DNA of 64,000 bases from positions 1 through 64,000 of the forward strand of contig NZ_QZWH01000052.1 of assembly GCF_003601925.1 (NCBI RefSeq), in the 5' to 3' direction. The translations under genes and the position numbers were made by a program. Under the pieces are notes generated by a model. That model was not told the DNA's origin. It worked only from the letters and a program-made list of their open reading frames with translations, and did no database searches. Positions 1 through 64,000 of this stretch are shown here, piece after piece; position 1 is the first letter of the stretch; each line of letters begins with the position of its first letter. Source of the stretch: Buttiauxella izardii (GTDB lineage: Bacteria; Pseudomonadota; Gammaproteobacteria; Enterobacterales; Enterobacteriaceae).

Positions 1-84
<84 letters not shown>

Positions 85-96
85 CGGAGGTGGATT

Positions 97-186
97 GTGA
101 GTGCAGGACTGATCGTCGGAGTAGTGCTGGTATTCATGCTGTTGGGCTATTTAATTTATGCCCTGATCAATGCGGAGGCATTCTGA
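97..186 (+). CDS. kdpF: KdpF, small stabilising subunit of the K+-transporting ATPase
   Basis: A 29-residue single-span membrane peptide that begins [10 protein letters not shown] and ends YALINAEAF, closely matching E. coli KdpF (29 residues). KdpF is embedded in the KdpFABC complex of the inner membrane and stabilises it, probably in a lipid-like way. The start is GTG at 97, preceded by GGAGG at 86-90 with six bases of spacing. The stop overlaps the kdpA ATG (ATGA-type junction at 184-188), so the two are translationally coupled. An ATG-started longer frame through this region is in the kdpA phase and is not used. The kdp promoter must lie upstream of the window or within the ERIC element. 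Confidence 0.93.
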
Positions 187-1874
187 TGGCCGCCTCCGCA
201 TTTTTACTGATCGCCAGTTTCTTGCTGGTGCTTTTTGCGCTGGCGAAACCGTTGGGAAGCGTGCTGGCGCGCTTAATTGATGGCGAACCGTTGCCCGTTG
301 TCGGGAAAATGGATTCGCTGCTGCTGAATGTTTTGGGAACCGAAACCACCCAGGAAATGAGCTGGAAGCGTTATCTGGCCGCGATCCTGGCTTTTAACGG
401 GTTAGGTTTATTGCTGCTGTTCGTCATCTTATTAACGCAAGGGAGTTTGCCGCTTAACCCGCAACAGCTACCGGGCCTTTCCTGGCATCTGGCGTTAAAC
501 ACCGCCGTGAGTTTTGTTTCTAACACGAACTGGCAGTCTTATAGCGGCGAAACCACGCTGAGCTATTTCAGCCAGATGGTCGGTTTGACGGTGCAAAACT
601 TCTTGTCTGCGGCAACCGGTATTGCGGTGGTATTTGCATTGATTCGCGCATTTTCCCGTCACAGCGCGACCACATTGGGGAACGCCTGGGTCGATTTAAC
701 ACGCATCACGCTTTACATCCTGCTGCCGATTTCCCTGCTGATTGCGCTGTTCTTCATCAGCCAGGGCACATTGCAGAACGTCGCGGCGTATCAGCCATTT
801 ACCTCGCTTGAAGGCGTGCATCAAATGTTGCCGATGGGGCCGGTCGCTTCGCAAGAGGCGATCAAAATGCTCGGCACCAACGGCGGCGGCTTCTTTAATG
901 CCAACTCCTCTCACCCGTTCGAGAACCCGACTGCGCTGACCAACTTTGTGCAGATGCTGGCGATCTTTTTGATCCCCACCGCGCTGTGTTTTGCGTTCGG
1001 TGAAACCGTCAGCGACAAGCGCCAGGGCCGCGCCATTTTATGGGCGATGGGCGTGATTTTTGTTATCTGCGTGGTCGTTGTGATGTGGGCTGAAACCAGC
1101 GGAAACCCGCATTTCATGCAGCTTGGCGCTGACAGCAATATCAATATGGAAGGCAAAGAGAGCCGCTTCGGCATTCTGGTCAGCAGCCTGTTTTCGGTGA
1201 TTACTACCGCCGCATCTTGTGGTGCGGTCAACGCGATGCATGACTCCTTTACCGCACTCGGCGGCATGATCCCAATGTGGCTGATGCAGATTGGTGAAGT
1301 GGTATTCGGCGGCGTGGGTTCTGGCCTGTACGGCATGCTGCTGTTCGTGTTGCTGACGGTGTTTATCGCCGGGTTGATGATTGGCCGCACGCCGGAATAT
1401 CTCGGTAAAAAAATCGACGTGGCGGAAATGAAAATGACCGCGATGGCGATTCTGGTGACGCCAACGCTGGTGCTGCTCGGCACCGCGCTGGCAATGATGA
1501 CCGAGGCGGGTCGCAGCGGAATGCTTAACCCTGGCATTCACGGCTTTAGCGAAGTGCTTTATGCCGTGTCGTCTGCCGCCAATAACAACGGCAGCGCGTT
1601 CGCCGGGTTAAGCGCCAATACCCCTTTCTGGAACGTGCTGCTGGCGGTGTGTATGTGGTTCGGACGCTTTGCGGTGATTATCCCGGTGATGGCGATTGCT
1701 GGCTCGCTGGTCACTAAAAAATCACAGGCCGCAGGCGTCGGTACGTTGCCCACTCACGGCCCGCTGTTTATCGGCTTGCTGATTGGCACCGTGCTGTTAG
1801 TCGGCGCGCTGACCTTTATTCCCGCCCTCGCTTTAGGCCCGGTTGCGGAACACCTTTCCTTTGTGAATTTGTGA
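186..1874 (+). CDS. kdpA: KdpA, K+-translocating channel-like subunit
   Basis: 562 residues, close to the 557 of E. coli KdpA. This is the inner-membrane subunit that binds and translocates K+ in the KdpFABC P-type ATPase; it belongs to the superfamily of K+ transporters with four pseudo-repeats and about ten membrane spans. Selectivity-filter-like glycine motifs are visible ([18 protein letters not shown] near residue 230, [12 protein letters not shown] near 345, NNNGSAFAG near 465). The ATG at 186 overlaps the kdpF stop. An open frame extends further upstream to base 27, but that part covers kdpF and the ERIC element and is unlike KdpA, so it is rejected. Confidence 0.97.
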
Positions 1875-1887
1875 TTAAGAGGCTTCC

Positions 1888-3936
1888 ATGAGTCGCAAGC
1901 AACAGGCGCTATTTGAACCGTCGCTAATTCGTCAGGCGTTAATAGATTCCTTTAAAAAACTCACACCACAAGTGCAATGGCGCAACCCGGTGATGTTTAT
2001 CGTGTGGGTCGGCAGTGTGATGACCACCGCGTTGGCGATTGCCATGTTTCACGGTTCTTTGCCGGGCGATGCGCCATTCACCGCCGCCATCAGCGTGTGG
2101 TTATGGTTTACGGTGCTGTTCGCCAACTTTGCCGAAGCGCTGGCTGAAGGCCGCAGCAAAGCGCAAGCCAACAGCTTGAAAGGCGTGAAGAAAACCAGTT
2201 TTGCACGCAAGTTACGCGCCCCGCATCACGACGCACAAATCGACCACATCCCCGCCGCCGATTTGCGTAAAGGCGACATCGTGCTGGTCGAAGCGGGGGA
2301 TATCATCCCGTGCGATGGCGAAGTGCTGGAAGGCGGCGCGTCGGTAGATGAAAGCGCGATTACCGGCGAATCCGCGCCGGTGATTCGCGAGTCCGGCGGC
2401 GACTTTGCTTCCGTCACGGGCGGTACTCGTATTCTTTCCGACTGGCTGGTGATTCAGTGCAGCGTCAACCCAGGTGAGACGTTCCTTGACCGCATGATTG
2501 CGATGGTCGAAAGCGCGCAGCGCCGTAAAACACCGAACGAAATCGCGCTGACGATTTTACTGGTGGCGCTGACCATCGTGTTTTTACTGGCAACCACCAC
2601 GCTGTGGCCGTTCTCGCAGTATGGCGGCGTGGCGGTGAGCGTCACGGTGCTGATTGCCCTGCTGGTTTGCTTGATTCCGACCACAATTGGCGGGCTGCTT
2701 TCAGCCATTGGCGTGGCGGGCATGAGCCGCATGTTGGGTGCAAACGTGATTGCCACCAGCGGCCGTGCCGTCGAAGCGGCTGGCGACGTGGATGTTTTGC
2801 TGCTGGATAAAACCGGCACCATCACGCTTGGCAACCGCCAGGCATCCGATTTCCTGCCAGCGCCCGGTATTGATGAAAAAACCCTGGCCGATGCGGCGCA
2901 GCTTTCGTCGCTTGCCGATGAAACGCCAGAAGGCCGCAGCATTGTGGTGCTGGCGAAACAGCGCTTTAACTTGCGCGAACGTGATGTGCAAAACCTGCAT
3001 GCCACTTTTGTGCCGTTTACCGCGCAAACGCGTATGAGCGGCATCGATATCCAGGATCGTATGATTCGCAAAGGATCGGTGGATGCGATTCGCCGCCACG
3101 TTGAAGCCAACGGCGGCCATTTCCCGCCACAGGTTGATACGCTCGTTGAAGGCGTTGCCCGGTCTGGCGGCACGCCGCTGGTGGTCGCGGAGGGCGCGAA
3201 TGTGCTCGGCGTGATTGCGCTGAAAGACATCGTAAAAGGCGGCATCAAAGAACGTTTCGCCCAGTTGCGCCAGATGGGGATTAAAACGGTGATGATCACC
3301 GGCGACAACCGCCTGACCGCTGCCGCGATTGCCGCTGAAGCGGGCGTTGATGATTTTCTGGCAGAAGCGACACCGGAAGCCAAACTGGCGCTCATTCGCC
3401 AGTATCAGGCCGAGGGGCGCTTAGTGGCGATGACCGGCGATGGCACCAACGATGCGCCGGCTTTAGCGCAAGCCGACGTAGCGGTGGCAATGAACTCGGG
3501 GACGCAAGCCGCGAAAGAAGCGGGCAACATGGTGGATTTAGACTCCAACCCGACCAAGCTGATTGAAGTGGTGCATATCGGCAAACAGATGCTGATGACC
3601 CGTGGCTCGCTGACCACATTCAGTATTGCCAACGATGTGGCGAAGTATTTCGCCATTATCCCCGCCGCCTTTGCCGCGACGTATCCGCAGTTGAATGCGT
3701 TGAATGTGATGCATCTGCACTCCCCTGCTTCGGCGATTTTAAGTGCGGTGATTTTCAACGCGCTGATCATCATCTTTTTGATTCCGCTGGCATTACGCGG
3801 CGTGAGCTACAAACCGCTGAGCGCCGCCGCCATGTTGCGCCGCAACCTGTGGATTTACGGCCTCGGCGGTTTAATCGTGCCGTTCATTGGTATTAAAGCT
3901 ATCGATCTGTTCTTAACGGTTTGCGGACTGGTTTAA
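1888..3936 (+). CDS. kdpB: KdpB, P-type ATPase catalytic subunit
   Basis: 682 residues, the same length as E. coli KdpB. It hydrolyses ATP to drive K+ uptake by KdpA. The phosphorylation motif DKTGT places the catalytic aspartate at residue 307, as in E. coli. TGES (actuator domain, about residue 160), the hinge motif [16 protein letters not shown] near 515 and about seven membrane spans are also present. The start ATG follows AAGAGG by eight bases and lies 13 bp after kdpA, within the same operon. A Ser in the TGES loop (position 162 in E. coli) is the known site of inhibitory phosphorylation and is retained here. Confidence 0.98.
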
Positions 3937-3948
3937 GAGGAAAAACAA

Positions 3949-4524
3949 ATGACTACTTTACGCCCCGCTATACTTTTACTGATTTTACTGACTCTGATTA
4001 CGGGCGGACTTTACCCGTTTTTGACCACGCTTTTGGGCCAATGGTGGTTCCCGGCGCAAGCCAACGGCTCGCTGATTTTTAAAGACAAAGTGGTGATCGG
4101 CTCAAGCCTGATTGGGCAGAATTTTACCGATGCGAAGTATTTGCAGGGCCGCCCTTCTGCCACCGCCGAAACACCTTATAATCCAATGGCCTCTGGCGGC
4201 AGCAATTTAGCCGGGAGCAATCCTGAGTTGGATAAACAAATTACCGAACGGGTGGCGGCATTGCGAGCGGCGAATCCGCAAGCCAACCCGGCGGTTCCCG
4301 TTGAACTGTTGACCACCTCAGCCAGCGGCCTGGACGGGCAAATTTCACCGGAAGCCGCAGCGTGGCAAATTCCGCGCATTGCCCAGGTGCGCAATTTGCC
4401 CGTTGAACAAGTGGCGCGTTTGGTCGCTGAAAATACCACGCAGCCGTTGGTCGGTTTTATCGGGAAACCAGTGGTGAATGTATTGCGGGTTAACCTGGCG
4501 CTGGATGCTCTCCAGGCGCCATAA
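3949..4524 (+). CDS. kdpC: KdpC, K+-transporting ATPase subunit C
   Basis: 191 residues (190 in E. coli). One N-terminal membrane anchor (about residues 5-30) is followed by a periplasmic domain, consistent with the subunit that assembles with KdpA and raises K+ affinity. GLYPFLTT near the N-terminus and the sequence [13 protein letters not shown] near residue 125 are family hallmarks. RBS AAGAGG precedes the ATG, 12 bp after kdpB. The gap to kdpD (65 bp) is longer than the near-contiguous E. coli junction and holds a REP-like remnant. Confidence 0.97.
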
Positions 4525-4528
4525 AAAA

Positions 4529-4560
4529 TGTCGGATGACGCTGCTGTACGACCTACAACT
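4529..4560. repeat. Degenerate REP-like palindrome between kdpC and kdpD
   Basis: tcggatgacgctgc and the gacctaca ending resemble the two arms of an enterobacterial REP unit (GCCGGATG ... CCGGCCTACA), with the inner bases decayed. It sits in the 65-bp spacer between kdpC and kdpD. REP units in operons can stabilise upstream mRNA against 3' exonucleases; whether this degenerate copy still folds is uncertain. Confidence 0.4.
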
Positions 4561-4589
4561 GCATTTCGTCGCATGAAAAAGGAGCTGTT

Positions 4590-7277
4590 ATGTCGCAGGA
4601 ACCGCTGCGCCCCAATCCAGATAAATTGCTGGAGCAGGTCAACCGCCCGTCGCGCGGCAAGTTAAAGATTTTCTTCGGCGCGTGTGCAGGCGTGGGGAAA
4701 ACTTTCGCCATGCTTCAGGAGGCGCAGCGCCTGCGGGCGCAGGGGCTGAATATCCTGACTGGCGTAGTAGAAACGCACGGTCGTAAAGAGACAGCCGTGT
4801 TGCTGGATGGGCTGAATATTCTGCCTGCAAAGCGGATTCATCATCGTGGGCGTTGGGTGCAGGAATTTGACCTCGACGCGGCGCTGGCCCGCAATCCGGC
4901 ACTGATTTTGATGGACGAACTAGCGCACAGTAACGCGCCCGGTTCACGCCACCCGAAACGCTGGCAAGATGTGGAAGAGTTGCTCGACGCCGGAATCGAC
5001 GTGTTTACCACCGTCAACGTGCAGCATCTTGAAAGCCTGAACGATATTGTTGGCGGCGTAACCGGGATCCAGGTGCGGGAAACGGTGCCCGACCCGATTT
5101 TTGATGCCGCCGATGAAATCGTGCTGGTCGACCTGCCGCCGGATGATTTACGCCAGCGCCTGCACGAAGGGAAAGTGTATATCGCCGGCCAGGCCGAACG
5201 CGCCATCGAACACTTTTTCCGTAAAGGGAATTTGATTGCCCTGCGCGAACTGGCGCTGCGCCGCACCGCCGACCGCGTGGACGACCAAATGCGCGCCTGG
5301 CGCGATAACCAGGGCGAGGAAAAAGTCTGGCACACGCGAGACGCCATTTTGCTGTGCATCGGCCACAGTTCCGGCAACGAAAAGCTGGTGCGCACCGCCG
5401 CCCGGCTGGCGGCAAAATTAGGCAGCGTCTGGCATGCGGTTTATGTCGAAACGCCTCAACTGCACCGCTTACCGGAACATCAACGCCGGGCGATTTTAGC
5501 CTCGCTTCGTCTGGCGCAAGAACTGGGTGCAGAAACCACCACGCTTGCCGACCCGGCGGAAGATAAAGCGATTTTGCGTTACGCTCGCGAGCATAATCTC
5601 GGGAAGATTATTATCGGTCGCCGTAGCCATAAACGCTGGTTCAGCCGTGAATCTTTTGCCGACAAACTCGCCCGCCGCGCCCCAGACCTGGATTTGGTGA
5701 TTGTGGCGCTGGACGACAAACCCGTCGCAGTTTCTTCCTCCGCACAAGACACCCGTAGCTTTGGCGAAAAATGGCGTGTGCAGCTTCGCGGCTGCGGTGT
5801 CGCCGTCGCGCTTTGTGCGGTGACAACGTTTATCGCTAATCAATGGCTAATGGGTTTTGATGCCGCCAACCTCGTCATGCTCTATTTATTGGGCGTGGTG
5901 ATTGTGGCGCTGTTTTACGGTCGCTGGCCTTCGGTGCTGGCGACGGTGATTAGCGTGCTGAGTTTTGATTTATTCTTTATTGCTCCGCACGGCACGCTAG
6001 CGGTTTCGGATATTCAGTATTTGCTCACCTTCGCGGTGATGCTGACCGTTGGGCTGGTTATCGGGAATTTAACGGCGGGCGTGCGCTATCAGGCGCGCAT
6101 CGCCCGTTATCGCGAGCAACGCACGCGCCATCTTTATGAGATGTCGAAAGCCCTCGCCGCCGAACGCACGCCAAAGGATATTGCCGCCACCAGCGAGCTG
6201 TTTATCAAAAACGGTTTTCACGCCCGTGCACAGCTTTTGCTGCCCGATGAGAGTGGCGTTTTGACCCGCGCCAACGGGCAAAGTGAGCCACAAAACTGGG
6301 ACGAAGCCATTGCCCGCTGGAGTTTTGATAAAGGCCAACCCGCCGGGGCCGGGACGGATACCTTGCCCGGCGTGCCGTATCAAATTCTGCCGCTGAAAAC
6401 GCCGGAAAAAACACTGGGGTTGTTAATCGTCGAGCCGAATAATTTGCGCCAGTTAATGATTCCCGAGCAGCAACGCTTGCTGGAAACCTTCACGCTGCTG
6501 ACGGCTACGGCGCTGGAAAGATTGTTGCTGACAGCCAGCGAAGAACAGGCGCGGCTTTCCAGCGAACGTGAGCAAATTCGTAACTCGCTGCTCGCCGCCC
6601 TTTCGCATGATTTGCGCACGCCGCTAACGGTGCTATTTGGACAGGCAGAAATTCTTACGCTCGATCTGGCTTCCGAAGGGTCGAAACACGCCCCGCAGGC
6701 CAACGACATTCGCCAACATGTGCTGAATACCACGCGCCTGGTGAATAATTTGCTGGATATGGCGCGGATTCAGTCTGGCGGATTTAACCTGCGCAAAGAG
6801 TGGCTGACGCTGGAAGAAGTAGTCGGCAGCGCGTTAAAAATGCTGGAGCCAGGACTCGGTGGGCGGCATATTGCTTTGGCGTTGCCAGACCCGCTGTTGC
6901 TGATTCATGTTGATGGCCCTCTGTTTGAGCGAGTGCTGATAAACCTGCTGGAGAATGCCGTGAAATACGCCGGGTTTAAGGCGGAGATTGGCATTCGCGC
7001 GCAGGCTTCGGCTGATAAACTGGATCTGGAAGTCTGGGACAGCGGCCCCGGAATTCCTGCGGGCCAGGAACAAAAGATTTTTGATAAATTTTCACGGGGT
7101 AATAAAGAGTCGGCCATTCCTGGCGTGGGTTTAGGATTGGCAATTTGCCAGGCGATTGTTGAAGTCCACGACGGTAAAATTATTGCGGCTAATCGAGCGG
7201 AGGGCGGCGCCAGTTTCCATGTTATTTTACCTCTTCCCCCACCGCCTGAACTGGCTGAAATGAACGAGGCATTGTGA
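4590..7277 (+). CDS. kdpD: KdpD, sensor histidine kinase for K+ limitation
   Basis: 895 residues (894 in E. coli). The N-terminal cytoplasmic KdpD domain has Walker A GACAGVGKT near residue 32 and Walker B LILMDELAHSN near 108, followed by a UspA-like domain (about 250-370), four clustered membrane spans (about 400-500), a GAF-like region, and a HisKA/HATPase core with the phospho-accepting histidine at 673 in SHDLRTPL. It phosphorylates KdpE when K+ is scarce or in salt stress. RBS AAGGAG lies eight bases before the ATG. Its stop overlaps the kdpE GTG. Confidence 0.97.
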   Translation: MSQEPLRPNPDKLLEQVNRPSRGKLKIFFGACAGVGKTFAMLQEAQRLRAQGLNILTGVVETHGRKETAVLLDGLNILPAKRIHHRGRWVQEFDLDAALARNPALILMDELAHSNAPGSRHPKRWQDVEELLDAGIDVFTTVNVQHLESLNDIVGGVTGIQVRETVPDPIFDAADEIVLVDLPPDDLRQRLHEGKVYIAGQAERAIEHFFRKGNLIALRELALRRTADRVDDQMRAWRDNQGEEKVWHTRDAILLCIGHSSGNEKLVRTAARLAAKLGSVWHAVYVETPQLHRLPEHQRRAILASLRLAQELGAETTTLADPAEDKAILRYAREHNLGKIIIGRRSHKRWFSRESFADKLARRAPDLDLVIVALDDKPVAVSSSAQDTRSFGEKWRVQLRGCGVAVALCAVTTFIANQWLMGFDAANLVMLYLLGVVIVALFYGRWPSVLATVISVLSFDLFFIAPHGTLAVSDIQYLLTFAVMLTVGLVIGNLTAGVRYQARIARYREQRTRHLYEMSKALAAERTPKDIAATSELFIKNGFHARAQLLLPDESGVLTRANGQSEPQNWDEAIARWSFDKGQPAGAGTDTLPGVPYQILPLKTPEKTLGLLIVEPNNLRQLMIPEQQRLLETFTLLTATALERLLLTASEEQARLSSEREQIRNSLLAALSHDLRTPLTVLFGQAEILTLDLASEGSKHAPQANDIRQHVLNTTRLVNNLLDMARIQSGGFNLRKEWLTLEEVVGSALKMLEPGLGGRHIALALPDPLLLIHVDGPLFERVLINLLENAVKYAGFKAEIGIRAQASADKLDLEVWDSGPGIPAGQEQKIFDKFSRGNKESAIPGVGLGLAICQAIVEVHDGKIIAANRAEGGASFHVILPLPPPPELAEMNEAL

Positions 7278-7951
7278 TATCGGTTCTGATCGTTGAAGAC
7301 GAAAAAGAGATTCGCCGTTTCTTGCGCACCGCGCTGGAAGCGGAATCGTTACGCGTGCATGAAGCGGAAACGCTGCAACGCGGCTTGCTTGAAGCCGCCA
7401 CTCGCAAACCGGATTTAGTGATTCTCGACCTCGGTTTGCCCGATGGCGACGGGATTGATTTTATCCGTGATTTCCGCCAGTGGAGCCAGACGCCGATTGT
7501 GGTGCTTTCCGCGCGCAGTGATGAACAAGTTAAGATTGACGCGCTGGATGCCGGAGCCGATGACTATCTCAGCAAGCCGTTTGGCATTGGCGAGCTGCAA
7601 GCGCGTTTGCGCGTGGTTTTGCGCCGCCATGCAAGCCTTGCACAACCCGATCCGGTTTATCAGTTTTCAAATATCAGTGTGGATCTGGCGAGCCGCCGTA
7701 TTACCCGCGATGGTGCGGAGATTCATCTCACGCCGATTGAGTTTCGCCTGCTCGCTACGCTTATCAATAACCATGGAAAAGTGCTGACCCAGCGTCAGTT
7801 GCTGAACCAGGTTTGGGGGCCGAATGCGGTGGAACACAGCCATTATTTGCGGATTTATATGGGGCATTTGCGGCAGAAGTTGGAAAACGATCCGGCGCGC
7901 CCGGCGCATTTGTTGACAGAAACGGGGATTGGTTATCGGTTTATGTTGTAG
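7274..7951 (+). CDS. kdpE: KdpE, OmpR-type response regulator of kdpFABC
   Basis: 225 residues, as in E. coli. The receiver domain carries the acidic pocket E8/D9, the phospho-acceptor D52 (LVILDLGLPD) and the conserved Lys in YLSKPFG; the C-terminal winged helix (about 130-225) contains the HYLRIYMGHLRQKL recognition region. Phosphorylated KdpE activates the kdpFABC promoter. The start is GTG at 7274, overlapping the kdpD stop by four bases, which gives coupled translation. The ATT codon immediately after the GTG is the second residue (MISVLIVEDE). Confidence 0.97.
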   Translation: MISVLIVEDEKEIRRFLRTALEAESLRVHEAETLQRGLLEAATRKPDLVILDLGLPDGDGIDFIRDFRQWSQTPIVVLSARSDEQVKIDALDAGADDYLSKPFGIGELQARLRVVLRRHASLAQPDPVYQFSNISVDLASRRITRDGAEIHLTPIEFRLLATLINNHGKVLTQRQLLNQVWGPNAVEHSHYLRIYMGHLRQKLENDPARPAHLLTETGIGYRFML

Positions 7952-7961
7952 ATCCGACACA

Positions 7962-7990
7962 TAAAAAAAGCGCCTTGCGGCGCTTTTTCA
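7962..7990. terminator. Bidirectional terminator between kdpE and pgm
   Basis: A-run, then stem aagcgcc/ggcgctt with a short ttgc loop, then a T-run. It serves the converging kdpFABCDE and seqA-pgm transcripts. Confidence 0.85.
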
Positions 7991-8000
7991 CTTTTGCGAA

Positions 8001-9644
8001 TTACTTCGCGTTTTTCAGCACTTCGCTGACAATCTCTACCGCTTCTTTCTCAATTTGCTGGCGATGCTCAGCGCCTAAGAAACTTTCGCAATAGATTTTG
8101 TACGCATCTTCCGTACCGGAAGGACGCGCCGCAAACCAGCCGTTTTCAGTCATCACTTTCAGGCCGCCGATGGATGCGCCATTGCCCGGTGCCGCTGTTA
8201 AACGAGCGGTAATCGGGTCGCCCGCCAGAGTGCTGGCGCTCACCATTTCTGGGGAGAGTTTAGACAGCGCCGCTTTCTGCGCAGAAGTAGCAGAAGCTTG
8301 CAGACGGTTGTAGCTTGGTGCGCCGAAACGGGCAGCCAGTTCGTCATAATGCTGCTGCGGGTTTTTACCGGTTACTGCGGTAATTTCTGCGGCCAGCAGG
8401 CACATGATGATGCCGTCTTTATCGGTGGACCACGGTGTGCCGTCGAAACGCAGGAACGATGCCCCGGCGCTCTCTTCGCCGCCAAAACCGAAGCTGCCGT
8501 CAAACAGACCATCAACAAACCATTTGAAACCGACCGGGACTTCGACCAGTTTGCGGCCCAAATCGTTGACCACGCGGTCAATCATCGCGGATGACACCAG
8601 AGTTTTACCGACCGCAACATCTTTGCCCCACTGCGGGCGATGCTGGAACAGGTAGTTAATCGCGACGGCAAGGTAATGGTTCGGGTTCATCAGGCCCGCT
8701 GGCGTGACGATACCGTGGCGGTCGTAATCCGGGTCATTGGCAAACGCCAGGTCGAATTTGTCACGCAGCGCCAGCAATCCGCCCATCGCACATTCGGAGG
8801 AGCAATCCATACGGATCGCGCCGTCTTTGTCGAGATGCATAAAGCGGAAGGTTTGATCGACGTGATCGTTAACGATGGTCAGATCAAGGTTGTAATGTTT
8901 GGCGATGCGCTGCCAGTATTCGATGCCGGAGCCACCGAGCGGATCAACGCCCAGTTTCAGGCCTGATTTCTGGATGGCGGCCATATCAACGATATCCACC
9001 AGCCCTTCAATAAACGGCTGCACCAGATCTTGTTGCTGGATGTGGCCGCTGACCCATGCTTGATCAAGAGACAGACGTTTGACTTCTTTCAGGCCCGCAG
9101 CCAACAGCGCGTTGGCACGATCTTCAACTACTTTGGTGACGTTGGTATCAGCCGGGCCACCATTTGGTGGATTGTATTTGATACCGCCGTCATCTGGCGG
9201 GTTGTGCGAAGGCGTGATGACGATACCATCGGCCTGTGCGCCACCTGTTTTGTTATGCGTCAGAATCGCGTGGGAAATGGCAGGCGTTGGCGTGTAGCCA
9301 TTCGCTTCCTGCACAATGACATCCACACCGTTTGCAGCAAGAACTTCCAGCACGGAGATAAACGCAGGTTCAGATAACGCGTGGGTATCTTTGCCAACGT
9401 AGCACGGTCCGGTAATGCCATTTTTTGCACGTTCTTCAGCAATCGCCTGAGCAATCGCCAGAATGTGAGGTTCGTTGAAACTATGACGTGCCGCACCGCC
9501 ACGGTGGCCGGATGTACCGAATTTCACCGCGTGTTCGCTATTCCCCACTTCTGGCTTCAGCACGTAATACTGAGCTGTCAGTTGGGCTACGTTAATCAAA
9601 TCGCTCTGTTGTGCTGGTTGTCCTGCACGAGGGTGGTTAGCCAT
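8001..9644 (-). CDS. pgm: Phosphoglucomutase
   Basis: 547 residues (546 in E. coli Pgm). It interconverts glucose-1-phosphate and glucose-6-phosphate in the cytoplasm, linking glycogen/galactose metabolism and UDP-glucose supply. The active-site phosphoserine loop [11 protein letters not shown] is near residue 145, the metal-binding DPDYDRHG near 310, the sugar-binding GGEESAGAS near 395 and the phosphate-binding [10 protein letters not shown] near 520. I start at the ATG at 9644 (MANHPRAG), which aligns with E. coli MAIHNRAG and has AGAAGG upstream; the longer in-frame extension is unlike the family. It is 25 bp downstream of seqA, in an operon as in E. coli. Confidence 0.97.
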
Positions 9645-9669
9645 TGGCCTTTCCTTCTGACGCGAGGTG

Positions 9670-10215
9670 TTAGATTGTGCCGCAAACCTTTTCAATCAAT
9701 TCCGCCGGGAATTGCATTGATTGCATGATGTGTTCGATCATGCTGCATTTACGACCCGTATTGGTGTTGGTAATGACCCAGTATGGCGTTCCTGGAACAT
9801 GCTTCGGTTTGGTCTGGTTGCCGTTTTGCAGCAGCGTTTGCTCGTTACCTGCAAAATAGACACGGGTGCGACCGTGCAGCGATTCGGTCGCTTCACCAAA
9901 AGCATGAGCATCTAAGGTATACAGAGTGGAAAGCACCATCATGAAACGGTTAACCGCTTTCTTTTGCTCTGCATATTCATCGGATAGCAGCAACTCACGC
10001 ACCGCACGAACACGGTCACGCGCTTTGTTGGCGGGTTTAGCTTCCGGAGCCGCAGCAGCAGGAGCTGTCTGGCCGGTAGTTGCTGAGGTAGCAGGAGTTT
10101 GACCGGCGGTAAATTTCAACATGCGCCGTAAAATGTCGGACGCGCTCTCACCAATGTGCTGCGTGTGGCTGGCAATATAGCGATAGAGCTCGTCATCAAC
10201 TTCAATTGTTTTCAT
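9670..10215 (-). CDS. seqA: SeqA, negative modulator of replication initiation
   Basis: 181 residues, matching E. coli SeqA. It binds hemimethylated GATC sites, sequesters oriC and delays re-initiation. The N-terminal oligomerisation helix ([18 protein letters not shown]) and the C-terminal DNA-binding domain (about residues 65-181, with GRTRVYFA and [13 protein letters not shown]) are very conserved. The linker is rich in Ala, Thr and Pro (about 36-60) and is the variable part of the family. The ATG at 10215 is preferred over a 68-residue upstream extension that has no family similarity. It is first in the seqA-pgm operon. Confidence 0.97.
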
Positions 10216-10373
10216 CTTAATCCAGTGCGATATCTTTTCTGAATACAAGTTGTTGGGATTATATGGAAAAATCCCAACCTCGGGTAGCGCCAAACTTTTG
10301 TTACACCACAAAGTCAGACTAGACTGAATGTTTGCGGCACTGCGGGAGAATGCCGACTGTGGCAGAATGCCGT

Positions 10374-10379
10374 TATAAT
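10374..10379 (+). promoter_or_regulatory. Candidate -10 element for ybfF
   Basis: A perfect TATAAT lies 38 bp before the ybfF start in the seqA/ybfF divergent spacer. No good -35 is seen at 16-18 bp, so the assignment is weak. Confidence 0.3.
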
Positions 10380-10417
10380 ACCCTAACCCTACGAAGTAAA
10401 AAAAAAAGAACTTTGCC

Positions 10418-11194
10418 ATGAAATTGAATGCACGCCTGCAAACTGCGCAACAATTGACTAGTTATTCCCCCATCGTCCTTATTCACGGTCTTTTTGGTAG
10501 CCTTGATAACCTCGGCGTACTCGCCCGGGATCTTGGGCAGGATCATGATCTGCTGCAAATCGATCTTCGCAACCACGGCTTATCGCCGCGAAGTGATGAG
10601 ATGAATTACGCTGCGATGGCGCAAGACGTCGTCGAAACGCTCGATGAGTATGGTTTTCAGAAAGCTATTATTATCGGCCACTCTATGGGTGGAAAAGTGG
10701 CAATGGCGTTGACGGCTATTGCTCCTGAACGTATCGATAAACTGGTGTTGATTGATATCGCGCCGGTGGATTATCAAGTGCGTCGTCACGATGAGATTTT
10801 CGCCGCGATAAATGCAGTGAGCGCCGCAAATGCGAAAACGCGCCAACAAGCCGCAGTGATTATGCGCGAGCATTTAAATGAAGAAGGCGTGATTCAGTTC
10901 TTGTTGAAATCCTTTGCCGATGGAGAATGGAAATTCAACGTGCCGGTGCTGTGGGAGCAATATGAGAATATTGTCGGCTGGGAAAACATCCCGGCGTGGA
11001 ACGAGCCTGCACTGTTTATCCGTGGCGGCGCGTCGCCTTATGTTGATGAATCACACCGCGAACAGCTACTTTCCCAGTTCCCGCAAGCGCGTGCGCACGT
11101 GGTGGCCGGTGCCGGTCACTGGGTTCATGCCGAAAAACCTGATGCTGTTTTGCGCGCTATCCATCGTTTTATCGACGAATCCACAGCAAACTGA
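10418..11194 (+). CDS. ybfF: YbfF, alpha/beta-hydrolase esterase
   Basis: 258 residues (254 in E. coli). Alpha/beta-hydrolase fold with oxyanion-hole HGLFGS near residue 24, nucleophile elbow GHSMGG near 88 (catalytic Ser), and the late histidine in GAGHWVHAEKP near 234. The E. coli protein is a cytosolic esterase active on short-chain and acyl-CoA-type esters; its physiological substrate is not settled. The ATG at 10418 matches the E. coli start (MKLN). It is divergent from seqA, as in E. coli. Confidence 0.93.
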   Translation: MKLNARLQTAQQLTSYSPIVLIHGLFGSLDNLGVLARDLGQDHDLLQIDLRNHGLSPRSDEMNYAAMAQDVVETLDEYGFQKAIIIGHSMGGKVAMALTAIAPERIDKLVLIDIAPVDYQVRRHDEIFAAINAVSAANAKTRQQAAVIMREHLNEEGVIQFLLKSFADGEWKFNVPVLWEQYENIVGWENIPAWNEPALFIRGGASPYVDESHREQLLSQFPQARAHVVAGAGHWVHAEKPDAVLRAIHRFIDESTAN

Positions 11195-11208
11195 TTAAAA
11201 ACAAACCG
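11189..11208 (+). promoter_or_regulatory. Degenerate LexA-box-like site upstream of ybfE
   Basis: aactgattaaaaacaaaccg overlaps the ybfF stop. As I recall, E. coli ybfE has a weak LexA box here with the same left half (aactgattaaaaac) and a CCAG right half. The right half is changed to AACC here, so LexA binding is doubtful. Confidence 0.3.
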
Positions 11209-11329
11209 ACTGGCCGCAAGTTGCGGCTAACGCGTTGGCGCGCAAGCCATGCTGATGTATGATTGCGCGCTAAATTGCGCCAGAGCACCCCGCTCCGTGC
11301 CACCTGAATTCCCTGTCAGTAGTCTAATC

Positions 11330-11611
11330 ATGGCAAAAGAACAAACGGACCGTACTACATTAGATCTGTTCGCGGACGAGCGTCGCCCGGGGCGACCAAA
11401 AACAAATCCGCTAACGCGTGATGAGCAGTTGCGTATCAACAAACGCAATCAGCTTAAGCGCGATAAAGTACGCGGCCTGAAGCGAGTGGAGCTAAAGCTC
11501 AATAATGAGGCGGTAGATGCTCTCAACCAACTGGCTGAAGCGCGCAATATCAGTCGTAGTGAGCTGATTGAAGAGATACTACTCGCACAACTAAAGCAGC
11601 ATCTTAGTTAG
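11330..11611 (+). CDS. ybfE: YbfE, small ribbon-helix-helix-like protein (LexA regulon member in E. coli)
   Basis: 93 residues (97 in E. coli). A basic N-terminus (RRPGRPKTNPLTRDEQL) leads into a ribbon-helix-helix pattern VELKLNNEAVDAL...ISRSELIEEILLAQL, which suggests DNA binding; the function is unknown. In E. coli the gene is SOS-induced. The start is MAKEQTDR at 11330, aligning with E. coli; an in-frame start 81 bp upstream would add residues with no family similarity. It lies upstream of fldA in the same orientation. Confidence 0.9.
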   Translation: MAKEQTDRTTLDLFADERRPGRPKTNPLTRDEQLRINKRNQLKRDKVRGLKRVELKLNNEAVDALNQLAEARNISRSELIEEILLAQLKQHLS

Positions 11612-11671
11612 TTTTAGCGCTATGCCCTGTTATGCGATGTTGCAGTCTGTGCACACCGGGGCGATAGCAGT

Positions 11672-11700
11672 TTCCGCACCACGAAGTGTTCTGCTATGAT
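11672..11700 (+). promoter_or_regulatory. Candidate fldA promoter
   Basis: Extended -10 TGcTATGAT (hexamer 11695-11700) with a weak -35-like ttccgc at 11672, 17 bp apart. It lies 62 bp before the fldA ATG. Confidence 0.45.
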
Positions 11701-11762
11701 TGCCCTATCTGTGGCCAAATAGCAGCCACCATACCATTAAGTATCAAGAGGTTATTTTACTC

Positions 11763-12293
11763 ATGGCAATCGTAGGCATTTTTTTCGGCAGCGACACTGG
11801 TAACACCGAAAACATCGCGAAAATGATTCAAAAACAGCTCGGTAAGGAAGTTGCTGAGGTGCATGACATTGCTAAGAGCAGCAAAGAAGACCTGGAAGGC
11901 TTCGATATTCTGCTTCTCGGCATCCCAACGTGGTACTACGGCGAAGCACAGTGCGACTGGGATGATTTCTTCCCGACGCTGGAAGAAGTTGATTTTAATG
12001 GCAAACTGGTTGCGCTGTTCGGTTGTGGCGACCAGGAAGATTACGCTGAATACTTCTGTGACGCATTAGGCACAATCCGCGACATTATCGAACCACGCGG
12101 TGCGGCAATCGTCGGCCATTGGCCAACGGCGGGCTACCATTTTGAAGCCTCTAAAGGCCTGGCAGACGACGACCACTTTGTCGGCCTGGCAATTGATGAA
12201 GATCGCCAGCCAGAACTGACCGCTGAACGTGTTCAGAAATGGGTCAAACAAGTTTCTGATGAACTGAATCTGGCTGACATTATCAACGCCTGA
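11763..12293 (+). CDS. fldA: Flavodoxin 1
   Basis: 176 residues, the E. coli FldA length and nearly identical in sequence. It is the FMN-carrying electron donor for radical-SAM enzymes and for methionine synthase, IspG/IspH and biotin synthesis; LipA and MiaB in this window are radical-SAM clients of this type. The FMN phosphate loop GSDTGNTEN is at residues 9-17, and the W and Y isoalloxazine-stacking loops are at PTWYYGE (about 56) and [10 protein letters not shown] (about 90). RBS AGAGG precedes the ATG; in-frame codons upstream are non-coding. Confidence 0.97.
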
Positions 12294-12299
12294 TTCTTG

Positions 12300-12338
12300 A
12301 TGTGACGCAGCTGTTAAATGAGTTGCGTCACATTGATA
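12300..12338 (+). terminator. Strong hairpin after fldA
   Basis: Arms atgtgacgcagct (12300-12312) and agttgcgtcacat (12321-12333) form a 13-bp stem with one G-U pair and an 8-nt loop. The following tract is only moderately T-rich, so termination may be partial, allowing fldA-fur read-through as known in E. coli. Confidence 0.6.
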
Positions 12339-12370
12339 GTTATTTCCGATTAAAATAATTGCTACAAATT

Positions 12371-12399
12371 TTTAACTTTTCAGTTTGTCCCTGTACAAT
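12371..12399 (+). promoter_or_regulatory. Candidate distal fur promoter
   Basis: TTTAAC (12371) and TACAAT (12394) are separated by 17 bp. A transcript from here would include the upstream in-frame ATG at 12511. Confidence 0.4.
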
Positions 12400-12483
12400 G
12401 AACTCCTGATCAAATAGCTAGCAAGGCAAACAAATCGCGACTCAGCCGCCATTTTTTAGCTTGATTATGCATAATACTTGCGG

Positions 12484-12525
12484 TTCCCATTTAGAAGTGG
12501 CAGTTCTATAATGAGACGCATTCAT
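12484..12525 (+). promoter_or_regulatory. Proximal fur promoter with overlapping Fur-box-like sequence
   Basis: ttccca (12484) and a perfect TATAAT (12507-12512) with 17-bp spacing. The stretch 12507-12525 matches the 19-bp Fur box at about 12 of 19 positions, consistent with autoregulation known for E. coli fur. Transcription from here would start near 12519, after the upstream ATG at 12511. Confidence 0.5.
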
Positions 12526-12579
12526 CTTAACGCTCACCCTGAGTCCGAGCGAATCGTTAAGCAACAGGACAATTTCCGC
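12511..12579 (+). other. uof-like leader reading frame, in phase with fur
   Basis: The context gttctataATGagacgcatt resembles the start of uof (upstream of fur) in E. coli, a 28-codon leader whose translation is coupled to fur and repressed by the RyhB sRNA. As I recall, E. coli uof ends out of phase across the fur start codon. Here the 23 codons (MRRIHLNAHPES...) run in frame into the fur ATG with no stop, so translation from this ATG would give Fur with a 23-residue N-terminal extension. I looked in the two other phases: neither has a usable leader frame ending at the fur start. Confidence 0.5.
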
Positions 12580-13032
12580 ATGACTGACAATAATACCGCA
12601 TTAAAGAAGGCCGGCCTGAAAGTCACGCTTCCGCGATTAAAAATCCTTGAAGTGTTGCAGGGGCCGGTGAATCACCACGTCAGTGCGGAAGACCTCTATA
12701 AACGTCTGATTGATATGGGCGAAGAGATTGGTCTCGCCACCGTTTATCGTGTACTGAACCAGTTTGATGATGCAGGCATTGTGACTCGTCATAACTTCGA
12801 AGGCGGCAAATCCGTGTTCGAACTGACGCAGCAGCATCACCATGACCACCTGATTTGTCTGGACTGCGGCAAAGTTATTGAATTCAGTGATGATTCAATC
12901 GAAGCCCGCCAGCGCGAAATCGCATCACGTCATGGCATTCGTCTGACTAACCACAGCCTGTACCTTTACGGTCATTGCGCTGAAGGTGATTGCCGTACCG
13001 ACGAAAACGCACACGAAATCAGCGAAAGGTAA
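12580..13032 (+). CDS. fur: Fur, ferric uptake regulator
   Basis: 150 residues (148 in E. coli). It is the Fe2+-responsive repressor of iron acquisition genes. The winged-helix DNA-binding domain (about 1-83) is followed by the dimerisation domain with metal ligands HHHHDH near 86-91, the structural Zn pair CLDCGK near 93-96 and distal CAEGDC near 133-138. I choose the ATG at 12580 (MTDNNTALKK), which aligns exactly with E. coli; see the in-frame upstream ATG at 12511 for a possible longer form. The C-terminal tail differs from E. coli after DENAHE. Confidence 0.96.
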   Translation: MTDNNTALKKAGLKVTLPRLKILEVLQGPVNHHVSAEDLYKRLIDMGEEIGLATVYRVLNQFDDAGIVTRHNFEGGKSVFELTQQHHHDHLICLDCGKVIEFSDDSIEARQREIASRHGIRLTNHSLYLYGHCAEGDCRTDENAHEISER

Positions 13033-13068
13033 TCCGCATCTTTTGGCATCTGATTCAGGTGCCAGATG

Positions 13069-13105
13069 TAAAAAAAACCGGTGAAGAAGTTCACCGGTTT
13101 TTTTA
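13069..13105. terminator. Bidirectional terminator between fur and chiQ
   Basis: A-run, perfect 10-bp stem aaccggtgaa/ttcaccggtt with loop gaag, then a T-run; it can serve both converging units. Confidence 0.9.
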
Positions 13106-13122
13106 TTGCCTGAACACTAAGA

Positions 13123-13455
13123 CTATTTGTTGTTAGCACGAATCTCTTGCCAGATTTTATCGCACTTGGCTTTGACCGCCTGGTCATTACCCGTACGAGT
13201 TGCCTGGATGCAGTTCTGGTAATCCAGGGTGCGCACCGTTTCTTTCTTGGCAAATTCCTGGTGCTCTTTTTCCTGGCCTAACACATTTAACACACTCTGG
13301 CAGGCCTGGATTTTATCCGGGTTGCCTTCTGCGGTGTTAATACAAGCGCTATATGCTTGTTTTAATTTAGTATCTTCCGGAGCCGTTTTAGGTTGTTGTT
13401 GTGCACAGGCACTTAAACCTAACGCCATCACCGTAATCAGAACGACCTTTTTCAT
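13123..13455 (-). CDS. chiQ: ChiQ (YbfN) lipoprotein
   Basis: 110 residues with a lipoprotein signal MKKVVLITVMALGLSAC (lipobox LSAC, Cys17). The mature part is a small helical domain with two Cys pairs (ACINTAEG, QACQSV, NCIQA, KCDKI). It is the conserved partner gene immediately downstream of chiP, co-transcribed with it in E. coli and Salmonella; the biochemical role is unknown. Position, length and orientation match. RBS AAGGAT precedes the ATG. Confidence 0.85.
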   Translation of the reverse strand: MKKVVLITVMALGLSACAQQQPKTAPEDTKLKQAYSACINTAEGNPDKIQACQSVLNVLGQEKEHQEFAKKETVRTLDYQNCIQATRTGNDQAVKAKCDKIWQEIRANNK

Positions 13456-13470
13456 GTTTGATATCCTTAA

Positions 13471-13496
13471 GAAAACCGGGCGTGTTTAGCGCCCGG
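13471..13496 (-). terminator. Hairpin between chiP and chiQ (partial terminator)
   Basis: Stem ccgggcg/cgcccgg with a 7-nt loop, followed on the minus strand by a short T-run (TTTTC). It probably attenuates read-through into chiQ rather than ending transcription. Confidence 0.5.
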
Positions 13497-13503
13497 AATC
13501 AAA

Positions 13504-14901
13504 TCAGAAGATGGTGAATGGTGCGATAACGATGAATTTCACGTCACGCTCATCCTGGAAGATGTTGCCGTAACCACCGCCCCAGCTTGGGATGTCGGAA
13601 TGGTTGTCGTATTGAGTGAAGTGCAGTTTGAACAAAGTACCTTTCGCACGGCCATCCTGAACGGTGTACAACGCATCAAGGCTATACGCAGACTCTTTCA
13701 GGCGGTTATCCGCATCGTAGTAACCGTCGGTAGTTGGCTTAGAGCTTGGTTTAGCATCCCATGCATAAACATAAGAAGCACCCACTGCCCAACCTGCCAG
13801 ATTCCAGTTGCTCAGGTCATACATCGCACCTGCGAATACGGCTTTTTCGCCGTTGGCGTTGAAGTCAGAGCGGTTATCCCACCACACATCAAGACGACCG
13901 TTTGACGATGCGTAAGTTGGGGTCATACGTTGCAGGAAGTAACCCTGTTGGCCATCAGCCTTAACCATGGTTCCTTCAAGGCGCAGGTCAACCTGGCCGA
14001 CTCTGTAACCCAGCGTTAATGCCTGCAACCATGCGGTGCCGTCATACAGATCGTTTACGCTGCCGTCGGAGACTTTGTCACGCGTGCCGTAGAACTGGTA
14101 GCTGGTAGTTAACGGGCTGCCAGCGATATCGAATTTATAGCTCGCTTTGGTGAAGTACTGGTCAACATAACCTTCGGCCTGGCCGAATGCGGCTTCGAGA
14201 ACCAGGTCATTTTTAAAGTCATATTTCGCGCCAAGTGAATGTAAGTATTCAACTTTGGTGTTTTTATCGTTCTGATAGAACTTGTCCATTTCCAGGTGCC
14301 ACGGAGCTTTATACTCGTTGGTCCACATGTAGGAGAAGCTCAGCGCGCCAGAATCGCCGTAGTCAAAATTAGCCCCGGCTTCCGCGCCCTGGTATGTACC
14401 CGGCATGAAGCTCCAGTGTGGGGCTAACAGCGTTTGACCGGTTGGCTGAATGTAACCGCCACGCGCCCAAACCGGGCCGTATTTGAATTTAGCGGCTGCT
14501 TTATAAAGGCTGATACCGCTCTTATCGCCGGAGTAGTCTTCGTCGTAAGCTTTGTTAGAAGAGGAAAATGCGATTTCGTTCGGGTGACCACTGTCGCCGT
14601 TTTCTGCCATTTCGATAGCAGTAAAGGCCGCAACGTCTAAACCAAACATGTCAGCGGCATAACCGGACTGGAAGTCCAGGTTTGCGTTCCAGGTGGAGTG
14701 CGCAAGGTTAGTTTCGTATTTATCCGTGGTGACGTCTTTACGGTCACGCTCACGCTGCCAGTAATAAACGCCGCCGGTCAGTGTTGAATCATCAATAAAA
14801 CCTGCTGCTGTTGCCTGAGGGATAACAACTAATCCTGAAAGAGCCGTAACACCTGCGATTGCAAGCGCCAGCGCACTACGTTTGCCACTAAACGTACGCA
14901 T
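13504..14901 (-). CDS. chiP: ChiP, chitooligosaccharide outer-membrane porin
   Basis: 465 residues (468 in E. coli), an OprD-family porin. A signal peptide ending TAA or ATA-A about residue 32 precedes [21 protein letters not shown], and the chain ends in the outer-membrane signature [10 protein letters not shown] (terminal Phe). It lets chitobiose and chitotriose enter the periplasm. The leader pairs with the ChiX sRNA at 14908-14920, and NagC and CRP sites lie upstream, tying it to the nag genes downstream. RBS GAGGAAC is seven bases before the ATG. Confidence 0.96.
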
Positions 14902-14907
14902 AGAAAG

Positions 14908-14920
14908 TTCCTCTTTGACG
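14908..14920 (-). promoter_or_regulatory. ChiX sRNA pairing site over the chiP ribosome binding site
   Basis: On the mRNA strand the 13 bases cgtcaaagaggaa are a perfect complement to UUCCUCUUUGACG of ChiX (MicM) as I remember it. They cover the GAGGAA Shine-Dalgarno, matching the known silencing of chiP by ChiX. Confidence 0.8.
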
Positions 14921-15030
14921 AATTAATAATCGCTGGACGTTAAAAGACGTCATATAGCGAAAAAAGTAAAAATGCCTAACGGCTAAAGCGGTTATGAATA
15001 TTTGCCCGCATGACTGCTGCCCTTAAGACT

Positions 15031-15051
15031 ATTTTTCGCGACGCGAATTAT
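15031..15051. promoter_or_regulatory. NagC operator, chiP-proximal
   Basis: atttttcgcgacgcgaattat has the TTCGCGnCGCGAA core of high-affinity NagC operators. It is 130 bp before the chiP start. Confidence 0.7.
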
Positions 15052-15079
15052 CAACGACTTTGTAAGAGTTCATTCCGAT

Positions 15080-15088
15080 ATTATGACA
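15080..15088 (-). promoter_or_regulatory. Candidate chiP extended -10
   Basis: On the minus strand this reads TGTCATAAT, an extended -10. No clear -35 accompanies it. Transcription would begin near 15072, placing the proximal NagC operator just downstream of the start. Confidence 0.35.
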
Positions 15089-15176
15089 GAGAGCACATAA
15101 TTTATGAGTATTTGTAACAAATCTCATTCTGAGAGTTTTCGACCAACATTTAAGAAAAATGGAATATAAAACTCCA

Positions 15177-15192
15177 GGTGAGAGCGCTCACA
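15177..15192. promoter_or_regulatory. CRP-cAMP binding site upstream of chiP
   Basis: GGTGA-gagcgc-TCACA differs from the TGTGA-N6-TCACA consensus at one position. It lies between the two NagC operators. Confidence 0.65.
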
Positions 15193-15262
15193 TTCGTAAA
15201 CCAAGAGTTTTTTATGTTCTTAGATTGACCGTGGAAAAGAGACAGAAAAGAGGGTAAATAAC

Positions 15263-15284
15263 ATTAATTCGCAACGCGAATGTG
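15263..15284. promoter_or_regulatory. NagC operator, chiP-distal
   Basis: attaattcgcaacgcgaatgtg carries the TTCGCnACGCGAA core. It is centred about 232 bp from the proximal operator, so a repression loop between the two is possible. Confidence 0.6.
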
Positions 15285-15314
15285 AAGAAATGTTTAAATG
15301 AATGATTATAAAGC

Positions 15315-15346
15315 GAAAAAAAACGCCGCGATTTGCGGCGTTTTTG
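15315..15346 (-). terminator. Terminator of glnS
   Basis: Stem aaacgccgc/gcggcgttt with loop gattt; the minus strand continues into an 8-T run. Confidence 0.85.
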
Positions 15347-15373
15347 TCGGATATTGACTTACTATGCAGGCGG

Positions 15374-17041
15374 TTATTCGCCCATTTTGGCCCACGTATC
15401 ACGCAGCCCGACGGTACGGTTAAATACCAATTTATCCGCTGTTGTATAACGGCTGTCGAGGCAGAAATAACCTTCGCGCTCGAACTGATAGGCTTTGCTG
15501 ATTTCAGCATTTTTCAGGCTTGGTTCGACAAAACCTTGCTTGATAATCAGTGATTCCGGGTTAATCGTTGCCAGGAAATCTTCTGCAGCCCCTGGGTTTG
15601 CCACACTGAACAGACGGTCGTAAAGACGAATTTCTACTGGCAGAGCATGTTCAGCACTCACCCAGTGGATAACGCCTTTCACTTTACGGCCATCTGCCGG
15701 GTCTTTGCTTAATGTTTCCGGATCGTATGAGCAATGCAGCACGGTGATGTTCCCTGCTTCATCTTTCTCAACACGATCGGCTTTGATCACGTAAGCATTG
15801 CGCAGGCGAACTTCTTTACCCAGCACCAGGCGTTTGTACTGTTTGTTGGCTTCTTCACGGAAGTCAGCGCGATCGATATAAATCTCACGGCTAAACGGCA
15901 CCTGACGGCTACCCATTTCTGGTTTGTTCGGATGGTTAGGCATGGTGACCATTTCTACTTCGCCTTGCGGGAAGTTTTCGATGATCACTTTTACCGGATC
16001 CAGAACAGCCATCGCGCGCGGTGCGTTTTCGTTCAGGTCGTCACGGATACAAGATTCCAGTGCCGCCATTTCAACGGTGTTGTCCTGCTTCGTCACACCA
16101 ATGCGCTTACAAAACTCGCGGATAGATGCCGCGGTATAACCACGACGACGCAGACCAGAAATAGTTGGCATACGTGGGTCATCCCAACCCTCTACAACCT
16201 TCTCAGTTACCAGCTGGTTCAGCTTACGCTTAGACATGATGGAGTATTCGAGATTCAGGCGAGAAAACTCGTACTGACGCGGATGCGCAGGGATCGTGAT
16301 GTTATCCAACACCCAGTCGTACAGACGACGGTTGTCCTGGAATTCCAGCGTACACAGGGAGTGCGTAATGCCTTCCAGCGCATCGGAAATGCAGTGGGTG
16401 AAGTCGTACATCGGGTAGATGCACCACTTGGTGCCGGTCTGGTGGTGATCGGCAAACTTAATACGATAGATGACCGGATCGCGCATCACGATGAACGGCG
16501 ACGCCATGTCGATTTTCGCACGCAGGCACGCAGTCCCTTCGGCGAATTCACCGTTACGCATTTTCTCAAACAGCGCGAGGTTTTCTTCAACGGTACGGTC
16601 ACGATACGGGCTGTTTTTACCCGGAGCGGTCAATGAGCCGCGATATTCACGGATTTGTTCCGGCGTCAGCTCATCCACATATGCCAGACCTTTATTGATC
16701 AGCTCAACCGCATAGTTAAACAGCTGGTCGAAATAATCTGAGGAATAGCGCACGTTGCCCGACCAATGGAAACCTAGCCATTCAACGTCGTGCTTGATGG
16801 AGTCTACGAATTCGATGTCTTCTTTTACCGGGTTGGTGTCATCGAAACGCAGGTTGCACTGGCCTTGATAATCTTGTGCGATACCAAAGTTCAGGCAGAT
16901 GGATTTTGCATGGCCGATATGCAGATAGCCGTTTGGCTCTGGCGGGAAACGGGTGCAAATGCTGGTGTGCTTACCATTGGCCAAATCTTCATCAATAATC
17001 TGGCGAATAAAGTTAGTTGGGCGGGCTTCTGCCTCACTCAT
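15374..17041 (-). CDS. glnS: Glutaminyl-tRNA synthetase
   Basis: 555 residues (554 in E. coli). Class I synthetase with the HIGH-type motif [12 protein letters not shown] near residue 35 and the KMSKS-type VMSKRKLN near 268, followed by the two anticodon-binding beta-barrels. It charges tRNA-Gln; three tRNA-Gln genes lie at 26047-26449 in this window. The ATG at 17041 matches E. coli ([11 protein letters not shown]). It stands alone between chiP and nagE, all three on the minus strand, with its own terminator. Confidence 0.98.
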
Positions 17042-17154
17042 CGCGGGTTCCTCTGTGCAAAAACTTTAGTTATCGGCACATGATCTTATAAGCAAGCGCC
17101 GGAAACAACCTTTAGTTGCATAAATAAGGGTATCGGCGTGGCTGTGACGGGAGG

Positions 17155-17192
17155 GAATAAAAAAGCGGCTGGAGAATTATTCTCCAGCCGCT
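17155..17192 (-). terminator. Terminator of nagE
   Basis: A 13-bp perfect stem agcggctggagaa/ttctccagccgct with loop tta, followed on the minus strand by TTTTTTATT. Confidence 0.9.
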
Positions 17193-17220
17193 AAAGGCAC
17201 AATCTATGACTCAGGAGCGA

Positions 17221-19248
17221 TTATTTGCCTTTAATTTCGTACAGAGGTGTTTGGCCTGCAACGACTGAACCTTGCGCCTGGATAACCAGACCGCTGTAGT
17301 CGTCGATGTTGCTGCAAACAACCGGGCTAATCATGGAGCGAGCATTAGCGTTCAGGAAATCAAGATCCATTTCCAGAATCGGCTGGCCTGCAACCACTTC
17401 AGCACCCTCTTCTACCAGGCGAGTAAAGCCCTGACCGTTCAGTGCAACAGTATCAATGCCCATATGGACAACGATCTCAGCGCCTTTTTCGGTTTCAAGA
17501 CAGAACGCATGGTTCGTGTTGAAGATTTTTACGATAGTACCGGCAGCTGGCGCGACAACTGTTTTTTCAGTTGGCTTAACCGCAACACCATCACCTACCG
17601 CTTTGCTGGCGAAGGCTTCGTCTGGAACCTGCTCCAGAGCAACCACATCACCCGTTACTGGTGAAACCAGAGCCGCGATAGTGACCGCGTTTGGTACAGC
17701 CTGCGGTTTTGCAGCAGCAACTGGCGCAGCGCTCGCAGTGGCGGCAACTGGTGCAGCAGCAGCAACGTCGCCCGCAGTTTTCATGGAGTTCGCAATCTTC
17801 TCAGCCACGAAGCCGACGATGATTTGTACGCTGGTTTTGTTCAGACGAATAACACCGGTTGCACCCAGACGTTTAGCCAACGCTTCATTAACCAATGAAG
17901 AGTCTTTCACGTTCAGACGCAGACGAGTGATACACGCATCAATACCGGTCAGGTTAGCAGAACCGCCAACGGCTGCGATGTACTGACGAGCAAGCTCGGA
18001 TACATCTTGATTCGCGTTGGTGCTGACATTCACGTCCTGGCCATCAGCTTCATCACCTGCAACAGCCAGTTCACGACCTGGAGTCAACAGATTGAATTTG
18101 TTGATAGTGAAACGGAAGACCACATAGTAAATCACGAAGAACACGAGACCTTGTGGGATCAGCATGTACCAGTGAGTCGCCAGTGGGTTACGGGTTGAAA
18201 GCACCATATCCACCAGACCCGCACTGAAGCCGAAACCAGCAATCCAGTGCATGCTCGCCGCGATGAATACGGAGATACCGGTCAGCACTGCGTGAATCAG
18301 ATACAGAACTGGAGCCACGAACATGAAGGAGAATTCCAACGGTTCGGTGATACCAGTAAAGAAGGCAGCAAATGCACCCGCCATCATGATACCCAATACT
18401 TTGGCTTTATTTTCAGGACGCGCGCAGTGGTAAATTGCCAGTGCAGCACCTGGAAGGCCGAACATCATGATTGGGAAGAAACCAGCCTGATAACGACCAG
18501 TAATACCAACGATACCTGTACCTTCAGCGATAGATTTAGCACCGCCCAGGAATTTAGGAATGTCGTTGATACCAGCAACATCGAACCAGAACACGGAGTT
18601 CAGGGCGTGGTGCAGGCCAACAGGAATCAGCAAACGGTTGAAGAACGCATAAACACCTGCGCCAACGGAACCCATTTTCTGGATGTGCTCACCGAAGTTA
18701 ACCAGGCCACTAAACACAACTGGCCAGATGAACATCATGATGAAGGCAACGGCAATCATCACAAAGGAAGTGATAATCGGAACCAGGCGGCGTCCGCTGA
18801 AGAAGGACAACGCTTTCGGCAACTCGACGCTGCTGAAGCGGTTGTACAACTCTGCGGAGATAATCCCCACCAGGATACCCACAAATTGGTTTTGGATTTT
18901 AGAGAACGCAAACGGAACCTGATCGACCGGAATGTGTTTGATCATGGCAACAGCCGCTGGCGAGCAGAGCGTTGTTAAAACCAGGAAACCGACAAAGCCG
19001 GTTAGTGCAGCAGCACCATCTTTATCTTTGGACATACCATAAGCCACACCAATGGCAAACAGAACGCCCATATTGTCGATAATAGCAGCACCAGATTTGA
19101 TGAGTAACGCTGCTAATGCGCTATCACCACCCCAGCTAACCGGGTCAATCCAGTAGCCAACACCCATTAATATGGCTGCGGCGGGTAATGTGGCAACCGG
19201 CACCATAAGCGCGCGGCCAACCTTTTGCATGTAACCTAGAATACTCAC
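17221..19248 (-). CDS. nagE: NagE, N-acetylglucosamine PTS permease, IICBA
   Basis: 675 residues (648 in E. coli). Domains in order: IIC membrane domain (about 1-380), IIB with phospho-Cys439 in IDACITRLRL, an Ala-rich linker (about 485-530), and IIA with phospho-His595 in EIVVHMGID. It imports and phosphorylates GlcNAc. The IIB-IIA part is close to E. coli NagE, but the IIC part (MSILGYMQKVGRALMVPV, AELYNRFSSVELPKALSFF) is of the other IIC type that I associate with Klebsiella-like genera. ATG at 19248; divergent from nagB with a shared control region. Confidence 0.95.
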   Translation of the reverse strand: MSILGYMQKVGRALMVPVATLPAAAILMGVGYWIDPVSWGGDSALAALLIKSGAAIIDNMGVLFAIGVAYGMSKDKDGAAALTGFVGFLVLTTLCSPAAVAMIKHIPVDQVPFAFSKIQNQFVGILVGIISAELYNRFSSVELPKALSFFSGRRLVPIITSFVMIAVAFIMMFIWPVVFSGLVNFGEHIQKMGSVGAGVYAFFNRLLIPVGLHHALNSVFWFDVAGINDIPKFLGGAKSIAEGTGIVGITGRYQAGFFPIMMFGLPGAALAIYHCARPENKAKVLGIMMAGAFAAFFTGITEPLEFSFMFVAPVLYLIHAVLTGISVFIAASMHWIAGFGFSAGLVDMVLSTRNPLATHWYMLIPQGLVFFVIYYVVFRFTINKFNLLTPGRELAVAGDEADGQDVNVSTNANQDVSELARQYIAAVGGSANLTGIDACITRLRLNVKDSSLVNEALAKRLGATGVIRLNKTSVQIIVGFVAEKIANSMKTAGDVAAAAPVAATASAAPVAAAKPQAVPNAVTIAALVSPVTGDVVALEQVPDEAFASKAVGDGVAVKPTEKTVVAPAAGTIVKIFNTNHAFCLETEKGAEIVVHMGIDTVALNGQGFTRLVEEGAEVVAGQPILEMDLDFLNANARSMISPVVCSNIDDYSGLVIQAQGSVVAGQTPLYEIKGK

Positions 19249-19358
19249 GTTAATTCCCCCTATGAGACCCCGTTAAGGCTCGTTCAAAGCAGTTTTATTA
19301 TTGTTTAACAAACCTTGAAAGCATGGCGAAGATTCACCAACCTTCTGAGTGTGTGAAA

Positions 19359-19381
19359 AATTAATTCGTATCGCAAATTAA
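19359..19381. promoter_or_regulatory. NagC operator, nagE side
   Basis: aattaattcgtatcgcaaattaa is near-identical to the E. coli nagE operator. Its centre is 96 bp from the nagB operator at 19455, in keeping with the DNA loop that represses both promoters in E. coli. Confidence 0.8.
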
Positions 19382-19393
19382 ACACCCTTTTTT

Positions 19394-19409
19394 TGTGATT
19401 AAAATCACC
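19394..19409. promoter_or_regulatory. CRP site between nagE and nagB
   Basis: TGTGA-ttaaaa-TCACC, one mismatch from consensus, lies between the two NagC operators as in E. coli, where it serves nagE and nagB. Confidence 0.75.
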
Positions 19410-19454
19410 AAATATTGTTATTACACTCCCCTTTGGCTAGCTATCGACTAAAAC

Positions 19455-19477
19455 TTATTTTATCATCCGAAAAATCA
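19455..19477. promoter_or_regulatory. NagC operator, nagB side
   Basis: ttattttatcatccgaaaaatca keeps the A/T-rich flanks of the E. coli nagB operator. It lies about 115 bp before nagB. Confidence 0.7.
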
Positions 19478-19582
19478 AGACAGATTGATCCCGTCTTCGC
19501 CAGTTTGAAACTGCGTTACCCTTAAAGGGTTCGGACATTCAATCTTTCTAATAACGTTTTCTATTAACTTATGAGGTGAATG

Positions 19583-20383
19583 ATGAGACTGATTCCCCTG
19601 GCTACCCCAGCTCAAGTTGGCAAATGGGCAGCACGCCATATCGTTAAGCGTATCAATGCGTTTAATCCGACAGCAGATCGTCCTTTCCTGCTGGGCCTGC
19701 CAACTGGCGGTACTCCACTTGAAGCGTATAAAGCGCTGGTAGAGATGCACAAAGCGGGCCAGGTTAGCTTTAAAAACGTCGTCACCTTTAATATGGATGA
19801 ATACGTTGGCCTGCCAAAAGAGCATCCAGAAAGCTATCACACCTTTATGCACCGCAATTTCTTTGACCACGTTGATATCCCAGCAGAAAACATCAACCTG
19901 CTGAATGGTAACGCCGAGGATGTTGACGCAGAATGCCGTCGTTATGAAGAAAAAATTCGCTCATACGGCAAAATTCACCTGTTCATGGGTGGAGTGGGCA
20001 ACGACGGTCATATCGCATTCAACGAGCCGGCTTCTTCTCTGGCCTCTCGTACCCGTATCAAAACCCTGACTCATGACACCCGTGTTGCAAACTCCCGTTT
20101 CTTTGATGGTGATGTTTCTCAGGTTCCAAAATATGCACTGACCGTAGGCGTGGGCACGCTGCTCGACGCTGAAGAAGTGATGATTTTGGTTCTCGGTCAT
20201 TTGAAAGCGCAAGCGCTGCAAGCGGCTGTGGAAGGTAACGTGAATCACATGTGGACCATTAGCTGTCTGCAACTGCACCCTAAAGCAGTGGTTGTTTGTG
20301 ATGAGCCGTCCACCATGGAACTCAAAGTGAAGACGCTGAAGTACTTCAATGAGCTCGAAGCAGAAAATATCAAAGGTCTTTAA
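19583..20383 (+). CDS. nagB: Glucosamine-6-phosphate deaminase
   Basis: 266 residues, as in E. coli. It converts GlcN-6-P to fructose-6-P and ammonia, the last step of GlcNAc use. Catalytic residues are visible: Asp72 in FNMDEYVG, and Asp141, His143 and Glu148 in [10 protein letters not shown]. Allosteric-site residues are in a conserved context. Two ATGs stand in tandem; I choose the second (19583, MRLIPL) because it matches E. coli and has GAGG six bases upstream. First gene of nagBACD. Confidence 0.97.
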
Positions 20384-20392
20384 ATACTAACT

Positions 20393-20453
20393 TATACCCT
20401 AAATAATTCGAGTTGCAGCCAACACCCCTGCAACTTGAAGTATGACGGGTATA
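20393..20453 (+). repeat. Short ERIC element with a 66-bp internal deletion
   Basis: 61 bp bounded by tataccc/gggtata inverted ends. It equals the 127-bp copy at 33843-33969 minus exactly 66 bp, the deletion ends falling on a repeated agcca (33867 and 33933 in the full copy). It fills most of the 82-bp nagB-nagA spacer and ends directly before the nagA ribosome binding site. Confidence 0.88.
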
Positions 20454-20465
20454 CCGGGGGTAACT

Positions 20466-21614
20466 ATGTTTGCACTAACTCACGGTCGGATTCATACCGG
20501 CCATGAAATTCTTGATGATCACGCGATTGTTATCGCGAACGGCCTGATTGAACGCGTTTGCCCGCGCTCAGATCTCCCAGCGGGTATTGAGACTCGTGAT
20601 GTGGGTGGTGCAATCATCGCCCCCGGTTTTATTGATGTGCAGTTGAATGGTTGTGGTGGTGTGCAGTTCAACGATTCAGCTGACGCGGTAACGGTTGAAA
20701 CGCTGGAAATCATGCAGAAAGCCAACGAGCGTTCTGGCTGTACTAGCTACCTGCCAACACTTATCACCGCCAGCGATGACCTGATGAAGCAAGGCGTGAA
20801 AGTGATGCGCGAATACCTGGCGAAGTATCAGCACCAGGCGCTCGGTCTGCATCTTGAAGGCCCATGGCTGAACATGGTGAAAAAAGGCACGCACAACCCA
20901 AGTTACGTGCGTAAACCAGACGCTGAACTGGTCGATTTCCTGTGCGAAAATGCAGATGTAATCACTAAAGTCACTCTGGCTCCAGAAATGGTCGAGCCTG
21001 AAGTCATTACCAAACTGGTTGCGGCGGGTATTATCGTCTCTGCCGGGCACTCCAATGCCACCGTAAAAGAAGCGAAAGTTGGCTTCCGTGCGGGTATTAC
21101 CTTCGCCACCCACCTGTTTAACGCGATGCCATACATTACTGGCCGCGAACCGGGTCTTGCTGGTGCAATTTTTGATGAGCCAGATGTTTACTGCGGTATC
21201 ATTGCCGATGGTTTACATGTGGACTATGCCAACATTCGTACGGCGAAAAAGGTTAAAGGCGATAAGCTTTGCCTCGTGACCGATGCCACTGCTCCGGCAG
21301 GCGCAAATATCGACGAGTTCATTTTCGCTGGAAAAACAATATACTACCGCGACGGTTTATGTGTAGATGAGAACGGTACGCTGAGCGGTTCTGCCCTGAC
21401 GATGATTGAAGGGGTACGTAATCTGGTTGAGCATGCTGGCATCGCATTAGACGAAGTGTTGCGCATGGCTGCGCTCTACCCTGCTCGCGCAATGGGCGTA
21501 GACCAGCATTTAGGCACTATTGAAGCAGGGAAAGTCGCCAACCTGACGACCTTTACCCGCAATTTTAAAATCACCAAGACCTTTGTTAATGGTAACGAGG
21601 TCGTAACTGAGTAA
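20466..21614 (+). CDS. nagA: N-acetylglucosamine-6-phosphate deacetylase
   Basis: 382 residues, as in E. coli. It deacetylates GlcNAc-6-P to GlcN-6-P; it also lowers GlcNAc-6-P, the NagC inducer. Amidohydrolase fold with metal-site HLEGPW near residue 127, SAGHSNA near 193, THLFNAMP near 214, IADGLHVDY near 247 and catalytic DATAPAG near 273. I choose the ATG at 20466 (MFALTHGRI), matching E. coli; the open frame reaches 24 bp upstream into the ERIC element. The likely Shine-Dalgarno is CGGGGG at 20455-20460, immediately after the ERIC end. Confidence 0.96.
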
Positions 21615-21621
21615 TTAAGGC

Positions 21622-22842
21622 ATGACGACTGGCGGACAGGCTCAAATTGGTAATGTCGATCTGGTAAAACAGCTGAATAGCGCGGCGGTATATCGCCTGA
21701 TTGACCAACATGGGCCAATCTCTCGCATTCAAATTGCCGAGCAGAGCCAGCTAGCACCGGCCAGCGTCACGAAAATTACTCGTCAGTTAATTGAGCGCGG
21801 ACTGATCAAAGAAGTGGATCAGCAGGCTTCCACCGGGGGCCGCCGCGCTATCTCAATTATCACTGAAACCCGCAATTTCAACGCTATTGGCGTGCGTCTT
21901 GGACGCCATGACGCCACCATCACCCTGTTCGATCTCAGCGCAAAACCACTTGCCGAAGAGCATTACGCTCTGCCGGAACGCACTCAGGAAACGCTCGAAC
22001 ACGCGTTGCTGAATGCCATTTCCCAGTTTATCGAACTGTACCAGCGCAAAATGCGTGAACTGATTGCTATCTCCGTGATTCTGCCGGGCCTGGTGGATCC
22101 TGATAGCGGCGTGATTCGCTATATGCCGCATATCGAGGTCAACAACTGGTCGTTAGTCGATAGCCTTGAAAAACAGTTCAAAGTCACCTGTTACGTCGGC
22201 CATGATATCCGCAGCCTGGCGCTTGCTGAGCACTACTTTGGTGCAACTCACGACTGCGATGACTCCATTTTGGTGCGTGTTCACCGTGGTACGGGCGCGG
22301 GAATCTTGTCCAACGGGCGCATTTTTATTGGTCGTAACGGTAACGTCGGCGAGATTGGCCATATTCAGGTCGACCCTTTAGGCGAGCGTTGCCACTGCGG
22401 GAACTTTGGCTGCCTGGAAACTATTGCAGCCAATGCCGCGATTGAACACCGTGTGCGCCACTTGCTCGAGCAGGGCTACAACAGCCGCCTGACGCTTGAA
22501 GATTGCGATATTACCGCGATTTGCAAAGCCGCTAACAAAGGCGATGCGCTGGCCTGTGAAGTCATTGAGCATGTGGGCCGTCACCTGGGCAAAGCCATCG
22601 CCATTGCGATTAACCTGTTTAACCCGCAAAAAGTGGTGATTGCCGGTGAAATCATTGAAGCCGAAAAAGTGCTGTTGCCTGCCATTGAAGGCTGCATTAA
22701 TACGCAGGTATTGAAAGCGTTTCGCAAGAACTTGCCTGTGGTGCGTTCAAAATTGGATGACCGTTCAGCCATTGGCGCGTTCGCACTGGTTAAACGCTCG
22801 ATGCTAAATGGTGTTCTGCTTCAACGTTTGCTGGAAAGTTAA
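21622..22842 (+). CDS. nagC: NagC, GlcNAc-responsive ROK-family repressor
   Basis: 406 residues, as in E. coli. The N-terminal winged helix (about 15-80, GPISRIQIAEQSQLAP) is followed by a ROK domain with the zinc motif CHCGNFGCLE near 257. It represses nagE-nagBACD and chiP in the absence of GlcNAc-6-P; operators for it are seen at 15031, 15263, 19359 and 19455. It starts 7 bp after nagA in the same operon. Confidence 0.97.
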   Translation: MTTGGQAQIGNVDLVKQLNSAAVYRLIDQHGPISRIQIAEQSQLAPASVTKITRQLIERGLIKEVDQQASTGGRRAISIITETRNFNAIGVRLGRHDATITLFDLSAKPLAEEHYALPERTQETLEHALLNAISQFIELYQRKMRELIAISVILPGLVDPDSGVIRYMPHIEVNNWSLVDSLEKQFKVTCYVGHDIRSLALAEHYFGATHDCDDSILVRVHRGTGAGILSNGRIFIGRNGNVGEIGHIQVDPLGERCHCGNFGCLETIAANAAIEHRVRHLLEQGYNSRLTLEDCDITAICKAANKGDALACEVIEHVGRHLGKAIAIAINLFNPQKVVIAGEIIEAEKVLLPAIEGCINTQVLKAFRKNLPVVRSKLDDRSAIGAFALVKRSMLNGVLLQRLLES

Positions 22843-22904
22843 TCCAGCCAGCAGCCTTTTTACGCTATAGTTACGCCTTCCTGAAATGTGAGCAAGAGTA
22901 GTTA

Positions 22905-23657
22905 ATGACCATTCAGAATGTAATTTGTGATATTGACGGCGTGCTGATGCACGACAACGTCGCCGTACCTGGTGCGAATGAATTCTTAGCCCGCATCATG
23001 GATAAAGGGATGCCGTTGGTACTGCTGACCAACTATCCATCGCAAACAGGGCAAGACCTGGCTAACCGTTTTGCTTCCGCCGGTATCGATGTTCCTGATA
23101 GCGTGTTTTATACCTCCGCAATGGCAACTGCCGATTTCCTGCGTCGCCAGGAAGGGAAAAAAGCCTACGTCGTCGGTGAAGGCGCATTGATTCATGAGCT
23201 GTATAAAGCAGGCTTTACCATCACAGATATTAACCCTGACTTTGTTATTGTTGGTGAGACGCGTTCCTATAACTGGGAAATGATGCACAAAGCCGCTTAT
23301 TTTGTGGCGAACGGTGCACGTTTTATTGCGACCAACCCTGATACCCATGGCCGTGGCTATTATCCGGCGTGTGGTGCGCTCTGCGCGGGTATCGAGAAAA
23401 TTTCTGGTCGCAAACCCTTCTGCGTTGGCAAGCCAAGCCCGTGGATTATCCGTGCGGCGCTCAATAAAATGCAGGCGCATTCCGAGCACACGGTGATTGT
23501 CGGCGATAACCTGCGCACCGATATTCTTGCAGGCTTCCAGGCGGGTTTAGAAACCATTCTGGTGCTGTCCGGCGTTTCCACGCTGAACGACATTGATGCC
23601 ATGCCGTTCCGCCCTTCGTGGATTTACCCGTCTGTTGCCGAAGTCGATATTATCTAA
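22905..23657 (+). CDS. nagD: NagD (UmpH), UMP-preferring HAD phosphatase
   Basis: 250 residues, as in E. coli. HAD superfamily, cap type IIA: nucleophile motif DIDGVLMHD (Asp9), LTNYPS (motif II), lysine in GKPSPWII, and acidic GDNLRTD motif. The E. coli enzyme removes phosphate from UMP and limits pyrimidine overflow; its link to GlcNAc catabolism is by operon membership only. Last gene of nagBACD; a terminator follows at 23667. Confidence 0.96.
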   Translation: MTIQNVICDIDGVLMHDNVAVPGANEFLARIMDKGMPLVLLTNYPSQTGQDLANRFASAGIDVPDSVFYTSAMATADFLRRQEGKKAYVVGEGALIHELYKAGFTITDINPDFVIVGETRSYNWEMMHKAAYFVANGARFIATNPDTHGRGYYPACGALCAGIEKISGRKPFCVGKPSPWIIRAALNKMQAHSEHTVIVGDNLRTDILAGFQAGLETILVLSGVSTLNDIDAMPFRPSWIYPSVAEVDII

Positions 23658-23666
23658 TTAATGATT

Positions 23667-23690
23667 CGCCCGGTTTTCGCCGGGCGTTTT
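23667..23690 (+). terminator. Terminator of nagBACD
   Basis: Stem cgcccgg/ccgggcg with a 6-nt loop followed by TTTT. The rest of the 277-bp spacer to asnB is A/T-rich with no further feature I can support. Confidence 0.8.
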
Positions 23691-23934
23691 GCCGATTCAA
23701 CAATCTTTTTCCCCTTCTCTGAATGCCAGCCTGGCGATTTCACCAAAAATTGCAGATCCGCTAATAATTGCGCTCATTTCATCATCATTTTTCAGTAATC
23801 AACAATCACCATTGAACTATTTACCCCTTAAAGTCTAAAGGACTTGCATTCCCGTCAATGATTGAGCATTTTCATATTCATGCAACGCAACAATACAATT
23901 TAATGGCTCAAAGAAGCATTACGGAGAGAGTTCT

Positions 23935-25599
23935 ATGTGTTCAATTTTTGGTGTTCTGGATATTAAGACCGATGCGGTCGAACTGCGTAAGAAAGCGCTC
24001 GAGTTATCTCGCCTGATGCGCCACCGTGGCCCAGATTGGTCCGGTGTTTATGCACATGAAAAAGCCATCCTTTCTCACGAACGTCTCTCTATTGTTGACG
24101 TAAATGCGGGCGCTCAGCCGCTTTACAACAAAGCCAAAACTCACGCTCTGGCCGTTAACGGTGAAATCTACAACCACCAGGCGCTGCGCGCTGAATATGG
24201 TGATCGTTACGAATTCCAGACCGGTTCTGACTGCGAAGTGATCCTGGCGCTGTATCAGGAAAAAGGCCCAGAGTTCCTGGATGACCTGCAAGGCATGTTT
24301 GCTTTCGTTCTGTATGACGAAGTGCAGGACGCTTACCTGATTGGCCGCGACCATATCGGCATCATCCCGTTGTATATGGGCCATGACGAACACGGCAACA
24401 TGTATGTGGCTTCTGAAATGAAAGCGCTGGTTCCCGTTTGCCGCACTATCAAAGAGTTCCCGGCTGGCAGCTACCTGTGGAGCAAAGACGGTGAAATCCG
24501 CAGTTACTACCAGCGTGACTGGTTCGAATACGATGCGGTGAAAGACAACGTCACTGACAAAAACGAATTGCGTCAGGCGCTGGAAGACGCGGTGAAAAGC
24601 CACCTGATGTCTGACGTGCCGTATGGCGTATTGCTCTCTGGCGGCCTGGATTCATCGGTTATTTCGGCTATCACCAAGAAATTTGCCGCGCGCCGCGTAG
24701 AAGATGAAGAGCGTTCTGAAGCCTGGTGGCCGCAGTTGCACTCATTTGCTGTGGGCCTGGTCGGTTCGCCTGACCTGAAAGCCGCGCAAGAAGTGGCAAA
24801 TCATTTAGGTACTGTGCACCACGAAATTCATTTCACGGTGCAAGAAGGCCTCGATGCGATCCGCGATGTTATCTATCACATTGAAACTTACGATGTGACC
24901 ACCATTCGCGCTTCTACCCCAATGTATTTGATGTCCCGTAAAATCAAAGCCATGGGCATCAAGATGGTGCTGTCCGGTGAAGGTTCTGATGAAGTATTTG
25001 GCGGCTACCTGTACTTCCATAAAGCGCCGAACGATAAAGAACTGCATGAAGAAACTGTTCGTAAGCTGCAAGCGCTGCATATGTTTGACTGCGCGCGTGC
25101 CAACAAAGCGATGTCAGCCTGGGGTGTGGAAGCTCGCGTACCGTTCCTGGACAAGAAATTCCTCGATGTTGCGATGCGCATTAACCCGAAAGACAAAATG
25201 TGCGGCAACGGCAAAATGGAAAAACATATCCTGCGTGAATGTTTTGAATCTTATTTGCCAGCCAGCGTGGCATGGCGTCAGAAAGAGCAATTCTCTGACG
25301 GAGTAGGTTATAGCTGGATTGATACTCTGAAAGAAGTCGCTGCGGCTCAGGTCACCGATCAACAACTGGAAACCGCAAGCTACCGTTTCCCATACAACAC
25401 GCCAGGCTCTAAAGAAGCGTATTTGTATCGTGAAATCTTTGAAGAGTTATTCCCGCTGCCAAGCGCTGCACATTGCGTTCCTGGCGGTCCATCAGTGGCC
25501 TGTTCTTCTGCTAAGGCTATTGAATGGGATGAAGCGTTCAAAACAATGAATGATCCATCAGGTCGTGCGGTGGGTGTTCACCAGTCAGCTTACAAATAA
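23935..25599 (+). CDS. asnB: Asparagine synthetase B (glutamine-hydrolysing)
   Basis: 554 residues, as in E. coli. N-terminal glutaminase domain with nucleophile Cys2 (MCSIFG) and the MRHRGPD and VNGEIYNH motifs; C-terminal synthetase domain with the PP-loop LSGGLDSS near residue 232. It makes Asn from Asp, Gln and ATP. The start is fixed because the mature enzyme needs Cys2; RBS GGAGAG is eight bases upstream. Monocistronic, with a terminator at 25618. Confidence 0.98.
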   Translation: MCSIFGVLDIKTDAVELRKKALELSRLMRHRGPDWSGVYAHEKAILSHERLSIVDVNAGAQPLYNKAKTHALAVNGEIYNHQALRAEYGDRYEFQTGSDCEVILALYQEKGPEFLDDLQGMFAFVLYDEVQDAYLIGRDHIGIIPLYMGHDEHGNMYVASEMKALVPVCRTIKEFPAGSYLWSKDGEIRSYYQRDWFEYDAVKDNVTDKNELRQALEDAVKSHLMSDVPYGVLLSGGLDSSVISAITKKFAARRVEDEERSEAWWPQLHSFAVGLVGSPDLKAAQEVANHLGTVHHEIHFTVQEGLDAIRDVIYHIETYDVTTIRASTPMYLMSRKIKAMGIKMVLSGEGSDEVFGGYLYFHKAPNDKELHEETVRKLQALHMFDCARANKAMSAWGVEARVPFLDKKFLDVAMRINPKDKMCGNGKMEKHILRECFESYLPASVAWRQKEQFSDGVGYSWIDTLKEVAAAQVTDQQLETASYRFPYNTPGSKEAYLYREIFEELFPLPSAAHCVPGGPSVACSSAKAIEWDEAFKTMNDPSGRAVGVHQSAYK

Positions 25600-25617
25600 G
25601 CGAACAAAATTAATGAC

Positions 25618-25641
25618 ACGGGCCTACGGGCCCGTTTTTGT
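25618..25641 (+). terminator. Terminator of asnB
   Basis: Stem acgggcc/ggcccgt with tetraloop tacg, then GTTTTTG. Confidence 0.88.
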
Positions 25642-25781
25642 TTCTGCAAGATTCCTTATCGCTTATCCGGGCTTTTCCCTCACATAAAACCACGAAATAA
25701 CCGATTTTTGACGAATATTGCATCAAGCTGTTCGTAAGCTAATCAAACAGACAATTTACGCCAATTTTCGGGAAAAAATTG

Positions 25782-25810
25782 TTGACGCTAGAAGGCCAAC
25801 TACGCATAAT
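25782..25810 (+). promoter_or_regulatory. Promoter of the tRNA operon
   Basis: TTGACG (25782) and CATAAT (25805) with a 17-bp spacer, followed by a GC-rich discriminator gcgccccgc typical of stringently controlled stable-RNA promoters. It lies 40 bp before the first tRNA. Confidence 0.85.
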
Positions 25811-25849
25811 GCGCCCCGCAACGCCGATAAGGTTACGCAGAAAAAAGAA

Positions 25850-25926
25850 GGCTACTTAGCTCAGCTGGTTAGAGCACATCACTCATAATGATGGGGTCAC
25901 AGGTTCGATTCCCGTAGTAGCCACCA
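25850..25926 (+). tRNA. metT: tRNA-Met (CAT), elongator
   Basis: 77 nt with encoded CCA, anticodon loop ctCATaa, T-loop ggTTCGAttcc. It matches E. coli metT/metU. First gene of the cluster. Confidence 0.97.
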
Positions 25927-25943
25927 TTAATTCTTTTTTTAGC

Positions 25944-26028
25944 GCGGGAGTGGCGAAATTGGTAGACGCACCAGATTTAGGTTCTGGCGCCGCAAGGTGT
26001 GCGAGTTCAAGTCTCGCCTCCCGCACCA
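25944..26028 (+). tRNA. leuW: tRNA-Leu (TAG)
   Basis: 85 nt with the long class II variable arm (cgccgcaaggtgtg), anticodon TAG in gatTTAGgt context and encoded CCA. It corresponds to E. coli leuW in sequence and position. Confidence 0.97.
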
Positions 26029-26046
26029 TTTAACGCGTTGCACGGA

Positions 26047-26121
26047 TGGGGTATCGCCAAGCGGTAAGGCACCGGTTTTTGATACCGGCATTCCCTGGTT
26101 CGAATCCAGGTACCCCAGCCA
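26047..26121 (+). tRNA. glnU: tRNA-Gln (TTG), copy 1
   Basis: 75 nt beginning with the unpaired-type T1 of tRNA-Gln (tggggtat), anticodon TTG, encoded CCA. Identical to the copy at 26177-26251 and to E. coli glnU/glnW as I recall. Confidence 0.97.
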
Positions 26122-26176
26122 ATTTTTTTGACATAGCAGTTTTCGAAATAGCACGTTAGTTTTGTGCGCCCTTAGT

Positions 26177-26251
26177 TGGGGTATCGCCAAGCGGTAAGGC
26201 ACCGGTTTTTGATACCGGCATTCCCTGGTTCGAATCCAGGTACCCCAGCCA
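26177..26251 (+). tRNA. glnW: tRNA-Gln (TTG), copy 2
   Basis: 75 nt, identical to copy 1 over its whole length, anticodon TTG, encoded CCA. The 55-bp spacer before it is A/T-rich. Confidence 0.97.
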
Positions 26252-26291
26252 TTCGAAAAAGCATTCAGTCGAAGAAATAGTTTTAAAATTT

Positions 26292-26368
26292 GGCTACTTA
26301 GCTCAGCTGGTTAGAGCACATCACTCATAATGATGGGGTCACAGGTTCGATTCCCGTAGTAGCCACCA
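26292..26368 (+). tRNA. metU: tRNA-Met (CAT), second copy
   Basis: 77 nt, identical to the first tRNA-Met at 25850-25926, with encoded CCA. Confidence 0.97.
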
Positions 26369-26374
26369 TATTTT

Positions 26375-26449
26375 TGGGGTATCGCCAAGCGGTAAGGCTC
26401 TGGTTTCTGATACCAGCATTCCGAGGTTCGAATCCTCGTACCCCAGCCA
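26375..26449 (+). tRNA. glnV: tRNA-Gln (CTG)
   Basis: 75 nt, anticodon CTG, encoded CCA, stem ctggt/accag. It matches E. coli glnV/glnX except in the anticodon stem. E. coli K-12 carries two of these genes (glnV, glnX); only one is present here. Only 6 bp separate it from the preceding tRNA-Met. Confidence 0.96.
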
Positions 26450-26454
26450 AAATG

Positions 26455-26482
26455 AAAAGCTCGCTCAGGCGAGCTTTTTGCT
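26455..26482 (+). terminator. Terminator of the tRNA operon
   Basis: 10-bp perfect stem aaaagctcgc/gcgagctttt with loop tcag, then TTTTTG. Confidence 0.9.
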
Positions 26483-26503
26483 TTTCTGCGTTTAGAAATG
26501 TTC

Positions 26504-26530
26504 AAATAAAAAAGAGCGGTTTCCCGCCCT
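26504..26530 (-). terminator. Terminator of ubiF
   Basis: On the minus strand, stem agggcgg/ccgctct (one G-U pair) with loop gaaa, then TTTTTTATTT. Confidence 0.75.
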
Positions 26531-26540
26531 TCTCCGCAAT

Positions 26541-27716
26541 TCATAATCCTAATGCATACTTCAACGCCTGGCGTTTGAGTACACCACCGCGTTCGGCTGC
26601 CATTAATCCTAAGTTACGAATCACCCGCAGCGGCCCTAAACTATTGCTAAAACCGGCGTAAAAAAGATCCATACCGCTTTGCATCAGGAAGTTATCCGCC
26701 TGCCTGCGCGTCTGGTAGCGCTTCAACACTCGCGCATCTGCCCAGTTTTCACCATAACTGCGCGCGTTAAGCATCACATCCAGCAATGCGTCTACATCCC
26801 GATATCCGAGGTTTACGCCCTGCCCCGCTAATGGGTGAATGGTATGTGCAGCATCACCAATTAATGCCAGACCTTGCTGGGTATATTGCAACGCGTGGCG
26901 TCGTGTCAGAGGAAATGCGCCGCTGGCGACCGGCATCACTTTTCCTAAGCGTGCCGGGAAGCTCGCTTCAATCGCTTTTTGCAGTTGCGGCATCGTCATA
27001 TTCTGCAACTGGCGAATACGTGCCGGTGAGTCGTACCACACCAGCGACGCCCAGTTATCAAACAGCGGTAAAAATGCGTGCGGGCCGTTTGGCGTAAAAT
27101 GCTGCCAGGTGCTGTCACCCGGCTTTTGTTCACACTTCACGGTAATCAACATGCAAGACTGGCGATATTCCCAGGCATGAATCCCGATTCCCGCCCAATG
27201 GCGAACCTGAGAGTTTGCACCGTCTGCACCAATCACCATCGGCGCTGTTAACGTCTGCCGTTCGGCAAACTGTAGCGTCCAATGCCCTGCTTCTTTATGC
27301 ATACCTGTGAGTTGCGCCGGACAAATCAAAGTGACGTTGGAATGCGCTTCAAGTGCCTGCCACAACGCAAGTTGCAGCACGTGGTTTTCAACCATATAGC
27401 CAAGCTCTGGCAGACCCAATTCCTGCGCATTAAAGCTGACGTGTGCGCTTTCCCACTCCCAGGTTTCGAGCTGGCGATACGCATGGCTACGCATTGAGCG
27501 AATTGCATCCCAGACGCCGAGTGATTTCAACAAACCGACCGAAGCGCTACTAATAGCCGAAATGCGCACATCGGGCTGGCTTGTGGCATCAAAAGCAGCG
27601 GGTGCCTGATGCTCAATCACCGCCACCTTGAAACCATTTTGTGCAAGACCGAGCGCCGCAGCCGCACCGACCATACCGCCGCCGACCACCGCAACATCAA
27701 TTGACTGGTTCAACAT
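26541..27716 (-). CDS. ubiF: UbiF, 3-demethoxyubiquinol 3-hydroxylase
   Basis: 391 residues, as in E. coli. An FAD monooxygenase of the UbiH/COQ6 family that adds the C5/C3 hydroxyl in ubiquinone synthesis. FAD-binding GGGMVGAA near residue 12, the DG motif (VIGADGANSQVR) near 160, and GDAAHTIHPLAGQGVNLG near 285 are all intact. RBS lies close to the ATG at 27716. Divergent from miaB across a 135-bp spacer, as in E. coli. Confidence 0.97.
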   Translation of the reverse strand: MLNQSIDVAVVGGGMVGAAAALGLAQNGFKVAVIEHQAPAAFDATSQPDVRISAISSASVGLLKSLGVWDAIRSMRSHAYRQLETWEWESAHVSFNAQELGLPELGYMVENHVLQLALWQALEAHSNVTLICPAQLTGMHKEAGHWTLQFAERQTLTAPMVIGADGANSQVRHWAGIGIHAWEYRQSCMLITVKCEQKPGDSTWQHFTPNGPHAFLPLFDNWASLVWYDSPARIRQLQNMTMPQLQKAIEASFPARLGKVMPVASGAFPLTRRHALQYTQQGLALIGDAAHTIHPLAGQGVNLGYRDVDALLDVMLNARSYGENWADARVLKRYQTRRQADNFLMQSGMDLFYAGFSNSLGPLRVIRNLGLMAAERGGVLKRQALKYALGL

Positions 27717-27851
27717 GATGATTTTGTCCTTAAATTGTCTATGCTGATTCTACCGGATTTTTACCCAAGTTTCGTAGGCTGGTCACATCAAGGCCAAAGC
27801 ATTACAATACGCCGCCTGAATTCCTGGCTTTAACTGAGCAATGGCAAGTCG

Positions 27852-29279
27852 ATGACAAAAAAACTCCATATCAAAACCTGGGGCTGTCAGATGAACGAAT
27901 ACGATTCATCGAAGATGGCCGATCTGCTGAATAGCACCCATGGCTATACGCTGACAGATAACCCAAAAGAAGCGGATGTATTGCTGCTTAATACTTGTTC
28001 CATCCGCGAAAAAGCCCAGGAAAAAGTCTTCCATCTGCTTGGCCGCTGGAAACTATTAAAGCGTAAGAATCCCAATATTATCATTGGTGTTGGCGGCTGT
28101 GTGGCTTCCCAGGAAGGCAAACTAATTCGCAGCCGTGCCCATTATGTTGATATCGTTTTTGGGCCGCAGACACTGCACCGCCTGCCGGAAATGATCAACA
28201 AAGTGAGTGGCAACCGCAGCCCCATTGTTGATGTCAGCTTCCCGGAAATCGAAAAGTTTGACCGTCTGCCAGAGCCAAAAGCTGAAGGCCCGACCGCTTT
28301 CGTTTCTATTATGGAAGGCTGCAACAAATATTGTACTTACTGCGTAGTCCCTTACACACGCGGTGAAGAAATTAGCCGTCCGTGTGACGATGTTTTGTTC
28401 GAAATTGCGCAGCTTGCCGCACAAGGCGTGCGTGAAGTGAATTTGCTCGGCCAGAACGTGAACGCTTATCGCGGGCCGGCTTTCGACGGTGAGATTTGTT
28501 CTTTCTCGGAACTTCTGCGCCTGGTTGCGGCAATTGACGGCATTGACCGCATTCGCTTCACCACCAGCCATCCGATTGAATTTACTGACGATATCATCGA
28601 AGTTTACCGCGATACGCCAGAACTGGTGAGTTTCCTGCATCTGCCGATTCAATGCGGTTCTGACCGCGTCCTGAATTTGATGGGCCGTACCCATACCGCG
28701 CTGGAATACAAATCGATTATTCGTAAACTGCGCGCCGTGCGTCCTGACATTCAAATTAGTTCTGATTTCATTGTGGGTTTCCCTGGCGAAACCCAGCAGG
28801 ATTTCGAGCAAACCATGAAAGTCATTGGCGATGTGAATTTTGACGTGAGTTATAGCTTCGTCTTTTCTTCGCGCCCGGGTACACCAGCCGCCGATATGGT
28901 TGATGACGTGCCAGAAAAAGAGAAATTGCAGCGCCTCTATATTCTGCAAGAGCGTATCAACCAACAGGCCATGGAATATAGCCGTAAGATGGTTGGCACC
29001 ACTCAGCGTGTCCTTGTCGAAGGGACATCACGCCGAAACATTATGGAATTGACCGGACGTTCCGAACACAACCGTGGCGTCAACTTTGCGGGCACCCCGG
29101 ATATGGTCGGTAAATTTGTTGATGTCGAAATCACCGAAGTGGCGACCAACAACTCCCTGCGCGGGAGAGTGGTTCGCACCGAAGACGAAATGGGGCTGCG
29201 TATCGCGCAATCGCCTGAGTCAGTGATTGCCCGCACTCGCAAAGAGAACGAAATCGGCGTCGGGATTTATCAGCCATAA
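27852..29279 (+). CDS. miaB: MiaB, tRNA-2-methylthio-N6-isopentenyladenosine methylthiotransferase
   Basis: 475 residues (474 in E. coli). N-terminal UPF0004 domain with cluster cysteines in [16 protein letters not shown] and GGCVAS; radical-SAM CxxxCxxC in [13 protein letters not shown] near residue 158; TRAM domain at the C-terminus (about 378-441). It installs the 2-methylthio group at A37 of tRNAs reading UNN codons, and thus acts on several cellular tRNAs. ATG at 27852 after a spacer from ubiF. Confidence 0.97.
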
Positions 29280-29287
29280 TTCCACTC

Positions 29288-29335
29288 AATGCCAGCGGGT
29301 TCGCTAACGCCGTGAACCCGCTGGCATTTTCATTT
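29288..29335 (+). terminator. Strong terminator after miaB
   Basis: A perfect 15-bp stem aatgccagcgggttc/gaacccgctggcatt with an 11-nt loop, followed by TTTTCATTTG. Confidence 0.85.
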
Positions 29336-29341
29336 GTTGCA

Positions 29342-29369
29342 CTTGCATTCGGAAGCATCCACCCAAATA
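29342..29369 (+). promoter_or_regulatory. Possible sigma-32-type promoter of ybeZYX-lnt
   Basis: cttgca, 14-bp spacer, cccaaata resembles CTTGAA-N13-15-CCCCATNT only loosely. The E. coli operon is in the heat-shock regulon, which motivates the call. Confidence 0.3.
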
Positions 29370-29476
29370 TCAAAAACCAGGCTTGCGCCATCTGCCCACG
29401 CCGTAAATAATCTTTTTATGGCCTGCAATTATGCAGCAATACATTCTACTGGCCCTGTGCGACCCCGAGGATAAGT

Positions 29477-30538
29477 TTGAATATCGAGACACGTGAAATT
29501 ACGCTAGAACCCGCAGACAATGCGCGTCTGCTAAGCCTGTGTGGCCCATTTGATGACAACATCAAGCAGCTTGAGCGTCGGCTGGGTATCGAGATCAACC
29601 GCCGCGACTATCGCTTCAAGCTGACGGGTCGTCCAATTCTGGTCAACGCCGCCGCAGATATTCTGCGCGATTTATATGTCGATACCGCGCCGCTGCGTGG
29701 TGAGATTCAGGACATCACTCCAGAGCATATCCACCTCGCGATTAAAGAAATCCGCGTGCTGGAACAGTCTGCTGAGAGCGTGCCTGAATACGGCAAAGCG
29801 GTGAATATCAAGACTAAACGTGGCGTGATCAAGCCGCGTACCCCGAACCAGGCGCAATACATCGCCAACATTCTGGATCACGACATCACCTTTGGTGTTG
29901 GCCCTGCGGGTACGGGTAAAACTTATCTGGCGGTAGCGGCGGCAGTTGATGCGCTGGAACGCCAGGATATTCGCCGTATTTTACTGACCCGACCGGCGGT
30001 TGAAGCTGGCGAAAAACTGGGCTTCTTGCCGGGTGATTTAAGCCAGAAAGTCGATCCTTATTTGCGCCCGCTGTATGACGCCCTGTTTGAAATGCTCGGT
30101 TTTGAGCGCGTTGAAAAGCTAATAGAGCGCAACGTAATCGAAGTCGCCCCGCTGGCGTATATGCGTGGCCGTACGCTGAACGATGCGTTTATCATTCTGG
30201 ATGAAAGCCAGAACACCACCATAGAACAGATGAAGATGTTCCTGACCCGTATTGGCTTCAACTCCAAAGCGGTGATTACCGGCGATGTCACCCAAATCGA
30301 TTTGCCAAAAAACCTGAAATCCGGCCTGCGCCACGCCATTGAAGTGCTGGCTGAAGTCGATGAAATCAGCTTTAACTTCCTGAATAGTGAAGACGTGGTA
30401 CGCCATCCGGTTGTGGCACGTATTGTGAATGCCTATGAAGCGTGGGAAAACGCTGAGCAGGTTCGTAAAGATGAACTCGCGGCAGAACGCAAGCGAGAAG
30501 CGATGGCGATTAACGCCGCCGCCCAGGAGAGTAAATGA
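29477..30538 (+). CDS. ybeZ: YbeZ (PhoH-like), ATP-binding RNA-metabolism partner of YbeY
   Basis: 353 residues (346 in E. coli). PhoH-family P-loop NTPase: Walker A GPAGTGKT near residue 140 and Walker [11 protein letters not shown] near 240. It is thought to act with the endoribonuclease YbeY in rRNA maturation and quality control. The start is TTG at 29477, preceded by CGAGG; it gives [15 protein letters not shown], which aligns with E. coli. The C-terminus ([10 protein letters not shown]) is longer than the E. coli one. The stop overlaps the ybeY ATG. Confidence 0.94.
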
Positions 30539-31002
30539 GTCAGGTAATACTGGATTTACAGGTCGCATGTGAAGAAGCAAGCGGCCTGCCTACAGAAGTG
30601 CAATTTCAGACATGGCTTGATGCGGTTATTCCACAATTCCAGGAAGAATCAGAAGTCACCATTCGCCTGGTAGACGACGCTGAAAGCCATGATTTGAACC
30701 TCACTTATCGTGGGAAAGATAAATCCACCAATGTGCTCTCGTTCCCGTTTGAAGCGCCTCCGGGCATCGAACTGCCGCTGTTAGGCGACCTGATTATTTG
30801 CCGTCAGGTAGTGGAGCTAGAAGCCAAAGAGCAGCAAAAACCATTAGATGCGCATTGGGCCCATATGGTCATTCACGGCAGTTTGCATCTGCTTGGCTAT
30901 GACCATATTGAAGATGAAGAAGCCGAAGAGATGGAATCCCTGGAAACAGAGATAATGCTTGCTCTTGGGTATGCTGATCCGTACATTGCCGAGAAAGAAT
31001 AG
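30535..31002 (+). CDS. ybeY: YbeY, endoribonuclease in 16S rRNA maturation
   Basis: 155 residues, as in E. coli. The zinc-binding signature [11 protein letters not shown] near residue 114 (three histidines) is complete, and the conserved Arg-bearing strand ([16 protein letters not shown]) precedes it. Required for 16S 3'-end processing and 70S quality control. It overlaps ybeZ by four bases. Confidence 0.97.
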
Positions 31003-31103
31003 TCTGCGTACGGTTTTACTCTACGCAGCAAATACAGACAGGCAGCGCACCACAAAACTGCCTGTTTATCAGTAACGAACATGAGGTAATAAAACCTAAC
31101 GCC

Positions 31104-31982
31104 ATGAGCGACGACAACTCCCAAAACAGTGACACACCTGCCAGTAAGAAGGGATTCTTTTCCCTGATTCTAAACCAGCTATTCCACGGTGAACCTAAAA
31201 ACCGTGACGATCTGCTGACACTCATCCGTGATTCTGAGCAAAACGATCTGATCGATCAAGATACCCGCGACATGCTTGAAGGCGTCATGGATATCGCTGA
31301 CCAACGCGTCCGCGACATCATGATCCCTCGCTCGCAAATGGTAACGCTCAAACACAACCAGACGCTGGACGAGTGCCTCGATGTGATCATCGAATCCGCA
31401 CACTCCCGCTTCCCGGTGATCAGTGAAGACAAAGATCATATCGAAGGGATTCTGATGGCTAAAGATCTGCTGCCGTTTATGCGCAGCGATACTGAGCCAT
31501 TTAGCATGGAAAAAGTGTTACGTCAGGCCGTTGTTGTGCCGGAAAGTAAGCGTGTTGACCGGATGCTCAAAGAGTTTCGTCAGCAGCGCTACCACATGGC
31601 GATAGTGATTGATGAGTTTGGCGGCGTCTCCGGGCTTGTCACCATCGAAGATATTCTCGAACTGATTGTTGGGGAAATTGAAGATGAATACGACGACGAA
31701 GAAGATGGCGATTTCCGCCAGTTGAGCCGCCACACGTGGACGGTTCGTGCTCTGGCCTCCATCGAAGATTTCAACGACACCTTTGCGACCCATTTCAACG
31801 ATGACGAAGTGGACACCATTGGTGGACTCGTAATGCAGGCCTTTGGCCACTTACCTGCTCGTGGCGAAACCATTGAAATTGATGGTTATCAGTTCAAAGT
31901 CGCGATGGCAGATAGCCGCCGTGTGATTCAGGTTCATGTCAGAATTCCGGACGACTCGCCACAACCGAAACTGGAAGATTAA
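31104..31982 (+). CDS. ybeX: YbeX (CorC-like), CBS-domain protein
   Basis: 292 residues, as in E. coli. Two CBS domains (about 70-190) are followed by a CorC/HlyC transporter-associated domain (about 205-285). Formerly called CorC for Mg/Co efflux; in E. coli it is now also linked to ribosome metabolism, in keeping with its ybeZ-ybeY neighbours. The 101-bp spacer from ybeY shows no clear terminator. An acidic run ([11 protein letters not shown]) lies near residue 191. Confidence 0.95.
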
Positions 31983-31989
31983 TTCAAAG

Positions 31990-33531
31990 ATGGCTATAGC
32001 CCTACTCCTTCAACGCCAGCGTGTGCGTCTGCTGCTGGCGCTGCTTTTTGGTGCCTGCGGAACGCTGGCTTTTTCCCCTTACGATTTCTGGCCCGCTGCC
32101 ATTGTTTCTTTAGCAGGGCTTCAGGGGCTGACACTTAATCGCCGCGCCATTCAGAGCGCGTGGATTGGTTTCTTCTGGGGGCTGGGGCTATTTGGCTCAG
32201 GCATTAACTGGGTATATGTCAGTATCGCGCAATTTGGCGGGATGCCAGGCCCAGTTAACATCTTCCTGGTGGTTCTGTTAGCGGCTTATTTATCGTTGTA
32301 TACCGGTTTGTTTGGTGGGTTCCTCAGCAAACTTTGCCCGAAAACGACGTGGTGGCGCGTAGCGATTGCCGCTCCGATGCTATGGCAACTCACCGAGTTC
32401 CTGCGCGGCTGGGTATTAACCGGCTTCCCGTGGCTACAGTTTGGTTATAGCCAGATTGATGGCCCGCTGAAAGGCATCGCGCCGATTCTTGGCGTAGAAA
32501 GCGTGACCTTCCTGCTAATGATTATCAGTGGCCTGCTGGTGTTTGCGTTGCACGAACGCAACTGGCGTCCGGCCGTGATTGCCGCAGCATTATTGGTTCT
32601 GCCATGGCCGCTGCGTTCTATTCAGTGGTATCAGCCGCAACCCGAGCGCACCGTTGATGTGGCGATGGTTCAGGGTGATATTCCGCAATCCCTGAAATGG
32701 GATGAAAACCAGTTGCTGAATACGCTGAAAATTTATCTCGATAAAACTCAGCCACAGATGGGGAAATCCCAGCTGATTATCTGGCCGGAATCTGCGATCC
32801 CCGATCTGGAAATCAACCAACAGCAATTCCTGACGATGATGGACGATCTGCTGCGCTCGAAGCACAGCTCGTTGATTACCGGTATTGTTGATGCGCGTTT
32901 GAATAAACAGAATCGCTACGATACTTACAACACCATTATCACGCTGGGCGAAGGCAATCAGTACAGCTACAACAGCGCCGATCGTTACAACAAGAATCAC
33001 CTGGTGCCGTTCGGTGAGTTTGTGCCGCTGGAATCCATCCTGCGCCCGCTGGCTCCGTTCTTTGATTTACCGATGTCGTCATTCAGCCGTGGCCCGTATT
33101 TACAGCCGCAGCTTTCGTCCAACGGAATCAAGCTCACGCCTGCGATTTGCTATGAAATTATTCTTGGCGAACAGGTGCGTGATAACTTCCGCCCGGATAC
33201 CGATTTCCTGCTGACGATTTCCAACGATGCGTGGTTCGGTAAGTCAATTGGCCCGTGGCAGCATTTCCAGATGGCGCGGATGCGTTCGCTGGAACTGGGT
33301 CGCCCGCTTCTGCGCAGCACGAATAACGGCATCACCGCCGTGATTAATGCAAATGGCGACATCGATGCGATGATCCCGCAATTTACGCGTGAAGTGCTGG
33401 AAGCGAAGGTGACGCCAACGCGCGGTATCACACCGTATGCCCGCTTCGGCGACTGGCCGCTGTGGGGCGCGACACTGATATTTGGTTTCGCCTCTGTTCT
33501 GCTGGCGCTGCGTACCCGCCGTAAATCTTAA
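31990..33531 (+). CDS. lnt: Apolipoprotein N-acyltransferase
   Basis: 513 residues (512 in E. coli). Inner-membrane enzyme that adds the third acyl chain to lipoproteins. About six N-terminal spans are followed by a periplasmic nitrilase domain with catalytic triad Glu267 (IWPESAI), Lys335 ([11 protein letters not shown]) and Cys387 (AICYEII), all at the E. coli positions. I start at the ATG at 31990 ([11 protein letters not shown]), 7 bp after ybeX; an upstream in-frame ATG would overlap ybeX. Lipoproteins LptE, RlpA and ChiQ in this window are substrates of this pathway. Confidence 0.96.
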
Positions 33532-33545
33532 ATCCTCATCATCCT

Positions 33546-33576
33546 AAAAAGGTCAGCGATTGCTGGCCTTTTTTAT
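33546..33576 (+). terminator. Terminator of ybeZYX-lnt
   Basis: Stem ggtcagc/gctggcc (one G-U pair) with loop gatt, flanked by an A-run and followed by TTTTTTATTT. Confidence 0.85.
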
Positions 33577-33842
33577 TTCTGGCACAACCTTTGCAAATAA
33601 TTACTCATCAGAAGCCTACAAAATGCTGACTATGCGCCCTATGGATAGCAGGAAGCATTGAGTTGCACCAAATGATGACATTACGAGCACCAATGTAGTG
33701 CAACGTAATATTTTTGCCTTTAAACGGTGCGGCACGCTTCGCAAAAACAAACATCTGAGTAGCAAAATCTTTACATTCAGCTAGGTTAGATGTTAACAAA
33801 AGAATAAGTTTCACCCTGTTTTAGTAACACACAACAACAAAT
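33577..33842. other. Non-coding, A/T-rich region upstream of gltI
   Basis: Together with the ERIC element this makes up most of the 487-bp lnt-gltI gap. A 68-codon minus-strand frame (33608-33814, GTG start) has no spaced ribosome binding site and no family I recognise, so I do not call it. The region presumably holds the gltI promoter, which I cannot place with confidence. Confidence 0.6.
33826..33840 (+). promoter_or_regulatory. C/A-rich GcvB-like target in the gltI leader
   Basis: aacacacaacaacaa is the type of C/A-rich tract bound by the G/U-rich R1 region of GcvB sRNA, a known repressor of gltI, where such a tract also enhances translation. Here an ERIC element separates it from the gltI start by about 180 nt. 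That it is transcribed is inferred. Confidence 0.45.
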
Positions 33843-33969
33843 TATACCTGTTAGCATTCGAGTTGCAGCCAGGCGGCAAAAGAGTGAATCCCCAGGAGCT
33901 TACTAAAGTAAGTGACTGGGGTGAACGAGAGTAGCCAACACCCCTGCGGCTCGAAGGATGACAGGTAAA
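33843..33969 (+). repeat. Full-length ERIC element (127 bp)
   Basis: It contains the ERIC hallmark sequences gtgaatccccaggagctta and agtaagtgactggggtgaac, and inverted ends tacctgt/acaggta with a longer imperfect arm (attcgagttgcag/ctgcggctcgaag). The length is the canonical 127 bp. It sits 49 bp before the gltI ATG, in the same orientation as the gene. Confidence 0.93.
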
Positions 33970-34018
33970 AAATACATCAGGTACCAATGCCCTGTGGCAT
34001 TAAGAAAAGGAGTGGGTA

Positions 34019-34930
34019 ATGCAATTACGTAAACTAGCCTCGGCTTTGTTGGTTATGGGAATCGGCGCCGGTGTCGCACACGCTGAAGATGCGAAACCTG
34101 CCGCTCAGCAAAGTACCCTTGATAAAATTGCCGCTAATGGTGTCATCGTTGTCGGTCACCGTGAATCTTCCGTTCCTTTCTCTTATTACGATAACCAACA
34201 GAAAGTGGTCGGCTATTCACAGGATTACTCCAACGCCATCGTTGAAGCCGTGAAGAAAAAGCTCAACAAGCCTGACCTGCACGTTAAGTTGATTCCGATT
34301 ACTTCCCAGAACCGTATTCCATTGCTGCAAAACGGCACTTTCGATTTTGAGTGTGGTTCCACCACCAACAACCTCGAGCGCCAGAAACAAGCTTCGTTCT
34401 CTGACACAATTTTCGTGGTTGGTACGCGTCTGCTGGTTAAGAAAGGCGGCGCAATCAAAGACTTCGCTGACCTGAAAGGCAAAGCGGTGGTCGTAACTTC
34501 CGGGACCACTTCTGAAGTTCTGCTGAACAAGCTGAACGAAGAGAAGAAAATGGATATGCGTATTATCAGCGCCAAAGACCACGGTGACTCGTTCCGTACC
34601 CTGGAAAGCGGTCGCGCCGTTGCCTTTATGATGGATGACGCATTGCTCGCGGGTGAACGTGCTAAAGCGAAGAAACAGGACAACTGGGAAATCGTAGGTA
34701 CTCCGCAATCACACGAAGCGTACGGTTGTATGCTGCGTAAAGACGACGCTGATTTCAAAAAGCTGATGGATGACACCATCGCTCAGGCACAAACCTCAGG
34801 CGAAGCCGCCAAATGGTTTGATAAATGGTTTATGAACCCAATCCCACCGAAAAACATCAACATGAACTTTGCTCTGTCTGACGACATGAAAGCCTTGTTC
34901 AAAACACCAAACGATAAAGCACTTAACTAA
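34019..34930 (+). CDS. gltI: GltI, glutamate/aspartate periplasmic binding protein
   Basis: 303 residues (302 in E. coli). Signal peptide MQLRKLASALLVMGIG...AHA cleaved about residue 22, then a class 3 solute-binding fold (NGVIVVGHRESSVPFSYYD, DFECGSTTNN, VVVTSGTTSEVLLNKL). Two cysteines (DFECGS and YGCMLRK) can form the family disulfide. It delivers Glu/Asp to GltJKL. RBS AAAAGGAG is six bases before the ATG. The gene is followed by SroC and its terminator, which sets gltI apart from gltJKL in expression. Confidence 0.97.
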   Translation: MQLRKLASALLVMGIGAGVAHAEDAKPAAQQSTLDKIAANGVIVVGHRESSVPFSYYDNQQKVVGYSQDYSNAIVEAVKKKLNKPDLHVKLIPITSQNRIPLLQNGTFDFECGSTTNNLERQKQASFSDTIFVVGTRLLVKKGGAIKDFADLKGKAVVVTSGTTSEVLLNKLNEEKKMDMRIISAKDHGDSFRTLESGRAVAFMMDDALLAGERAKAKKQDNWEIVGTPQSHEAYGCMLRKDDADFKKLMDDTIAQAQTSGEAAKWFDKWFMNPIPPKNINMNFALSDDMKALFKTPNDKALN

Positions 34931-34954
34931 CTAGAACCAGGGGCCGGGATGACC

Positions 34955-35120
34955 CAGCCCTCCCGATTGACGAACTGAAGCTCGGACAGACTATGCGTCG
35001 GATGGCCGTTCCCCATCCGGCGTGAAAGTACCCAATAAATTACAGGCAACGACCTGAAATACGGGTACAAGCTTCTCATCAATCTTCGAGGGTAGCGTAG
35101 CTCGCTACCCTCAATTTTTT
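34955..35120 (+). ncRNA. sroC: SroC, sponge RNA for GcvB
   Basis: The 203-bp gltI-gltJ spacer has the position, size and 3' terminator hairpin of SroC, the RNase E-released 3' fragment of gltI mRNA that sequesters GcvB. The 3' end is set by the terminator at 35088-35120. The 5' end is approximate, taken from the E. coli length of about 160 nt. Confidence 0.7.
35088..35120 (+). terminator. Terminator of sroC, intra-operon attenuator
   Basis: 10-bp perfect stem gagggtagcg/cgctaccctc with loop tagct and a six-T run. It lies 13 bp before gltJ and would let only part of the transcription continue into gltJKL. Confidence 0.9.
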
Positions 35121-35133
35121 CTCGGAGTACGTT

Positions 35134-35874
35134 ATGTCTATAGACTGGAACTGGGGAATATTTCTACAGCCCGCCCCGTTCGGCAACACCACCTATTTGG
35201 GCTGGATCTGGAATGGCTTCCAGGTCACCGTCGCCCTGTCCATCTGCGCATGGATCATCGCTTTCCTCGTCGGATCTTTATTCGGCATCTTACGTACTGT
35301 CCCGAATAAATGGCTGTCGGGGATGGGCACGCTGTATGTGGAATTATTCCGTAACGTGCCGCTTATCGTGCAGTTCTTCACCTGGTACTTAGTGGTGCCG
35401 GAATTGCTGCCCGAAGACCTCGGCATGTGGTTTAAATCTGAACTCGACCCGAATGTGCAATTCTTCCTGTCGTCGATGATTTGCCTTGGCTTGTTTACCG
35501 CCGCTCGCGTATGCGAACAGGTTCGCGCGGCAATTCAATCACTGCCGCGTGGGCAGAAAAATGCCGCACTGGCGATGGGCCTGACGCTGCCGCAAGCCTA
35601 TCGCTATGTCCTGCTGCCGAATGCCTATCGCGTAATCGTTCCGCCAATGACGTCTGAAATGATGAACCTGGTGAAAAACTCGGCCATCGCTTCAACCATC
35701 GGTCTGGTCGATATGGCGGCGCAGGCGGGCAAATTGCTCGATTATTCCGCGCACGCCTATGAATCCTTTACCGCCATTACGCTGGCGTATGTGCTGATTA
35801 ACGCCGTAATTATGCTGGTGATGTATGTGGTGGAACGCAAAGTTCGCCTGCCTGGCAATATGGGAGGCAAATAA
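35134..35874 (+). CDS. gltJ: GltJ, glutamate/aspartate ABC transporter permease
   Basis: 246 residues, as in E. coli. Inner-membrane permease of the His/Glu/Gln amino-acid (HEAA) family with about five spans; the EAA-type loop [26 protein letters not shown] is near residue 148. It forms the channel with GltK. RBS CGGAGTA precedes the ATG, directly after the SroC terminator. Confidence 0.97.
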
Positions 35875-35876
35875 AC

Positions 35877-36554
35877 ATGTACGATTTTGACTGGACGTCC
35901 ATCCTTCCCGCCATGCCTTATCTGATGCAGGGGCTGATTATCACCCTGAAAATCACGGTGACGGCGGTTATCTTCGGTATCGTTTGGGGAACGTTGCTCG
36001 CGGTGATGCGCCTGTCGCCGATTAAGCCAGTGGCCTGGTTTGCCAGCGCTTACGTCAACGTTTTCCGCTCTATTCCACTCGTCATGGTTCTGCTGTGGTT
36101 CTACCTGGTGGTGCCTGGATTTTTGCAAAAAGTTCTTGGGCTTTCCCCGCAAACCGATATTCGTTTAATTTCCGCGATGGTGGCGTTCTCGATGTTTGAA
36201 GCCGCCTACTATTCCGAGATTATCCGCGCGGGTATTCAAAGCGTGTCACGTGGGCAGTCCAACGCTGCGCTGGCGCTGGGGATGACGCACTGGCAATCGA
36301 TGAAATTGATTATCCTGCCGCAGGCGTTCCGCGCCATGGTGCCGCTGCTGTTAACGCAAGGCATCGTGTTATTCCAGGATACTTCGCTGGTGTACGTTTT
36401 GAGCCTGGCCGACTTCTTCCGTACCGCTTCAACCATTGGTGAGCGCGACGGAACCCAGGTTGAAATGATCTTGTTTGCCGGTGCAGTTTATTTCGCAATC
36501 AGTTTGAGTGCTTCGCTGTTGGTCAGCTACTTGAAGAAAAGGACAGTGTCATGA
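35877..36554 (+). CDS. gltK: GltK, glutamate/aspartate ABC transporter permease
   Basis: 225 residues (224 in E. coli). Second HEAA-family permease, with the EAA loop [26 protein letters not shown] near residue 123. It starts 2 bp after gltJ, with GGGAGG as ribosome binding site inside the gltJ 3' end, and overlaps gltL by four bases. Confidence 0.97.
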
Positions 36555-37276
36555 TTTCCCTGAAAAATGTTTCTAAATGGTATGGTCACTTTCAGGTGCT
36601 GACCGACTGCTCAACGGAAGTGAAAAAAGGCGAAGTGGTGGTCGTTTGTGGGCCATCTGGTTCCGGTAAATCCACGCTGATTAAAACAGTGAATGGCCTG
36701 GAACCCGTGCAGAAAGGCGAGATTGTGGTTAACGGCACACAAGTGAACAACAAGAAAACCAATCTGGCTGAATTGCGTTCGCACGTCGGCATGGTGTTCC
36801 AACACTTTGAGCTTTTCCCGCATCTGTCGATTATTGAAAACCTGACGCTGGCTCAAGTCAAAGTGCTGAAACGCAACAAAGAAGAGTCGCGCAAGAAAGG
36901 GCTGAAATTGCTCGAGCGCGTTGGGTTGACCGCACATGCGGATAAATTCCCGGCGCAGCTTTCCGGCGGCCAACAGCAACGTGTGGCGATTGCTCGTGCC
37001 TTGTGTATGGATCCGGTGGCGATGCTATTCGACGAACCGACTTCCGCACTTGACCCTGAGATGATCAACGAAGTGCTGGACGTGATGGTTGAGCTGGCGC
37101 ACGAAGGGATGACGATGATGGTAGTGACGCACGAAATGGGCTTTGCCCGCAAAGTGGCGAACCGCGTGATCTTTATGGATGAAGGGAAGATTGTCGAAGA
37201 CTCGAATAAAGAGGATTTCTTTAACAATCCACAGTCTGAACGTGCGAAAGATTTCCTGGCGAAAATCCTGCATTAA
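36551..37276 (+). CDS. gltL: GltL, glutamate/aspartate ABC transporter ATPase
   Basis: 241 residues, as in E. coli. ABC ATPase with Walker [10 protein letters not shown] near residue 34, signature LSGGQQQR near 138, Walker [12 protein letters not shown] near 158 and switch His in VTHEMGFA. It powers uptake through GltJK. Last gene of the operon; in E. coli rihA and hscC follow, but here ybeL comes next on the opposite strand. Confidence 0.97.
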
Positions 37277-37288
37277 CGGCATTAATCC

Positions 37289-37327
37289 CCAGGCAATCAC
37301 CGGCTTGTCGATGATTGCCTGGTTTCT
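37289..37327. terminator. Hairpin after gltL
   Basis: 11-bp stem ccaggcaatca/tgattgcctgg with a 12-nt loop and only a short T-tract (tttct). It probably terminates gltJKL and may also act on the converging ybeL. Confidence 0.65.
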
Positions 37328-37341
37328 ACACATCGAGAAAA

Positions 37342-37824
37342 TCAGGGTTCAAATGGCCGACGGCTGAACTGGTTATGCCCGCATTTAGGACAAACGGGCA
37401 AAACATCGGGAGTATAAATCGCCAGGTGGAAATGGCAGTTCTCGCACACCAGGTTCCCCAGCCCGACAACTTCACCGCTGTGATAAACACCGTGATGATT
37501 CAAATCCTGGAAAACTTCGCGCCACTCGAGCTGCGTTTTATCGGTGATATCCGCCAGCTCCTGCCAGAGACTTTCTTTAATGACGCGCATAAACACGCTG
37601 TCGGTAAATTCATCCTGGCTTTCGTTGTAGCTTCGGGCAAATTCTTCTAAATCACGGCGTACTGCACGCGTCACTTCATCAACTTCGGTTCGGGTCAGCT
37701 CCCCGGTTTCGTTCATGCGTTTACGCGCGCTGGCGACCAGTTCGTCAATATCGCGCTCTCCGTTACGTAACCGTTCGGTGAGTGAGGCCACCAGTTCACG
37801 GTAAAATTGAGCAACCTTGTTCAT
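37342..37824 (-). CDS. ybeL: YbeL, zinc-ribbon-containing conserved protein
   Basis: 160 residues, as in E. coli. A predicted coiled N-terminal part (about 1-90) is followed by a C-terminal zinc ribbon with two CxxC pairs (CENCHF near 123 and CPKCGH near 145). The function is not known; the E. coli protein is a DUF1451 member. RBS AAGGAGG precedes the ATG. Divergent from leuS across 250 bp. Confidence 0.93.
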   Translation of the reverse strand: MNKVAQFYRELVASLTERLRNGERDIDELVASARKRMNETGELTRTEVDEVTRAVRRDLEEFARSYNESQDEFTDSVFMRVIKESLWQELADITDKTQLEWREVFQDLNHHGVYHSGEVVGLGNLVCENCHFHLAIYTPDVLPVCPKCGHNQFSRRPFEP

Positions 37825-38074
37825 CGTCTGCCTGCCTCCTTGAAGAGATTCCTGCGTTCAGTGTCATGTAACCTACTCTAATAGTAGACCTTAATCGGCC
37901 ATCGCTTTGTTAGTTTGCCCACAAGCAAGGTAAATAACTGCAAATGAGAAATGCCCACACAGGCTGTTGAAAGGCTGTTTTGCCGCTGTCTTATCGGCTA
38001 TGCTATGCCGATCTGAAATTAATAGTTAAAGCTACAACCTGTAGCTGTCTTTCATCACAGGACCACTGGCTGCC

Positions 38075-40657
38075 ATGCAAGAGCAATATCGCCCGGAAGA
38101 GATAGAATCCAACGTTCAGCTTCACTGGCAAGAGAAGCGTACTTTTGAAGTTACCGAAGACGAAGGCAAAGAGAAGTATTACTGCCTCTCGATGCTCCCC
38201 TATCCTTCTGGCCGACTACACATGGGCCACGTTCGTAACTACACCATCGGTGACGTTATCGCGCGTTACCAGCGTATGCTGGGCAAAAACGTGCTTCAGC
38301 CAATTGGCTGGGATGCGTTTGGTCTGCCAGCTGAAGGGGCGGCGGTAAAAAATAACACCGCACCTGCGCCGTGGACTTACGACAACATCAATTACATGAA
38401 GAACCAGCTCAAAACGCTGGGCTTTGGTTATGACTGGAGCCGCGAGCTGGCGACCTGTACCCCGGAATATTACCGTTGGGAACAGCAATTCTTTACTCAG
38501 CTGTACAACAAAGGCCTGGTTTACAAAAAAACCTCCGCGGTGAACTGGTGTCCGAATGACCAGACTGTTCTGGCAAACGAACAGGTTATCGACGGTTGCT
38601 GCTGGCGTTGTGACTCTAAAGTTGAGCGTAAAGAGATCCCTCAGTGGTTTATCAAAATCACCGCTTACGCTGACGAACTGTTAAACGATCTGGATACGTT
38701 GGATCATTGGCCTGATCAGGTCAAAACCATGCAGCGTAACTGGATTGGCCGTTCTGAAGGCGTTGAGATTACTTTCGACGTTGAAAACAGCGCCGAGAAG
38801 CTGACCGTTTACACCACCCGCCCGGACACCTTTATGGGTGTGACTTACCTGGCAGTGGCTGCCGGTCACCCAATCGCCCAACAGGCGGCGCTGAACAACC
38901 CAGAACTGGCTGAGTTCGTTGACGAATGCCGTAACACCAAAGTTGCCGAAGCTGAAATGGCGACCATGGAGAAGAAAGGCGTTGCCACTGGCGTTAACGC
39001 GATTCACCCACTGACTGGCGAATCTGTTCCAGTTTGGGTAGCAAACTTCGTGCTGATGGAATACGGCACCGGCGCAGTGATGGCTGTTCCAGGCCACGAC
39101 CAGCGCGACTGGGAATTTGCGACCAAATACGGCTTGCAGATCAAACCGGTAATTCTGAATGCTGACGGCAGCGAGCCTGACTTGTCTGCATCCGCCATGA
39201 CCGAAAAAGGCACACTGTTTAACTCTGGCGAATTCGACGGTCTGGACTTCCAGGCTGGTTTCAACGCCATTGCCGACAAACTGGCTGCCAAAGGTGTGGG
39301 CGAGCGTAAAGTTAACTACCGTCTGCGCGACTGGGGTGTTTCCCGTCAGCGTTACTGGGGCGCACCAATTCCAATGGTGACTCTGGAAGACGGCACCGTA
39401 ATGCCAACCCCAGAAGATCAACTGCCAGTTATCCTGCCAGAAGATGTCGTAATGGACGGTATCACCAGCCCAATTAAAGCCGATCCTGAGTGGGCGAAAA
39501 CCACGGTTGATGGCAAACCTGCGCTGCGTGAAACCGATACATTCGATACCTTCATGGAATCTTCCTGGTACTACGCGCGTTACACCAGCCCGCAGTACGA
39601 CAAAGGCATGCTGGATTCCAAAGCGGCAAACTACTGGCTGCCAGTTGATATCTACATTGGTGGTATCGAACACGCCATCATGCACCTGCTTTATTTCCGC
39701 TTCTTCCACAAACTGATGCGCGACGCGGGCATGGTGACCTCTAACGAGCCTGCCAAACAGTTGCTGTGTCAGGGCATGGTTCTGGCAGACGCCTTCTACT
39801 ACACCGGTGTTAATGGTGAGCGTAACTGGGTTTCCCCGGCGGATGCGATCGTAGAACGTGACGAGAAAGGCCGTATTATCAAAGCCTGCGACGCACAAGG
39901 CAATGAACTGGTCTATGCTGGCATGAGCAAAATGTCGAAGTCGAAAAACAACGGCATCGACCCACAAGTGATGGTTGAACGCTATGGCGCGGACACCGTT
40001 CGCCTGTTCATGATGTTTGCATCACCTGCTGATATGACGCTGGAATGGCAAGAATCTGGTGTTGAAGGGGCGAACCGCTTCCTGAAACGTGTCTGGAGAC
40101 TGGCTTACGAGCACACCAGCCGTGGTGCAGCGCCTGCGCTTGATGTCGCCGCTTTGAACGAAGATCAAAAAGCATTACGTCGTGATGTTCATAAAACTAT
40201 CGCGAAAGTGACTGATGATATCGGTCGCCGTCAGACCTTTAACACCGCTATCGCAGCCATCATGGAATTGATGAACAAACTGGCGAAAGCACCGCAGGAA
40301 AGCGATCAAGACCGTGCATTGATGAACGAAGCGCTGGTGGCTGTTGTTCGCATGCTTTATCCGTTCACCCCGCACGTCTGCTTCGATATGTGGCAGTCAC
40401 TGGGCGGTGAAGGCGATATCGACAATGCGCCATGGCCACAGGCTGATGAATCTGCGATGGTCGAAGATTCTGTGCTGGTTGTGGTGCAAGTTAACGGTAA
40501 AGTTCGCGGCAAAATCACTGTTCCAGCAGAAGCAACGCAGGAACAAGTGCAGGAACGCGCAGGTCAGGAACATCTGGTTGCGAAATATCTTGAGGGTGTG
40601 ACCGTGCGTAAAGTGATTTACGTTCCGGGCAAACTGCTCAACTTGGTTGTGGGCTAA
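38075..40657 (+). CDS. leuS: Leucyl-tRNA synthetase
   Basis: 860 residues, as in E. coli. Class I synthetase with HIGH-type [12 protein letters not shown] near residue 43, an inserted CP1 editing domain (about 225-417, [12 protein letters not shown]), and KMSKSKNNG near 619. Two cysteine pairs ([12 protein letters not shown]) near 159-179 mark the zinc-binding ZN-1 insert. It charges tRNA-Leu, including the leuW type at 25944. First gene of leuS-lptE-holA-nadD. Confidence 0.98.
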
Positions 40658-40671
40658 GCGCAGGAGGAACC

Positions 40672-41289
40672 GTGCGACATCCCTTTATCAGCTTGTTAGT
40701 GACTTTGGCGGTGCTTGTCACCGCCGGGTGTGGTTTTCACCTGCGTGGCACCACGCAGGTTCCGGCACCATTGAAAACGATGATCCTGAACTCGGGTGAT
40801 CCTAACGGCCCGTTGGCGCGTGAAGTTCGCTCTCAGTTGCGTCTTAACGGCGTCACGCTTGTGGATGATACCGGTACGGGTGTTCGCAAAGATATTCCAT
40901 CCCTACGCTTGCTGGGCAGCTCGATTGGCCAGGATACAGCTTCCATCTTCCAGGATGGGCGTACCGCGGAATATCAAATGGTGATGACAGTTTCAGCACA
41001 AGTGCTGATTCCGGGCCACGATATCTACCCGATCAGTGCCAAAGTGTATAAATCATTCTTTGATAACCCGCTGACGGCTCTGGCAAAAGATGCCGAGCAA
41101 GACTTGCTTATCAAAGAGATGTACACCAATGCGGCGCAACAGCTGATCCGTAAGCTGATGAGCGTGCAAGCCGCTGATGTTGCAGAAACAGAAGCTGCCG
41201 AAAAACCGGTGACCGATAAAACTTCGACGCCAGCAACTAGCAGCACTCGCACCTCAACGACGCTTTCGGCCACATCTGGTAGCCAATGA
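40672..41289 (+). CDS. lptE: LptE, LPS-assembly lipoprotein
   Basis: 205 residues (193 in E. coli; the excess is a Ser/Thr-rich tail after about residue 175). Lipoprotein signal with lipobox TAGC (Cys20), followed by GFHLRGT, the family hallmark. It plugs and assembles the LptD barrel in the outer membrane. The start is GTG at 40672 with GGAGG nine bases upstream. Located 14 bp after leuS and overlapping holA by four bases. Confidence 0.95.
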
Positions 41290-42317
41290 TTCGTTTGTAC
41301 CCTGAACAACTCCGCGCGCAGCTCAATGAAGGGCTGCGCGCGGCGTATCTGCTGCTCGGAAACGACCCGCTACTCCTTCAGGAAAGCCAGGATGCGATTC
41401 GCCAGACGGCGAGCACTCAGGGCTTTGAAGAACATCACACCGTTCAGATTGATGCCAGCACCGACTGGCAAGATCTGTTCTCAATTTGCCAGGCGTTAAG
41501 CCTGTTTGCCAGCCGCCAGACGCTACTGTTGCTGTTGCCAGAAAACGGCCCTAACGCCGCGATCAACACGCAACTTGAAATGCTGGTTTCCCTGTTGCAC
41601 GACGATATCCTGCTGATGGTGCGTGGTAATAAATTCACCAAAGCGCAGGAAAACGCCGCATGGCTGGGGAAACTTGCTGACCGTAGTGTGATTGTCACCT
41701 GTCAGACGCCTGAACAAGCTCAATTGCCACGTTGGGTTGCCCAACGTGCGAAGCAAATGAATTTGAATCTGGATGAAGCGGCTAACCAGCTGCTTTGCTA
41801 CTGCTATGAAGGCAACTTGCTGGCGTTATCACAAGCGCTGGAACGCCTGTCATTGATTTGGCCGGATGGCACGCTGACACTGCCGCGCGTCGAGCAGGCA
41901 GTTAACGACGCGGCGCATTTCACGCCATTCCATTGGGTCGATGCGATCCTGGCAGGCAAAAGTAAGCGCGCGTTGCATATCCTGCAACAACTGCGCCTGG
42001 AAGCCAGTGAACCGGTGATTTTGCTGCGCACGATTCAACGTGAATTGCTGCAACTGGTCAATCTTAAACGCCAGTCCGCGCAAACTCCGCTGCGCACTTT
42101 GTTTGATCAGCAACGCGTATGGCAAAACCGCCGCGCACTGGTCACTGAAGCACTGAATCGTCTATCGACAGAACAGCTTTTCCAGGCTGTGCGTTTGCTT
42201 AGCCAAATCGAAATGACGCTGAAAAAAGATTACGGACAATCGGTGTGGGCTGAACTCGAAGGGCTTTCCCTGCTGCTGTGTCATAAAGCCATGCCGGAAA
42301 TTTTTATTGATGGCTAA
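41286..42317 (+). CDS. holA: DNA polymerase III delta subunit
   Basis: 343 residues, as in E. coli. The clamp-loader delta subunit, which opens the beta sliding clamp; N-terminal [13 protein letters not shown] and the clamp-binding region around residues 65-80 ([12 protein letters not shown]) are conserved. A three-domain AAA+ fold without a working Walker A motif is the family norm. It overlaps lptE by four bases and nadD by eight. Confidence 0.96.
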
Positions 42318-42963
42318 CAGCAAATCGCGTTTATCTGCCCTGTATGGCGGGACATTCGATCCCATACATTACGGGCATTTAAAACCGGTTGAAGCGCTGG
42401 CAAAGCAGGTCGCTTTGCGGCAAGTGACCATCATGCCAAACAATGTGCCGCCGCATCGCCCGCAACCATTGGCAAACAGCCAGCAGCGCAAAACCATGGT
42501 TGAACTTGCCATCGAAGGAAATCCTTTATTCAGGCTCGACGACCGCGAGCTACAGCGCGAAACGCCCTCTTACACCGTTGAAACACTCGAACAACTGCGC
42601 AAAGAAATTGGCGCTGAACAACCGCTGGCTTTTATTATCGGCCAGGATTCGTTGCTCAGCCTGCAACGCTGGCACCGTTGGGAAACGCTGCTGACGTTAT
42701 GTCATTTACTGGTTTGCCAGCGTCTGGGATATTCTTTGGCGATGAATACGCCTGCTGAACAACAATGGCTTGATGAACACCAGACTTCATCCGTCGAACA
42801 ACTTCACAGCCAGCCAGCGGGGAAAATTTACCTCGCGCAAACACCGATGGTAGATATTTCTGCAACGCTCATCCGCCAGCGCCTGGAGCAGCATTTGCCC
42901 TGCGATGATCTGCTTCCCCCGGCAGTCGCTGAGTTTATTCGCCAGAACCAGCTTTATTGCTAA
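42310..42963 (+). CDS. nadD: Nicotinate-mononucleotide adenylyltransferase
   Basis: 217 residues (213 in E. coli). Forms NaAD from NaMN and ATP in NAD synthesis. Nucleotidyltransferase motifs are [11 protein letters not shown] near residue 13 (HxGH) and ISATLIRQR near 181. I choose the ATG at 42310; a TTG one codon earlier is equally open. The 5' end overlaps holA. The last 29 bp overlap the 3' end of cobD on the other strand. Confidence 0.95.
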
Positions 42964-44029
42964 GAACCCTTTTTAACGCCTCCAGCAACTTGTCGTTATC
43001 CGCAGCGCTTTTGATTGCCACACGATAATAACGCGCATCCAGCCCCGGATAATTCGCGCAATGGCGAATCAAAATATGCTCTTCCAGCAGCGCCCTTTGC
43101 AGTTCTAATCCGTCAACATCGCAACGCAGGAAAATATAATTCGCCCGTGGCGGCCAGACGGTAATCCCATGCAGTAGGTTCAGCCCGTTAAATAAACGGG
43201 GTTGTTCCGCACGCAGCCAACGATAGCTCGCGTCTATATAAGCCCGATCGTTAAGAATCACCTCTCCAGCCAGTGCCGCAAAAGCGTTAATCGTCCAGGG
43301 TTCTCTGAGTTGACGAATACGCCCAACGGTTGTGGTGTCCGCACTGACCAGATAACCCAGCCGCAGCCCGGCAATAGCAAAAAATTTGGTGAGGGATCGC
43401 AAAACATAAAGCTGGGGGAAACTCGCAAGCTGGGGAATTAAACCTGGCTCGTCGGGCAGAAAATCCATGAACGCTTCATCGACGATCAGCGCAATATTGT
43501 TTTCCTGGCAGCGCTGCGCTATAGCCAAAAGTAAAACGTTATCAAGCAAAAGTCCGGTCGGATTATTCGGTGTGCAGAGAAACAGGCAATCGAGATCGGG
43601 CGTTAAAGCAGAAAGTAATGATTCATCAGGCTGCCAGCCTTGTTGTTCAGAAAGTGGGAAATCAACTATCTCGCAGCCGACGCGAGCTAATGCACGACGA
43701 TATTCCGCAAATCCAGGCGTCAATAATAATGCCTTGCGCGGGGCGAGTTGCTGAACCAGATTAAAAATCAGCTCCGTTTCGCCATTTCCTGCCAGCACCC
43801 ATTCTGTCGGAACTTTATGATGGTCAGCCAAAGCCTGATGCAGCGCGCGATATTCAACGTCGGGGTAACGCTCCGCCAGGGCCAGGTTTTCAGTGATCGC
43901 CATTTTTAAAGAATCAGGCATGCCTAACGGATTGATATTCGCACTAAAGTCAGTCAGGGAACTTGCATCCACCCCAATCGCGGCAGCCGCTTCTATAATA
44001 TTGCCACCGTGTTGACTACTGAACGCCAT
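42935..44029 (-). CDS. cobD: CobD, L-threonine-O-3-phosphate decarboxylase
   Basis: 364 residues, the length of Salmonella CobD, and similar throughout ([43 protein letters not shown] with the PLP-binding Lys). It makes (R)-1-amino-2-propanol phosphate, the aminopropanol linker of cobalamin. E. coli K-12 has no copy here. In Salmonella the gene occupies the same place, divergent from cobC and next to nadD. RBS GGGGG lies close to the ATG. The final codons overlap nadD in opposite orientation. Confidence 0.93.
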
Positions 44030-44096
44030 ATTGCCCCCATAAAACTGACCTCAAAACAAGAAACGCAATGATACACTGATGCCCGCGGAGGATGAG

Positions 44097-44708
44097 ATGA
44101 AATTATGGTTAGTGCGCCATGGGCAAACCCAGGCAAATTTGGACGGTTTATACAGCGGTATTTCTGAAACTCCGCTCACTGAGAAAGGCATCACTCAGGC
44201 TGAAGCGGTCGGCGAAATGTTAAGTCATGTTGCCTTTGAAAAAGTGCTTTGCAGCGAACTGAGCCGTGCGCAACACACGACTCAGTTGATTCTCCAGCAA
44301 CAAGAAATTGCCGTGATTACCGAGCCGCGTCTTAACGAGATGAATTTTGGTGACTGGGAAATGCGCCATCATCGCGATTTACAGCGTTTAGATGCCGAAA
44401 ACTATGCGGCCTGGTGTAACGACTGGCAGAACGTGGTGCCGAATAACGGCGAAGGTTTCCAGCTTTTCTCACAGCGTGTTTGCGAGTTCGCCTCATCTGT
44501 CTTAATTCAGCCAAAAGCAGAGAATATTCTGATTGTGAGTCATCAGGGTGTACTCAGTTTGCTTATCGCGACCCTGCTCAACATGCCGCCTGCCTCGCTG
44601 TGGCATTTTGTGATTGAACAAGGCGCATGGAGTTGCGTAGAAATTAACGACAGCTTCACGACGCTCAGAACTCTTAATAATCGCGCTGTTTATTCCCCGC
44701 CATCCTAA
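44097..44708 (+). CDS. cobC: CobC, adenosylcobalamin/alpha-ribazole phosphatase
   Basis: 203 residues (202 in Salmonella). Histidine-phosphatase fold with phospho-His motif LVRHGQT near residue 5, the Arg in SELSRAQHT near 56, and the second His in VSHQGVLS near 146. It removes the 5'-phosphate late in nucleotide-loop assembly of cobalamin. I start at the ATG at 44097 with GGAGGA upstream; an in-frame ATG six codons earlier gives a poor ribosome binding site. Divergent from cobD across 67 bp. Confidence 0.93.
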   Translation: MKLWLVRHGQTQANLDGLYSGISETPLTEKGITQAEAVGEMLSHVAFEKVLCSELSRAQHTTQLILQQQEIAVITEPRLNEMNFGDWEMRHHRDLQRLDAENYAAWCNDWQNVVPNNGEGFQLFSQRVCEFASSVLIQPKAENILIVSHQGVLSLLIATLLNMPPASLWHFVIEQGAWSCVEINDSFTTLRTLNNRAVYSPPS

Positions 44709-44737
44709 GTTGTATGCGTTACAGTTATCGTCAACCA

Positions 44738-44765
44738 TTGACACTACAGTCCAGGCTGTTATGCT
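44738..44765 (+). promoter_or_regulatory. Promoter upstream of rsfS-rlmH-mrdAB-rlpA
   Basis: Perfect TTGACA (44738-44743), 16-bp spacer, TATGCT (44760-44765) with extended TG at 44757-44758. It lies about 200 bp before rsfS in a 254-bp gap where I see no gene. Confidence 0.6.
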
Positions 44766-44962
44766 CCGCTGCCATAATTTCCTGCCCGCAAGCATGACTT
44801 TCCAAAATAGTTTTACAAAAATGGCGATGCAAACCAGGTCACTCGGTGGGATGATACCCCGCTTTGAGCGCCGCATTGCCGACTTATCGGTAAAACTGCC
44901 CTCTTTAATGGGTTTTTATGCGGGCAACATCGAACACACTCTACTTCTCCCAGGGGGAACAC

Positions 44963-45280
44963 TTGCAGGGTAAAGAATTTCAAGATTTCATCGTCGATAA
45001 AATTGACGATCTCAAAGGCCAGGACATCGTCGCTCTGGATGTTCAGGGTAAATCAAGCATCACTGATTGCATGATTATCTGTACCGGCACTTCTAACCGC
45101 CACGTGATGTCCATTGCTGAACATGTTGTTGAATCATCCCGCAAAGCCGGTTTTGATGCGCTGGGTGTGAAAGGCATTAACGCAACTGACTGGGTTGTCG
45201 TTGATCTGGGCGAAGTCATCGTCCACGTGATGCAAGAAGAAAGCCGCCAGCTGTACGAACTGGAAAAGCTCTGGGGTTAA
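44963..45280 (+). CDS. rsfS: RsfS, ribosomal silencing factor
   Basis: 105 residues, as in E. coli. Binds uL14 and blocks subunit joining when nutrients are scarce. The core [15 protein letters not shown] and the C-terminus YELEKLWG are conserved. The start is TTG at 44963 (MQGKEFQDF), preceded by GGGGG with five bases of spacing; an upstream in-frame ATG adds non-family residues. Followed by rlmH after 3 bp. Confidence 0.94.
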
Positions 45281-45283
45281 TGC

Positions 45284-45754
45284 GTGAAGCTGCAACTGGT
45301 CGCCGTTGGCACAAAAATGCCTGACTGGGTACAAACCGGCTTTACCGAGTACCTGCGTCGTTTTCCCAAGGATATGCCATTTGAACTGGTAGAAATTCCT
45401 GCGGGTAAACGAAGCAAAAACGCCGATATCAAACGCATTCTCGAAAAAGAAGGCGAAATGATGTTGGCAGCCGCCGGCAAGGGCAACCGTATTGTCACGC
45501 TGGATATCCCTGGGCAACCATGGGATACGCCGCACCTTGCCGTGCAGCTTGAACGCTGGAAACAGGATGGTCGAGATGTCAGCCTGCTGATTGGCGGCCC
45601 TGAAGGACTCGCCCCGGCATGCAAAGCTGCCGCAGAACAAAGCTGGTCGCTTTCGAATCTGACAATGCCTCACCCTTTAGTGCGGGTGCTGGTTGCCGAA
45701 AGCCTGTACCGCGCGTGGAGCATTACGACCAACCATCCTTATCACCGTGAGTAG
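45284..45754 (+). CDS. rlmH: RlmH, 23S rRNA pseudouridine-1915 N3-methyltransferase
   Basis: 156 residues (155 in E. coli). SPOUT methyltransferase that acts on 70S ribosomes. The SAM-binding trefoil knot has [10 protein letters not shown] near residue 103 and [20 protein letters not shown] near 126. The start is GTG at 45284, three bases after rsfS; the short spacer points to coupling. Confidence 0.97.
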
Positions 45755-45781
45755 ATATCGTCAGGTAGAACAAAGCTGCGG

Positions 45782-47683
45782 ATGAAATTACAGAATTCTT
45801 TTCGTGACTATACAGCTGAGTCTGCGCTATTTGTGCGCCGGGCGTTAGTCGCGTTTCTTGGTATTTTGGCGCTGAGCGGTGTGCTTGTCGCCAACCTTTA
45901 TAATTTGCAAATCGTCCGTTATACCGACTACCAGACTCGTTCCAACGAAAACCGAATCAAACTGGTTCCTATCCCGCCAAGTCGCGGCATTATCTACGAC
46001 CGCAACGGCACGCCACTGGCACTCAACCGCACCATCTACCAGGTGGAAATGATGCCGGAGAAAGTGGATAACGTGCAGGATACGCTGGAAGCCCTGCGCT
46101 CGGTGGTGGATTTAACCGACGAAGATATCGCCAACTTTAAGAAAGAGCGGGCTCGCTCCCATCGCTTCACCTCTATTCCGGTCAAAACCAACCTCACCGA
46201 AGTGCAGGTTGCCCGTTTTGCCGTGAATCAATACCGCTTCCCGGGCGTTGAAGTTAAAGGCTATAAACGCCGCTTCTACCCCTATGGCTCAGCGCTGACC
46301 CACGTTATTGGCTACGTTTCCAAAATCAACGATAAAGACGTTGAGCGTCTGGACAAAGACGGCAAACTGGCGAACTACGCGTCTACGCATGACATCGGCA
46401 AGCTGGGTATTGAGCGATATTACGAAGAAGTTCTTCATGGCCAGACCGGCTACGAGGAAGTTGAAGTCAACAACCGTGGTCGCGTGATTCGTCAGCTTAA
46501 AGAAGTGCCGCCGCAGGCCGGTCACGATATTTATCTGACAATCGATCTGAAACTACAGAATTATATTGAAACGTTGCTGGCGGGCAGCCGCGCCGCAGTG
46601 GTGGTCACAGACCCGCGCACCGGCGGCATTCTGGCGCTGGTTTCGATGCCGAGTTACAACCCGAACTTGTTCGTTGATGGCATATCGAGCAAAGACTATT
46701 CCGGGTTACTGAACGACCCGAATACGCCGCTGATCAACCGCGCGACGCAAGGGGTTTATCCACCGGCTTCGACGGTGAAACCGTATATGGCCGTGTCGGC
46801 TTTGAGCGCGGGCGTTATCACCAAAAACACCTCTCTGTTTGACCCTGGCTGGTGGCAGTTACCCGGTTCTGAGAAACGCTATCGTGACTGGAAAAAATGG
46901 GGCCACGGACGCCTGAATGTCACCAAAGCGCTGGAAGAATCTGCGGATACCTACTTCTATCAGGTCGCTTATGACATGGGTATCGACCGCATGGGCGAGT
47001 GGATGCGCAAGTTTGGCTATGGTCATTACACGGGTATCGATCTTTCCGAAGAACGCGCCGGTAACATGCCAACGCGTGAGTGGAAGCAGAAACGTTTTAA
47101 AAAGCCGTGGTATCAGGGTGACACCATTCCTGTTGGTATCGGCCAGGGTTACTGGACGGCGACACCGATTCAGATGAGCAAGGCGATGATGATCCTGATT
47201 AACGACGGCATCGTGCGCGTTCCTCATTTCCTGATGAGCACCGTTGAGAACGGCAAAAAAGTTCCGTGGCAGCAACCTATACAACCGCCAGTGGGTGATA
47301 TCCACTCTGGTTACTGGGAAATTGCCAAAGACGGGATGTATGGCGTTGCCAACCGCGCTAACGGTACGGCTCACAAATATTTTGCCAATGCCCCGTATAA
47401 AGTCGCAGCGAAATCAGGGACCGCGCAGGTGTTTGGCCTGAAAGCCAACGAAACTTATAACGCCCACAAAATCGCTGAACGCTTGCGCGACCATAAATTG
47501 ATGACTGCGTTTGCTCCATACGATAACCCACAGGTTTCCGTCACCATGATTCTGGAAAACGGCGGCGCAGGCCCCGCTGTAGGCACCATCATGCGCCAAA
47601 TCCTCGACCACATTATGCTCGGGGATGACAACACGGTACTGCCAACTGAAGCACCGGCAGCAGCAGGAGCAGAAGACCAATGA
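45782..47683 (+). CDS. mrdA: PBP2 (MrdA), elongasome transpeptidase
   Basis: 633 residues, as in E. coli. A class B penicillin-binding protein of the Rod system that cross-links peptidoglycan in lateral-wall growth. One N-terminal anchor (about 20-42), then the pedestal domain, then the transpeptidase domain with SxxK nucleophile Ser330 (ASTVKP), SxD (SAD near 385) and KSGTAQ near 544. It overlaps mrdB by four bases. Confidence 0.98.
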
Positions 47684-48798
47684 CCATGACTGATAATCCC
47701 AATAAAAAGTCGTTCTGGGACAAAATCCATATCGACCCGCTCTTCCTGGTGACCATCCTGGCGTTGCTTATCTTCAGTGCGCTGGTTATCTGGAGCGCCA
47801 GTGGCCAGGACATGGACATGATGGAGCGCAAGATTGGCCAGATCCTGATGGGGCTGGTCGTGATGATTGTGATGGCGCAAATCCCGCCGCGTGTTTACGA
47901 GGGATGGGCGCCGTATCTTTATATCGTCTGTATCATATTGCTGGTGGCGGTGGATGCGTTTGGTGCGATTTCTAAAGGCGCACAGCGCTGGTTGGATCTC
48001 GGTATTGTGCGTTTCCAGCCTTCTGAAATTGCAAAAATTGCCGTGCCGTTGATGGTTGCGCGCTTCATCAACCGTGACGTCTGCCCGCCAACACTGAAAA
48101 ACACCGGTATCGCGCTGATCTTGATTTTCATGCCAACGCTGCTGGTTGCGGCTCAGCCTGACCTCGGTACTTCGATTCTTATCGCCGCATCGGGCCTGTT
48201 CGTGCTGTTCTTATCAGGAATGAGCTGGAAACTGATTGGCGTCGCCGTTTTGCTGGTCGCCGCATTTATCCCGATTTTGTGGTTCTTCCTGATGCACGAT
48301 TACCAACGTGCGCGCGTAATGATGCTGTTGGATCCCGAAACTGACCCACTCGGAGCGGGTTATCACATAATTCAGTCTAAAATAGCCATTGGCTCTGGCG
48401 GTTTGCGCGGCAAAGGCTGGCTGCACGGTACGCAGTCGCAGCTTGAGTTTTTACCCGAACGTCATACCGACTTTATCTTTGCGGTACTCGCAGAAGAACT
48501 CGGTCTGGTAGGGGTTCTGGTCTTGCTGGCGCTGTATCTGCTGCTCATTATGCGTGGCCTGATTATTGCCGCTCGCGCACAAACCACATTTGGCCGCGTG
48601 ATGGCCGGTGGGTTAATGCTAATTTTATTCGTATATGTGTTTGTTAACATTGGCATGGTTAGTGGTATCTTACCGGTGGTCGGCGTACCTTTGCCGCTGG
48701 TGAGTTATGGGGGCTCAGCCCTGATCGTTCTGATGGCCGGGTTTGGTATCGTGATGTCGATACATACCCACAGAAAAATGTTATCAAAAAGCGTGTAA
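47680..48798 (+). CDS. mrdB: RodA (MrdB), SEDS peptidoglycan glycosyltransferase
   Basis: 372 residues (370 in E. coli). About ten membrane spans; the catalytic Asp of SEDS polymerases is in the loop around [18 protein letters not shown] (about 255-272). It polymerises glycan with PBP2. Two in-frame ATGs (47680 and 47686) are possible; I take the first, which overlaps the mrdA stop as in E. coli, although the second corresponds to the E. coli N-terminus MTDNPNKK. Confidence 0.96.
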
Positions 48799-48814
48799 GT
48801 GGATGAGGTGCGTA

Positions 48815-49942
48815 ATGGTTAAGCGTTGGCTTGGGATCTGTGTTGTGGCTGCAATACTGGCGGGTTGTACGTCTGACGACGGCGACCAACAGCAGGTAAA
48901 CCAACAACCGCAACCGGCGGTGTGTAATGGCCCGGTGGTTGAAATAAGTGGTGCTGACCCGCGCTTTGAACCGTTGAATCCTTCGGTGAACCAGGATTAC
49001 GAAAATAACGGTAAGAGCTACAAAATCGTACAAAACCCGGCAAACTTCAGCCAGGCTGGCCTTGCGGCTATTTACGATGCTGAACCGGGGAGTAATCTCA
49101 CCGCATCTGGTGAAACGTTTGATCCCAACGCTTTAACGGCGGCACATCCTACGCTGCCGATTCCAAGCTATGCGCGAATCACCAACCTCGCGAATGGCCG
49201 CATGATTGTGGTGCGCATTAACGACCGTGGCCCATATGGTAATGACCGTGTGATTTCATTGTCTCGCGCCGCAGCCGATCGCCTGAACAACTCGAATAAC
49301 ACCAAAGTGCGTATCGACCCGATTGTTGTCGCGCCGGATGGAACAATGTCCGGCCCGGGTACCGAGTGTACGACCATCGCGAAGCAAACTTACGCCCTGC
49401 CCGCTCGTCCGGATTTAAACACCGGAATGGGAAGTGCGACTTCTGCTCCGATGGATGCACCGCAGGGTGATGTTCGCGCTATCAGCAATTCCACGCTGCA
49501 AAGTGAAGACTCTACCGGCGCGCCGGTCAGCAGCAGCGGTTTCCTGGGCGCTGCAACACCACTGGCACCGGGCGTAATTGAAAGCGAGCAGCCAGCGCCT
49601 GCGCCTGCTGCCGTAGCAGCACCGGTGCAACAAAATGCTCCAGTTACCGCTCCAGGCTCAGTCCAGGGCACCGCACAAACTGCTGCGCCTGCCGCAGCTA
49701 CAGCCGCTTCCGGGCGTTATGTAGTTCAAGTCGGTGCAGTAAGCGACCAGGCTCGCGCCGCGCAATGGCAGCAGAAACTGAGCCAGCAATTTGGCGTACC
49801 CGGCAAGGTTTCCAGCAATGGGACGATGTACCGCGTACAACTTGGGCCATTCACCAGCAAAACTGAAGCCAGCGCGCTTCAACAACGCCTGATGAGCGAA
49901 GCCCAACAGCAATCCTTCATTACTAACGCAACCGCTATGTAA
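48815..49942 (+). CDS. rlpA: RlpA, septal-ring lytic lipoprotein
   Basis: 375 residues (362 in E. coli). Lipoprotein signal MVKRWLGICVVAAILAGC (Cys18); double-psi beta-barrel (about 75-175) with GLAAIYD and the ITNLANGRMIVVRINDRGPY core; an Ala/Pro-rich linker of low complexity (about 230-295); C-terminal SPOR domain (about 298-375) that binds denuded septal glycans. I prefer the ATG at 48815, with GAGG six bases upstream, over one at 48803. Confidence 0.94.
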   Translation: MVKRWLGICVVAAILAGCTSDDGDQQQVNQQPQPAVCNGPVVEISGADPRFEPLNPSVNQDYENNGKSYKIVQNPANFSQAGLAAIYDAEPGSNLTASGETFDPNALTAAHPTLPIPSYARITNLANGRMIVVRINDRGPYGNDRVISLSRAAADRLNNSNNTKVRIDPIVVAPDGTMSGPGTECTTIAKQTYALPARPDLNTGMGSATSAPMDAPQGDVRAISNSTLQSEDSTGAPVSSSGFLGAATPLAPGVIESEQPAPAPAAVAAPVQQNAPVTAPGSVQGTAQTAAPAAATAASGRYVVQVGAVSDQARAAQWQQKLSQQFGVPGKVSSNGTMYRVQLGPFTSKTEASALQQRLMSEAQQQSFITNATAM

Positions 49943-49952
49943 GCGGTTGTGT

Positions 49953-50019
49953 CTGGCATCCGCTCTGGGTCAGTTAATGTAAATTTCATTAACAAATGAT
50001 GCGCAAAGACGGATGCCAG
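49953..50019. repeat. Nested inverted repeat between rlpA and dacA
   Basis: Outer arms ctggcatccg (49953-49962) and cggatgccag (50010-50019) are perfect and enclose a second perfect hairpin gttaatg/cattaac (49973-49979 and 49987-49993). No T-tract follows, so it is not an obvious terminator. Confidence 0.6.
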
Positions 50020-50087
50020 CAAAAATCGCTTTTGCTATAGTAAGGCACTTTTTTTTTATTCCCATCACGGATGTCGTTGTTCTAATC

Positions 50088-51299
50088 ATGAATACAGCCC
50101 CTTCTTTTCGTTTTGTTAAACGCTTGGCGCTTACTACGGCCCTGACCCTTACGGCAATAACTGCCGCACACGCTGACGACCTGAATATCAAAACGATGAT
50201 TCCAGGTGTGCCGCAGATTGATGCAGAAGCGTACATCCTGATCGATTACAACTCAGGTAAGGTTTTGGCTGAGTCCAACGCTGACACCCGCCGTGATCCA
50301 GCCAGCTTGACCAAAATGATGACCAGCTACGTTATCGGTCAGGCAATGAAAGCCGGGAAATTTAACGAAAGCTCGATTGTGACTGTGGGACAGGACGCAT
50401 GGGCAACCGGCAACCCGGTATTTAAAGGTTCCTCGTTGATGTTCCTGAAGCCAGGTATGCAAGTTCCTGTCTCTCAGCTGATTCGCGGTATCAACCTGCA
50501 ATCTGGTAACGATGCTTGCGTTGCAATGGCCGATTTCGTGGCTGGCAGCCAGGATTCATTCGTTGGCCTGATGAACAGCTATGTTTCTGCTTTGGGCCTG
50601 AAAAACACCCACTTCCAGACCGTCCACGGCCTGGATGCAGAAGGCCAATACAGCTCAGCGCGCGATATGGCGCTGATTGGCCAGGCGTTAATTCGTGATG
50701 TGCCAAACGAATACTCAATCTACAAAGAAAAAGAATTCACCTTTAACAATATCCGCCAGACAAACCGTAACGGCTTGCTGTGGGATACCAGCCTGCATGT
50801 TGACGGCATCAAAACCGGCCATACAGACGCTGCAGGTTACAACCTGGTGGCTTCGGCAACCGAAGGTCAGATGCGCCTGATTTCTGCCGTACTGGGCGGA
50901 CGCACCTACAAAGGCCGTGAAACTGAAAGCAAAAAACTGCTGACCTGGGGCTTCCGTTTCTTTGAAACTGTCTCGCCACTGAAAGCGGGTAAAGAGTTTG
51001 CTTCTGAGCCAGCCTGGTTTGGTGACAATGACCGTGCATCGCTGGGTGTGGATAAAGACGTCTACCTGACGATTCCACGTGGCCGCATGAAAGATTTGAA
51101 AGCCAGTTATGTGCTTAACACTACTGAGCTGCACGCGCCACTGCAGAAAAACCAGGTGGTCGGCACTATCAACTTCCAACTGGATGGCAAAACTATCGAA
51201 CAGCGTCCGCTGGTCGTGCTTCAGGAAATGCCAGAGGGTAACTTCTTCAGCCGAATCATTGATTATATTAAATTGATGTTCCATCATTGGTTTGGTTAA
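50088..51299 (+). CDS. dacA: PBP5 (DacA), D-alanyl-D-alanine carboxypeptidase
   Basis: 403 residues, as in E. coli. Signal peptide cleaved after Ala29 (AHA-DDLN). SxxK nucleophile Ser73 (PASLTKM), SGN near 138, KTGH near 242. A C-terminal amphipathic helix ([14 protein letters not shown]) anchors it to the inner membrane. It trims pentapeptides. I choose the ATG at 50088, matching E. coli; an open frame extends 75 bp upstream through the palindrome region and is not used. Confidence 0.97.
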
Positions 51300-51352
51300 T
51301 AATTGAACACTTGAAAGAGTGGAAGTCGTCCCCATATACTACGAATCAAAGC

Positions 51353-51387
51353 AACTCCCGCCCCTGCTGGCGGGAGTTATTATTTTT
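51353..51387 (+). terminator. Terminator of dacA
   Basis: 9-bp perfect stem aactcccgc/gcgggagtt with an 8-nt loop, then ATTATTTTT. It ends 24 bp before ybeD, so ybeD needs read-through or a promoter in this short space. Confidence 0.8.
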
Positions 51388-51410
51388 AATGCCGTAACGC
51401 TGGAGCTACC

Positions 51411-51674
51411 ATGAAAACCAATCTGAAAGAATTGCTCGAATTCCCGACTCCTTTTACTTACAAAGTGATGGGTCTGGCGAAGCCTGAGCTGGTTGATTTG
51501 GTCGTTGAGGTGGTGCAGCGCCACGCACCTGGTGACTACACCCCACAAGTTAAACCGAGCAGCAAAGGTAACTACCATTCTGTCTCCATTACCATTACTG
51601 CGACCCATATTGAACAAGTTGAAACTCTGTACGCAGAACTGGGTGATATCGAAATCGTTCGTATGGTGCTGTAA
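51411..51674 (+). CDS. ybeD: YbeD, small conserved ACT-like protein
   Basis: 87 residues, as in E. coli (UPF0250). The E. coli structure has an ACT-like ferredoxin fold; a regulatory role is suspected but not shown. The family core [13 protein letters not shown] is present. RBS GGAG is five bases before the ATG. It sits between dacA and lipB as in E. coli. Confidence 0.95.
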
Positions 51675-51683
51675 TTCGTACCC

Positions 51684-51705
51684 TGCCCGGCCTTCTGGTC
51701 GGGCA
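51684..51705 (+). terminator. Hairpin between ybeD and lipB
   Basis: 9-bp stem tgcccggcc/ggtcgggca (one G-U pair) with loop ttct. No T-run follows, so it is more likely an RNA-stability hairpin or weak attenuator. Confidence 0.35.
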
Positions 51706-51749
51706 TGTGATATATTCCCATCACTTTTCAACCTGCCGGAGACGATGTT

Positions 51750-52391
51750 TTGTCTCAAGATACAATTCAAATCCGCCAACTTGGCCTGCAACCCTACGAA
51801 CCCGTTTCGCGGGCGATGCACGAATTCACCGATACCCGAGATGAAAACACTGCCGATGAAATCTGGCTAGTTGAGCATGAGCGCGTGTTTACCCAGGGCC
51901 AGGCGGGGAAAGCTGAACACGTGCTGGTGCCGGGTGATATTCCGGTCATTCAAAGCGACAGAGGCGGCCAGGTGACTTATCACGGCCCCGGTCAGCAGGT
52001 CATGTATGTGTTGCTCAACCTGAAACGCCGCAAACTCGGAGTTCGGGAACTGGTAACGGTACTTGAGCAAACCGTGGTTAAAACCCTTGCTGAACTAAAC
52101 ATAGAAGCCTATCCACGTGCTGATGCACCGGGTGTCTATGTTGACGGGCGTAAAATTTGTTCACTGGGTTTACGCATCCGCAAAGGCTGCTCATTCCACG
52201 GGTTAGCATTGAATATCGACATGGATCTCAGCCCGTTCTTGCGCATCAACCCTTGTGGATATGCCGGGCTGGAAATGACGCAAGTCAGTGCTTTACGTCC
52301 AGGAATTTCGCTAAATGATGTGCAACCATTGCTTATTAATAAATTCATCGAATTATTGAATCATCCGCCCGTCGAATATATTCACGATTAA
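51750..52391 (+). CDS. lipB: Octanoyl-[ACP]:protein octanoyltransferase
   Basis: 213 residues, as in E. coli. Transfers octanoyl groups from ACP to the lipoyl domains that LipA then converts to lipoyl. Catalytic Lys135 (GRKICSLG) and Cys169 (INPCGYAG) are at the E. coli positions. The start is TTG at 51750, preceded by GGAGA. An ATG five bases upstream is out of frame. Confidence 0.96.
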
Positions 52392-52407
52392 TATATATTA
52401 TTCTGAT

Positions 52408-52436
52408 AACTGCATCGCCTGTGATGCAGTTTTTAT
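52408..52436 (+). terminator. Terminator of lipB
   Basis: 9-bp perfect stem aactgcatc/gatgcagtt with loop gcctgt, then a T-run (TTTTTATAT). Confidence 0.85.
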
Positions 52437-52569
52437 ATGCCAGATGTTTAGCACCGCTTTACTTTATTTCTTATTTTGTATAATTTCATCCGGATAAATA
52501 AAAAATCAAAATTGAATATAACTTTCCAGTCTCTCTGGATAGTTCGCTACGGCAATGGAGTTTTGTATC

Positions 52570-53493
52570 ATGGAAAGAAATCAAGAAGACGATTACCCGA
52601 CATTTAAAGCATTACGTAATATCGACCTTAATTTATTAACCGTCTTTGAAGCAGTCTATGTGCACAAAGGGATCGTCAATGCTGCCAAAGTGTTAAATTT
52701 AACGCCGTCAGCGATAAGTCAGTCCATCCAGAAACTCAGATCCACATTTCCCGACCCGCTGTTTATCCGCAAAGGGCAAGGCGTCACACCGACTGCCTAC
52801 GCAGCGCACCTGCACGAGTACATTAGCCAGGGGTTTGAGTCGATTCTGTGCGCGTTAGACGTCAATAATAACTACGATAAAGAGCGCACCATAACTCTTG
52901 CGAGTACGCCCTCACTGGGTGCGTTACTGATGCCAAGAATTTATTGCGCTATACAAAAGGTCAATCCGAAATTATCTATTCGTAATGTCCCGATTGCCGA
53001 AAGACAGCTTTCACAATTCCAGGCTGATATTGCTATCGATACCCGTCCCCACCATAGCCCGGGTATCAGTAGTTATAACCTTTATAATGACCGCCTGGTG
53101 GCCGTTTGTCGCCACGATCATCCCACAGCAGAATTATTATTTAGCGGTAATAACATTCACGATGTGAATTATACATTTTTGATAATGCAGGATGATCTGT
53201 TAGTTGACCTGCGCCAGGTGATTAATAATGTTTTACCCAACCGCCAAATAACATTTAGCAGTTATAACTTCTTAACAATAGCTTCAATGCTGACGAGCAG
53301 CGATCTAATTGGTTTTATGCCCTTCAGAGTTTTTGAACTCTATTCCCGCATCTTCCCGCTTAAAATGGTGGAATGCAGTATTTTTACTGGCACAACGGTC
53401 ACGACAACTATGCACATCAATAAACTTAGTGCACGTGATGCGGTGCTACAGGAAGTGATCGATTCTATCCTCCAGGAATTTGAAGCCGCATAG
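52570..53493 (+). CDS. ybeF: YbeF, LysR-family transcriptional regulator
   Basis: 307 residues (317 in E. coli). N-terminal LysR winged helix (about 20-80, RNIDLNLLTVFEAVYVHKG and LNLTPSAISQSIQKL), then the effector-binding domain. The DNA-binding part is very close to E. coli YbeF, while the effector domain is only loosely similar, so the ligand may differ. I choose the ATG at 52570 (GGAG nine bases upstream) over one at 52555, which lacks a ribosome binding site. It separates lipB from lipA and is more A/T-rich than its neighbours. Target unknown. Confidence 0.9.
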   Translation: MERNQEDDYPTFKALRNIDLNLLTVFEAVYVHKGIVNAAKVLNLTPSAISQSIQKLRSTFPDPLFIRKGQGVTPTAYAAHLHEYISQGFESILCALDVNNNYDKERTITLASTPSLGALLMPRIYCAIQKVNPKLSIRNVPIAERQLSQFQADIAIDTRPHHSPGISSYNLYNDRLVAVCRHDHPTAELLFSGNNIHDVNYTFLIMQDDLLVDLRQVINNVLPNRQITFSSYNFLTIASMLTSSDLIGFMPFRVFELYSRIFPLKMVECSIFTGTTVTTTMHINKLSARDAVLQEVIDSILQEFEAA

Positions 53494-53628
53494 TGATAAC
53501 GACCTCTTGCCTGACGCTTTGAGGTCGATTTGCTAATTGTTAACGTAGAAAAGCGCACAAACCAACAAATCATTTACAATTCTTTCCCCGTTTACGGCTT
53601 TGCCAGGCTGATTTATCCCCTCCAGTGA

Positions 53629-53637
53629 TGATATACT
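53629..53637 (+). promoter_or_regulatory. Candidate lipA promoter, extended -10
   Basis: TGaTATACT, followed by a GC-rich discriminator gcgcgcgc. No convincing -35 is present. The first transcribed base would be near 53644, about 75 bp before lipA. Confidence 0.5.
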
Positions 53638-53717
53638 GCGCGCGCTATTAAAAAATAGTTGATAAATAAAACATTCGATTAGCCTGATTCGTTATTAGCA
53701 ACTGGAATTTCTACGAT

Positions 53718-54683
53718 ATGAGTAAACCTATTGTAATGGAACGCGGCGTTAAGTACCGCGACGCCGATAAAATGGCTCTGATCCCGGTTAAAAACGTGGT
53801 GACTGAGCGCCAGGAGCTGTTAAGAAAACCAGAATGGATGAAGATCAAACTTCCATCTGATTCCACCCGAATTCAGGGTATCAAAGCGGCAATGCGTAAA
53901 AATGGTTTGCACTCCGTGTGTGAAGAAGCCTCCTGCCCTAACCTGGCTGAATGCTTCAACCACGGCACCGCGACCTTTATGATCCTTGGCGCAATTTGTA
54001 CTCGTCGTTGCCCATTCTGCGATGTGGCTCATGGTCGCCCTGTCGCGCCAGATGCCAACGAACCAGGCAAACTCGCCCAAACTATCGCAGACATGGCGTT
54101 GCGCTACGTGGTTATCACCTCTGTTGACCGTGACGACTTACGTGACGGCGGCGCGCAGCACTTTGCCGATTGCATCAGCGCAATCCGCGAAAAGAACCCA
54201 AGCATCAAAATCGAAACATTAGTGCCCGATTTCCGTGGTCGTATGGATAAAGCACTGGAAATCCTGACCGCTACGCCGCCAGATGTGTTTAACCACAACC
54301 TGGAAAACGTTCCGCGTATCTACCGTAAAGTCCGTCCAGGCGCTGACTACAATTGGTCACTGAAACTGTTAGAGCGTTTCAAAGAAGCGCACCCTGATAT
54401 CCCAACTAAATCAGGTTTGATGGTCGGTTTAGGCGAAACAAATGCTGAAATCGTGGAAGTTATGCGTGATTTACGTCGCCATGGCGTAACCATGTTGACG
54501 CTGGGGCAATATTTGCAGCCAAGCCGTCACCACTTACCTGTTCAGCGTTACGTCAGCCCTGACGAGTTTGAAGAGATGAAAGCCGAAGCACTGGCGATGG
54601 GCTTTACTCATGCGGCTTGTGGCCCATTTGTGCGCTCTTCTTACCACGCGGATCTGCAAGCCAAAGGCATGGAAGTGAAATAA
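53718..54683 (+). CDS. lipA: Lipoyl synthase
   Basis: 321 residues, as in E. coli. Radical-SAM enzyme that inserts two sulfurs into octanoyl-lysine. The auxiliary cluster motif [12 protein letters not shown] is near residue 68 and the radical-SAM CTRRCPFC near 94; the conserved C-terminal RSSYHAD supplies the serine ligand of the auxiliary cluster. Its partner lipB is upstream, split from it by ybeF, as in E. coli. Confidence 0.98.
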
Positions 54684-54721
54684 CGATGTAACAAATCGTT
54701 ACTTTTAAATTGCAGCTTGCA

Positions 54722-54757
54722 CAAAAAAACCGGCATTTGAGATGCCGGTTTTTTTAT
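54722..54757. terminator. Bidirectional terminator between lipA and tatE
   Basis: A-run, stem accggcat/atgccggt with a 5-nt loop, T-run. Confidence 0.88.
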
Positions 54758-54781
54758 GTCTGGTCAAAAGTTGCTTCGTGA

Positions 54782-54985
54782 TCAGTCTTTATGCGAAATG
54801 CGGTCAGCGGGGGCATCAGCATTATTGGCTGACTTCACACTGGTGTCATCTTCGCTCATTGCTTTCTTAAAGCCCTTGATTGCTGAGCCAAGATCGCCAC
54901 CCAGGGTGCGCAACTTCTTGGTGCCAAATAACAAAACAATCAGCACACCCACTACCAGCAACTTTGTAATACTAATCTCACCCAT
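54782..54985 (-). CDS. tatE: TatE, TatA-type Sec-independent translocase subunit
   Basis: 67 residues, as in E. coli. One N-terminal span ([20 protein letters not shown]), the hinge FGTKKL, an amphipathic helix ([16 protein letters not shown]) and an acidic variable tail. It is a minor TatA paralogue that helps export folded proteins. The gene is isolated from the tatABC operon, as in E. coli. Confidence 0.96.
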
Positions 54986-55113
54986 AACAACCTTCTTTAA
55001 TCATGCGTGCCGTGAATACGGCGAATAATACACTGAGACAATTAACGGTCATTTTCTCGTGCGATACAATAGCAATCTGTAACAAGTTGGATCAAGATCA
55101 GCTTAAAAAACAA

Positions 55114-55902
55114 TCACAGCAAATGCGGTACTGCAAACCGACGGTTTTTCAGTACCGGCAACATCGCCCTGACTTCGTTTAAATACTGTTTTTCCAACTC
55201 AGCGTAAATCAATGCAGGCCGTTGATTCGCCGCAGCAATCACCACGCCAAGTGGATCAACAACCTGGCTGTGGCCGATATTCTTATTGCCACATTCACCG
55301 GAGGCCACAACGTAGCATGTTGTGTCGAGCGCGCGAGCGGCAAGAAGCGTTGACCAGTGCATTTCTTTATTCGGGCCACGCAACCACGCGGCGGGCAAGA
55401 CTAAAACTTCCGCTCCCGCCAACGCCAGGCTCAAAGCCATCTCCGGAAAACGCAAATCGTAGCAGGTCATTAATCCCACCTTAAATCCTGCAACCTCAAT
55501 CAGTGGTGGCAAAGTATTCCCGGCATCAACAAGCCGCGATTCTTGCATATTAAACGCATCATAAAGATGAAGTTTCTGATAATGAGCAATCACTTCCCCA
55601 CCGCGAATCGCCAACAAAGTATTGGCGGCGCGTCCTGCTGTGGTTTTAATGTGTAGCGTCAGAATCGTGGTTAATGCGTTATTACGGCTTTGCTCGCAAA
55701 GTGGCTGGATAAATGCCTCGTGAATGGACTGCGCGGACTTCACTGATAAATCCGGGTCATTATCATCACGCGCCAGTATCGCTTCTGGCAGCACAAGCAA
55801 ATGCGCGCCTTGCGCATTGGCGGCGGCCATACTGTTAAGACATGTTTGCACGTTTTCCTGCCAAAGGTGACTCACGGCAAACTGCCCTATTGCAACTTTC
55901 AT
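55114..55902 (-). CDS. ybeM: YbeM, nitrilase-family deaminated-glutathione amidase
   Basis: 262 residues. The full catalytic triad of the carbon-nitrogen hydrolase family is present: Glu in VLPEAIL near residue 41, Lys in YQKLHLYD near 111, and Cys in [10 protein letters not shown] near 146. The family hydrolyses deaminated glutathione, a side product of transaminases. As I recall, the E. coli K-12 copy is truncated, whereas this one looks intact. Divergent from crcB across about 100 bp. Confidence 0.9.
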
Positions 55903-56006
55903 TGTGGTTTCTCTCCAGCCTGCGAATAAATCATTATACCCAGTGTGAAACTTCTCGTGCTGACGTTACACTCAAGCACTTTAATGAGAACGAACAGGAA
56001 ACTCAC

Positions 56007-56390
56007 GTGTTGCAGATGCTATTAGCCGTGTTTATTGGCGGCGGAACGGGGAGCGTTGTGCGCTGGTTATTAAGCATGAAACTCAACCCTGTCCATGGTG
56101 CCATTCCGGTAGGAACACTCACCGCAAACCTGGTGGGCGCGTTTATTATCGGACTGGGTTTGGCGCTGTTCACCCGCATGACTCATCTCGATCCCATCTG
56201 GAAATTGTTAATCACTACCGGATTTTGCGGCGGTTTAACCACCTTTTCGACCTTCTCCGCTGAAGTGGTTTTCCTGCTTCAGGATGGACGCCTTGCCTGG
56301 GCTGCATTAAACGTTCTGCTGAACCTTGCCGGCTCGTTAATAATGACCGCCCTCGCATTTTGGATAGTTTCTTTAGCTTATGGTCACTGA
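56007..56390 (+). CDS. crcB: CrcB (FluC), fluoride-specific ion channel
   Basis: 127 residues, as in E. coli. Four membrane spans form half of the dual-topology Fluc dimer that exports F-. Motifs: [10 protein letters not shown] near residue 11, NLVGAFIIG near 41, [13 protein letters not shown] near 73 (the phenylalanine-box and the central Na+ site region). The start is GTG at 56007 (MLQMLLAVF), six bases after AGGAA. An open frame runs back to 55842 across the ybeM start but is unlike the family. I see no convincing fluoride riboswitch upstream. Confidence 0.93.
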
Positions 56391-56460
56391 TTAGCCACGC
56401 GTTAAGGTTAGCTTAATTTTTGTCTGCCACTCTGGTCGAAAATGAGTGTGGGGCAAAACA

Positions 56461-56547
56461 ATGAAAGAACGTATGGCGGGTTGGACGGCGGTGCTGATGA
56501 GCACGCTAATTGTGATGTGCTTTGTGAAAGTTTATCTATTTTCCTGA
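56461..56547 (+). CDS. Candidate 28-residue single-span membrane peptide
   Basis: MKERMAGWTAVLMSTLIV..., with a charged N-terminus (KER), one hydrophobic segment (about residues 7-27) and a Cys at about 20. TGGGG lies seven bases before the ATG. It follows crcB by 70 bp in the same orientation and is followed by a good terminator at 56556. I do not recognise a family. Composition, ribosome binding site and the terminator behind it support a real small protein, but chance cannot be excluded at this size. Confidence 0.45.
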   Translation: MKERMAGWTAVLMSTLIVMCFVKVYLFS

Positions 56548-56555
56548 ATTTAGAC

Positions 56556-56585
56556 CAAAAAAAACCCGCCTTAGCGGGTTTTTAT
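56556..56585. terminator. Bidirectional terminator between crcB side and cspE
   Basis: A-run, 8-bp stem aaacccgc/gcgggttt with loop ctta, T-run. Confidence 0.88.
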
Positions 56586-56602
56586 ATTCTACTGGTAAAG
56601 CC

Positions 56603-56812
56603 TTAGATAGGCATTACGTTTGCAGCAGATGGGCCTTTGGCACCGTTAGTGATTTCAAACTCAACGCGCTGACCTTCAGCCAGGGTTTTGAAACCATTGC
56701 TCTGGATTGCAGAGAAGTGTACGAACACGTCTTTGCTACCATCTTCCGGAGTAATGAAGCCAAAGCCTTTTGACTCGTTAAACCACTTAACGTTACCTTT
56801 AATCTTAGACAT
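56603..56812 (-). CDS. cspE: CspE, cold-shock-type RNA chaperone
   Basis: 69 residues, almost identical to E. coli CspE. RNP1 KGFGFI and RNP2 VFVHFSAI nucleic-acid-binding motifs are intact. It is a constitutive Csp that melts RNA hairpins and antiterminates. The mRNA leader has a hairpin cgacaca/tgtgtcg (56836-56854) near the start codon. RBS AAGGTAA precedes the ATG. It lies between crcB and pagP as in E. coli. Confidence 0.97.
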
Positions 56813-57012
56813 CTAAATTACCTTTACATGAAAAACGACACAAATGCTGTGTCGGGCATCAGTACACCAATTGTGGTGGATTTTGTCCAGCCCCGAATTG
56901 AGAAAAATTGCTAAAAATTGCTACCTCTTTTAAAAACTGTGCAGTAGCCCTTGTTTTTGAAAGGTAGATAGCAAGAGCACCTGTTGTGCATGATTTCAGC
57001 GATTGCGACCCA

Positions 57013-57588
57013 TCAGAATTGGAAACGCAACCAGGCAAAGTAAACGTTACCGTTGTTATAGGTTCCGGGAATATAGGTCATCTGGAACGTGGCCGGGCCA
57101 TAACCCACAGACGCCAGAGGCAAAATTACCGGAATCGGAATGTAGTTCCAGTTATCACGCGCCGTCGCACCCAGCGTGTAACCCAGCCCCAGATGGAAAT
57201 TCTCATCCGCCAGCGGGCGCCAGGTTTTCTCCCAGCCATAACCGCCGATAGGTTCCCATTTGTTATAGGAATCTTTGAACACCATCAGATACAAACCATT
57301 CCAGTTACCGCTCTCGTCCCAGCGGCTTTGGCCAAAACCAATCCCCCACGGGCGTTCGTTATAACGATCGGTTTTTTCTTTATCGTAGGCAAAACGCGCA
57401 TGCCAGGTGATAGCAGGCACGTATAAATCATAATGTTGCGGTTCATTCCATGTTTGCGAAACGTTATCCGTCAAAGTATCCCAGGCGTGACTCAATACAT
57501 TAGTTTCATTCGCTAATGCCGCAGGCAATGTCACCAATGATGACAAGAAAATAATAAAAGAGATGACCGTTTTTTTTGTTAAAGCCAC
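57013..57588 (-). CDS. pagP: PagP, lipid A palmitoyltransferase
   Basis: 191 residues from the GTG at 57588 (186 in E. coli). A signal peptide (about 1-25, ending PAALA) precedes an eight-stranded outer-membrane barrel ending [10 protein letters not shown]. Catalytic residues are visible: His in [10 protein letters not shown], Asp and Ser in VFKDSYNKW. It transfers palmitate from phospholipid to lipid A. No ATG start is available in frame: GTG at 57588 has GGAAA upstream and suits the signal peptide; GTG 57600 and TTG 57642 are alternatives. Confidence 0.93.
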
Positions 57589-57654
57589 ATTGATTTCCAC
57601 TTCAAAATCCAATAGACAACCTAACAAATTATATATGAACAAAAGCTAAATAAA

Positions 57655-57675
57655 TCTTTAGTAAATTCCTAAAGA
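57655..57675. promoter_or_regulatory. Palindrome upstream of pagP
   Basis: Perfect inverted repeat tctttag-N7-ctaaaga 67 bp before the chosen pagP start, in an A/T-rich spacer. It could be an operator; I could not fit it to the PhoP direct-repeat consensus. Confidence 0.3.
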
Positions 57676-57757
57676 TTCTGAATATCGTTTATTTTAGCAT
57701 CAACTAAAGTTACCCCAGCCATTTTTAGAAACTGAAAAATGCTGGGGTAAACCTCTA

Positions 57758-60700
57758 TTATTTATCTCTTTTTAACAATACATATATCGCGGGAATCACC
57801 AACATCGACAATAACGGTGCGGTAATCATGCCGCCAATCATTGGCGCGGCAATACGGCGCATCACTTCCGAACCGGTGCCATCGCCCCACATAATCGGCA
57901 ATAAACCCGCCATAATCGTCGCCACCGTCATCACTTTTGGCCTGACGCGCAGCACTGCGCCTTCATGCAACGCGCGCATCAGCATTGGCTTGCCGCCCAA
58001 AGGTTCTAGCGCTTTATGGCGTGAAATCGCCTGATTCAGATAAAGCACCATAATGACGCCAAATTCGGCGGCGACTCCTGCCAACGCAATAAAACCAACG
58101 GCCCCGGCTACCGACAAATTATATCCCAGTAAATAAAGCAACCAGACTCCTCCGATAAGCGAGAACGGTAAAGTTGCCATTATTAATAACGCATCACTGA
58201 CGCGCGAAAACGTCACGTACAATAAGACGAATATAATAACCAGCGTGAAGGGTAGGACTATTCTCAATTTAGCACTCGCACGTTCTAAATATTCAAATTG
58301 CCCTGACCAGGATAATGAAACTCCCTCTGGTAATTTAACTTTCTGGGAAACAGCACGTTGCATATCTTCCACTGCCGATTTTAAATCGCGCCCGCGCAAA
58401 TCGACATAAACCCAATTTGATAATCGCGCGTTTTCACTTTTCAGCATCGGTGGCCCATCAGTAATGCTGATATCCGCCAGCTCAGAAAGTGCTATCTGGC
58501 TGCCATTTGCCGTAATAACCGGAAGATTTTTGAGCTTCTCGACGTTATCACGCATTTCACGCGGGTAACGAACGTTAATCGGATAGCGCTCACGCCCTTC
58601 TATCGTTTCACCGATATTTTGCCCGCCAATAACCGTCGCCACCAGCGACTGCAACTCTTTTACCGACACGCCATAACGCGCCGCTTTGAGTCGGTCGATA
58701 TTAATATCGACATAGCGCCCGCCGCCGAGCCGCTCCGCAAGCGCCGATGTCACTCCCGGAACCTGCTTGACCACCCGTTCGATTTGCTCGGCAACTTGCT
58801 CAATGGCAGCAATGTTATTACCGTTCACTTTGATACCCACCGGGCTTTTAATTCCGGTCGCCAGCATATCGAGGCGATTGCGGATTGGAGGCACCCAAAC
58901 ATTAGCGATACCGGGCACTTTCACCACGCTGTCGAGTTCGCTGACCAGCTTGTCCATTGTCATGCCCGGCCGCCATTGGTCGCGCGGCTTGAAACGAATC
59001 GTCGTCTCAATCATGGTTAACGGTGCGGGATCGGTCGCCGTATCTGCGCGCCCTGCTTTACCGAATACCGTCGCCACTTCAGGTACGGTTTTGATAAGCC
59101 TGTCGGTTTGTTGCAGTAAACGCCCGGCTTCACGAGCGGAAATTCCCGGAAGCGTCGATGGCATATACAGCAAATCGCCTTCATCCAGCGGTGGCATAAA
59201 CTCGCTGCCGAGTTTACTCAGCGGCCACAGCGTCGCTAACAACACCAAACCGGCAACCGCCAGCGTGGTTTTCGGGCGGGCCAGCACTTTGTCGAGCAAC
59301 GGTTCGTAAGCGGCAATTAACCAGCGGTTGATGGGATTCGCCTTCTCGTCAGGGATTTTCCCGCGAATAAAATAGCCCATCAGCACCGGCACCAGCGTGA
59401 TTCCCAGCCCCGCCGCCACCGCCATGGCGTAGGTTTTGGTGAATGCCAACGGCGAAAACATTCGCCCTTCCTGCGCTTCGAGGGAAAACACCGGGATAAA
59501 CGACAGTGTGATAATCAGCAAACTACAGAACAGCGCAGGCCCCACTTCCACGGCGGCTTGTTCTGATATCCGCCAGTAATCAGCTCCCGCAGGCTGTTTG
59601 CCAGGGTTGTCATGCCGCCACTGTTCCAGGACTTTATGCATGTTTTCGATCATCACGATCGCCGCATCAACCATCGCCCCTATCGCAATGGCGATCCCCC
59701 CCAGCGACATAATATTGGCGTTCACCCCCTGATAGTGCATCACGATAAATGCCCCCAAGATCCCCAGCGGCAGAGTGATCATCGCCACCATTGCCGAGCG
59801 GAAATGGAACAGGAACAGGACGCAGATAATGGCGACGACAATAAACTCTTCCAGCAACTTGTGTGACAGCGTTTCAATCGCGTTTTCAATCAGATGCGAA
59901 CGGTCGTAAACCGGAACAATTTCCACACCCGCAGGCAAACTTTTCTGGATTTGCTGGAGTTTTGCCTTCACCGCATTAATGGTATCCAGCGCATTTTTGC
60001 CGTAGCGCATTACAATAATGCCACCCGCGACTTCCCCTTCGCCGTTAAACTCCGCCACGCCCCGGCGAATTTCTGGCCCCATGCGCAGCGTCGCCACGTC
60101 GCTGAGTAACACGGGAACGCCTTCGCGCGTGGTAATCACCACCTGTTTGAAGTCGTTGAGATTTTTCAGGTAGCCTGCGGTGCGCACCATGTATTCGGCT
60201 TCGCCCATTTCGATAACCGAACCGCCACCTTCCTGATTTGCACTTTGCACCGCATCAATCACTTGCTGATGAGTGATTTTCAGCGCCCGCATTCGTTGCG
60301 GGTCGAGCACAATCTGGTACTGCTGCACCATGCCGCCCACGCTCGCCACTTCCGAAACGTTGGGCACGGTTTTTAGCTCGAACTTGAGCGTCCAGTCTTG
60401 CAGCGCACGTAAATCAGCGAGGCTATGTTTACCGGTTCGGTCCACCAGCGCATATTCATACACCCAACCAACCCCCGTGGCATCAGGCCCCAGCGAAGCT
60501 TTCGCTTCTGCGGGAAGTTGCGATTGCACCTGGCTTAAATACTCCAGCACCCGCGAACGCGCCCAGTACGGATCGGTGCCATCTTCAAACAAGATGTAGA
60601 CGTAGGAATCGCCAAACATCGAGAAGCCGCGCACGGTTTTGGCACCCGGCACAGAAAGCATGGTGGTCGTCAGCGGATAAGTGACCTGGTCTTCCACCAC

Positions 60701-60877
60701 CTGCGGCGCTTTGCCTGGGTAGTTGATACGAATAATCACCTGCACGTCGGAGAGATCCGGCAGCGCATCAAGCGGCGCGCGTTGTAGCGACCAGATGCCC
60801 CAGGCCGCCATCATGATGGCCGCCAGTAAAACCAGCAGCCGATTTTTGAGTGACCAACGAATAACGGCAGCAATCAT
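57758..60877 (-). CDS. cusA: CusA-like HME-RND copper/silver efflux pump
   Basis: 1039 residues (1047 in E. coli CusA). Twelve membrane spans and two large periplasmic loops. The Met residues of the CusA substrate relay appear in their contexts ([10 protein letters not shown] near 565, RPGMTMDKL near 620, [12 protein letters not shown] near 665), which points to Cu(I)/Ag(I) rather than divalent metal. Proton-relay residues lie in [22 protein letters not shown] and RVRPKVMTV. It overlaps cusB by four bases and is last in the operon. Confidence 0.9.
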
Positions 60878-62142
60878 TTCATCGCCCCCGCCATTGGCAT
60901 CTGCATTGGCATTGCCATCTCATGTTGATGTTCAGCAGGCACTTTTTCTTGGGGCAAAGCGCTGCGTAGGCTGGCTTCGGAATCAATCAGGAACTGCCCG
61001 GAAGTCACGACTTTATCGCCCTCTTTCAGCCCTTGCTTAACCTCAATCCAGCCGTTTTGCGCCGTCCCCACCACCACATTGACCGGATTAAAATGACCGT
61101 CGTCCTGCGCCACCAGAACCCGGCTATGGCTGCCGGTTTCAATCAACGCTTCTTCAGGGATTGCCAGCACTGCTGGGCGATGAGGCTGATGCGCCAGCTT
61201 CACATCGAGATACATTCCCGGCTTAAGTTTCATCTGCGGATTATCCAGCACCACGCGGGCTTTAAGCGTGCGCGTGGAGGTTTCCATATTCGGCAGCAAT
61301 TCACTGACGCGCCCGTGGAATGTCTCTCCCGGCCAGCTATCTGAAGAGGCCAGAATTTCGCTGCCTGTTTGCAGCACCTGCGCCTGGATTTGCGGGTAAT
61401 CAATCACAATCCATACCGACTCGAGGCTCGCTACTTCAAACAGCGGTGCGCTTGCAGTAACTTGCGCGCCTTCCCGCGTCTCCAGCTTGTTGATGTAACC
61501 AGCCTGTTTAGCCCGCACCGTCACCCGCGTTTGCGGTTTCCCGGTGCGCTCAACCTGATTAATAATTTCCGCAGGCATAAACTGGAGTTGCAAGCGCTCA
61601 CGCGCGGCAGAACTTAACGCGCTATCGCCCAAACCGCGCACCGCCAGATATTCCTGCTGTGCCGCCGTCCATTCCGGTATCCACAACTGCGCCAGAGGTT
61701 CACCCGCTTTCACAAACTGCTGGGGCGCATTCACAAACAGCTTTTCCACTACGCCGTTAGCACTGGCCGGAATAATCTGCACGCTACGCTCATCCGTGGA
61801 AACAGTGGCAAAGGCATCAAACTGATAATCCAGCGCTTTCTTCTCAACCCGCGCCGTTTTAATACCGAGATTCTGTTGTTGGCGAGCACTTACCGTCACT
61901 CCGCCATCTTCGGTGGTTTCATCGGCGTAACGCGGCACCAGATCCATATCCATAAACGGCGATTTACCCGGTTTATCGAAGCGCTGACCGGGCGTCATTG
62001 GGTCATACCAATAGAGAACTTTTCGCTCATGTTGAGCGGCTGGAGCCGTTATGTCGTGGCTTTGTTTGCCCGCGTAGTAACCCGCGCCGAGTGCGCCCGC
62101 GACAGCAATCGCTAACAAAGAGAGTTTCATTATGGTTTTCAT
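60874..62142 (-). CDS. cusB: CusB-like membrane-fusion protein with Met/His-rich tail
   Basis: 422 residues (407 in E. coli CusB). N-terminal anchor or signal (about 1-24), heavy-metal-binding domain with the motif YWYDPMTPG...[10 protein letters not shown] (about 44-70), then barrel-sandwich, alpha-hairpin and beta-barrel domains. The three-Met N-terminal pattern of CusB metal transfer is kept (PMTPG, FMDMDL). The C-terminus (about 400-422) is [19 protein letters not shown], with six Met and two His; E. coli CusB ends in a His-containing but not Met-rich tail as I recall. Overlaps both neighbours by four bases. Confidence 0.88.
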
Positions 62143-63398
62143 GATTGGTTATCATCCTGTGGCGTCAGGTAGCGGATGGCGGCCCAGGTTTCAGCCACGC
62201 TTTTTTCAGCGCTATTCGCGGTCAGTTCGGTATCGAGTAAGGTGCGGCGGGCATTGAGCAAATCGGAAAGCGTGGATTGCCCGGCGCGGTATTGCGCTTC
62301 AATCAGTGAAAGGCGCTGGCGTTGCAGAGGGAGGATCTCTTGTTGCTGGCGCTGCCAGAGGGTTTGAGCCGCCTGATACTGCGCCACCAGCGTGCGAACC
62401 AGCGCAACACGATCACGGTTCGCCAGTGCCAACTGGTCGTTGGCTTCCATTGAGCGCGACATATCCGCCGCGAGATCTTTGTCCTGGCGCTGAGATTTAA
62501 ACATCGGTAAATCGACGGTAAACATCACGCCCGCCATATCGTCATAATCATCGTCACGATGGGCGTAATACACCTCAACGCCCACATTCGGCTTCGCGGC
62601 GACCGCCGATTGTGCCGAACGCGCTTTGGCAACATCCGCCTCACGCGCCGCTTCAATCACTTCCGGATGCTGCCCGACGTTTTGTTCCAGTGTTTGCGGG
62701 TCGGCAGGCAAGCGCTGATAGCGCGGTAACGTGCCGCTTGCGTCATCAATTTTCTCGCCGGTTAATTGCAGCAACCGAGTTTGCGCCAACGTCACATCAC
62801 GTTGGGCGAGTGTGACTTTGTCCTGCATCGCCAATAGCGTCATGCGGATATCCACCACGCTTGAGGCCGGTGAACTGCCGCTGGCAACGGTGGCTTTTTG
62901 CACGCTAATCTGGCGTTCGGTTTCTGCCACCAGCTTTTGAGCGCTCGATAGAACCTTTTGCGATAGCGCTAAATCGAACCAGGCCTGTGCCGCAGTGCGT
63001 TGCAACGCCGCCCGAATCACTTCCGCTTTAGCGGCGCTGCTGGCCGATTGCGCCAGAATGGTTTCGGCTTTGCGGTCGCGTTTTTCCTCGCTGATGTAAT
63101 CCTGCATGATGCCAATGCGCTGCATGGTCATGCCTTCGCGAGTCAAACGCTGGCTGTTGCTGCCCTGTACCGGCACGTTTTCAATGCCGAATTTCAGTTT
63201 CGGGTCGGGTAATTGGCGAGCAGAATCCGCCATCGCATTCAGCGCGTTGCTCTGATTACGGTTGGCAGAGAGTTCTGCGGAATAATGAACGGCCGCGGCC
63301 AGGGTCTGTTGCAGGCTGAACTCTGCCGCATGAGCGGTAGATACAGACGTAGCAAACAGCACCCCGCCGAGCCATAAGCTCAGGGAATGTTGTTTCAT
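62139..63398 (-). CDS. TolC-family outer membrane factor of the Cus-type pump
   Basis: 419 residues with a cleavable signal peptide (about 1-24, STAHA-AEF) and two outer-membrane-efflux repeats (about 40-215 and 235-410) rich in long coiled-coil helices. Unlike CusC and SilC it has no lipobox Cys and is about 40 residues shorter, resembling CzcC-type factors. It forms the exit duct for the CusBA-like pump. RBS GAGG precedes the ATG; the stop overlaps the cusB start. A 32-codon ORF ends 11 bp upstream. Confidence 0.85.
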   Translation of the reverse strand: MKQHSLSLWLGGVLFATSVSTAHAAEFSLQQTLAAAVHYSAELSANRNQSNALNAMADSARQLPDPKLKFGIENVPVQGSNSQRLTREGMTMQRIGIMQDYISEEKRDRKAETILAQSASSAAKAEVIRAALQRTAAQAWFDLALSQKVLSSAQKLVAETERQISVQKATVASGSSPASSVVDIRMTLLAMQDKVTLAQRDVTLAQTRLLQLTGEKIDDASGTLPRYQRLPADPQTLEQNVGQHPEVIEAAREADVAKARSAQSAVAAKPNVGVEVYYAHRDDDYDDMAGVMFTVDLPMFKSQRQDKDLAADMSRSMEANDQLALANRDRVALVRTLVAQYQAAQTLWQRQQQEILPLQRQRLSLIEAQYRAGQSTLSDLLNARRTLLDTELTANSAEKSVAETWAAIRYLTPQDDNQS

Positions 63399-63409
63399 GG
63401 TGGCCTCAG

Positions 63410-63508
63410 TTACTTAGTCGGGGTAACCGAAGTGAGTGGGTAACCTTCAGCCTGCTGGCTAAAGTGAAAAGCGGCGGATGTGAAAAAACGTGCAGAAATA
63501 GCAGACAT
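63410..63508 (-). CDS. Candidate 32-residue peptide directly upstream of the efflux operon
   Basis: MSAISARFFTSAAFHFSQQ..., ending TPTK-stop 11 bp before the outer-membrane-factor gene. GGAGA lies seven bases before the ATG. The peptide is short, basic-aromatic and not obviously membrane-bound. Its placement suits a translated leader coupled to the efflux genes. I do not recognise a family; ORFs of this size arise by chance, so this is a candidate. Confidence 0.42.
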   Translation of the reverse strand: MSAISARFFTSAAFHFSQQAEGYPLTSVTPTK

Positions 63509-63571
63509 AAAAATCTCCAGAACTAAAGTCAAAGGGTGGCGAAATGCCAGAAAACCAAGACAGTGCTGGAG

Positions 63572-63982
63572 TTATTCTCTAAAACGACAAAACCGTATGG
63601 TGGCCGGAGGGCCAGTTGCAGGCGGGGTTAATAAGGCAACGGAAGTGACCGTTTCAGTGCATTCGGGGATCACTAAAGCCAGAGTATTCGTGACCGGCAA
63701 TGCGGCCAAAGAACTGTAGCCATTATCTTTTTGCATCACGTCCGGAATGCAGTGTTTATCACACAGCGTCCCTTTCGCTTTCACCAAATCCCAATGATTT
63801 GCCATCAGCATATGCTCGCTATGCTGAACGGAAAGGGATGGCGCGCTAATTTCTACCGGGCAATCATGCGATGCCACCGCGACCTGGCTGTTGACAAACA
63901 GCCAGCCAAACGCCAACAGCAGCATCAAAAGATGCTTTCTGAGGAAGCGTAAACGGCTTGTCGACCAGAAAGTGGATTGCAA
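63572..63982 (-). CDS. Small exported Cys/His/Met-containing protein upstream of the efflux operon
   Basis: Up to 136 residues. Basic N-terminus RLRFLRKH, hydrophobic core LLMLLLAFGWLFVNSQ and a likely cleavage after AVA, then a short periplasmic part with HDCP, HSEHMLMANHW, CDKHC and ECTE. The tail is Pro-rich (TPPATGPPAT) and ends FCRFRE. The given start is TTG at 63982; the frame stays open to the window edge, so the true start may be outside. Position before an OMF-CusB-CusA operon is like that of CzcI in czcICBA operons, suggesting a periplasmic metal-related protein. No family recognised with certainty. Confidence 0.55.
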   Translation of the reverse strand: MQSTFWSTSRLRFLRKHLLMLLLAFGWLFVNSQVAVASHDCPVEISAPSLSVQHSEHMLMANHWDLVKAKGTLCDKHCIPDVMQKDNGYSSLAALPVTNTLALVIPECTETVTSVALLTPPATGPPATIRFCRFRE

Positions 63983-64000
63983 AGTTTTAACCCGAAAATG

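Follow-up and report, generated by a model that had tools for sequence, protein, structure and literature searches.

In Escherichia coli, the frame uof ends over the start of fur and translational coupling of the two has been reported, and reviews, in the portions of their text available, present this coupling as a feature of iron control (PMC11550727, PMC12683245). The fur leader of Buttiauxella izardii raises the question of what such a frame means when it has no stop of its own and reads straight into fur. The window analyzed here is the whole stretch of 64,000 nucleotides (contig NZ_QZWH01000052.1, positions 1 to 64,000, forward strand) from a genome of 4.77 Mb in 91 contigs, and its gene names were taken from a comparison of its open reading frames with the annotation of E. 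coli (locus L003). The initial annotation of the window had noticed a uof-like start after gttctata, followed by 23 stop-free codons into the fur ATG, and had offered two readings, namely that promoter choice sets the N-terminus of Fur, or that uof function is lost here. The features on which the argument depends are the following, in window coordinates:

12372-12399, + strand: distal (uof) promoter-like site, TTAACT-16-TACAAT, 9/12 in a consensus scan
12484-12512, + strand: proximal fur promoter-like site, TTCCCA-17-TATAAT, 10/12 in the same kind of scan
12507-12525, + strand: stretch resembling a Fur box, 12/19 against the consensus, sharing positions with both the -10 and the ATG
12511-12579, + strand: uof-homologous frame, 23 codons without a stop, in phase with fur
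12531-12551, + strand: leader hairpin, CGCTC / GAGCG with an 11-nt loop, arms co-varying between genera
12565-12570, + strand: Shine-Dalgarno-like CAGGAC of fur, from the duplex with the anti-Shine-Dalgarno (anti-SD) sequence
12580-13032, + strand: fur, 150 aa

The frame was confirmed as described. The ATG at 12511-12513, preceded by gttctata, gives MRRIHLNAHPESERIVKQQDNFR with its 22 following sense codons in the Buttiauxella window, and the distance to the fur ATG (12580-12511 = 69 nt = 23 codons) is stop-free and in phase. A pairwise leader alignment places this ATG opposite that of E. coli uof, which is annotated in RefSeq (WP_001406816.1) at L003:978-1064 with 28 codons, overlapping fur (start 1057). 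As the initial annotation had stated, the E. coli frame ends out of phase over the fur start: its ATG lies 79 nt before fur in phase +1, and it terminates in the TGA of fur's ATGACTGA. The two leaders are alike in the aligned ATG within TTCTATAATG, in the gene order fldA-leader-fur-chiQ, in a distal TACAAT (12394-12399 in the window), and in a proximal TATAAT (12507-12512), which contributes the AT of ATG 12511, the G after this -10 completing the start codon. In addition, CCTGTACAATG of the distal promoter-like site is matched letter for letter by the E. coli leader in the alignment, and the Fur-box-like stretch of that leader scores 16/19 against the same consensus. Unlike its E. coli counterpart, the window frame spans 69 rather than 79 nt, is in phase, and lacks its own stop; the window leader is 10 nt shorter, and it is this mid-leader gap that brings the frame into phase with fur. 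With no stop before an in-phase fur, the frame cannot support coupling by stop and restart. Further upstream, 3' of fldA, a stem-loop of 16 pairs followed by a T-rich tail was seen at 12297-12336, the arms of which vary among Buttiauxella and by eye look largely still paired.

According to the available text of PMC6191717, fur is transcribed from Puof and Pfur, with Pfur located inside uof, and RyhB reduces the Pfur transcript, not the Puof transcript. Two fur start sites and binding sites within uof are drawn for E. coli in the accessible part of PMC7867234, which also describes Yersinia enterocolitica as being without uof. Codon 6 of E. coli uof is reported, in the portions available, as a UCA read by a methylthiolated, MiaB-dependent tRNA (PMC7466049, PMC11448259), and counting from the aligned ATG in L003 gave TCA, in agreement with PMC7466049 as far as its text was available. 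TCA is found at this position in 23/134 genomes, a count that omits one genome with TATAATG 105 nt away, and the window carries CTT. With respect to uof-type coupling, the window has the homologous start codon, and has neither an out-of-phase end over the fur start nor UCA at codon 6. Coupling of an upstream frame to the gene of a regulator is also known from the PhrS-controlled uof-pqsR of Pseudomonas aeruginosa (PMC8395346, in the part available), which involves another gene and another small RNA, and for which no homology is claimed here.

To place the window among its relatives, fur leaders were compared in 156 genomes from 55 genera, comprising 150 Fur matches listed out of 275 matching genomes (392 searched) and six further Buttiauxella. 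TATAATG, matched exactly and no more than 112 nt from fur, was present in 135 of the 156 genomes (46 genera), while 19 had a changed -10 or ATG and two had neither. Among the 135, the frame was in phase +1 and open to fur in 49 genomes and stopped earlier in 13; phase +2 was open in 18 and stopped earlier in 11; and phase 0 carried a stop before fur in 30 and was fused in 14. Where fur begins with ATGACTGA, any open frame in a non-zero phase must stop over its start. Out-of-phase frames were stop-free up to fur in 67/91 genomes, so uof may be functional in E. coli-like lineages. Averaged over 45 genera, the stop-free fraction was 0.52 for the uof frame vs 0.35 for frame 2, frame 1 being trivially closed by the TGA within ATGA; this mild excess could mean function in some lineages. 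TATAATT, without an ATG, was observed at L072, L075 (Trabulsiella odontotermitis), L211, L212, L215, L224, L227 and L228, indicating that the promoter can be conserved without a uof start.

The phase of the frame proved to be labile. More than one phase occurred within 13 of the 32 genera having two or more ATG-bearing genomes. A phase-0 leader was found in 18/46 ATG-bearing genera, stop-free in three of these 18, and a single open frame of 23 codons is by itself not surprising against chance. At fur-phase codon -21, the 156 genomes carried TAG (78), AAG (71), ACG (5) or CTG (2); TAG blocks an N-terminal extension at this point, and Buttiauxella has AAG there. Fused frames were restricted to 14/156 genomes in three genera (11/12 Buttiauxella, 2/5 of genus g65 and 1/5 of genus g62), each of which also contained another phase; the five g65 genomes comprised two fused, one with a stop and two out of phase. 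Pairs of different length within a genus, inspected by eye, had the gap in or beside the hairpin loop in g62, g41, g144, g140, g74 and g72, and elsewhere or unclear in g1, g65, g2, g106, g18, g31 and g146. For names only, 80 named loci chosen by similarity to the fused protein were consulted, the nearest being B. noackiae, B. agrestis, B. massiliensis, B. brennerae and B. warmboldiae. Like the window, one locus each of Salmonella enterica subsp. arizonae (L097) and diarizonae (L108), of Klebsiella pneumoniae, K. oxytoca and K. michiganensis (L087, L066 and L067 in the genus) and of Citrobacter sedlakii was in phase 0, at 78 or 81 nt. Unlike the window, these frames stop after 16 codons (Salmonella, C. 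sedlakii), seven (K. pneumoniae) or 14 (K. oxytoca, K. michiganensis), which precludes fusion, and in the Salmonella and Klebsiella loci the closed phase-0 frame means that the E. coli uof-fur overlap is absent.

We consider it hardly credible that the fusion arose through faulty assembly, or that it is a passing accident confined to a single strain. A single-base indel does switch the phase within the genus, as this reading would have it, but the 69-nt spacing with in-phase fusion was found in 11 of 12 Buttiauxella genomes, the window's included, and the spacing recurs in six named Buttiauxella loci (one labelled unverified, and the two sets possibly overlapping), in separate assemblies. The remaining genome, G396, has a 1-nt deletion and a 23-codon frame that is out of phase and stops over the fur start; it is identical to Buttiauxella sp. 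B2 (L048) over 1800/1800 bases compared, and the two are probably the same genome. Separately, the Buttiauxella genome G374 (L009) was found to carry 126 extra nt in its fur leader, between the distal and proximal promoters. This insert is a repeat to which the window segments 33856-33970 and 3-80 (78% identity) are related; another, apparently shortened copy lies at 20391-20453, between open reading frames that we read as nagB-like and nagA-like.

The proposal that distal transcripts yield a 173-residue Fur from ATG 12511, and proximal transcripts the 150-residue form, so that promoter choice sets the N-terminus, agrees with the arrangement of promoters and ATG, since ATG 12511 would be present only on transcripts that begin upstream of the proximal promoter. 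The frame kept open in 11 of the 12 congeners, and similar 66-nt in-phase frames in Dryocola boscaweniae, Cedecea colo and Enterobacter sp. R1(2018), also speak for it. The pattern of substitution, however, does not. Across the 11 in-phase leaders, 3/69 sites vary, with no synonymous and three non-synonymous changes (E11D, and I15 to F or S), so that the extension tolerates isoleucine-to-serine and isoleucine-to-phenylalanine changes. In fur itself, 98/450 sites are variable across the 12 Buttiauxella genomes, 83 of them at the 150 third positions, and 78 codons vary synonymously only, with seven altering the amino acid. Variable third positions thus number 1/23 in the leader (11 genomes) vs 83/150 in fur (12 genomes; Fisher p 1.7e-6), and zero synonymous change in 22 degenerate leader codons has a probability of about 1e-7 at 78/150 per codon, although the leader test rests on three variable sites and leaves room for some peptide being made. 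This suggests that constraint on the Buttiauxella leader acts on nucleotides and not visibly on the peptide, and where the leader is conserved as nucleotides, a conserved peptide says nothing for its translation. Nor did codon-position entropy in the middle stretch reveal a third-position excess pointing to a conserved peptide, either in the 79-nt group (24 distinct leaders; 0.70/0.43/0.71) or in the 82-nt group (18 distinct leaders; 1.00/1.14/1.02).

Sister genomes had been proposed as a check on the extension, through frame-breaking indels and loss of the start codon. The frame-breaking deletion was found in one congener, whereas the ATG itself is retained across the genus, and this conservation is no argument for translation because TATAATG doubles as the proximal -10. 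The ribosome site at ATG 12511 is moreover weaker than that of fur, with anti-SD duplexes of -2.4 vs -4.0 kcal/mol at the fur ATG. Across 134 genomes, again omitting the one with the distant TATAATG, the mean score at the uof-type ATG was -2.61 vs -0.34 at 780 random upstream positions; taken with the frame kept in nearly all Buttiauxella, this makes some initiation at this ATG possible. Distal-promoter transcripts could yield a longer Fur, for which the sequences carry no apparent sign of selection. With the non-synonymous sites, the frameshift in one congener, and the stops and differing phases that accompany the fused frames of g65 and g62, a regulated isoform appears unlikely, and of the two initial readings the loss of uof function is the better supported. 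We favor the reading that the stretch is an ordinary fur leader, in which the E. coli-type uof-fur overlap is absent in Buttiauxella, probably through indel drift, and synthesis of Fur would begin mainly at the fur ATG itself. The leader nucleotides would be constrained by the proximal promoter, the overlapping Fur-box-like site, the short hairpin and the fur ribosome site. As far as promoter use, translation starts and relative amounts can be inferred, ATG 12580 would account for most Fur, and a 173-residue form, if distal-promoter transcripts give one, would be a minor by-product.

A further alternative retains uof-type control in the fused form, with RyhB pairing to the leader, blocking initiation at 12511, and thereby lowering the amount of long Fur in iron starvation. 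RyhB scored above its family cut-off in 12/12 Buttiauxella genomes, the window's own included, and its pairing core is identical in all 12 sequences. The pairing check suggested for 12495-12515, carried out around 12476-12525, did not lend support: duplexes of RyhB with five distinct Buttiauxella leader segments were no better than with shuffles (p 0.34-0.87), in a test that is weak since the same segment of the E. coli leader likewise gave p 0.68. The GAGCAA match to RyhB, which in the E. coli leader lies inside the uof codons, is absent from the Buttiauxella leaders, and the longest match in four of them is AAGCAA beside the fur Shine-Dalgarno site; Watson-Crick runs of six or more with RyhB arise in 50/156 shuffles. 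The nucleotides directly before the uof-type ATG also differ between Buttiauxella species. Judged from these sequences, RyhB control through the E. coli geometry appears unlikely in Buttiauxella, and its proposed fused form is very improbable.

The more interesting by-product of the comparison is not the fusion but the co-varying hairpin. Its arms are CGCTC/GAGCG in the window, TCACTTC/GAAGTGA in Escherichia-type leaders, and ACTTCC/GGAAGT, TCGCTCC/GGAGCGA and others elsewhere, mostly at a similar distance from fur. RNAalifold on a plain MAFFT alignment of 101 sequences returned only three pairs near the Shine-Dalgarno site and no hairpin. Since MAFFT does not put the arms in the same columns, covariation was assessed by swapping the 5' and 3' leader halves between genera in 300 exchanges and recording the best stem score. 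For 55 genera, native leaders scored about 12.4 vs 9.6 after swapping (sd 0.53-0.55) with the split at -38 or -40, where 0/300 exchanges reached the lowest native value, and 1/300 did so with the split at -34. In 38 genera, grouped as Escherichia-, Enterobacter-, Klebsiella-, Salmonella- and Buttiauxella-like from the resemblance of their leaders to those of named loci, native arms scored 15.11 vs 12.0 (sd 0.53), with 0/300 reaching the native mean; the 11 of these without a CTTC arm gave 12.93 vs 9.83 (1/300). The same test found no covariation in three control stretches, nor in 17 more distant genera (native 6.23 vs 7.58 swapped, 277/300 as high or higher), which were set apart as Serratia/Yersinia/Erwinia-like under a label guessed from their leaders and by a split chosen after the hairpin list had been seen.

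Folding energies speak against the hairpin. The window leader folds no better than its shuffles (z -0.13 for the proximal and -0.12 for the distal transcript; z -1.22 for the E. coli leader), and single hairpins are often no better than shuffles, that of the window having p 0.14. A search of window positions 11600-13200 against Rfam release 15 gave no match at 12371-12600, and two matches up to an E value of 1 at 13041-13112. We found no description of the hairpin or of a uof-fur fusion in the literature searched, the reach of which did not extend to the primary uof paper, reportedly that of Vecerek et al. 2007, so the hairpin may already have been described in E. coli. It is quite possible, if somewhat short of probable, that the conserved element before fur in the five groups of bacteria named above is this short hairpin just upstream of the fur ribosome site, unmatched by Rfam in the window, rather than a uof peptide; that indels, several of them in the loop, make the uof frame switch among an overlapping, a truncated and a fused form; and that uof-fur coupling as in E. 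coli is the variant of one lineage.

The uof-fur overlap geometry is not general even within the family, being absent in 11/12 Buttiauxella and in the named Salmonella and Klebsiella loci, so the frame should be checked first wherever RyhB-uof-fur control is to be extrapolated from E. coli. The hairpin, for its part, offers a testable candidate for the role of the fur leader.
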